A stretch of 34,098 nt of DNA, taken from Flavobacteriales bacterium. Lineage in GTDB: Bacteria; Bacteroidota; Bacteroidia; Flavobacteriales_D; Sanyastnellaceae. Location: NCBI GenBank assembly GCA_027491215.1, contig JAIXWP010000117.1, forward strand, positions 1-34,098. The letters run 5' to 3'. The position numbers and the translations under genes are program-made. Below are positions 1 to 34,098 of this stretch, piece by piece. The notes beneath the pieces were generated by a model that had not been told where the DNA came from, did not search any database, and saw only the letters and a list, made by a program, of their open reading frames with translations. How positions within the stretch are numbered: position 1 is the stretch's first letter; each line of letters opens with the position of its first letter.

Positions 1-759
1 CAAGGAATTAGAAAAGATATTCCACCACATGAATCTTATCAATTAAAAAAATCACTCACTGGTCTTACAGGGGATTTATACCCCCACATCGCTCAACCGA
101 TGCAGTTTGCTTCCGCCATGGTTGAAGCGGGTATAGACTCTCTTGATCATCCATTTATACAGGCCATCATTTATCGTAAGGACTATAAAGAAACACTTAA
201 GGTAGCACTAGAATTAAATCAACTTTTTATTGGACTTTCAACTATAGAACTGGCTGCTGACAGGGCTTCTAGAGTTGTACAAGCATTGAAAACGTACGTG
301 CACACTTCAGAAGTGTCACTTGAAAAAAGTTTTAATCTGCACGAACAAATTGACTCTGTACTAATTCTATTCACACATGATATTCGTAGAGGAATAGAAG
401 TAAAAAACGATATCGACAAAGATGTTTTCATTGTGGCTGATCCCGATCAAATGGCTCAGGTCTGGACTAACTTGGTGAGCAATGCCATCCACGCGATTCA
501 TGAAAATGGAAACATTATTTTCACTTCAGAAAAAAGCAATTCACATTACATAATAAGAGTATCGAATGACGGCCCAGAAATTCCATCGCATGTCATTCCA
601 AAAATTTTCGATCCATTTTTTACCACTAAAGAAAGAGGAATGGGCACAGGATTGGGATTAAACATTATTAAAAAAATAATCGAACATCACCAAGGCAATA
701 TCCATTGTGAATCATCCCCAGACATGACAACATTTACCGTGACCTTTCCCATTCGGTAA
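1..759 (+). CDS. sensor histidine kinase, C-terminal part (5' truncated by window edge)
   Basis: The frame is open from base 1, so the gene begins upstream; the first internal ATG is at 100. The visible part holds the second helix of the dimerisation domain (ASRVVQALKTYV) followed by a complete GHKL ATPase domain. The N box reads NLVSNAIHAI, the G1 box DGPEIP, the F box FDPFFTTK and the G2 box GTGLGL. The phosphoacceptor histidine box is not in the visible part and is expected upstream. Family knowledge says such proteins autophosphorylate and pass phosphate to a response regulator; the gene 16 bp downstream encodes one, so the two probably form a pair. The sensed signal cannot be told because the input domain lies outside the window. 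Confidence 0.9.
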   Translation, partial: QGIRKDIPPHESYQLKKSLTGLTGDLYPHIAQPMQFASAMVEAGIDSLDHPFIQAIIYRKDYKETLKVALELNQLFIGLSTIELAADRASRVVQALKTYVHTSEVSLEKSFNLHEQIDSVLILFTHDIRRGIEVKNDIDKDVFIVADPDQMAQVWTNLVSNAIHAIHENGNIIFTSEKSNSHYIIRVSNDGPEIPSHVIPKIFDPFFTTKERGMGTGLGLNIIKKIIEHHQGNIHCESSPDMTTFTVTFPIR

Positions 760-775
760 TAAGAAGACCTAACCT

Positions 776-2032
776 ATGAATTTCTCCCAGCAAAAACATA
801 TTTTACTCGTGGATGATGAGGCTATCATTTTAAATGTATTGAAGCATCACGTCAAGCGCTTTATTCCACCAAACGTTGAAGTTGTCACCGCAATGTCTGG
901 TGAGGAGGCAATTGCTATTGTAAAGGATATACTTGACTCAAACGGTCTTATATGTTGTGTCATTTCCGACTATTTAATGCATCCCATGCGTGGAAGCGAT
1001 TTGCTCATTGAATTAGAGTCAATCATTCCTCGTACAAAAAAAATCATGCTTACAGGCCAAGCGGATCTGCAAGCAGTTGCTGATGTGCTAACTAAGATTC
1101 ACTTGTTTAGATACATCGCAAAGCCTTGGGAACCTCAGGATCTTGAACTCACGGTAAATGAAGCTCTGAAAATGTTTGACTACGAAATCGAGCTACATAT
1201 ACGCAACAAAGAATTAGAAAATATACAAGCTTCACTTGAGGAAAAAGTAGCTCTACGAACACAAGAACTTCAGCGCAAAAACAGTGAGCTCGAACAAGGG
1301 CTTCAATATGCTCGATACATTCAGGAATGCTTTCTTCCTGACACCTCAGAAGCTTGGAATTATTTAAAAAACCTGTACATATTCAACTCCCCTGCTGCCT
1401 CGATATCAGGTGACTTTGCTTGGTACAGAATGGTAAATAATCAAATCTTATTTGCTCTTGGAGATTCAACAGGACATGGACTTGCGGGAGCTTTGATTAC
1501 AGTCCTTGCCACTGATATTCTAAGTGAAAAAACGGTTCATCACCGTGAAGCAGAGCCGCTCAAACACATTGTTGCAGCAACAATTTCTGACCTACAAGGA
1601 AGATTGAGAACAGATGCAGTGTACAGCGAATTATCGCTAGGTATTGATCTGGTTCTTGTTAGAATAGATCTAGAGTCCAAGGATATGGAATGGGCAAGCT
1701 TAAATGGAAACATCCTTCTTGTCGGACAAGATGATAAAGTAGAAGTGCTAAGTAAGGCAAAAGGGTTTTTCCACATTCCCAACTACGAAAATAATATTCA
1801 AACAGGAATTACCAATATTGCAGAAAAGAAAGTAGTGATGTGCAGCGACGGGCTATATGACCAGCTCAACGGCACTACTGGCAAGCGTTTGAAGCTATCC
1901 GGATTAATCCATTGCATTGAAGAAGGCAAAGTGTTTAGTAACGGGGTTTGCCTTGTAGATAAATGTTTTGATGTATGGAAACACGGCACCGATCAAACTG
2001 ATGATGCCATGTGGATAAGCTTTGAAGTATAA
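776..2032 (+). CDS. response regulator with PP2C/SpoIIE-type serine phosphatase output domain
   Basis: This is a 418-residue fusion. Residues 8-130 are a receiver domain with the acidic pair D13/D14, phosphoacceptor D65 (ISDYLM), T93 and K116 (AKPW). Residues about 135-185 look like a coiled-coil linker. Residues about 200-418 are a PPM/SpoIIE phosphatase domain with metal-binding aspartates at D213 (SGDF), D230 (GDSTGHG), D358 (CSDG) and D409/D410 (TDDA). All expected acidic residues are present, so the phosphatase is probably active. Proteins of this architecture usually dephosphorylate an anti-sigma-factor antagonist or similar partner once the receiver is phosphorylated. No such partner gene is in the window. 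The histidine kinase just upstream is its likely phosphodonor. The gene converges with purH across only 5 bp, with no terminator visible between them. Confidence 0.9.
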   Translation: MNFSQQKHILLVDDEAIILNVLKHHVKRFIPPNVEVVTAMSGEEAIAIVKDILDSNGLICCVISDYLMHPMRGSDLLIELESIIPRTKKIMLTGQADLQAVADVLTKIHLFRYIAKPWEPQDLELTVNEALKMFDYEIELHIRNKELENIQASLEEKVALRTQELQRKNSELEQGLQYARYIQECFLPDTSEAWNYLKNLYIFNSPAASISGDFAWYRMVNNQILFALGDSTGHGLAGALITVLATDILSEKTVHHREAEPLKHIVAATISDLQGRLRTDAVYSELSLGIDLVLVRIDLESKDMEWASLNGNILLVGQDDKVEVLSKAKGFFHIPNYENNIQTGITNIAEKKVVMCSDGLYDQLNGTTGKRLKLSGLIHCIEEGKVFSNGVCLVDKCFDVWKHGTDQTDDAMWISFEV

Positions 2033-2037
2033 AAATA

Positions 2038-3564
2038 TTAGTGCTTGAAGTGACGTGTTCCTGTCATGTACATGGCTATGTTATGCGCATTACAATAATC
2101 CACACTCGCTTGATCCTTGATTGAGCCGCCTGGTTGTACTACAGCATTCACACCGGCCTTATCAGCTAGCTCCACGCAATCAGGGAATGGGAAAAATGCA
2201 TCGCTAGCCATAACTGCTCCCTTCAAGTCAAATCCAAAACTTTGTGCCTTTTCGATGGCCTGACGCAATGCGTCCACTCGTGATGTTTGGCCAGTTCCAC
2301 TTGCACATAGCTTCTCATTCTTTGCAAAAACAATTGTATTGCTTTTGGTATGCTTCACCAATTTATTCGCGAATACCAAATCGCGCAATTGCTCTGGACT
2401 TGCAGAAGCATTCGTCGCTAACTTGAAGTCTTCGATGGTCTCTGTGCGAGCATCTTTATCTTGGAATAATACGCCGTTCAACAATGTTCTGACTTGAGTA
2501 GTAGGAAGAGGAGTTTCTTTTCTCTTCAATAAAATACGATTCACTTTAGTTTGCATCACTGCCATTCCTTCTTTATCAAAGTCTGGCGCAATTACAACTT
2601 CACAAAATAATTCGTGAATCTTCAATGATGTTGCATGATCAATTGGAACATTTGAAATCAACACCCCACCGAATGCACTCACAGGATCACATGCTAATGC
2701 TGCCTCATAAGCCTCTAAAACCGTTGGTCTTGTGGCGATTCCGCAGGCGTTGTTGTGTTTTAGAATTGCGAAAGTTGGTGCGTCATTCTTAAATTCGTCA
2801 ATCAAATGGACAGCCGCATCTACATCTAACAGATTGTTATATGAAAGTTCTTTGCCATTCAACTTATCGAATAGTGCTGACATATCACCATAGAATACGC
2901 CGCGCTGATGAGGGTTTTCGCCATAACGCAACACCTCAAATTGTGATTCAGTAACACGCAATGACCCGAGTTCTTCTCCTAAAAAGTAGTTATAAATTTT
3001 AGAATCGTAATGTGATGAAACCTCGAACGCAGCCTTAGCAAATGCACGACGATCTGACAGTTCTGTTTCCCCATTTCTTTCTTTTAGAATAGCCAATAAG
3101 TCCGCATATTCTCGTTGAGATGGAACAATAATTACATCGTTGTAATTCTTCGCTGTTCCGCGAATTAATGAAATCCCACCAATATCTATTTTTTCAATAA
3201 TATCCTCATGTGAAGCTCCTGAAGCAACAGTCTTTTCAAATGGATATAGATCAACAATTACGCAGTCAATCGCAGGGATATCAAACTGCTTCACCGCATC
3301 CAAATCTCCTTGCTCGTCTCTGCGATATAGGATTCCTCCAAAAATTTTCGGGTGCAATGTTTTTACTCTTCCGCCTAAAATACTTGGGTAGCCTGTGAGC
3401 TCTTCAACAGGAATAACAGATATACCAAGGCCTTCGATAAATTCTTGAGTGCCACCCGTACTGTAGATCTTGATACCAAGACGATCCATTTCACGAACGA
3501 TGGGCTCAAGGCCATCTTTGTGGAATACTGAAATAAGAGCTGAGGAAATTTTGCGCAAACTCAC
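2038..3564 (-). CDS. purH: bifunctional AICAR formyltransferase/IMP cyclohydrolase
   Basis: A 508-residue protein of normal family length that catalyses the last two steps of de novo IMP synthesis in the cytoplasm. The N-terminal MGS-like cyclohydrolase domain (about 1-195) has the STGGT phosphate-binding motif near residue 35 and the GGRVKTLHPK motif at 64-73. The C-terminal transformylase domain has RYGENPHQ at 213-220 and the catalytic KHNNACG motif at 269-275. The start ATG is followed at once by the typical ISVFHK strand. It has its own candidate promoter (TACATTTG) 27 bp upstream, and lies downstream of and in the same direction as the yebC-lipoprotein-DUF2490 cluster. Nothing unusual was seen in the coding sequence. 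Confidence 0.97.
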   Translation of the reverse strand: MSLRKISSALISVFHKDGLEPIVREMDRLGIKIYSTGGTQEFIEGLGISVIPVEELTGYPSILGGRVKTLHPKIFGGILYRRDEQGDLDAVKQFDIPAIDCVIVDLYPFEKTVASGASHEDIIEKIDIGGISLIRGTAKNYNDVIIVPSQREYADLLAILKERNGETELSDRRAFAKAAFEVSSHYDSKIYNYFLGEELGSLRVTESQFEVLRYGENPHQRGVFYGDMSALFDKLNGKELSYNNLLDVDAAVHLIDEFKNDAPTFAILKHNNACGIATRPTVLEAYEAALACDPVSAFGGVLISNVPIDHATSLKIHELFCEVVIAPDFDKEGMAVMQTKVNRILLKRKETPLPTTQVRTLLNGVLFQDKDARTETIEDFKLATNASASPEQLRDLVFANKLVKHTKSNTIVFAKNEKLCASGTGQTSRVDALRQAIEKAQSFGFDLKGAVMASDAFFPFPDCVELADKAGVNAVVQPGGSIKDQASVDYCNAHNIAMYMTGTRHFKH

Positions 3565-3590
3565 TGGAATAGGATTTTTGAATTTGCGTG

Positions 3591-3598
3591 CAAATGTA
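3591..3598 (-). promoter_or_regulatory. candidate -7 promoter element for purH
   Basis: Read on the minus strand the sequence is TACATTTG, a full match to the Bacteroidota -7 consensus TAnnTTTG, 26 bp before the purH start codon. No clear TTG element lies at the expected distance upstream, so the call is moderate. Confidence 0.5.
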
Positions 3599-3629
3599 CT
3601 ACATCAGATAAGGGAAAGCGAATTTCTTT

Positions 3630-4337
3630 TTACTTCTCCAGTGTGTCAACACTTTCAGAATCTTTTTTCTTTTTCTTGAAAACGTGCTTATAAGAAACAA
3701 GAACAACAAAATCTGTATTTGGCTCATTCGAAACCAGATCTCGCTGAATCAAATAACCTACACTATAAAAGTTCCTCTTATTAATTTTTCTTTCCGCACT
3801 TGCTGTCCAGCGCCAATCATTCCACTTAAGCGCCACACCATCATCGTAAGCGTGAAAAAATTCATACGAAGTCACCAATTCCCATTTATCGAAACCTTCA
3901 TATTTCACAGCTATCTTGTTCCTCCAAGTTGTTACAAAATCCGCATCTCTATCATTTCCCACACCCTGCAAGTTTCCTTGATATCGAGTCGCAAGATTGA
4001 TGGTCCAATCGTTATAAGAAATCTTATAGCCCAAACCTAATTGAAGTCTTTGGCGTGTTTCGAAAAAATCAATCTCGTTTCGCTGACCAAAACGATAAGT
4101 CAATGTAAGAGAAAATTTCTTTGGAAGATCTACATCTAAACCGAGATCGGAAAAGACGCTGCCCACATTGGTCATATTGTCGCGCAGACGAACCTCAGGG
4201 GCAATGGACCATTGTAATTTTTTTGAAAATTCACCTTTAAAATTTACCGAAGTCCACAGACCAGCGTCCTTCTGTTGCGCAAATAGCGAACAAGACAAGA
4301 AAAAAGCTAATATGGTGAGGAGCTTATGGTCTGCCAT
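3630..4337 (-). CDS. DUF2490 family exported protein
   Basis: A 235-residue protein with an N-terminal signal peptide (KLLTILAFFLSCSLFA, cleavage probably before QQK). The mature part alternates polar and aromatic residues in short strands, for example WSIAPEVRLRDN and QRLQLGLGYKISYNDW, as in an outer-membrane beta-barrel. The pattern matches DUF2490, a Bacteroidota family of unknown function. The C-terminus is lysine-rich (HVFKKKKKDSESVD). The start codon overlaps the end of the upstream lipoprotein gene by 14 bp, and no other in-frame Met lies near the signal peptide, so the two are probably translationally coupled. No function can be assigned beyond a likely outer-membrane location. Confidence 0.8.
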   Translation of the reverse strand: MADHKLLTILAFFLSCSLFAQQKDAGLWTSVNFKGEFSKKLQWSIAPEVRLRDNMTNVGSVFSDLGLDVDLPKKFSLTLTYRFGQRNEIDFFETRQRLQLGLGYKISYNDWTINLATRYQGNLQGVGNDRDADFVTTWRNKIAVKYEGFDKWELVTSYEFFHAYDDGVALKWNDWRWTASAERKINKRNFYSVGYLIQRDLVSNEPNTDFVVLVSYKHVFKKKKKDSESVDTLEK

Positions 4338-4743
4338 AGATGGTCATTGTACCCACATTTACATCCTCATCACGCCCCTCAATTTCCACTTTCATCTTAA
4401 TGGCCATTAGATCAGGATCTACACCTGTAACCCCTGTAGTATCGGCACTGTAAACATAGATTTCATAAGACCCTCTGCGAAGGTTTTCGAATTCAAACTC
4501 TCCGTTGTAGTTTGTCCATACTCGGTCGCTTGGACTTTTGTCATCACCATAAACGATGTAAACTTCCTCATCGGCGCCAGGCACCGTGTACTGATAAGAC
4601 GCTGGATTGGATGTAATTAATCGATAGTCTTTCTCGATTTTTCCATAAATAGTGGCATAGCCACCTTCACCAGCTTCCTTTACACATGAGGTAAAAGAAA
4701 CCACTACCGCAAATGCAGTAACCCAAGCGATCTTTAATTTCAT
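4324..4743 (-). CDS. small lipoprotein with a carboxypeptidase-regulatory-like fold
   Basis: A 139-residue protein with a lipoprotein signal peptide; the lipobox FTSC places the lipidated Cys at about residue 20. The mature part (YATIYGKI ... GEFEFENLRRGSYEIYVYS) has the signature of a prealbumin-like/carboxypeptidase-regulatory beta-sandwich, usually a structural or binding domain. It sits 8 bp after yebC and overlaps the DUF2490 gene by 14 bp, suggesting one transcript and perhaps a joint envelope role for the lipoprotein and the barrel. The family is not recognised more precisely. Confidence 0.75.
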   Translation of the reverse strand: MKLKIAWVTAFAVVVSFTSCVKEAGEGGYATIYGKIEKDYRLITSNPASYQYTVPGADEEVYIVYGDDKSPSDRVWTNYNGEFEFENLRRGSYEIYVYSADTTGVTGVDPDLMAIKMKVEIEGRDEDVNVGTMTIYGRP

Positions 4744-4751
4744 TAGTTTGA

Positions 4752-5462
4752 TTATCTTAAGTTGTGATAAACAGCTTGAACATCATCGTCTTCTTCAATC
4801 TTCTCCACAAGCTCCAAAATCTCATCCATTTGCTCTTCAGAAATTTCTGCATAAGAGTTTGGAATTCTTTCTAGCGCAGCTTTTGTAACGGTGATGTTTC
4901 TTTCTTCAAGTGCTTTTTGTAATTTTCCAAAATCACTAAAAACAGTGTAAATCACGATTTCATTCTCATCTACTTCCATGCTCTCTAAACCGTGATCGAT
5001 TAGCTCCAACTCCATATCTTCATAGTTCGGCATGTTTGCCTTCTCCAATCTGAAAACGCCTTTTCTCTCAAATATAAAACTCAAAGATCCGCTGTTCCCC
5101 AATTGTCCTCCACCTCTGTTGAAGTACAAACGAACATTTGCGACAGTTCTCGTTGGATTATCAGTGGCAGTTTCCACAAGAATCGGCACGCCGTATGGTC
5201 CATATCCTTCATAAACTACCTCTTCATAATTGCTTGTGTCTTTGCTAACAGCACGCTTGATAGCCGCGTCTACACGGTCTTTCGGCATATTAACACCTTT
5301 GGCGTTCGTCACGGCTTGACGCAAACGAGGGTTATATTCTGGTTCAGGTCCGCCCGCTTTTACCGCCATTGCGATCTCCTTACCAATACGCGTAAATGCC
5401 TTCGCCATCTTATCGTAGCGGGCAAACATCTTATGCTTTCTCTTTTCGAATATACGTCCCAT
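4752..5462 (-). CDS. yebC: YebC/PmpR (TACO1) family protein
   Basis: A 236-residue protein of normal family length. The N-terminus (MGRIFEKRKHKMFARYDKMAKAF) and the following TRIGKEIAMAVK ... PRLRQAVTNAKGVNMPKDRVDAAIKRA are diagnostic of the YebC/TACO1 family, as is PNSYAEIS late in the protein. Family members are described as DNA-binding transcriptional regulators in some bacteria and as translation factors that help ribosomes through difficult sequences in others; the sequence does not say which applies here. The protein is cytoplasmic. It is the first gene of a minus-strand cluster and has a well-formed promoter upstream. Confidence 0.95.
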   Translation of the reverse strand: MGRIFEKRKHKMFARYDKMAKAFTRIGKEIAMAVKAGGPEPEYNPRLRQAVTNAKGVNMPKDRVDAAIKRAVSKDTSNYEEVVYEGYGPYGVPILVETATDNPTRTVANVRLYFNRGGGQLGNSGSLSFIFERKGVFRLEKANMPNYEDMELELIDHGLESMEVDENEIVIYTVFSDFGKLQKALEERNITVTKAALERIPNSYAEISEEQMDEILELVEKIEEDDDVQAVYHNLR

Positions 5463-5483
5463 AATAATTCAATAACTGTAGCG

Positions 5484-5514
5484 CAAACTTAAGGCTATAT
5501 CGATATTCTCACAA
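5484..5514 (-). promoter_or_regulatory. promoter for yebC (TTG-N20-TAAGTTTG)
   Basis: On the minus strand TTG (5514-5512) is followed after 20 nt by TAAGTTTG (5491-5484), a full match to the Bacteroidota primary sigma consensus TTG-N17-23-TAnnTTTG. The yebC start codon lies 21 nt further on. Confidence 0.7.
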
Positions 5515-5552
5515 TACCCCTACCCACCCCACCAAAATAGAGTCATGTCGTG

Positions 5553-5560
5553 TACATTTG
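5553..5560 (+). promoter_or_regulatory. candidate -7 promoter element for tdk, very close to the start codon
   Basis: TACATTTG fully matches TAnnTTTG. Only 7 nt separate it from the tdk ATG at 5568, so the transcript would begin at or within one or two bases of the start codon. No TTG element is visible at the usual spacing. Confidence 0.5.
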
Positions 5561-5567
5561 CAACACT

Positions 5568-6152
5568 ATGTTTTTAGAGAATACACTTAACAGAGGGCGC
5601 CAACAAGGATGGATTGAGGTCATCTGTGGCTCAATGTTCTCGGGCAAGACGGAAGAACTCATCCGACGATTGCGTCGTGCTGAATTCGCTCAAATGAAAG
5701 TGGAAATCTTCAAGCCTAAAATTGATGTACGATATAGTGACGAAGAGGTAGTTAGCCACAATCGCGCTAGCATCCGCTCAACGGCTATCGAGCATAGTTC
5801 TCAGTTGCTTATCCTAGCATCCGATGTGGAAGTGATCGGGATTGATGAGGCTCAATTTTTCGATGATGGTCTTCCGGAAGTGTGTAATCAACTTGCCAAC
5901 CAAGGCGTTCGCGTGATTATCGCGGGCCTCGATATGGACTACCTCGGCCGCCCATTCGGACCAATGCCTCATCTACTTGCGATTGCAGAGTTTGTAACGA
6001 AAGTGCACGCGATATGTGTAAAAACTGGTCACCTCGCTCACCACTCCTATCGCATCACGGAAGGTGATTCCCTTGTTCAGTTAGGGGAAAAAGAAAGCTA
6101 CCTTCCATTGTCTCGCCAAGCCTTCAACGAGGCGATGAATAAGAAAAAATAA
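5568..6152 (+). CDS. tdk: thymidine kinase (TK1 type II)
   Basis: A 194-residue enzyme that phosphorylates thymidine to dTMP in pyrimidine salvage. It has the P-loop GSMFSGKT at residues 21-28, the catalytic acid in GIDEAQFF (E94), and the substrate lasso region [14 protein letters not shown]. The family's structural zinc site is not intact: the usual CxxC in the lasso reads CVKT (C150, T153), and the C-terminal Cys pair is absent, the protein ending in [14 protein letters not shown]. An in-frame GTG at 5550 would add six residues but lies on the promoter element, so the ATG at 5568 was chosen. The murF-alr gene starts 3 bp after its stop, so the two are probably co-transcribed. Confidence 0.95.
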
Positions 6153-6155
6153 AAC

Positions 6156-8621
6156 ATGCGCTATACGATAGCAGACATCATTGATGCATCTCAAGGCCTA
6201 CTCGTTCAAGGTTCTGCGGATTCCGTAGTTGATCATGTTATTTATGATTCTAGAAAAATAAGCAACCCAAACCGTTCGATATTCATAGCCATTGTTGGTC
6301 GAAATCACAACGGACACCAATACATTCAAGACGCCTATAGCAAAGGCGTTCGCTGTTTTATTATTCAAGAAGAAATTAATCTTTCTTTACTCGCAGATGC
6401 ATGCGTTATCCGAGTGAATAACTCGCTTCGTGCACTGCAATTATGGGCGAAACAACATCGCCAAAAATTCCACTACCCTGTATGGGCAATCACAGGAAGC
6501 AATGGTAAAACCATCGTCAAAGAATGGCTAAATCAATTGCTGTCGCCTGATTTACCAATCGTTAGAAGCCCAAAGAGTTTCAACTCACAACTAGGGGTTC
6601 CTCTTTCAGTACTCCAACTCGATTCTGAATATCAACTCGCTATCATTGAAGCCGGAATTAGTGAACCTAATGAGATGGAGGTGCTGGCAGAAATTATTCA
6701 GCCTACTTGGGGAATTTTCACGATGATTGGTGCGCAACACCAAGAACATTTTTCAAGCATAGAAGAAAAAATAATTGAAAAACTGAAGCTTTTCAAGAAT
6801 TGCGATGTAGTGTTTTATAATAGTGATGACCCTATTGTAAAAACCGCTATCAGCGAGCTTGACAGTAACATTAAAAAAACTGATTGGGGGAAAAATGAAG
6901 GTGCATTTTTACGAATAAACAACATCGTAAAAGGCGCAGGCAAGACAATCATTGAGGCTTCTACTTCAGAAGAAGTAATTCAAATAGAAATTCCTTTTTC
7001 AGATGATGCTTCCATCGAAAATGCATGTCTATGTTTGTTGATTTTAACTAATCATCAAACGTCAAAAAACCATATCCAGCAAAGGTTTTCTAAGCTTTCA
7101 CCGGTAGACATGCGCTTGCAATTGATCTCTGGTTCTTTCGGAATGACAGTCATTAACGATGCGTATAGTTCGGACTTTACTTCATTAGAAATTGCACTGG
7201 ATTTTCTGCAACGTCATGCGCAGTCGAAACCTACCACAGTTATTCTTTCAGATATCAAAGAAAGTGGTTTGGAAAAAAATGATGTTTATAATAAAATCAA
7301 TGAACTCCTTATTCACAAAGGCGTAACGCACCTCATAGGAATTGGACCAGAGTTCATTTTACACCAAAATATTTTCAAGATAAACTCAAAATTCTTTGAA
7401 TCAACTTCAGATTTTTTACAAAAAACAAAACCGAACGATCATTCGGGACAGTTTGTTCTTGTAAAAGGAGCTAGAGATTTTGGGTTTGAAAAAATAGTTC
7501 GTGCGTTTCAAGAGAAGACACACGAAACAGTTCTGGAAATTCACCTCGACGCACTCGTACACAATTTTCACTTTTACAAAAACAAACTTTTGCCCGATGT
7601 AAAAATGATGGTGATGGTGAAAGCTGCGGGATACGGCGCGGGCTCCGTAGAAGTCGCAAGTGTATTAGCCTTCAACAAAGCTGATTACTTGGCCGTGGCC
7701 TACGTGGATGAAGGAATTGCTTTGCGCCAAGCAGGAATTTCACTCCCGATAATGGTCATGAATTCTGAAATCAGCGCACTCGATCATCTGGTTGACTATC
7801 ATCTCGAACCAGAAATATATTCGATGCGCAGTCTTCATGCTTTCATCGAGGTACTCAAATACAAAAACATCACAGCGCCATATCCCGTGCACCTAAAGCT
7901 CGATACTGGCATGCACAGATTGGGTTTTGAAGAGAAAGATCTTTCCGATCTTAAGGGAATTATAAAGGAAAATAAATCGCTTCGAATAGCCTCTATTTTC
8001 TCGCATCTTGTAGCGACAGATAATCCAGAACACGACGCATTTACGCGCCAACAACTTTCGCTTTTTGAAAAAATGGCTGGAGAAGTTTCAAGCGATTTAG
8101 GCTACAAGCCCCTTTGGCACATTGCTAATACTGGCGGCATCGAGCGACTTCCCGAAAGTCAGTTTGATATGGTGCGGTTAGGAATTGGTCTCTACGGTGT
8201 TAGTGCAAATGAATCAGAGCGTAATCAACTTCGAACCGTTGGTCAGCTCAAAACGGTCATTTCTCAAATCAAACAAATTACGGCAGGCGAAAGCGTTGGA
8301 TACAATCGCAATTTCATTGCTCCTCAAGACATGACCATCGCTACCATTCCTATGGGTTATGCGGATGGACTCAAGCGCTCTCTGAGCAATGGAAAAGGGA
8401 ATGTTTGGATTCAAGGACAACCATGTACCATTGTTGGAAATGTGTGTATGGATATGACCATGGTCGATATTTCTCACCTCTCTTGTAATGAGGGCGATGC
8501 AGTACTAATTATCGGAAACATTCAACATCTAGAGGCACTAGCGAGAGCCAGCGCTACAATTCCATACGAGATTCTTACCTCCATTTCTCAGCGTGTCAAA
8601 CGCATTTATTTAGAAGAATAA
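6156..8621 (+). CDS. murF-alr: bifunctional UDP-MurNAc-tripeptide:D-Ala-D-Ala ligase / alanine racemase
   Basis: An 821-residue fusion of two peptidoglycan-precursor enzymes. Residues 1 to about 455 are a Mur ligase: N-terminal UDP-substrate domain, ATP-binding loop TGSNGKT at 113-119, E166 and H195 in the central domain, and the C-terminal VLVKGAR motif. Residues about 456-821 are a fold-type III alanine racemase, with the PLP-binding lysine K489 in MVKAAGYGAG and the opposite catalytic tyrosine Y715 in SVGYNRNF. The racemase makes D-Ala, which after dimerisation by Ddl is used by the ligase half. This fusion is known across the Bacteroidota. All key residues are present. It follows tdk in a probable operon. 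Confidence 0.96.
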   Translation: MRYTIADIIDASQGLLVQGSADSVVDHVIYDSRKISNPNRSIFIAIVGRNHNGHQYIQDAYSKGVRCFIIQEEINLSLLADACVIRVNNSLRALQLWAKQHRQKFHYPVWAITGSNGKTIVKEWLNQLLSPDLPIVRSPKSFNSQLGVPLSVLQLDSEYQLAIIEAGISEPNEMEVLAEIIQPTWGIFTMIGAQHQEHFSSIEEKIIEKLKLFKNCDVVFYNSDDPIVKTAISELDSNIKKTDWGKNEGAFLRINNIVKGAGKTIIEASTSEEVIQIEIPFSDDASIENACLCLLILTNHQTSKNHIQQRFSKLSPVDMRLQLISGSFGMTVINDAYSSDFTSLEIALDFLQRHAQSKPTTVILSDIKESGLEKNDVYNKINELLIHKGVTHLIGIGPEFILHQNIFKINSKFFESTSDFLQKTKPNDHSGQFVLVKGARDFGFEKIVRAFQEKTHETVLEIHLDALVHNFHFYKNKLLPDVKMMVMVKAAGYGAGSVEVASVLAFNKADYLAVAYVDEGIALRQAGISLPIMVMNSEISALDHLVDYHLEPEIYSMRSLHAFIEVLKYKNITAPYPVHLKLDTGMHRLGFEEKDLSDLKGIIKENKSLRIASIFSHLVATDNPEHDAFTRQQLSLFEKMAGEVSSDLGYKPLWHIANTGGIERLPESQFDMVRLGIGLYGVSANESERNQLRTVGQLKTVISQIKQITAGESVGYNRNFIAPQDMTIATIPMGYADGLKRSLSNGKGNVWIQGQPCTIVGNVCMDMTMVDISHLSCNEGDAVLIIGNIQHLEALARASATIPYEILTSISQRVKRIYLEE

Positions 8622-8689
8622 GCGTATTTGCTATTTTTTTCTAGTGTTTTGGATATGGTTTTTTACCTTTAGTTTGTATTCTGTTTATT

Positions 8690-11320
8690 ATGCCAATTAT
8701 GAAATCATTTTTTACACTCCTATTTGCTGTAATTATTACTATTTCAGCTTCTTCTCAACAAGCTGCTCGCATGTCAGGTGAGGTGCTCGTAATGACTACT
8801 CCCAAGGGTAATATTGAGCAAATTGTATCAGCAGCTCAGCAAAAACTGGGCGTCCTTCCAGCCTTGAAAGTAGATGAGCTAGTGAGCGCTCCAATGCGCA
8901 CTTGGAAATTGACATTCAATGAGAATCAAATTTCGATGCGAGAAATGCTCTATACTCTTCAAAAGACTGATGGTGTTAGATTCGCTCAAGTAAATCACAT
9001 CGTGGCAGATAGAGTGACAACTCCAAACGACCCGTTTTATGGCCAACAATGGCATCATAACCAGCAAGGAGATCATGATATTGATTCAGACCTCGCATGG
9101 GATATCACTACAGGCGGTCTTACTGCGACTGGTGATGAAATCGTTGTTTGCGTAGTAGAATCAAACGGAACAAAATGGGATCAGGCTGACATCATCGATA
9201 ATCACTGGACCAACAACAATGAAATTCCAAACAATGGAACTGACGATGACAACAACGGTTATATCGATGATGTAGATGGATGGAATAGCTCTAACAATAC
9301 AGACAACATTGGTACCGGCAATCACGGAACGCAAGTGAGCAGCATGATTGGCGCAAAAGGAGACAATGGAACTGGTATTACTGGTATTAACTGGGATGTA
9401 AAAATCATGCAAGTTCACATGGGTGGTATCAGCGAAAGCAACGTAGTTGCTGCCTACACCTACCCAATGGTGATGCGTAAACTTTACAACCAAACGAACG
9501 GTCAAAAGGGCGCATTTGTCGTTGCAACAAATAGTTCATGGGGTACCGACTACGGTCAACCTGCTGATGCACCCATCTGGTGTGCAATGTATGATAGCCT
9601 TGGAACATATGGTGTTTTAAGCTGCGGCGCGACTTCCAATAGTGAGTTGAACATTGACGCAGTAGGTGACTTGCCAACTGCATGTCCAAGTGAATTCATG
9701 CTTTCCGTAACAGCAACAGACAACAATGACGTGAGAACCTTCTCTGGTTATGGTCAAACGACTATCGATCTTGGAGCTCCTGGTGATAACGTCTACCTCG
9801 CAGGTAATAACAACTATGGCAACACTTCTGGTACTTCCTTCGCAAGCCCTTGTGTAGCCGGTGCAATTGCACTTCTCTATTCTGCTCCTTGCACAAGTAT
9901 CATGGCGATCACATACGGCGATCCCTCTCTAGGAGCGCAATTCGTGAGAGATTACATTTTTAATGGAGTAGATCCTGTTTCGAATTTAACTACAGAAACC
10001 GTAACAGGCGGACGCTTAAATGTATTCAATAGCTTAAACCTTCTTCTTGAAAATTGCTCCAATGATGAGTGTATTATTCCACTGAATCTAACAGCAACAC
10101 AACAAGCAGGAACATTGAACTACAATCTAACATGGGTCGCTACACCTGCTATCAACAGCGTAAATATTCGCTATCAAATTCAAGGTGGCGAGTGGATTCT
10201 TGTAGAAAATATTTCGGCCACTTCTTTAGTTCTAAATGAGCTCCTTGCATGCACAGCATACAATGTAGAAATCAGCGCGAATTGTGAAAGTGGCAACAGT
10301 GAATGGTCCTCTACATATACCTTCACAACGGATGGTTGCTGCGAAAACCCAACCAATATTGTGATTTCAAATCTCACTGAAAATAGTGCAGTGGTTACTT
10401 GGAGCCCAGTATTAGCGGCCGATTCATATATGGTGATAGTGATTAATCCTGCAGGCGAACAAATCACTTACAATGACATTACACAAACAAGCTTCACCAT
10501 TTCTGGATTAGCGGCTTGTTCTATTTATGATGTAATCGTTACCAGCGTTTGTGTGGGTAATAACCCTCCACCTGTGAGCTATACATTCTCCACCCTTGGC
10601 TGCGGCGACTGTCAAGATTTCACTTACTGCGCATCTTTTGGCGATTCAGATCTTGAGTGGATTGATAACGTGACATTGAATACCATCGATAATGACTCCG
10701 GAAATGACAATGGATATGGTGACTATCGCAGTGTTAGTACTACTCTAGAAGTCGGCAATGAATACACATTCTCGGTAACTCCAGGATTTAGTGGTAGTTC
10801 ATACACAGAATACTTCAGAGTTTGGATTGATTATAACAACAACGGAACATTTGAAAGCAATGAAAAAATTGCAGACTCAAATGCAGGTGTTAACACCACT
10901 TTCAATCAAACTTTCACGGTCCCTGCAGGAACCCCAACAGGAGCAGTTGCTATGCGCGTAGCCATGGCTTATGTAGGGATCTTCAGTGGTAATCCGCCAG
11001 CGGAATGCGGTGAAAACACCTACGGTGAAACGGAAGATTATTGTATTACCATCAGTGATATCAGTTCTGTAAAAGAGACTTCAATGAACACATTTGATGT
11101 CTATCCAAACCCTGCTTCTGATCTGATCCAATGGACAGCAAGTGAGAAGATCAATGCGGTGAAAATATATAACGCACAAGGTCAACTCATCGTTAATGAA
11201 ACCGCACCAGCACGCGGCTCTATTGATGTATCAGCCCTTGAAAGCGGTATCTATATCGTCCACGCAACAAATCAAAGCGGATTGGTGTTTACTAAACAGA
11301 TAATGATTGCACCGCGATAG
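8690..11320 (+). CDS. secreted S8 (subtilisin-like) peptidase homologue with GEVED and T9SS type A sorting domains
   Basis: An 876-residue protein with a signal peptide (residues 1-23; Met4 at 8699 is an alternative start). Residues about 28-112 resemble a propeptide. The S8 domain (about 115-455) has His212 in GNHGT and nucleophile Ser383 in GTSFASP. The strand that normally carries the catalytic Asp reads VVCVVESNG, with Glu157 in the Asp position. Two fibronectin type III domains follow (about 462-548 and 552-637), then a GEVED domain (about 645-790, GETEDY motif), then a type A sorting domain from residue 801 (VYPNPAS ... IMIAPR). Family knowledge predicts export by Sec, transfer across the outer membrane by the type IX system and cell-surface attachment or release. 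Whether it is an active protease is uncertain because of Glu157. Confidence 0.92.
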   Translation: MPIMKSFFTLLFAVIITISASSQQAARMSGEVLVMTTPKGNIEQIVSAAQQKLGVLPALKVDELVSAPMRTWKLTFNENQISMREMLYTLQKTDGVRFAQVNHIVADRVTTPNDPFYGQQWHHNQQGDHDIDSDLAWDITTGGLTATGDEIVVCVVESNGTKWDQADIIDNHWTNNNEIPNNGTDDDNNGYIDDVDGWNSSNNTDNIGTGNHGTQVSSMIGAKGDNGTGITGINWDVKIMQVHMGGISESNVVAAYTYPMVMRKLYNQTNGQKGAFVVATNSSWGTDYGQPADAPIWCAMYDSLGTYGVLSCGATSNSELNIDAVGDLPTACPSEFMLSVTATDNNDVRTFSGYGQTTIDLGAPGDNVYLAGNNNYGNTSGTSFASPCVAGAIALLYSAPCTSIMAITYGDPSLGAQFVRDYIFNGVDPVSNLTTETVTGGRLNVFNSLNLLLENCSNDECIIPLNLTATQQAGTLNYNLTWVATPAINSVNIRYQIQGGEWILVENISATSLVLNELLACTAYNVEISANCESGNSEWSSTYTFTTDGCCENPTNIVISNLTENSAVVTWSPVLAADSYMVIVINPAGEQITYNDITQTSFTISGLAACSIYDVIVTSVCVGNNPPPVSYTFSTLGCGDCQDFTYCASFGDSDLEWIDNVTLNTIDNDSGNDNGYGDYRSVSTTLEVGNEYTFSVTPGFSGSSYTEYFRVWIDYNNNGTFESNEKIADSNAGVNTTFNQTFTVPAGTPTGAVAMRVAMAYVGIFSGNPPAECGENTYGETEDYCITISDISSVKETSMNTFDVYPNPASDLIQWTASEKINAVKIYNAQGQLIVNETAPARGSIDVSALESGIYIVHATNQSGLVFTKQIMIAPR

Positions 11321-11376
11321 TCCTTTTAAGTGAAAAGATTTACGATTTTTAGCAAAAGCACTCGTGAAATATCATT

Positions 11377-11384
11377 TACCTTCG
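11377..11384 (+). promoter_or_regulatory. candidate -7 promoter element upstream of the type-B sorted protein
   Basis: TACCTTCG matches TAnnTTTG at all but one position. It ends 7 nt before the ATG at 11392, the same spacing as in tdk, which again implies a leaderless or almost leaderless transcript. Confidence 0.35.
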
Positions 11385-11391
11385 AAATCGA

Positions 11392-14064
11392 ATGAAAAAA
11401 CTCCTAAACGGAATATGGCTTCTTGCGCTATTATCGCTTCTATCCTTAGAGGCAAGCGCAACCCATAACCGCGCAGGGGAAATCACATACGAACACGTTT
11501 CTGGGTTTACTTATCGTGTAATCATTACCACTTACACGAAGGAGAGTGCATTGGCAGACCGCCCATGGCTCAAACTCAAATGGGGCGATGAAGCTCCAAA
11601 CACCCCAGACAACGAACTCGACAGCTTACAGCGCGATGAAATAGACCCTTCGATCGCATTTGATGTGCAACGAAATACCTACACGGGACTGCATACCTAT
11701 TCTGGTCCTGGTGCATTCACCATTGTCGTAGAGGATCCCAATAGAAATGATGGTGTCAATAATATCATTGCATCTGTCGATCAGATCTTCTGTATTTCTT
11801 CAATGATCATCATAAGCCCGCTCACCGGGCAAAACAATAGCGCCGTCTTACTCAACGACCCTATTCAAGATGCTTGCATCTATCAGCCATGGATATACAA
11901 TCCTGCAGCGTACGACCCCGATGGCGATCTTCTACTCTACTCGCTCGTTCCATGTATGGGAGATGATTGTATTCCCCTATTGGGCTGGGATTCTCCCGAA
12001 CTATGGACATCTGAAACAACAGATACATTTACCATAGATCCTGAAACAGGAACCATTACTTGGGACACTCCGCTCTATTCTGGTGAGTATAATATTGCTA
12101 TTAAAATTGAAGAATACCGCGGCGGATTCCTGGTAGGCAGCATCATTCGTGATATGCAAATCACAGTTGTGACTTGCAACAACCAGCCGCCAAACATCAA
12201 TCCCCTTCCCGACTTCTGTATCGAGGCGGGTGAGTATTTTGAATTCCAAGCCATCGCAACGGATCCCGATGATGACAACCTCATCATGGAAGCATTCGGT
12301 GGCCCCCTCTCCAATGTGGTTCATCCAGCTACATTCCAACCAAACATTCGAAAGTTCACTTGGACTCCGCAATGCGAAGAAGTGCGCGAAGCCGCTTATA
12401 CACTTACACTTCAAGTGACCGATGACGGTTATATTCCTCTTTCAAACGTAGAAACTGTAAACATCACAGTAGTAGCTCCACGCGTGGAAAACCCCACGGC
12501 TACGGCGCAAGGATCAAGTATCTCCCTGAACTGGGACGTGCACGAGTGCAGCGATATTTTCACCCCCTACCAAGCTTCTGAAATCAGATATAAAATTTAT
12601 CGCAGAAACAACACCTTTGGCTTCAACCCAAGCGACTGTGAACTAGGTGTGCCTGAATACACAGGGTACACGCAGGTTGGAGAAACACAAGGAATCAATA
12701 GCACCACCTTCGTTGATACAAATTTGCAGTTTGGCTCTGTGTATTGCTACATGGTAGTGACATGTTGGTTTGATGGAGCAATCAGCTATGCGAGCGAAGA
12801 GTTTTGCGACACGCTAAGAAAAGACGTGCCCATCATGACCAAAGCCTCTGTTGATTTTACTGATCCAGTAAATGGTCAAATGAGTGTGTGTTGGTCGCCG
12901 CCGCATGATCTCGATACACTTGTATTCCCCGGCCCATTCTATTATGAGCTTTATACTTCGCCTGGTTTTACTGAGCCTTCGACTCTTATTTACACTAGCT
13001 CTGTTTCTCCATTCCTCATTTGGGGCGACACCTGTTTTGTACATGAAAATGTCAACACACAAGATATTGGGCACTCCTATCATGTCAAACTGATTGCAAA
13101 CAATGTGGACACCGGTACTTCACGAAAGGCAACATCGGTTTTCTTGCAAACAGCTCCTGCAGACAATAGTGTCATCTTGCAAATGCCGCACGATGTGCCG
13201 TGGACCAATGTGACATACGAAATCTATCGTCGCGATCCTGACGCTACAGACTTTGTTTTGGTAGGAACATCAAATACCAGCACATATACCGATACCGCTC
13301 TCGTAAACAATTTGGAATACTGCTACAAGGTGCGCACCGTAGGTTCTTTCTTTGTGGATTTGATTACTGATCCGATCATCAATTGGAGCCAAGAAACGTG
13401 TGAGACACCTTATGATCTCAATCCTCCTTGTCCTCCTGTATTGACTGTTGATGATGACTGCATCAACATCACTAATGAGCTTGTATGGAACAATCCAAAC
13501 AATGGGTGTGCGGATGATGTGACTGCTTACAATGTATATTACGCGCCCAATGCTAGCGAAGAGCTTCAACTCATCGCTACCATCAATGATCCTAATGATA
13601 CGACCTTCATTTTCCCTGCCGAAGAATATAACTTTAGCATTGCGGGTTGTTATGCAATCACCGCGCTCGACTCGCTTAACCTGTGGCCTGATGGTTCTTT
13701 GAATAGAAATGAAAGCGATTTTTCCGAAATCATCTGTATTGACAATTGTCCTGAATACTTCTTGCCCAACATCTTCTCTCCGAACAACGACGGTGTCAAC
13801 GATCTCTTCGTTCCATTCCCATATCGCTATGTGGAAAGCATCGATCTTATCATCTTTAATCGTTGGGGTATGGAGGTGTTCAAAACAACAGACCCAGATA
13901 TTAATTGGGATGGTAAGAACTTTGAATCAGGAAACATATCGCCTGATGGAGCATACTACTACACCATCAAGGTAAACACAAAGAGACTGAACGGAACTGA
14001 AACTCTTCAGTTCTCTGGTACTATACAATTACAAGACGGCAAACAGCCTCTAAGCTCTGAATAA
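11392..14064 (+). CDS. large secreted protein with T9SS type B (gliding-motility-associated) sorting domain
   Basis: An 890-residue protein with signal peptide MKKLLNGIWLLALLSLLSLE, cleaved probably after ASA. The mature N-terminus (THNRAGEITYEHVSG) is a pattern I recognise from large Bacteroidota surface proteins. The middle is made of cadherin- or Ig-like beta domains (for example TIDPETGTITWDTP, ATDPDDDNL) and fibronectin III-like modules containing IYRR(N/D) strands near residues 403 and 605. Residues 786-890 form the type B sorting domain: FSPNNDGVNDLF, then IFNRWGMEVF, then DGAYYYTIKV. Such proteins are exported by the type IX system and often serve as surface adhesins or matrix proteins. 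It lies 71 bp after the S8 gene on the same strand; ribE begins 5 bp after its stop. Confidence 0.9.
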   Translation: MKKLLNGIWLLALLSLLSLEASATHNRAGEITYEHVSGFTYRVIITTYTKESALADRPWLKLKWGDEAPNTPDNELDSLQRDEIDPSIAFDVQRNTYTGLHTYSGPGAFTIVVEDPNRNDGVNNIIASVDQIFCISSMIIISPLTGQNNSAVLLNDPIQDACIYQPWIYNPAAYDPDGDLLLYSLVPCMGDDCIPLLGWDSPELWTSETTDTFTIDPETGTITWDTPLYSGEYNIAIKIEEYRGGFLVGSIIRDMQITVVTCNNQPPNINPLPDFCIEAGEYFEFQAIATDPDDDNLIMEAFGGPLSNVVHPATFQPNIRKFTWTPQCEEVREAAYTLTLQVTDDGYIPLSNVETVNITVVAPRVENPTATAQGSSISLNWDVHECSDIFTPYQASEIRYKIYRRNNTFGFNPSDCELGVPEYTGYTQVGETQGINSTTFVDTNLQFGSVYCYMVVTCWFDGAISYASEEFCDTLRKDVPIMTKASVDFTDPVNGQMSVCWSPPHDLDTLVFPGPFYYELYTSPGFTEPSTLIYTSSVSPFLIWGDTCFVHENVNTQDIGHSYHVKLIANNVDTGTSRKATSVFLQTAPADNSVILQMPHDVPWTNVTYEIYRRDPDATDFVLVGTSNTSTYTDTALVNNLEYCYKVRTVGSFFVDLITDPIINWSQETCETPYDLNPPCPPVLTVDDDCINITNELVWNNPNNGCADDVTAYNVYYAPNASEELQLIATINDPNDTTFIFPAEEYNFSIAGCYAITALDSLNLWPDGSLNRNESDFSEIICIDNCPEYFLPNIFSPNNDGVNDLFVPFPYRYVESIDLIIFNRWGMEVFKTTDPDINWDGKNFESGNISPDGAYYYTIKVNTKRLNGTETLQFSGTIQLQDGKQPLSSE

Positions 14065-14069
14065 TCTAT

Positions 14070-14663
14070 ATGTTCTCAGGAATAATTGAGGCCCTCGGCC
14101 GTATCGAAAAGATTGAAAAAGAAGAAACGAATGTCCATTTCACGGTCTCTTCGCCTTTCACACATGAATTAAAAATTGATCAAAGTGTCGCTCATAACGG
14201 GGCATGTCTCACGGTTGTAGCGATTTCTGGAGATCAGTACGTAGTGACCGCTATTCAAGAAACTATTCTAAAAACTAATCTCGGCACTTGGCAGCTGGGA
14301 GACAAGGTGAATCTTGAACGATGCATTCAACTAGGCGATCGAATTGATGGCCACATGGTACAAGGCCATGTTGACACCACTGCACAATGCATCGAGGTGA
14401 TCAATCATCAAGGTAGCTGGGAGTATGTTTTTAAATATCAAGCGAAAGAAGGTTTTGTTACCGTTCCAAAAGGCAGCATAACAGTGAACGGTGTGAGCCT
14501 CACGGTTGTGCAATCAGAGGTGGATCAATTCAGTGTAGCAATCATTCCGTACACCTACGAGCACACTAATTTTCATGCATTCCAAGTTGGGACAACAGTG
14601 AATTTAGAATTTGACATTATCGGAAAATATGTGGCCCGATACATGTCCTTAAAACAAGGTTAA
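14070..14663 (+). CDS. ribE: riboflavin synthase, alpha subunit
   Basis: A 197-residue protein of normal length that dismutates two 6,7-dimethyl-8-ribityllumazine molecules to riboflavin. It has the N-terminal MFSGIIEALGRI motif and two homologous lumazine-binding barrels: NGACLTVVAI in the first, matched by NGVSLTVVQS in the second, with GHMVQGHVD at the linker. The start is the only Met that gives the conserved MFSGI beginning. It is the only riboflavin gene in the window and no FMN riboswitch fits in the 5-bp gap upstream, so it may be expressed with the large gene before it or with rseP, 36 bp downstream. Confidence 0.95.
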   Translation: MFSGIIEALGRIEKIEKEETNVHFTVSSPFTHELKIDQSVAHNGACLTVVAISGDQYVVTAIQETILKTNLGTWQLGDKVNLERCIQLGDRIDGHMVQGHVDTTAQCIEVINHQGSWEYVFKYQAKEGFVTVPKGSITVNGVSLTVVQSEVDQFSVAIIPYTYEHTNFHAFQVGTTVNLEFDIIGKYVARYMSLKQG

Positions 14664-14674
14664 TGCGAATGCGT

Positions 14675-14682
14675 TAACTTCG
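14675..14682 (+). promoter_or_regulatory. weak candidate -7 promoter element for rseP
   Basis: TAACTTCG matches TAnnTTTG with one mismatch and ends 17 nt before the rseP ATG. It lies in the 36-bp gap after ribE; no good TTG element was found. Confidence 0.25.
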
Positions 14683-14699
14683 CACCAATATTTGAAACA

Positions 14700-16013
14700 A
14701 TGATCTTAGCATTACAGCTCTTACTTAGTCTTTCATTCCTCATTATACTTCATGAAGCAGGTCACTTCATTCCTGCTAAGCTCTTCAAAACACGTGTAGA
14801 GAAATTCTATCTGTTTTTCGATCCTTATTTTTCTCTTATCAAGAAAAAAATTGGCGATACAGAATACGGCATCGGGTGGCTGCCACTTGGAGGATATGTG
14901 AAGATATCTGGTATGGTGGATGAGAGCATGGATAAAGAGCAAATGGCTCAACCTGCACAACCATGGGAATTTCGTTCGAAGCCAGCTTGGCAACGTTTGA
15001 TTATTATGGTGGGCGGTGTTACCGTCAACGTTATCGTTGGTATCGTGATCTACTCAGTCATTCTTGGTGTTTGGGGGAAAACTATTCTTCCAGTCGACAA
15101 CCTCACTTATGGGGTGTACTGCGATGATCAAATGCTCAATTTAGGTTTCAGACATGGGGATAAAATTGTAGGTCTCAATGGTGAAAAACCTGAGAGCTTC
15201 AACGGTATCAATAAGTCTTTACTACTTGACGATATTCATACAGTTACAGTTCAAAGATTTGGGCAAAACATCGACTTACAACTTCCGGCAGACTTCGGTC
15301 AATTGCTTGTAGATAGCGGCGTTCGTGCAGCATTCAGTGAAAGAATCCCCTGTGTTGTTGACTCCATAGTTGCGGAAAGTAATGCTTCTGTAGCAGGTCT
15401 TCTTAAAGGTGATTCGCTCGTGGGTATCAACAATATGTACTCACCATATTTCCAAGACCTACAAAAAGAGATTCAGAAAAATGCAGGCAAGACCATAGGA
15501 TTGCATATAGTTCGTGATGGACAAAATATCAATCTTCCAATTGCTGTTAACGCGAAAGGAACTATTGGTTTTTCTCCAAAATCTCCATCAGCATATCTCA
15601 AAACACAAACGATCGAATACTCATGGGCACAAGCTATTCCTGGAGGTTTTAAGCAGGCTTGGGAAACGATCACCGACTATGGAAGTCAGTTGAAATTTAT
15701 CTTCTCTAAATCCGGTGCTAAACAAATTGGTGGCTTTGCAACATTTGCAAAACTCTTTCCTGAAGAATGGGATTGGTTGGCTTTTTGGTCACGCACTGCA
15801 CTCATTTCTTTGATTCTTGCATTTATGAATATTCTTCCAATCCCTGCATTGGATGGTGGTCACGTGATGTTCTTGATCTGGGAAATGATCACAGGACGTG
15901 CGGCACCACAAAAAGTAATTGAATATTCGCAAATGGCGGGAATGGTATTACTTTTAGGTCTCATGTTGTACGGAAATGGGATGGATATTTTCCGCGCCAT
16001 TACCGGACAGTAA
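14700..16013 (+). CDS. rseP: RseP-type site-2 intramembrane zinc metalloprotease
   Basis: A 437-residue membrane protease. The first transmembrane segment contains the zinc motif HEAGH (H18, E19, H22), and the third ligand lies in PIPALDGGHV (D385). Transmembrane helices are visible near residues 2-20, 100-123, 365-380 and 412-430. Two PDZ-like regions lie between about 135 and 290 (GDKIVGLNG and GDSLVGINN). Family members make the second cut in membrane-bound anti-sigma factors, and also clear signal peptides. No anti-sigma gene is adjacent, so the substrate is unknown. The next gene starts 10 bp after its stop and is probably co-transcribed. Confidence 0.95.
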   Translation: MILALQLLLSLSFLIILHEAGHFIPAKLFKTRVEKFYLFFDPYFSLIKKKIGDTEYGIGWLPLGGYVKISGMVDESMDKEQMAQPAQPWEFRSKPAWQRLIIMVGGVTVNVIVGIVIYSVILGVWGKTILPVDNLTYGVYCDDQMLNLGFRHGDKIVGLNGEKPESFNGINKSLLLDDIHTVTVQRFGQNIDLQLPADFGQLLVDSGVRAAFSERIPCVVDSIVAESNASVAGLLKGDSLVGINNMYSPYFQDLQKEIQKNAGKTIGLHIVRDGQNINLPIAVNAKGTIGFSPKSPSAYLKTQTIEYSWAQAIPGGFKQAWETITDYGSQLKFIFSKSGAKQIGGFATFAKLFPEEWDWLAFWSRTALISLILAFMNILPIPALDGGHVMFLIWEMITGRAAPQKVIEYSQMAGMVLLLGLMLYGNGMDIFRAITGQ

Positions 16014-16023
16014 AAGATTTCAT

Positions 16024-17547
16024 ATGATTAAAAAAGTCCTGTACACATCACTTCTGTGCTGCTTTACGCTAGGGCTTTTTAGTCAAGATTCTCTGATCTA
16101 TTCTTCTAATTTTAAGCTCGAGCGCCACACAAAAAGCGTTTCAATTTTATCTGTAAATAAAAATCTTAGTCTCGAGATAGAAGAAACGAATGATCGTGAG
16201 CCACTGCTTATCATTGAGCGCTTTAATGATAAGCTAGAATCGCAAGGCCTCGCTACCTATCCTCTCCCGCAATGGAATGAGTCAGAACTTTCACTTTCTC
16301 ACTTTCATGTTTTGAAAGACCGCGTTCTAATTTTTCTAACAGGATATGATAGAAAAGAAGGCAAACAATATGGTCTTTGTATGACCTCCACTTTAGACGG
16401 GACAAGTGTCAGCGAACCGAGATTACTACAATATATCGAACAAGATTTCCGTACACCTTTCGGCACAGAATTATCTCCCGATTCATCACTCGTACTCACT
16501 TATTTCGAGCAAAATATTCAGCGAAAAACAGACCGCAATGTCGATATCAAAGTATTCAATGTAGATCTCGTTTTGCAGTGGGGTAAAAAACTTGAATTGC
16601 CTTACGGAAATGATGTAGTGCAGATCAATCAATTCAAAGTAGACAACCACGGCAGCGTCTATATGATGAGCGGACGTAATCCTGAAAAAAACAATCAACG
16701 TCTGCTTCGCCCGCAGGGCGGGCGTTACGTCGTGTTTCACTACAACCAAGCCGACAACAAACTGAAAGAATACGATATCAGTTTTAAAGACAAACAAGTC
16801 ATTGCCGCGATCGGAAAAGTGAATAGAAACAACGAAATGATCGTTGCTGGTTATTACTCCAACGACTATTCTTTTTCTGCAGCCGGTACATTTTTATTTC
16901 GGATAAAAGAAAAAGGTCAGGCCCTCGAAGCAGCAGCGTACATGGCATTTAACAAAGATTTTTTAGCCACCATGATGCGCAGTCGTGAAGTAGAGCGTAC
17001 TCCAGAATTGAGCGATTTATTTCTCGATCATATTTTCATCTCCGATCAAAATGAAATCTATCTCATTGGGGAAAAATACAGCGTTGCAGAGCGCGTCAAT
17101 ACCGATCTCAACACGGGCAGACCTATAGTAGAATTGATTCATCACTATGATGATATTGTTATTTCCAAATTAGAGCTATCAGGAAAAATAAAATGGTCGC
17201 GTCGCATTGCAAAAGAGCAGCACACTGTAAACGAAATGGATCGATGTGGTTATAATTATTACTATGATGGGACGTTGAATATCTACTTCAATGATCATCC
17301 CGATAATGATAAAATTCTTCGTGAAAATCCGAATGTGCTCATCAATAGCTGGAACGGTTCCCGCTCGGGTGTGGTATCACATGTTCAATTGAATGCCTTA
17401 GGAGAAATGGATCGAAAAATCTTGCTTTCAAGCAAAGCTGCCGGTGGAATGCTCATGCCCGCACTCAGCTCCCAAGAATTCCGCCGCCCGATCATCCTTG
17501 GACTCATGCAAAACCGCGAATACCGCCTTGTGAAGGCTGGTGGCTAA
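16024..17547 (+). CDS. unknown exported protein, possibly beta-propeller
   Basis: A 507-residue protein I do not recognise. The start at 16024 gives a clear signal peptide (MIKKVLYTSLLCCFTLGLFS, then QDS); an upstream in-frame ATG at 15976 lies inside rseP and was rejected. The mature part consists of repeated short beta-strands with turns such as VDNHGSVYMMSG, VNRNNEMIVAGYYS and ISDQNEIYLIGEKY, spaced like blades of a beta-propeller. There is no lipobox and no T9SS sorting domain. It follows rseP by 10 bp, suggesting a shared transcript and an envelope role. The last residues (KAGG and stop) are encoded by the first copies of a heptamer repeat array. A GC-rich palindrome lies inside the gene at 16708-16724. 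Confidence 0.75.
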   Translation: MIKKVLYTSLLCCFTLGLFSQDSLIYSSNFKLERHTKSVSILSVNKNLSLEIEETNDREPLLIIERFNDKLESQGLATYPLPQWNESELSLSHFHVLKDRVLIFLTGYDRKEGKQYGLCMTSTLDGTSVSEPRLLQYIEQDFRTPFGTELSPDSSLVLTYFEQNIQRKTDRNVDIKVFNVDLVLQWGKKLELPYGNDVVQINQFKVDNHGSVYMMSGRNPEKNNQRLLRPQGGRYVVFHYNQADNKLKEYDISFKDKQVIAAIGKVNRNNEMIVAGYYSNDYSFSAAGTFLFRIKEKGQALEAAAYMAFNKDFLATMMRSREVERTPELSDLFLDHIFISDQNEIYLIGEKYSVAERVNTDLNTGRPIVELIHHYDDIVISKLELSGKIKWSRRIAKEQHTVNEMDRCGYNYYYDGTLNIYFNDHPDNDKILRENPNVLINSWNGSRSGVVSHVQLNALGEMDRKILLSSKAAGGMLMPALSSQEFRRPIILGLMQNREYRLVKAGG

Positions 17548-17576
17548 TGGCTGGTGGCTGGTGGCTAGTGGTTAAC
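17535..17576 (+). repeat. tandem heptamer array GGCTRRT
   Basis: Five consecutive heptamers GGCTGGT, GGCTAAT, GGCTGGT, GGCTGGT, GGCTAGT occupy 17535-17569, and a degenerate sixth (GGTTAAC) follows. The array starts inside the preceding coding sequence; its second unit supplies the TAA stop codon at 17545-17547. Confidence 0.85.
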
Positions 17577-17579
17577 GCC

Positions 17580-17712
17580 ATCGAGCCGAAGGCGAGATAA
17601 AAAAAAGCAGCGAAGCTACCAGACATCGAGCCGAAGGCGAGATACCCATCAGCGAAGCCGCAGGCGAGCTTCCCGTCAGCGAAGCTACCAGACTTCGCGC
17701 CAACAGCGCGAA
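17580..17712. repeat. hairpin-rich repeat element, copy A
   Basis: This copy contains two identical 19-mers, ATCGAGCCGAAGGCGAGAT, at 17580-17598 and 17625-17643. Three GCGAAGC heptamers lie at 17610-17616, 17652-17658 and 17679-17685. The element closes with a 7-bp hairpin, TTCGCGC/GCGCGAA around loop CAACA, at 17694-17712. Bases 17608-17712 recur as 18459-18563 with five differences in 105. Within the element a unit of 26-27 nt is itself repeated. Two of the short motifs can fold into 3-bp stems with GNA triloops (AGC-GAA-GCT, GCC-GCA-GGC). It lies directly upstream of the promoter of the lipoprotein gene. Confidence 0.85.
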
Positions 17713-17717
17713 ACTTG

Positions 17718-17725
17718 TATATTTG
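17718..17725 (+). promoter_or_regulatory. candidate -7 promoter element for the lipoprotein gene
   Basis: TATATTTG fully matches TAnnTTTG and ends 16 nt before the ATG at 17742. It begins 6 nt after repeat copy A; the place where the TTG element should be falls inside the repeat's terminal hairpin, where TTC (17694-17696) lies 21 nt upstream. Confidence 0.5.
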
Positions 17726-17741
17726 GAGATAAACTAAGATC

Positions 17742-18404
17742 ATGAAAAAACTGCTTGTGATTGCGTCGGCAATTTTAACTCTATCATCGTGCACTCATCA
17801 TTTGACAAGTGGAAATGCTATTGAACCCACTGTTACATTCAATGCAAAAGCCAATCTTGAATTAGACGTTCAGATTGACACAACAAAACTTTTAACGGGT
17901 TATTCAAAGACCACCACCATCTTGGGATTCATTCGCTTTGGTGATAGAAATTTCATTGACACATATACCAAAGCAGTTGGAGATCGTGAGAAAAAAGCCG
18001 CCACTTACAAGGCACTAGATGGTACGAACCATGATGTGATTATCAATCCGAAATATCAAATATCTACCTATCGCGGACTCTTAATTCAATCCACTAAATG
18101 CAGAGTTTCGGGATATGGTGGAAAATATGTTTTCAAAACAAGCACAGGAACCATTCCTGATGTACCAAAAGGTGGTAGTCCAGATATGGATGAGTCTCCC
18201 ACCACGACTTCCAAAATTATCCTCATCAACAAAACAAGCAATCCTGAATACGTTGGAAAATTCGCCTCATTCAATTTTGGCGATAAAAAATTAGAGGGGA
18301 AAATCATCAATGCAGACGGTGAGTTCTATGTTCTATCGACCACCATCGACGGCGTAGAAAAAATCCTCCAAATCCCCACAACGGACCTAATCAAGGTTTG
18401 GTAA
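17742..18404 (+). CDS. lipoprotein of unknown function, bracketed by repeats
   Basis: A 220-residue protein with a lipoprotein signal peptide (MKKLLVIASAILTLSSC, Cys17 in LSSC). The first half (LGFIRFGDRNFID, then AATYKAL ... HDVIINPKYQ, then KCRVSGYGGKY) resembles small Bacteroidota lipoproteins of the DUF6567/TRL-like type, from memory and not checked. The second half (about 135-220) looks like a separate small beta-domain (KLEGKIINADGEFYVLSTTIDG). It has its own promoter and short leader. Near-identical 105-bp repeats lie on both sides, and the tRNA-Leu gene follows on the other strand, so it looks like an exchangeable cassette. No function is proposed. Confidence 0.8.
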   Translation: MKKLLVIASAILTLSSCTHHLTSGNAIEPTVTFNAKANLELDVQIDTTKLLTGYSKTTTILGFIRFGDRNFIDTYTKAVGDREKKAATYKALDGTNHDVIINPKYQISTYRGLLIQSTKCRVSGYGGKYVFKTSTGTIPDVPKGGSPDMDESPTTTSKIILINKTSNPEYVGKFASFNFGDKKLEGKIINADGEFYVLSTTIDGVEKILQIPTTDLIKVW

Positions 18405-18414
18405 AAGGCTAGAC

Positions 18415-18563
18415 GGCTATCGGCTTCGGCTATCGAGCTGAAGGCTCGATTCAATCGTCAGCGAAGCTACCAGACATCGAGCCGAAGGCGAGATACCCAT
18501 CAGCGAAGCCGCAGGCGAGCTACCCGTCAGCGAAGCTACCCGACTTTGCGCCAAGAGCGCAAA
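18415..18563. repeat. hairpin-rich repeat element, copy B
   Basis: Bases 18459-18563 repeat 17608-17712 at an offset of 851 bp with five substitutions. The part before this differs from copy A and holds GGCTATC-like units and a perfect 7-bp hairpin, ATCGAGC/GCTCGAT around TGAAG, at 18432-18450. GCGAAGC occurs at 18461-18467, 18503-18509 and 18530-18536. The terminal hairpin TTTGCGC/GCGCAAA (18545-18563) has the same shape as in copy A with one base pair exchanged. Its end touches the terminator of the tRNA gene. Confidence 0.85.
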
Positions 18564-18590
18564 AAAAAAGCTGCCAATATTGACAGCTTT
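18561..18590 (-). terminator. Rho-independent terminator of tRNA-Leu
   Basis: On the minus strand a 9-bp stem (AAAGCTGTC / GGCAGCTTT, one G-U pair, loop AATATT) runs straight into a run of nine T. It lies 13 nt after the 3' end of the tRNA. On the plus strand the stem has a C-A mismatch and a weaker tail, so it may stop the lipoprotein transcript less well. Confidence 0.8.
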
Positions 18591-18602
18591 AATTTTATGT
18601 TG

Positions 18603-18685
18603 TACCTCGGGTGGGAATCGAACCCACATGCCGCTAGGACACACGATTTTGAGTCGTGCGCGTCTACCAATTCCGCCACCAAGGC
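18603..18685 (-). tRNA. tRNA-Leu (anticodon CAA)
   Basis: The minus strand begins GCCTTGGTGGCGGAATTGG and ends CCGAGGTA. The acceptor stem GCCTTGG pairs with CCGAGGT. The anticodon arm is CACGA-CTCAAAA-TCGTG, giving anticodon CAA (codon UUG). A long variable arm and the T arm GTGGG-TTCGATT-CCCAC confirm a class II leucine tRNA. The 3' CCA is not encoded. Confidence 0.96.
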
Positions 18686-18698
18686 ATTTCAATTAACT

Positions 18699-18718
18699 CC
18701 TCAATTCGTTTATTGAGG
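18699..18718 (-). other. inverted repeat in the 5' leader of tRNA-Leu
   Basis: CCTCAAT and ATTGAGG form a perfect 7-bp stem around a 6-nt loop, extendable by two further pairs. It lies between the promoter and the tRNA, so the precursor would begin at about the base of this hairpin. No T-run follows it, so it is not a terminator of the upstream gene. Confidence 0.5.
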
Positions 18719-18722
18719 GGTG

Positions 18723-18752
18723 CAAATATAATCGAATCTCTACATTCTACAA
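18723..18752 (-). promoter_or_regulatory. promoter for tRNA-Leu (TTG-N19-TATATTTG)
   Basis: On the minus strand TTG (18752-18750) is followed after 19 nt by TATATTTG (18730-18723), a full consensus match. The mature tRNA 5' end is 37 nt downstream. Confidence 0.75.
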
Positions 18753-18817
18753 AATTCAAACTACAAACCCCCGCAAGTCGCTAATTACCAACCAATAGCC
18801 GATGAACCTTGGCCTTT

Positions 18818-20434
18818 TTACTCAACCACAATTTTCCAATTTGCAACAACTTCATTATTTACAAAAAAAGTAAAGTAGTGCTGACCTTTGATTTGATGAT
18901 CAAAACTCATCGCGAAATGCTGCTCTCCCACCTCGAGCATTTCAAATGATCCATCTCCAAGATAATCGTCTACGGGCAAATCTTCGCTGTAAGGCTTTGA
19001 TGTCAATGCGAAATAAATATCTGAAGCTTGTTGTAACTCGAAAGAAACATTAAACTCATCCATATTGGCATTGGTATAAACTTCAAGTTTTAATCCATCC
19101 CCCGAATGAACGTTCGGTTTTTCGATTACCGACTTGGACTCCCAATAAATCTCCTGAACCAACGTGGAGGCTTCGCTATCTGCTCCCTCATTTTCCCAAA
19201 AAATATTTGGCTTTCTACTTTTTATGCCACCAAATACATAACCCAGCAGAACGCGCTTTTCCTTAAACATTGAAATGTCTATCAATCCATTCGCTGTTTT
19301 TGGCAAGCCCGGAGCCATTAAGAAGTGTGCTCCACTCCCCAAATAATCTGGCATTTCCAATCCTGTTGCAAACTCATTCATCTTACCATCGCTGTCCACT
19401 TCAATGCGAGAAATCGTTTTTACGAATGGCGTATTCGAATCTTGAACGATGGTGTCATTTTGCAAATAATACTCTCCAATTCCCCCTAAAAAATAGTGGT
19501 GCACCTTTTCTGAAGCACTATCATACAAATCAATGTGCGCAGTGTGATAGTGATTGTAAGATTGGTAAAAACCATCTACTTCTTCCCAATCGCCCGACTC
19601 ATTCATCCGTACCACATTGCGGTAGGGCATGTCTCTCTCTAATTGAAAAACCCCTGAAAACGCCATTAGTCCTGGCTTTCCAGAAATCATGGTGGGCGCA
19701 AGATTGTAATCTCGTCGATGCAACAATGTAGTATCAATGTAGGATGCTAGCTGAACCACTTCCAGCTTTTGACCTTCTTCTTTCAATTCAAAACTGCGGC
19801 AGCCATTGACATAATTTTGAACGTAAGTGGGATTTCCCTTGGGGTTATAACTTCCATCAAAGCGATGTCCACCAACCAAATAGAATTTTCCATTAAGATA
19901 TTCCAATTGTCCTCCACACACCGCAAAAGACTCGTTATTGAATATTTGAAATGCCTTTTCAGTGATGGTGCCTTTTTTTATTTCGGTGATTAATAAAGGA
20001 AGATCGATGACGAGAAGCGCAGGAAATGATTTCTTGTCGTCAATTGCTTTGCTATATCCATAGCCACCCACAAGAATCAGCTTTGCTCTTTCTTGATAAA
20101 ACTGAATGTTACTCGAGCTCAACTGCTCGTGCAGTGCTGTTGGTAAGGATGAAGTGGAGATTGTCCATGTGCGATGCTCGGTAGAACTCCACACTACAAT
20201 ATTCGTGTTGCGTTGATCGGGATGAAACGATACCCAAGGTTGCTTCAAGTGCAGTCCTTCCGTGCGCCCGCCGATGAAGACGTAGTTTCCTTCCCATTCT
20301 CCAAATGCATAAGACTGAAGCCCTGGAAGGGCACATCCAGCATAATTATTAAGAGAAATACTAAAATCGGTTTGCGAAAAAACGTTGAGAGATAGAAAAA
20401 GAGAGAGCACCCAAAAGGCAGCGACTCGAATCAT
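18818..20434 (-). CDS. exported Kelch-like beta-propeller protein of unknown function
   Basis: A 538-residue protein with signal peptide MIRVAAFWVLSLFLSLNVFS followed by QTD. Five double-glycine strands are spread through the first 400 residues (FIGGRTEG, LVGGYGYS, LVGGHRFDGS, FLGGIGEYY, FGGIKSRK), as in Kelch-type beta-propellers. The last 120 residues form a different beta-rich part ending HYFTFFVNNEVVANWKIVVE. This end faintly recalls a T9SS type A sorting domain, but the YPNP motif is missing, so no such call is made. It starts 19 bp after the panC stop and is probably co-transcribed with panC, with which no functional link is evident. Confidence 0.75.
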   Translation of the reverse strand: MIRVAAFWVLSLFLSLNVFSQTDFSISLNNYAGCALPGLQSYAFGEWEGNYVFIGGRTEGLHLKQPWVSFHPDQRNTNIVVWSSTEHRTWTISTSSLPTALHEQLSSSNIQFYQERAKLILVGGYGYSKAIDDKKSFPALLVIDLPLLITEIKKGTITEKAFQIFNNESFAVCGGQLEYLNGKFYLVGGHRFDGSYNPKGNPTYVQNYVNGCRSFELKEEGQKLEVVQLASYIDTTLLHRRDYNLAPTMISGKPGLMAFSGVFQLERDMPYRNVVRMNESGDWEEVDGFYQSYNHYHTAHIDLYDSASEKVHHYFLGGIGEYYLQNDTIVQDSNTPFVKTISRIEVDSDGKMNEFATGLEMPDYLGSGAHFLMAPGLPKTANGLIDISMFKEKRVLLGYVFGGIKSRKPNIFWENEGADSEASTLVQEIYWESKSVIEKPNVHSGDGLKLEVYTNANMDEFNVSFELQQASDIYFALTSKPYSEDLPVDDYLGDGSFEMLEVGEQHFAMSFDHQIKGQHYFTFFVNNEVVANWKIVVE

Positions 20435-20453
20435 TCGTGAGAATTGTTAGTTA

Positions 20454-21302
20454 TTATATCACTCGCATATTGTCAATCAAACGAATCTCACCAACATATG
20501 CTGCTACTAAGATAATGGGATCAAAAAGATCATCCCAATCCGGAACGGGTGCGAATGTTTTTGCATCCACAATTTCCAAATATTCCAATTCAATACCGTG
20601 GGTCAATTCAAACTGCGTGCGACCATACATTTCGAGTTCTGACGGAGCGAAGTCATTCTTTTTTTCCAACATATCATATAAAATCTTGGAAATGATAGTG
20701 GCCGTCTGGCGCTGTTCTGGCGTGAGTCTCAAGTTGCGCGAGCTCATGGCCAAGCCATCTTCTTCGCGCATGGTTGGGCATCCCACTATTTTAATCGACG
20801 GCATTTCTTCACGAACGAAACGCTGGATATGGGACAACTGCTGGAAATCCTTTTCTCCGAAATAAGCCAAGTCTGGTTCCACCGCTTCGAACAATCTTTT
20901 GACGATCGTCAATACACCGTCGAAATGTCCTGGGCGGTAATGTCCTTCAAGAGAGGAAGATAAGATTCCATAATCCCAATGGCCCTTATGAGCGGAAGGA
21001 TACATCTCTTCCACTTCCGGCATGAACACCACGTCACAACCTGCAGCCTCCAAAAGCACCACATCAGCCGACTCTGTTCTTGGGTAATGTTTTAGGTCTG
21101 AGGGGTTGTTAAATTGGGTCGGATTTACGAAAATCGAGGCCACCACGAGGCGATTTTGACCCTTTGCAGCCGTAATTAACGAAATATGGCCAGCATGTAA
21201 TGCCCCCATAGTGGGTACGAAAGCAACAGTGCTCCCACCCGACTTAGCTGCTAGAATACAGCCTTTTAACTCCGAAATAGTCCGGATAACTTGTAATGAC
21301 AA
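20454..21302 (-). CDS. panC: pantothenate synthetase
   Basis: A 282-residue enzyme of normal length that joins pantoate and beta-alanine using ATP, the last step of pantothenate synthesis. It shows the nucleotide-binding motif PTMGALHAGH at 30-39, SIFVNPTQF at 57-65, YFGEKDFQQ, and EEDGLAMSSRN. The family alignment demands a start at MSLQVIRTI, and the codon there is TTG. It is preceded at 5 nt by GGAGG, a strong Shine-Dalgarno sequence that decides the start. It is divergent from the glycogen-synthase-like gene. Confidence 0.96.
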   Translation of the reverse strand: MSLQVIRTISELKGCILAAKSGGSTVAFVPTMGALHAGHISLITAAKGQNRLVVASIFVNPTQFNNPSDLKHYPRTESADVVLLEAAGCDVVFMPEVEEMYPSAHKGHWDYGILSSSLEGHYRPGHFDGVLTIVKRLFEAVEPDLAYFGEKDFQQLSHIQRFVREEMPSIKIVGCPTMREEDGLAMSSRNLRLTPEQRQTATIISKILYDMLEKKNDFAPSELEMYGRTQFELTHGIELEYLEIVDAKTFAPVPDWDDLFDPIILVAAYVGEIRLIDNMRVI

Positions 21303-21306
21303 AGGG

Positions 21307-21312
21307 CCCTCC
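21307..21312 (-). promoter_or_regulatory. Shine-Dalgarno site for panC
   Basis: On the minus strand GGAGGG lies 4-5 nt before the TTG start. This is unusual for the phylum, where ribosome binding sites of this type are rare, and it supports the TTG as the true start. Confidence 0.6.
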
Positions 21313-21343
21313 GTGGTAAAGTTCAGCCGCCAAAGCTAATTGT

Positions 21344-21378
21344 TTGGATTTAACCAAAAGAATTTTTATCTACCTTTG
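21344..21378 (+). promoter_or_regulatory. candidate promoter for the glycogen-synthase-like gene
   Basis: TACCTTTG at 21371-21378 fully matches TAnnTTTG; TTG at 21344-21346 lies 24 nt upstream, slightly long. The ATG is 33 nt downstream of the -7 element. Confidence 0.5.
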
Positions 21379-21411
21379 CACAGTCGATTTGTGAAATCTC
21401 TATAATCTCGT

Positions 21412-22239
21412 ATGAGCAAAACAAGAGTTCTATTCGTATCGCAGGAAATACTTCCGTTCTCACCTGAAAGTCTTACCGCTTCCAATAGCCGCCAAATACC
21501 CCAAGCCGTGCACGAAAGAGGCAAGGAAACAAGGATATTTATGCCACGCTATGGCAAAATCAACGAGCGCAGACACCAATTGCACGAAGTGATTCGTCTT
21601 TCAGGTATGAACTTGATAGTAGATGATACTGACCACCCTCTGATTATCAAGGTAGCCAGCATTCCTCAGATACGCCTTCAAGTATACTTCATTGATAATG
21701 AAGAATTCTTCCATAGAAAAGCTACCCTTCATGATGATAATGACGTGTTGTTCCCAGACAATGACATGCGCATGATCTTCTTCACGAAAGGAGTTTTGGA
21801 AACAGTTAAGAAACTGGGCTGGGCACCGGATATCATCCATTGCCACGGTTGGTTTACTTCGCTAATGCCTCTTTATGTGAAGAAATTATATAATCAAGAC
21901 CCTCACTTCGCTGATACCAAGGTGGTTTTCTCTGCCTATGATGATGCGTTTAAAGGCACTCTTGATAAAAATGTTTCTAAAAAAGTAGCATTTGACAACT
22001 TTCAATCGTCTGACTTCAGTCATCTGAGCGATCCAAGCCATGTCAACATGATTAAAACGGCGATCCAACACTCAGATGGATTTATCGTAGGACATGATAG
22101 CGTTCCAAATGACCTTGAACAATTTGCAGCACAAATGGATGTGCCTGTACTCCGTTCTTTTGAAGAAAATGACCCTCTCACAGCAATTGATGAATTCTTT
22201 GACTCCGTACATGCGGGAAAGAACGTGCTCGTTGATTAA
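21412..22239 (+). CDS. glycogen/starch synthase-like protein (GT5 N-terminal domain only)
   Basis: A 275-residue protein that matches the N-terminal Rossmann half of GT5 glycogen synthases: RVLFVSQEILPF at the start, FMPRYGKINERR, QVYFIDNEEFF, and PDIIHCHGW near residue 143. Real glycogen synthases are about twice as long. The C-terminal ADP-glucose domain is absent here, and the glucan-binding KxGGLxD motif after EILPF is replaced by SPESLTASN. It is therefore unlikely to be a functional glycogen synthase by itself. From memory this short form is common in Bacteroidota. The DUF4270 lipoprotein gene follows at once, then glmS. Confidence 0.85.
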   Translation: MSKTRVLFVSQEILPFSPESLTASNSRQIPQAVHERGKETRIFMPRYGKINERRHQLHEVIRLSGMNLIVDDTDHPLIIKVASIPQIRLQVYFIDNEEFFHRKATLHDDNDVLFPDNDMRMIFFTKGVLETVKKLGWAPDIIHCHGWFTSLMPLYVKKLYNQDPHFADTKVVFSAYDDAFKGTLDKNVSKKVAFDNFQSSDFSHLSDPSHVNMIKTAIQHSDGFIVGHDSVPNDLEQFAAQMDVPVLRSFEENDPLTAIDEFFDSVHAGKNVLVD

Positions 22240-22261
22240 TATGACTTCTAGAAAACAAAAT

Positions 22262-23572
22262 ATGAATAGCCTCAAGCGATTGGGGCTATTTTCCTTTATC
22301 GCCACCCTATTACTACTAGGAGCTTGCAAAAGACCTGAATCCGATTTCGGTTCGGAACTATTGCCCGATGGCGATCTCCTTGGCGCTACGCAAACAGACA
22401 CCATCACGATTATCCCAACAGTAATCGCAGATGATTCCGTGAGAACTAGTAATCTCTCATCTGCAATGCTAGGAAAGTTCACTGATCCTGTGCTTGGCAA
22501 CACCATTCAGGCATCCATCTATACACAGTTTAGACTTTCTACGACAGCTCCAACATTTCCAGTAGACGCTGTAGTGGATTCGGTAGTTCTGAGCCTATTG
22601 TATACTGGTGATTATTATGGGAAACAAAACATCCAAAGCTTTGGGGTCTTTGAACTAACGGAAAGTTTGTTTATTGATTCCGTTTACTACAGTAATCATA
22701 GAAAAGCGACTAGCTTCCAAAACCGTATTAAACCTGGATTTGAAAGCTATAACATGCGTCCGCAAGACATCGTTCTCATTGGCACTGATTCCGTGCTACC
22801 ACAACTCCGATTGAAATTAGATGAGTCTTTGGGATACCAATTGATTCAAGCACCTTCAACAGCACTTGCTTCCAATGATGACTTCCTTCAATTCTTCAAA
22901 GGACTTTATATCAAGCCTAGTAATAGTAACAACGGAGGAATCTTCAACTTCGATTTGATTGACGCAGAAAGTAAACTTGCTGTCTACTATCATTACAATG
23001 ATGATAGCGGAGAGCTTGTGGAAACACGCTATGATTATCAAATCAACTCGGAGTGTTCTTATTTCTCTGAAATGGTTCACAGCCGCGCTGGAACTGCCTT
23101 GCAGCCACTTGATTTAGGAGGTGAGGTTTCTGGTGATATCCTAAGTTATGTGCAAGCAGGTGGAGGAATGCGCACCAAAATTGATTTGCCCTTCATTCAA
23201 GACTTTAACAATTTCGAAAACCGCAGTATCAATCGCGTGCAGTTAATTCTGCCTTTTGATGATGATAATCGCTTCGAAGCACAGGGATCTTTATTCCTTG
23301 TTTACAAGGACGATGAAGGTGAATTCAGATTGTTACCAGACCAAGCCTTTGGTACTATCAGTGGTACAGGAGACTTTACCTCTGATCACTATATCTTCAA
23401 TATCTCTCTTTACATTCAACGTTTGTTAAACGGAGAGATTAATAGCCAAGGACTCTACTTGGTAAGCCGCAACTCAGGAGTGAGTGTCAATAGATCAATT
23501 CTTCATGGTCCGAACTATTCCACAGAGGATAGCAGCGAGAACATGCGTATGATTTTGACATTTTCTTACTAA
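22262..23572 (+). CDS. DUF4270 lipoprotein
   Basis: A 436-residue protein with a lipoprotein signal peptide (MNSLKRLGLFSFIATLLLLGAC, lipidated Cys22). The family signature DFGSELLPDGDLLGATQTDT follows the Cys, and strand patterns such as VVDSVVLSLLYTGDYYG and GLYLVSRNSG are typical of DUF4270, a Bacteroidota-specific family of unknown function. An ATG at 22241, one base after the previous stop, would add seven residues and cannot be excluded. Earlier ATGs lie inside the preceding gene. It lies between the glycogen-synthase-like gene and glmS, probably in one transcript. Confidence 0.87.
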   Translation: MNSLKRLGLFSFIATLLLLGACKRPESDFGSELLPDGDLLGATQTDTITIIPTVIADDSVRTSNLSSAMLGKFTDPVLGNTIQASIYTQFRLSTTAPTFPVDAVVDSVVLSLLYTGDYYGKQNIQSFGVFELTESLFIDSVYYSNHRKATSFQNRIKPGFESYNMRPQDIVLIGTDSVLPQLRLKLDESLGYQLIQAPSTALASNDDFLQFFKGLYIKPSNSNNGGIFNFDLIDAESKLAVYYHYNDDSGELVETRYDYQINSECSYFSEMVHSRAGTALQPLDLGGEVSGDILSYVQAGGGMRTKIDLPFIQDFNNFENRSINRVQLILPFDDDNRFEAQGSLFLVYKDDEGEFRLLPDQAFGTISGTGDFTSDHYIFNISLYIQRLLNGEINSQGLYLVSRNSGVSVNRSILHGPNYSTEDSSENMRMILTFSY

Positions 23573-23616
23573 ATTGCCTTGCCTTAATTACTAACAGAGA
23601 ATAATAAAGCACGAAT

Positions 23617-25461
23617 ATGTGTGGAATTGTAGGATACCTAGGGAATGGCGATGCCTACCCTGTCATGATCAAGGGTTTAAAGCGCCTTGAATACCGCGGA
23701 TATGATAGCGCGGGAGTTGCCATTCTAGAAAATGGCGACCTCAAACTTTATAAATGCAAAGGAAAAGTAGCTGACCTTGAAAATTTGGTAGAGAAATCTT
23801 CCAAAACAGGCGGCATCGGTATAGGCCATACACGTTGGGCAACACACGGTGTTCCTAATGATGTCAATGCTCACCCTCACCTTTCAGGTGATCAAAAGTT
23901 AGCGCTAATTCACAATGGCATCATTGAGAATTATGCATCCATTAAAGCAGAACTTCAAAGTCGCGGACACATTTTCTTGAGTGATACAGATACAGAAGTA
24001 TTGGTGCATTTCATCGAAGATGTGAGAGCAAAAACAGGCGTTCCTCTTTTCGAAGCAGTGCGTATGGCATTATCGGAAGTACACGGAGCGTATGCGATTG
24101 TAGTCATTGACAAGGAAAATCCAAATCAATTAATTGCAGCGAAGAAATCTTCTCCCCTCGTAATTGGTATTGGATCAGACGATGAGTATTTCATTGCATC
24201 TGACGCAACACCGATCATCGAATACACCAAGAATGTTGTGTATCTAGAAGATGAAGAAGTGGCCTTGATCGACCGCAAAGAAGGTTTGAAGATTGTTACC
24301 ATTCAGAACCAATCAAAGACCCCATATATACAAGCGCTCGAGCTTAAACTTGAAGCGATTGAAAAAGGTGGATACGATTCATTTATGTTGAAAGAGATTC
24401 ACGAGCAGCCAAGATCTATTCGTGACTCATTCCGCGGACGTATCAATTTGCAGCATGGAATTATCAAGATGAGTGGCATCGACGATCACAAAGACAAGTG
24501 GATCGCGGCTAACCGCATCATCATTGTGGCATGCGGAACATCATGGCATGCCGGACTTGTTGCCGAGTATTTATTTGAAGAGTTCGCTCGTATTCCTGTT
24601 GAAGTAGAATATGCGAGTGAGTTTAGATATCGTGATCCGGTGATAATGCCCGGAGACATTGTAATTGCAATTTCACAAAGTGGAGAGACCGCAGATACAT
24701 TGGCAGCAATTGAGCTTGCTAAAGAACGCGGCGCATTCATCTTTGGAGTTTGTAACGTAGTAGGAAGCACTATTTCTCGTGCTACACACACAGGTGCATA
24801 TACACACGCGGGTCCGGAGATTGGTGTTGCTTCAACGAAGGCATTCACAGCTCAAGTAACAGTGCTTTATCAGATCGCGCTTGCGGTGGCTCAAGCTCGC
24901 CAGACCTTGAGTCAAGATCGAGTGACGCGCTTGATGGCTGAGTTGAATTCAGTTCCAGATAAAGTAGAAGAAGTATTAAAGACCAACGCTATTGTAGAAA
25001 CAATTGCCGAGATCTATAAAGACTCACGCAATGCACTTTATCTCGGAAGAGGATACTCCTTCCCTGTGGCCTTAGAGGGTGCTTTGAAATTGAAAGAAAT
25101 CTCCTACATACATGCTGAAGGTTATCCAGCAGCCGAAATGAAACATGGTCCTATCGCACTTATTGATGAAGAAATGCCAGTTTTCGTAATTGCGACCCAA
25201 GGTCAATCTTATGAAAAAGTGGTGAGTAACATCCAAGAAGTGAAAGCTCGCAAGGGAAAAATCATTGCAATTGTGACTGCTGGAGACAAGACAGTGAAAG
25301 AATTGGCCGACCACGTCATCGAAATTCCGAAGACAGATGATAGCCTTGTTCCTATTGTTTCTGTCATTCCGCTTCAGCTATTGTCATACCATGTGGCAGT
25401 AATGCGCGGATGCAATGTCGATCAGCCAAGAAATTTGGCAAAGAGCGTTACCGTAGAATAA
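23617..25461 (+). CDS. glmS: glutamine-fructose-6-phosphate aminotransferase (isomerizing)
   Basis: A 614-residue enzyme of normal length making glucosamine-6-phosphate, the entry to peptidoglycan and lipopolysaccharide amino sugars. Cys2 in MCGIVGYLG is the glutaminase nucleophile, with GHTRWATHG and the HNGIIENY loop nearby. Two SIS isomerase domains follow (ACGTSWHAG and SQSGETADT in the first, LGRGYSFPVALEGALKLKE in the second). The C-terminus ends LAKSVTVE, as in the family. No promoter consensus was found in the 44 bp upstream and no glmS ribozyme is evident. It is probably transcribed with the DUF4270 gene. Confidence 0.98.
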   Translation: MCGIVGYLGNGDAYPVMIKGLKRLEYRGYDSAGVAILENGDLKLYKCKGKVADLENLVEKSSKTGGIGIGHTRWATHGVPNDVNAHPHLSGDQKLALIHNGIIENYASIKAELQSRGHIFLSDTDTEVLVHFIEDVRAKTGVPLFEAVRMALSEVHGAYAIVVIDKENPNQLIAAKKSSPLVIGIGSDDEYFIASDATPIIEYTKNVVYLEDEEVALIDRKEGLKIVTIQNQSKTPYIQALELKLEAIEKGGYDSFMLKEIHEQPRSIRDSFRGRINLQHGIIKMSGIDDHKDKWIAANRIIIVACGTSWHAGLVAEYLFEEFARIPVEVEYASEFRYRDPVIMPGDIVIAISQSGETADTLAAIELAKERGAFIFGVCNVVGSTISRATHTGAYTHAGPEIGVASTKAFTAQVTVLYQIALAVAQARQTLSQDRVTRLMAELNSVPDKVEEVLKTNAIVETIAEIYKDSRNALYLGRGYSFPVALEGALKLKEISYIHAEGYPAAEMKHGPIALIDEEMPVFVIATQGQSYEKVVSNIQEVKARKGKIIAIVTAGDKTVKELADHVIEIPKTDDSLVPIVSVIPLQLLSYHVAVMRGCNVDQPRNLAKSVTVE

Positions 25462-25480
25462 TCCTCTGATTAGTATATTA

Positions 25481-25717
25481 TTAGATAGAAGTGCCGAGTC
25501 TGAATTTCAAGATAAATGTATTCCTAACCCAGTCTACCCCCTTTTTTGGTAAGGTAATTGTTGAGCGCGTGTCGCCAAAAAAATACGTTCCATCGAAGTG
25601 CTGAAAAGCTTGGTCGATATAGAAAAACATATACATTTGGCGGAAATTTGGAATCTCTAAATGTGGATAATTAACAGTCCAACGTTTGAAAACCAGTGAA
25701 ACCCCGTATAAAACGAA
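25481..25717 (-). other. unexplained 78-codon open frame, possible gene remnant
   Basis: The 306-bp gap between glmS and the beta-barrel gene (25462-25767) has no recognised gene. On its minus strand one frame is open for 78 codons up to a TAA at 25481-25483. The conceptual product contains KRWTVNYPHLEIPNFRQMYM, YFFGDTRSTITLPKKGVDW and ends NTFILKFRLGTSI, which reads like the end of a beta-barrel protein. The frame begins right after a stop codon, and its first ATG lies 28 residues in. It could be the decayed 3' end of a lost gene or chance. The plus-strand promoter of the next gene lies within it. Confidence 0.25.
25610..25639 (+). promoter_or_regulatory. promoter of the beta-barrel/lipoprotein pair (TTG-N19-TACATTTG)
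   Basis: TTG at 25610-25612 and TACATTTG at 25632-25639, with 19 nt between, match the consensus fully. Transcription would start near 25645, giving a leader of about 120 nt, unusually long for this window. Confidence 0.7.
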
Positions 25718-25724
25718 TTAAAAA

Positions 25725-25742
25725 ATTGCACAATCTTGCAAT
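25725..25742 (+). other. inverted repeat in the 5' leader of the beta-barrel gene
   Basis: ATTGCA and TGCAAT flank the 6-nt loop CAATCT, 25 nt before the ATG. It may be a weak hairpin in the leader RNA or a protein-binding site. Confidence 0.35.
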
Positions 25743-25767
25743 ATCATAACCCAAAAACTCAACATTT

Positions 25768-26592
25768 ATGAAAAAGAAAATTTTCTTTATTGCTTTGGCT
25801 TTGACAGCGACTACAGGTTTGTTCGCTCAGAAGCAAACTGGTGGTGAAAAGAACATCGAAGTTCAATTCGCTCCACTTAGCGGAAACCCAGTATCTATTT
25901 CTGGTCTTCGCCTTCGTATGTTCAACAGCGAAAACTCTGCAATCCGCATTGGTTTCAACTTGAACGGTTCAAAAGAAACTACAGTAAACGCTCAAGCTGC
26001 TGAAGCTAACGGTTCTACTGGTCAGTTGGTAAACATCCCTGAGCTTTATGACTACAACAGAGCTACAAACTTCAGCCTTCGTCTAGGTTACGAGAAGCAC
26101 TTCGACGGAACAGATCGTTTGTCTCCATACGTAGGTGCTGAAGTATTCTTCGGTCTTGGCCGTAACTCTATCGAAAGAGAATTCTTCGGTGGTAACAGCC
26201 AAACTCAAATCGACCAGAACCAAGTTGAAAACTTCGCAACATTCACAGCTACTCGTAAAGAAGGTTCTACTTCTTTCGGTCTAGGTGCAGTTGCTGGTTT
26301 CGATTTCTACATCAGCGATGCTCTTTACATCGGTGCTGAAATCGGATACGGTTTCCAACGTACTACTCTTCGTGACGTAGAAGTTGAAATTTCTGACGAG
26401 AACGCTTACATCTACACTCCAGCTGCTAACGGCGACGGTGATTTCAGCGATGTAGCTTCTATCACTATCACAAACGGTACTGCTGCTGTTGAGTATGCTA
26501 CTATCGTAGGTGACAATTCTGGTGACTACAGAACTTTCAACTGGGGCCCAACGTTCCAGCCAACTCTACGTCTTGGATGGTTGTTTAACTAA
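25768..26592 (+). CDS. outer-membrane beta-barrel protein, probably highly expressed
   Basis: A 274-residue protein with signal peptide MKKKIFFIALALTATTGLFA, then QKQ. The mature part shows amphipathic beta-strands (FSLRLGYEKHF, SPYVGAEVFFGLG, SFGLGAVAGFDFYI, LYIGAEIGYGF) and ends in a terminal strand closing with Trp and Phe (LRLGWLFN), as barrels recognised by the BAM machinery do. It resembles the OmpA-like/porin-type beta-barrel families without a peptidoglycan-binding domain. Codon use is strongly biased to a few codons (GGT, GCT, AAC, TTC, GTA, CGT), unlike the neighbours, which suggests abundant protein. It has a consensus promoter and a long leader, and is followed at 74 bp by a lipoprotein with the same bias. 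Confidence 0.85.
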   Translation: MKKKIFFIALALTATTGLFAQKQTGGEKNIEVQFAPLSGNPVSISGLRLRMFNSENSAIRIGFNLNGSKETTVNAQAAEANGSTGQLVNIPELYDYNRATNFSLRLGYEKHFDGTDRLSPYVGAEVFFGLGRNSIEREFFGGNSQTQIDQNQVENFATFTATRKEGSTSFGLGAVAGFDFYISDALYIGAEIGYGFQRTTLRDVEVEISDENAYIYTPAANGDGDFSDVASITITNGTAAVEYATIVGDNSGDYRTFNWGPTFQPTLRLGWLFN

Positions 26593-26666
26593 GAGATAAG
26601 AGTTTAGAGGATACTTTTTTATATTAGTACCCACAAACACTTATTAATTAATAAAAATAACTAATC

Positions 26667-27554
26667 ATGAACTACAAAGTTTTAGCTCTTTCTATCGCTA
26701 CTGGTGCAGCAGCAATGCTTTTCACAGGTTGCCAGAAAGACAAAGAAGTAGTTGCCGCTCCTGGCACAGTACAAACTGTAAAGTTGTCTGAAGCTAAGAA
26801 GCGTCAAGTACAAGAAATGACTTCTCGTGTTCCGAAACTTCGTTTCTATGATGAGCAAGAGAATCGCTTTATCGACTTCAACGTTGGTAGCCGCGATTAC
26901 GTGTTCACAGATCCAGACGAAGGTTTCACTTTCGATGACCCAGACCAGAATGGTGTTTACCTATGGGCTGATGGTACTGGTGACTACATCGTGTTCAACG
27001 CTGGTATCGGCGTAGCTGGACAAGGTGCTGGTGGCGGTATCGTAGTAGCAGGTAACTCTACTCTTGATATGGACTTCACAATCTGTCTTAGCCTTGCGGC
27101 TGTTGCAGAAGGTGATGGATATGGCGACATATTCGATTCAGGCTTTGCCTTTGACGAATTCGGTGCTGTATTCGGTATCGCTGGTGACTTCGAAGCACTT
27201 GCAGATGCTGATTCTGATTCTGAAGACTTCGATCCTTTCGAATATTTCCAAGGTTTTGCTGCTTACTACGTCCTTGCTGACGATCTTAACGGCTCACACG
27301 AAGTATTCAATTGGTTAGATGCTACTGGAGATGAAAACTTCGACGATATGGCTTCGTCATACGTTATGGATTTCACTAACTTCAGCCTATACTTCGCTAC
27401 TGATGGAGTAGTAACCGTTTCTAACGGAACTATGACTTTCCAAGGTGAGTATTTAGCAATCGAAGATCTTTTCCTTGATTTCCTTGAGGAATCAGACGAG
27501 GAAGAACCAGACTTCAACATTGTTTCCGGTTACGGAAGCATGGGATGTAATTAA
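26667..27554 (+). CDS. acidic lipoprotein of unknown function, probably highly expressed
   Basis: A 295-residue protein with a lipoprotein signal peptide (Cys22 in FTGC, followed by QKDKE). The mature part is very acidic, with clusters such as DADSDSEDFDPFEYF and FLEESDEEEPDF, and rich in Gly, Phe and Asp. Cys is found only at the lipobox, in DFTICLSL and in the C-terminal GCN, so one disulphide is possible. No family was recognised. Codon use is as strongly biased as in the upstream beta-barrel gene. The 74-bp gap holds no promoter consensus, so the two are probably one transcript and perhaps partners in the outer membrane. A strong terminator follows. Confidence 0.8.
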   Translation: MNYKVLALSIATGAAAMLFTGCQKDKEVVAAPGTVQTVKLSEAKKRQVQEMTSRVPKLRFYDEQENRFIDFNVGSRDYVFTDPDEGFTFDDPDQNGVYLWADGTGDYIVFNAGIGVAGQGAGGGIVVAGNSTLDMDFTICLSLAAVAEGDGYGDIFDSGFAFDEFGAVFGIAGDFEALADADSDSEDFDPFEYFQGFAAYYVLADDLNGSHEVFNWLDATGDENFDDMASSYVMDFTNFSLYFATDGVVTVSNGTMTFQGEYLAIEDLFLDFLEESDEEEPDFNIVSGYGSMGCN

Positions 27555-27572
27555 TACAATCCTCACAATATC

Positions 27573-27603
27573 AAAAAAGCCCACTCAATGAGTGGGCTTT
27601 TTT
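27573..27603. terminator. bidirectional Rho-independent terminator
   Basis: GCCCACTC and GAGTGGGC form an 8-bp GC-rich stem with loop AAT, flanked by six A on the left and six T on the right (T-run continuing), so it works on both strands. It ends the plus-strand lipoprotein transcript and the minus-strand permease transcript. The permease stop codon (27585-27587) lies at the loop. Confidence 0.9.
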
Positions 27604-28457
27604 CTTGCATATACATCAATGAATAATGTCGACAAAATCAAAATCGATCCAACATAAAAAGCCGGACTCATGAACTCATCCTCCTTGTATAGAAACAAAG
27701 CAATGGCAATGGTATAAAGAGGCTCTAGGTTAATCGTTAAGGCACAAGTAAAGGGAGACAACACTTTCATCACCTCAATGCCCATAATGAATGCGAAGGC
27801 TGTAGCAACCGTTCCTAGGACTATAAGCAATGAGAAATCACGCAGCCCTACATCGAGTAGGCTAGCGTCCAAAGTGCCGTTAAACAGCATGTAAAGCGTT
27901 ACCCCGACCATGCCAGCACTCATTTCATAGAATGCAATTCGGGTCGGAGGGTATTTCTTTACCAAAACACTATTAAAACTTGAAAACACCGCCGCAAAAA
28001 ATGCGGCAGCCAGCGACAAGACTATTCCTAAAGTCATGTCAGGCTCAAACTTGAAAATAATAGTAAGCCCTATAATTACAATAATCCCAAGGACTACTTC
28101 AAGTATAGAGAATGAAGTCTTTCGAATAAAGGGTCCAACAATCGCCACGAAAAAGGAAGTAGTGCTGATAATGGCCAATGCGGTGCTCACATTAGAAACT
28201 TTAATACTCCCGAAAAAGCAAATCCAATGCGCTGCGGTCAATAATCCTACTCCAATATAAGCCAGCAACTCCTTGCGTTCAACTCTAAGACTTCGTCCCG
28301 TGAACAACGCAAACAGCCCCATGGCCATAGCCGCTATGAGGGTTCGCCACCACACCAATTGATCTGATTCTAACGAAATCTCTTTTCCCAATATGCCAGT
28401 AAATCCCCAAATGAAGACAATCAAATGGAGAATAAGAAGTGCCCTACTTCTGGTCAT
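27585..28457 (-). CDS. EamA/DMT-family permease
   Basis: A 290-residue integral membrane protein with about ten hydrophobic helices arranged as two EamA repeats. The first repeat begins LHLIVFIWGFTGILGKEIS and has WWRTLIAAMAMG; the second repeat begins near residue 145 (GIVLSLAAAFFAAVFSSFNSVLVKK). Family members export or import small metabolites; the substrate cannot be told. The start overlaps the end of the DUF502 gene by 14 bp. The last codons and the stop lie within the bidirectional terminator. Confidence 0.92.
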   Translation of the reverse strand: MTRSRALLILHLIVFIWGFTGILGKEISLESDQLVWWRTLIAAMAMGLFALFTGRSLRVERKELLAYIGVGLLTAAHWICFFGSIKVSNVSTALAIISTTSFFVAIVGPFIRKTSFSILEVVLGIIVIIGLTIIFKFEPDMTLGIVLSLAAAFFAAVFSSFNSVLVKKYPPTRIAFYEMSAGMVGVTLYMLFNGTLDASLLDVGLRDFSLLIVLGTVATAFAFIMGIEVMKVLSPFTCALTINLEPLYTIAIALFLYKEDEFMSPAFYVGSILILSTLFIDVYARKKPTH

Positions 28458-29043
28458 TCTGTTCTTCTTCTAATTCAACGATTCCGCCGCTCACTATATA
28501 TTTCATCACACCAACAGAATTCTTATCGATTGGCTTCACATGTTCTTTCGGAACTACCATCAAGTGGCCCGCAAAAGAATAGCTCATTGGGAAATACACC
28601 CCAACCTTTCCTTGAATATCTCCTAACTCTTGCAAGTCTTCATCCGTTACAAATCCAATCATCTCAATATCTAGATCCTTGTTGAGCTTAACCAGTACAG
28701 GACGATTAAACTTCTTCTTACTTCCTACAAATGCGTTGATAATATCTGTGACACTTTTATACAAAGGAATTTTATCCAGCCACTTATTGAATCTCCGTTG
28801 AAGCGGCTCATTAATCAATTTGCTACCAGCATAGCCAATCACTAATAGAAAGCCCAGCAATACTGTAATACTAAAAAATGAAATTGGATGGTCTTCTCCA
28901 GGATAAAGAATACTATTTACGGGTAAACTAAGCCACACAAGCACTTTATAAATAATGAAAAGAACAATCGCAATTGGAACGGTTAATAGAACACCGTTCA
29001 AGATGTATCCAATTGCTCTTCTCACAGGTCGATTTCTCATCAT
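28444..29043 (-). CDS. DUF502 family membrane protein
   Basis: A 199-residue protein with two transmembrane helices (about 12-35 and 52-73) and a C-terminal soluble domain. The motifs IPLYKSVTDIINAF, PVLVKLN, MIGFVTDE and VGVYFPMSYSFAGHLMVVP are diagnostic of DUF502, a widespread membrane family without known function. The C-terminus is acidic (ELEEEQNDQK). The next Met (one codon later) is an equally good start. It overlaps the permease gene by 14 bp, so the two are probably translated in a coupled way. Confidence 0.88.
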   Translation of the reverse strand: MMRNRPVRRAIGYILNGVLLTVPIAIVLFIIYKVLVWLSLPVNSILYPGEDHPISFFSITVLLGFLLVIGYAGSKLINEPLQRRFNKWLDKIPLYKSVTDIINAFVGSKKKFNRPVLVKLNKDLDIEMIGFVTDEDLQELGDIQGKVGVYFPMSYSFAGHLMVVPKEHVKPIDKNSVGVMKYIVSGGIVELEEEQNDQK

Positions 29044-29074
29044 TTAAATTTTTACAAAGGTATCATCATTCAAT

Positions 29075-29111
29075 AAAAAAAGCCGCCCCGAAATCAATCG
29101 AGACGGCTTTT
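29075..29111 (-). terminator. Rho-independent terminator of the large T9SS gene
   Basis: On the minus strand AAAAGCCGTCTCGA pairs with TCGGGGCGGCTTTT (14 bp, two G-U pairs) around loop TTGATT, followed by more T. It lies 16 nt after the stop of the gene at 29127. The plus strand would have two C-A mismatches, so the site serves the minus strand. Confidence 0.85.
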
Positions 29112-29126
29112 CAAATATTAAAATCT

Positions 29127-32100
29127 TTATTTTTTCACTACCAATGAACGTTCAACGATCGTGTTGCTCGTTTGAATTTGGATGTGATAAACTCCGTTGC
29201 TCCATGCTGCTGCATTAAGAACGAATGAACTTGAATTTACATTTTGGTTTTGGAAAACAATCTTACCCATGTTATCCATAACCATTACAGATTCAACCAC
29301 TTCTGCAGCGTTGATTCTTACAACATCCACTGCAGGGTTTGGATAAACTGAAACATTGATTTCTTCCAACTCTTCGATTGAATTGAAAATCAAATCAACT
29401 GTATTTGACGCGATGTCTGTGCAGCCTTCATTTGTTGCAGAAAGGGTAATAGTCAATTCTGCTAGGTTCTCTAAGAAATCGTAAGTATAGTCGTGAGAAA
29501 CAGTTTCACCTGAACCTGTAGCACCATCACCGAAATCCCAAGCCAACGTTGAAGCTCCTGTGCTATTGCTAGTCAAATCAACTGTTGCGCCTAAAATGCT
29601 AAACTCAAATGGTGAAGGTAAATCGAATGATGCGATCACATTGTTTGTGACATCTGCTGCATAACGTGGAAGTAATACGTAGTTGTTGTCAAATGCTGGA
29701 GCCGCGTCCATTTGCTCAACAATACCTGTCAATGTGAAGTGACCTTCCCATGGTGAAGCAGTCCAGAATTCTGTGTCACCATCTACTAATACTTGGAAAG
29801 TATTAGATCCGTCTGTAACATCCACTACAAAGAATGACTCCGATGGATTCCACTGCGTTGGGTCAACTAATTCAACACAATTAACAGTGACCATGTGACT
29901 TTCCGAACCTTCTGAGAATTGATTTACAACGATTGGTGTTTCCAATTCATTTCCTTGAGAAATCAAAGTGATATAATCAGGACGAATCTCTTGTTGCCCC
30001 ATGAACTGAGCGATATATCCGCCTACGTGCACGAAATCACCTTCCGTTACAGTGTACCCGAAATTCTCAGTAGCTGCGAATACTTTGATACCATCTGTTT
30101 CATCAATGATGTGGAAGTGAACGCCTGAAGCGTTGAAGTTGATTCCATGAACTACACCGCGCAACTCGCAGTATACATCTAGGCTATCAGCGATTCCGTT
30201 GATGTCGGTAGAAGCAACTTCAGCAATTGTATAGAATGGATATGCTTGGTCGTTAGGCTCAATCGAAACAGTCATTTCTGGAGTAACAAAATCAACTTCC
30301 AAGCTGCTTGAAAGCATCATCGTAAAGAACTCTGTTAGGTCTTCTTCGATATCATCGTTAGTGATCTCCACTTGGAAGCTTTGCGTAGAATTACCGGCCT
30401 CAAAGGCAAGTGTGTAAGGACCCGCATTTATAAAGTCCTCACTAGCTAAAGCTGTTCCATCCGTAAGATCAACTTGAACCTCTACAGCCAATGGGATATT
30501 ATATGCGTTAACATCAACAGTAAGCATTCCGATTTCTTCCGAAACAGAAACTGCAGAAATCGCAAAACCAATTTGAGGTACAGAGCTACATGGCAAGAAA
30601 GAGTGACTTCCTAGAGTTGAATAGTCTGCAATATTACCTAGTGTATATTGTGTTGCTCCAACCGTCCAGTCTGTAGTTGGTGCCGTAATATAATTGTAGC
30701 GGATTAATGAATTGTCACGAGTAGAACCTGAACCAACAGTCCAGAAATCACCTGGATCAACACCAATAAGACCGATTACGTCAGATGAAATTCCACCTCT
30801 TTGAAGTTCGATTGCATCATCACCATTGAAGTTAACAATTGTGCTTGTTGTATCTGCGATATCAAGAAGCGCTTGGTCTGCTTGTGGGTGAACGATCAAG
30901 AATGTTTCTCCACCTGCAAGAATACCTTGTGGTGCAAAAACAGATGAGAAAGTGGTAGCTCCATTTGTATATAGATAAACCTCATACTCATCCAAGTTCA
31001 CTGGGAAGTTTGTTGGATTGTAAATTTCAATTGCCTTGTTAAAGCTTGTTCCTTCGAAGTATTCCGAGAAGAACAATGTTTGACAACCGTTTTCAAAATC
31101 ACAAGAAACCGCATTTACAGTAACAAAATTCGAAGACAAGCTCAAGCAAGCACCGTCAGTCATTACCATTGTTGCATCATCTCCAGGTTCAATTGTACTT
31201 GGGTCGAGAGTACCGAAGTATGCCAAACCCCAAATGCGATAACTGCCTACAGGATAATCTTCAACAGTGAATTCTGGACCTGAAAGAATTTCAACGATGA
31301 TGTTGTTTGCATCTGTTAAGACATAAGCGAAAGCAGTTTCTACTGTATTTCCTGCAACACCTACAGTAACGATATCAATGAATTCATCAGCACACAAAGT
31401 GTAAACTGAAGACTCAGAAGTGATAGTACCTCCGTTACAAACAGGGATTGTGCAGTCTTCAACTAGAATAGCAACCGAGCCAGAAAGATCTGAGCACTCA
31501 GAAGAAACTAAGTCTAATACCGATGCGCCCGCTTGAAGCAAGGTTGGGTCTACAGTTCCAGTATATGTAAAGCCATAGATCTTATAATCTCCAATAGCCA
31601 GACCATTCAAATCAAAAGCTGATGCGTCTGTGTAATCAAGAATCAAATCGTTTGCATCTGTGAGAACATAAATATAAAACTCACCAGGAATAGTGCTGTT
31701 GTTAGCCAATGCAATCTCAGCAATCACCTCACCGAAACACAAGTTGATTGCACCTGAGCCTCCGTCCAATGTGATAGCTCCGGTATCGCATGAAGGTGCT
31801 TGCGTTTGGTTGAAAGCACCTGGTGTTGGTGCTTGTTGGATATAGGCAGCTGTGTTGAATGCTGCGCCACCATCAGGAATGCGTGACATGCTGTAAATCG
31901 TAGCATTGCCGCCTACCATTTCATTCATTTGAATTTGGCCTGGGGTCAAAACCGACAGCAATCCAGTATCGTCAGCATCATCTGTTCCGTATACTAAAGC
32001 GTCTATTAGATTGGTATTCGTAACCATAGCAGCAGTTGCCCAATCTGTAGCATTGCCTGTGAAGATAGCCACAGCATCTGCACCATTTTGAAGACCATTG

Positions 32101-32387
32101 CCTGGAAACTCAATCTGTACTCCGTTTACACCTGCGTTACCAAGCACGAAAAGTCCGTTGGCATCAGTTGAGAAGCCATCAAGATCATAAGCCCCATAGG
32201 ACATATCATTCGAACCGTTAAAGAATACCACCACTAATCCGTCCAAGGATGTATTTGGTGCTCCATAGAGCTCAATAAATTCAGCAGCGTCCGTACCGAC
32301 CTGATCGGCATCCACTTCGTTGATCACCACTTGAGCTGATGCTCCAAGTGAAAGAAAAACAGATAATAGAAGTAAAATTTTCTTCAT
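29127..32387 (-). CDS. large secreted multidomain protein with lamin-tail domains and T9SS type A sorting domain
   Basis: A 1086-residue protein with signal peptide MKKILLLLSVFLSLGASA; an upstream in-frame ATG at 32453 would put 22 residues before it and was rejected. Order of parts: a lamin-tail-like domain (about 20-190, VVINEVDAD ... AAEFIELYG); two homologous modules (about 200-312 and 316-430, each with YVLTDAN and a G-Y/W-G turn); a second lamin-tail-like domain (about 437-600); a Calx-beta-like domain (about 610-710, DGTALASEDF ... ITNDDIEED); an OB-like region (about 718-915); a PKD domain (about 922-1005, AWDFGDG); and a type A sorting domain (from about 1010, VYPNPAVD ... ERSLVVKK). 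It is a cell-surface or secreted cargo of the type IX system; its target is unknown. Confidence 0.9.
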   Translation of the reverse strand: MKKILLLLSVFLSLGASAQVVINEVDADQVGTDAAEFIELYGAPNTSLDGLVVVFFNGSNDMSYGAYDLDGFSTDANGLFVLGNAGVNGVQIEFPGNGLQNGADAVAIFTGNATDWATAAMVTNTNLIDALVYGTDDADDTGLLSVLTPGQIQMNEMVGGNATIYSMSRIPDGGAAFNTAAYIQQAPTPGAFNQTQAPSCDTGAITLDGGSGAINLCFGEVIAEIALANNSTIPGEFYIYVLTDANDLILDYTDASAFDLNGLAIGDYKIYGFTYTGTVDPTLLQAGASVLDLVSSECSDLSGSVAILVEDCTIPVCNGGTITSESSVYTLCADEFIDIVTVGVAGNTVETAFAYVLTDANNIIVEILSGPEFTVEDYPVGSYRIWGLAYFGTLDPSTIEPGDDATMVMTDGACLSLSSNFVTVNAVSCDFENGCQTLFFSEYFEGTSFNKAIEIYNPTNFPVNLDEYEVYLYTNGATTFSSVFAPQGILAGGETFLIVHPQADQALLDIADTTSTIVNFNGDDAIELQRGGISSDVIGLIGVDPGDFWTVGSGSTRDNSLIRYNYITAPTTDWTVGATQYTLGNIADYSTLGSHSFLPCSSVPQIGFAISAVSVSEEIGMLTVDVNAYNIPLAVEVQVDLTDGTALASEDFINAGPYTLAFEAGNSTQSFQVEITNDDIEEDLTEFFTMMLSSSLEVDFVTPEMTVSIEPNDQAYPFYTIAEVASTDINGIADSLDVYCELRGVVHGINFNASGVHFHIIDETDGIKVFAATENFGYTVTEGDFVHVGGYIAQFMGQQEIRPDYITLISQGNELETPIVVNQFSEGSESHMVTVNCVELVDPTQWNPSESFFVVDVTDGSNTFQVLVDGDTEFWTASPWEGHFTLTGIVEQMDAAPAFDNNYVLLPRYAADVTNNVIASFDLPSPFEFSILGATVDLTSNSTGASTLAWDFGDGATGSGETVSHDYTYDFLENLAELTITLSATNEGCTDIASNTVDLIFNSIEELEEINVSVYPNPAVDVVRINAAEVVESVMVMDNMGKIVFQNQNVNSSSFVLNAAAWSNGVYHIQIQTSNTIVERSLVVKK

Positions 32388-32405
32388 GAGTTTTAATTTG
32401 GGCTT

Positions 32406-32429
32406 CAAAAATAGCCACTCTAAGGCTAT
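32406..32429 (-). promoter_or_regulatory. promoter element with overlapping inverted repeat, upstream of the large T9SS gene
   Basis: On the minus strand TATTTTTG (32413-32406) matches TAnnTTTG and ends 18 nt before the start codon. An inverted repeat, ATAGCC-N7-GGCTAT (32411-32429), overlaps its first bases and could be an operator. No TTG element is evident. Confidence 0.4.
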
Positions 32430-32554
32430 ATCCCCGACATTTTGTGAATTCATTGTAACACATTACTCACATTTTTGATATGCCGTGAAAATGTTTATCC
32501 CCATTCAATAATTTCTTATCATTGCGATAACATCCTAACCAAACCAATACGTTC

Positions 32555-34098
32555 ATGAGAACAATCATTACTACTCTTGTTTTTTCACTTTTATTCCTAA
32601 CAAGTTTTGGTCAGTGCCCTACTTGTACACCAGATGAAACATGCATCAGTGCAGATGGTCTCCCAACAGTTTGTCCTTTGGAGTTGCCTGCTGCGACTGC
32701 TGGAGAATATTACGAAGAGGTTCTCACATTCTATTTGCCTACCTCATTCCTAGAGCCAGAGTTGGATGTAACAGTAACATTAACTCAAATCACCATCACA
32801 TCAGTAACGGGATTACCTTTTGGATTGGCCTATACCACCAATGATCCAGATGGTATTTACTATCCTACTCAAGGTGAAAATTTTGGTTGTGCCACGATAT
32901 GCGGAACACCACTTCTCCCGGGTGTTTACGATGTAATAATCAATATTGGAATTGTTGCTGATGTATTTGGGTTTGAGATAAACGACTCTCGCACCTATTC
33001 GTACGCACTTTTTGTTGAACCGGGATCGGGAGGAAATGCTAGTTTTACCTACAGTAATGGTGCTGGATGTGGAGAAGTTGGCGTGCAGTTTGAAGCACTT
33101 ATCGCCGGCACAGCATCTCAAGTAACGCAGTATAGCTGGGATTTTGGTAATGGCACAACTTCAACTGAAGCGAATCCTTTCGTGAATTATTCGGCAGAAG
33201 GTGAGTACACTGCTTCTCTAACAACTACCATTTCTGATATCATTCTAACTACTGTGAGCCTTGCGAATATCAACGACAATGGCGAGGGAGATGTCGACGA
33301 ATTCTTTAGCGGTCCTGCAGATCCGTACTTCATTGTGGCAGATGCTCAGGGAAACACAGTCTACACTTCATCTATCATCGATAATTCAACATCAAATACT
33401 TGGGCAGATCTTACTATAGTCCTCAGCAATCCCCCGTACACATTGACGTTTTGGGATGACGACTCTGTCACGCAAGATGATCAACTCGGCTCCTTTACTG
33501 TGGATACAACCACTGGTCAGATTAGTTTCAATTCTGGAGATGGAACTGTTGGCACTTACACTGTTGTTTTGAATCCATCTACCAACGCAACTGAAAGTTC
33601 TGTGATTACCGTCTTTCCAATTCCATCACCTGTGATTTCTCAAAATGGAAATTCACTAACTGCAAGTGGAAATCTAGATGACGAATACCTATGGTTCTTG
33701 AATGGAGGCGTCACTTCTATCGCAACCACGCCAACTATAATTGCTACAGCGGGAGGTGTTTACACTTGCCAGGTGACAAATATTTACGGTTGTTCCGCAA
33801 CATCTGAATCATTTATTATTTGCCCTGAAGTAAATCCAGTGTATGATCCTGCAGCTAATGAAGTATATGTGGAAGATATTTTCGATAGCTATCAATGGTA
33901 TTACAATGGACTGCCTATTGATGGAGCGACAAGCTTTTTTGTAGTTGAAGCAGCACCAGGCAACTACGCTGTTGAAGTTACTACATCATACGGTTGCTCT
34001 ATTGAAAGTGAAGTGCTCACGGTCATCAATAATGTTGATGAAAACGAATGGAGCCAACTTGTATCTATATATCCGAACCCAGCAAAAGAAGCCTTCAC
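32555..34098 (+). CDS. secreted protein with PKD, C2-like and start of T9SS type A sorting domain (3' truncated by window edge)
   Basis: The frame opens with ATG at 32555 and stays open for 514 codons to the window end, so the gene continues beyond it. Signal peptide MRTIITTLVFSLLFLTSFG precedes a Cys-rich start (QCPTCTPDETC). Residues about 162-226 are a PKD domain (SWDFGNG ... NYSAEGEYTASL). Residues about 228-318 look like a C2-type beta-sandwich (DPYFIVADAQGN ... LTFWDDDSVTQDDQLGSF). Two Ig-like modules follow (LWFLNGG ... GVYTCQVTN and WYYNGLPIDG ... GNYAVEVT). The sorting domain begins at residue 503 with VSIYPNPAK. It is divergent from the gene at 29127, sharing a 167-bp upstream region. 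A surface or secreted role is expected. Confidence 0.88.
   Translation, partial: MRTIITTLVFSLLFLTSFGQCPTCTPDETCISADGLPTVCPLELPAATAGEYYEEVLTFYLPTSFLEPELDVTVTLTQITITSVTGLPFGLAYTTNDPDGIYYPTQGENFGCATICGTPLLPGVYDVIINIGIVADVFGFEINDSRTYSYALFVEPGSGGNASFTYSNGAGCGEVGVQFEALIAGTASQVTQYSWDFGNGTTSTEANPFVNYSAEGEYTASLTTTISDIILTTVSLANINDNGEGDVDEFFSGPADPYFIVADAQGNTVYTSSIIDNSTSNTWADLTIVLSNPPYTLTFWDDDSVTQDDQLGSFTVDTTTGQISFNSGDGTVGTYTVVLNPSTNATESSVITVFPIPSPVISQNGNSLTASGNLDDEYLWFLNGGVTSIATTPTIIATAGGVYTCQVTNIYGCSATSESFIICPEVNPVYDPAANEVYVEDIFDSYQWYYNGLPIDGATSFFVVEAAPGNYAVEVTTSYGCSIESEVLTVINNVDENEWSQLVSIYPNPAKEAF

Follow-up and report, generated by a model that had tools for sequence, protein, structure and literature searches.

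The stretch of DNA analysed here (the window) comprises 34,098 nucleotides of contig JAIXWP010000117.1 from a member of the Flavobacteriales (assembly GCA_027491215.1; 3.17 Mb, 150 contigs, 99.95 % complete). It contains a single lipoprotein gene lying between two near-identical copies of a hairpin-rich repeat, with a large gene upstream and a tRNA-Leu gene and a further large gene on the opposite strand downstream (Table 1). The tRNA gene lies 38 bp beyond copy 2 and adjoins this copy only, because copy 1 is about 0.9 kb distant. Pfam scans of those 26 of the 50 mechanical ORFs in the window that were taken for genes returned no transposase or integrase; type IX secretion sorting domains are encoded in the window and would point to Bacteroidota. 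Between positions 17500 and 18720, nothing but the tRNA exceeded its Rfam gathering threshold.

A repeat search of the window returned the two copies as a direct repeat of 106 nt with 95 % identity (17608-17713 and 18459-18564), the sole direct repeat of at least 40 nt in the window (seed 14). Alignment of the copies over 105 nt revealed exactly five differences (100/105 identical), and each copy contains three GCGAAGC heptamers, so that the near-identical repeats reported around one lipoprotein gene are confirmed. The window as a whole holds nine GCGAAGC compared to a shuffle mean of 2.96, a count of nine being reached by 1 of 100 shuffles, and the hairpin word ATCGAGCCGAAGGCGAGAT occurs four times with up to three mismatches and in none of 100 shuffles. 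As RNA, copy 1 with its flanks folds better than 200 of 200 shuffles (z -3.4); the fold of copy 2 is less clear-cut (z -2.8, with 2 of 200 shuffles equally good). Two of the five differences between the copies, C/T at 17696 and G/A at 17710, form a compensatory pair within the last hairpin, and the hairpin at 17580 with its tandem G-A mismatch has a fully paired counterpart at 18432. Pairing is thus kept by change as well as by identity. The span of the repeat should better be extended to the hairpins at 17580-17598 and 18432-18450 and to the heptamer run at 17535-17571, within which lies the TAA stop codon (17545-17547) of ORF 15976-17547.

Table 1. Features of the repeat locus (positions in the window)
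Feature	Position	Strand	Remark
523-aa gene, upstream	15976..17547	+	last codons enter the heptamer run
Heptamer run, TGRCWRR family (TGGCTAA/TGGCTGG/TGGCTAG)	17535..17571	+	TRF; exact pattern matches 17541-17568
Hairpin unit ATCGAGCCGAAGGCGAGAT, upstream of copy 1	17580..17598	+	GAA loop, tandem G-A mismatch
Array copy 1, five hairpin units	17608..17712	+	linkers ACCAGAC, ACCCATC, TCCCGTC, ACCAGAC
Last hairpin of copy 1, TTCGCG..CGCGAA	17694..17712	+	17696 pairs with 17710, both altered in copy 2
Lipoprotein gene, 220 aa	17742..18404	+	
Hairpin unit ATCGAGCTGAAGGCTCGAT	18432..18450	+	fully Watson-Crick form of the 17580-17598 unit
Array copy 2	18459..18563	+	100/105 identical to copy 1
Last hairpin of copy 2, TTTGCG..CGCAAA	18545..18563	+	compensated
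Stem-loop and T run, putative tRNA-Leu terminator	18567..18590	-	read by eye; abuts array copy 2
tRNA-Leu(caa), intact	18602..18685	-	neighbour of copy 2
538-aa gene	18818..20434	-	

A dispersed family of hairpin arrays

When copy 1 was used in a DNA search of its own assembly, eight weaker matches were obtained on other contigs (E values from 3e-7 to 0.29). In about 189 kb (~6 %) of the genome that were read, 19 arrays are seen at 17 places (18 from the main reading and one at C69 37153-37250); since these stretches were picked by pattern matches, the counts are lower bounds and biased by the pattern. A contig end conceals one neighbour at three of the places, namely on C8, on C38 and at the first of those on C39, and some arrays overlap mechanical ORFs, which were taken as spurious or over-extended. 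The preliminary description had suggested a REP/BIME-like element family and had named many intergenic copies in a genome search with the 105-bp unit as support for it; on this point the suggestion stood, since the ~6 % of the genome that was read already has arrays near gene ends at 17 places.

The exact array pattern matches 16 times in this genome compared to 0 matches for a backward control pattern. Elsewhere in the family sample it matches once, in genome G042, where the DNA looks coding by eye so that this candidate was rejected, and not at all in the other 112 genomes, including both same-genus genomes (G039 and G040). From exact-pattern matches in one genome plus a single coding-like one, hairpin arrays would appear to be confined to this species within the sampled family, as far as the pattern tells.

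The starts of contigs C38 and C39 of the genome under study (G000), the end of contig C192 of G040 and the start of contig C1 of G039 (L120) lie in arrays or heptamer-like sequence; assemblies may therefore break there and the counts may be underestimates. Other repeat types, with runs like AATTCGGGATTCG and CCCAACTCCCAA, are found on C1, C25 and C102 (L081, L100 and L023) and fall outside the grammar of the arrays.

Beyond the family, blastn yielded no match to the repeat among plasmids or phages, and an exact 24-base pattern returned nothing from the GTDB genome collection, from which genomes very near this one may be left out. A degenerate 21-base pattern matched three stretches of the GTDB collection, in MAGs assigned to the Opitutae, the Chloroflexota and the Clostridiales. 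The Opitutae match looks like coding DNA by eye and was set aside, as were two viral-contig matches in coding-looking DNA of 58-59 % GC. In the Clostridiales MAG (HAN094), which belongs to another phylum, the match (L060, about 2670-2725) sits in a context with the same hairpin-linker grammar and a second related site exists (L152, about 1490-1540). The words GAACGCC, ACGAGCGTAGCGAGT, ACCCGTC and ACTTCGTG are found there, with the full hairpin-linker string at one of the two sites only. With eight matches at up to two mismatches in this MAG and six for the backward control there is no clear excess, and the resemblance is best regarded as a lead. A literature search, with most subscription journals outside its reach, returned no published description of the hairpin-array repeat.

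Unit grammar and strand polarity

The arrays consist of head-to-tail hairpins of 7-20 nt, typically of the form A-X-GA-GC-GNA-GC-GA-X'-T and joined by linkers such as ACCCGTC, the order of elements being ...CGTC / A X GA GC G(N)A GC GA X' T / ACC CGTC / A... A linker regex, derived partly by eye from the arrays, gave 59 matches in the about 189 kb, four of which were discarded as spurious; the remaining 55 units are those between two linkers, the first and last units of arrays being left out. Units that copy one another are not independent, which affects all pairing and loop counts given below.

The first pair is A..T in 54 of 55 units (54/59 counting the four dropped matches). The following pair, X-X', is Watson-Crick in 44/44 units of 9, 15 or 16 nt (shuffle mean 19.3, reached by 0 of 100,000 shuffles) and still so in 19/19 units when only distinct ones are considered (shuffle mean 7.2). 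The identity of this pair varies: C-G (12), G-C (9) and T-A (4) in the 25 units of 15-16 nt, C-G (12) and G-C (7) in the 19 nine-mers; among the four 7-mers, the second pair is C-G in three and T-G in one. A tandem G-A mismatch follows at positions 3 and 4 (23/25 and 22/25 units of 15-16 nt, respectively). The triloops in the 38 units of 7, 9 and 15 nt are without exception GAA (27) or GCA (11), and the tetraloops of the ten 16-mers are GCCA, GTTA, GTCA or GATA, that is GNYA in 10/10 and never GNRA. Altogether GNA or GNYA loops occur in 50/55 units, the five exceptions being a TCC and a TTT loop, one 17-mer and two 20-mers. Two of the four 19-mers have a GAA loop and the other two carry TCC and TTT on fully paired stems; AAA loops occur in uncounted end units on C39 and C86. 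Most units (44/55) are thus 9, 15 or 16 nt long with loops of 3-4 nt, and eight Watson-Crick pairs are present in only two of 55. The tag preceding a unit is mainly CGTC (26 of 55), followed by CGAC (7), AGTC (4), AGAC (4), CATC (3), TGTC (1) and rarer forms, part of the linker having been fixed by the regex, which also largely imposed the ACC tail seen in 52/55 units.

For 26 distinct units the mean RNA folding energy is -2.5 kcal/mol for the strand carrying the GNA loops and -1.5 kcal/mol for its complement. Nearest-neighbour energies of single units are of little use, many being zero on both strands with RNA as well as DNA parameters. GNA loops form exceptionally stable DNA mini-hairpins, and it is on this property that the presumed stability of the short units rests, because folding energies give many of them none. 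The G-A mismatches, present on one strand only, are not required of a palindrome that is bound as a duplex; the constraint therefore seems to act on a single strand that folds and has a fixed polarity. That the tetraloops are GNYA and not GNRA leans to DNA and not RNA as the folded species, bearing in mind that only four loop types are concerned.

Position of the arrays and gain at sufE

Nine of 18 arrays end at most about 16 bp from, or overlap, the stop codon of a gene on the opposite strand, and other arrays end just ahead of a start codon (mechanical ORFs in both cases). Among the six arrays located between co-directional genes four are in sense and two in antisense orientation; the arrays at C69 40458-40515 and C22 3985-4065 are antisense to both neighbours. 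Stop codons can lie within the terminal hairpins themselves, as at C69 38239 and 40521, where the TAA stems from the GTTA loop read on the other strand, and on C86 the array supplies the stop codon of sufE.

The sufE locus on C86 lends itself to a comparison with relatives. The gene pair was identified by Pfam as SufE (PF02657) and a downstream Fe-S assembly protein (PF01883), and the spacer between the protein matches measures 112 nt with the array here compared to 17-80 nt in relatives. Both genes were found in eight of nine relatives searched, the ninth (G042) having no sufE match in the flank examined, and no array is visible in the spacer in any of the eight. Because the spacer holds an array here and none in 8/8 relatives, the simplest reading is that the array would have been gained at sufE after the split from G040 and G039. 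That an element of this kind entered a site, as the preliminary description implied, is borne out by this spacer.

Heptamer runs accompany the arrays. An exact three-unit TGRCWRR run lies within 300 bp of 8/17 array places, compared to about 0.6 % of the genome that falls in such neighbourhoods. In total, TGRCWRR runs match 184 times in this genome at up to one mismatch and the backward control 0 times. Among 21 genera of the family, exact runs were found only in this genus (3/3 genomes) and in one other (7/8 genomes). The backward control does match in G038, G046, G048 and G060, so other heptamer families exist; with 172 and 18 matches, respectively, G046 and G048 seemingly carry a different heptamer family. 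Moreover, a leader (..GTGACTAGAGTAGTGACTAGTAAGACAGA..) is found upstream of the arrays on C39, at 40k and 57k on C69 and on C83, and in part on C8, which argues for a composite element copied between loci. A hairpin like CTCTGCGAAGCAG is present at 5/7 aligned array loci, and on C22 and C39 two arrays each point outward from a central TTCCGC..GCGGAA hairpin in a head-to-head arrangement.

The bracketed genes and the rearranging locus

The lipoprotein gene (17742-18404) starts with MKKLLVIASAILTLSSC, and its product scores 17.9 bits with Pfam LPAM_1, just under the 20-bit cut-off. Of the 100 other family genomes sampled, 17 encode homologues of residues ~1-135 (to 154 in two matches) with 31-44 % identity. 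Unlike this N-terminal part, the last 86 aa (residues 135-220) gave no match in any locus compared. The gene has no match in the two same-genus genomes, G039 and G040, the latter only 69 % complete. At the 12 loci tested of the 19 with lipoprotein homologues, direct repeats of at least 28 nt are lacking, and none of the window's neighbour genes lies near the homologues at the 19 loci (flanks of about 1.5 kb or less). The composition of the gene is ordinary, its GC (0.397) and GC3 (0.376) being close to the values of its neighbours.

Homologues of the upstream 523-aa gene are present in both same-genus genomes, which are distant from the genome under study (41-46 % identity for this protein). 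In G040, this gene is followed by a TauE-family gene (PF01925), a 538-aa homologue, a minus-strand small protein and a plus-strand tRNA-Leu, after which the contig ends in TAGTGACTAG. In G039, two other genes separate the 523-aa gene from a plus-strand tRNA-Leu, beyond which come a small gene and panC. The content between the 523-aa gene and panC thus differs in G039, and also in G040 up to its contig end, and tRNA-Leu has in both genomes the orientation opposite to that in the window. Four family genomes that are more distant also have tRNA-Leu(caa) after the 523-aa homologue and in the orientation of the latter. Here, by contrast, the minus strand carries both tRNA-Leu and the 538-aa gene, so that the stretch is a rearranging one in which these two genes are together inverted relative to G040.

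The tRNA gene had been pointed out as one of a class often used as insertion sites. That the locus is the remnant of a tRNA-targeted integrative element is a view that, apart from the 38 bp separating copy 2 from tRNA-Leu, finds little to build on: the tRNA is intact and the sole one in the window, no partial tRNA duplication exists there, the repeat stops at the presumed terminator, no integrase was detected among the 26 window ORFs scanned and the other arrays of the family adjoin protein genes. This reading, which was already largely refuted, has a negligible probability.

The claim of a mobile or recombining cassette fared differently in its parts. Bracketing of a gene by near-identical direct copies recurs at two further loci, on C22 around a four-helix-bundle 23S rRNA IVP gene (PF05635; 93 % over 72 nt) and on C69 around an esterase gene (PF00756; 88 % over 78 nt), the start of the latter not being fixed since its mechanical ORF runs through the array. 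The part that implied transfer of the lipoprotein gene as a unit is weakened by homologues elsewhere that lack flanking repeats. Likewise, relatives with one copy and no lipoprotein gene, which would have supported the idea, were not found: the same-genus genomes (one of them only 69 % complete) gave no match to the gene or to the array pattern, and no clean one-copy empty site results because their gene order differs as well. An empty-site comparison for a 699-aa gene on C69 carries little weight, since G040 alone has a close orthologue and the neighbours of the latter are not the same over the part compared. The IVP-like gene on C22 (G000:C22:3421-3768, L070) stands alone among three arrays and is a candidate repeat partner.

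Neighbouring intergenic regions both carry arrays in five cases (on C22, C39 and C92, and two on C69), a number that 0 of 20,000 random placements reach when 2,200-2,800 regions are assumed, with the proviso that in pattern-chosen stretches neighbouring arrays were likelier to be noticed. Without the place that was seen only through prior fetching, 16 places and four pairs remain, compared to a random maximum of three (2,800 regions). This excess fits local spread of arrays as well as insertion of genes between them.

Origin, spread and rival readings

The arrays are dispersed, their pairing covaries on one strand, they are located at gene ends and between one gene pair an array is present where relatives have none. 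The explanation that we favour, with a probability of roughly 0.7, is that the two copies belong to a repeat family that is lineage-specific, non-coding and non-autonomous and behaves in the manner of REP/BIME or Neisseria dRS3/NIME arrays. Its unit would be a mini-hairpin with a CGTC-type tag, composed of the tag, a hairpin closed by A...T and the tail ACC, and in head-to-tail chains tail and tag would merge into the linker ACC-CGTC. The family would spread as entire elements are copied to new sites, as suggested by the leader and heptamers that several loci share upstream; local recombination and template-switch repair may then preserve the pairing of the stems, template switching being a documented way of keeping stems paired (PMC8794818). 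For the direct pair that encloses the lipoprotein gene, local duplication or recombination in a rearranging locus is the most likely origin. Were the two copies to recombine homologously, loss or exchange of the lipoprotein gene should follow, and effects on expression should be those of hairpins at transcript ends. The lipoprotein gene and tRNA-Leu are probably bystanders.

As to the enzyme involved, the preliminary description had held that movement would need a factor encoded elsewhere and had named a Y1/REP-associated transposase as a supporting find. PF01797, the Y1/RAYT transposase domain, was not found in this 99.95 % complete genome in a search that was positive in 5/14 control genomes, and for this reason the arrays do not follow the RAYT-REP model. 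As a possible cause, loss of SbcCD, a hairpin nuclease, was considered and rejected, SbcD being present in this and both same-genus genomes.

Several other readings account for part of the data. Slippage and template switching could make hairpins and heptamers independently at tolerant gene ends with no transfer between loci. A purely mutational origin of this kind would explain the compensatory double change between copies 1 and 2, the Watson-Crick and G-A versions of one hairpin that flank them and the single family of heptamer runs in 3/3 genomes of this genus and 7/8 of another. However, the leader, which is neither a hairpin array nor a simple heptamer run, is common to arrays on different contigs and suggests copying between loci, and linker words recur across the loci read, so that such an origin appears improbable. 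Selection for RNA hairpins at 3' ends, as terminators or mRNA-stability elements, is in line with arrays that abut gene ends and supply stop codons, with the sense orientation in 4/6 arrays between co-directional genes and with the lower mean RNA energy of the GNA strand (-2.5 vs -1.5 kcal/mol). Yet half of the arrays (9/18) meet the stop codon of the adjoining gene in antisense orientation, those at C69 40458-40515 and C22 3985-4065 are antisense to both neighbours, the tetraloops (10/10, though of only four types) are GNYA and not the RNA-favoured GNRA, and no other species of the family sample shares the array pattern; an explanation by RNA function appears just as improbable.

By analogy with other repeat systems, pairs of arrays might form a gene-cassette system in which the genes they bracket are moved by homologous or site-specific recombination at the arrays. 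Three genes do lie between near-identical direct copies (the lipoprotein gene, 95 % over 106 nt, the IVP gene on C22 and the esterase gene on C69), neither same-genus genome (one 69 % complete) gave a match to the lipoprotein gene, and a similar role has been suggested in Neisseria for the dRS3/NIME arrays on both sides of pilC1 (PMC3898611). Against this stand the absence of an empty site with a single array for any bracketed gene, of direct repeats of at least 28 nt around the lipoprotein homologues (12 of 19 loci tested) and of the window's neighbours beside these homologues (19 loci, flanks of about 1.5 kb or less), and the neighbour-like composition of the lipoprotein gene (GC 0.397, GC3 0.376). 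Capture of genes by arrays is plausible, but as a full account of the family a cassette system is rather unlikely. Somewhat bolder and doubtful is the proposal of an element class that folds as single-stranded DNA on the d(GNA)/d(GNNA) mini-hairpin, is processed by a non-Y1 enzyme, spreads to gene ends and may carry genes between paired arrays in the form of minimal cassettes.

If the assignment of the units to mini-hairpins is right, the arrays would show the GNA mini-hairpin, familiar from DNA biophysics, in repeated natural use, and strand polarity would separate folded single strands from duplex palindromes. They would also be a compact system in which to ask how REP-like repeats that lack a transposase of their own are spread, and whether a gene enclosed by paired arrays is mobilised by them. 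For ACGAGCGAAGCGAGT and its G-C and T-A variants, the GNA strand would be expected, as DNA, to be much stabler than its complement.

Relation to known repeat systems

GTAG REPs and BIMEs associated with RAYT proteins resemble the repeat family favoured here in being short, extragenic palindromes that can give stop codons; unlike in these systems, a Y1/RAYT protein was not found in the genome. Cyanobacterial STRRs are heptameric tandem repeats. TAACTGA heptameric tandem repeats are described from Beggiatoaceae, Cyanobacteria and Bacteroidetes (MacGregor 2015, PMC4679880). The heptamer runs of the present genome are similar to both in that they are intergenic runs of 7-bp units, some of which directly follow a stop codon; they differ by their unit, TGRCWRR, and by their position beside hairpin arrays at several loci.

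In Neisseria, dRS3 repeats (dRS3 = CGTC-1) and NIME elements likewise form clusters of short palindromes in intergenic arrays, located on both sides of a gene, and these arrays are linked to rearrangement and to gene gain or loss; for pilC1, integration or deletion has been suggested to take place at the dRS3 repeats on its two sides (PMC3898611). In contrast to the present arrays, dRS3 repeats follow the pattern ATTCCC(N8)GGGAAT, occur almost 700 times per genome in combination with RS elements and are the target of a filamentous phage, whose integrase has been suggested to recombine the repeats. The ATTCCC(N8)GGGAAT core is absent among the 55 listed units.

Also among the closest kinds are the CGTC-tagged REPs, which are characterized by a CGTC tag, A-T first pairs and unpaired tails that are mostly CCA, with stems of 8-9 bp, loops of 4-5 nt and an organization mostly in HH dimers, HT dimers being negligible. 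They apparently have no dedicated transposase, and members are reported from Bacteroidetes among other phyla (Di Nocera et al. 2013, PMC3733652). The arrays share with them the A-T first pair and an extragenic position adjoining gene ends, and they resemble them in a short tail with CC and in the one-sided unpaired tag, which is exactly CGTC in 26 of 55 units collected with a regex that fixed part of the linker. They differ in that their stems are mostly shorter and carry the tandem G-A step, that their loops are GNA or GNYA and that the units are organized in head-to-tail chains with merged tail and tag, although it should be kept in mind that units were collected as such strings (at least two linkers on one strand). 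Since stem length, loop length and dimer arrangement differ though the A-T pair and, as far as the regex allows, the tag and the ACC tail agree, the arrays would best be described as REP-like elements with CGTC-type tags that form a new variant outside the four published families.
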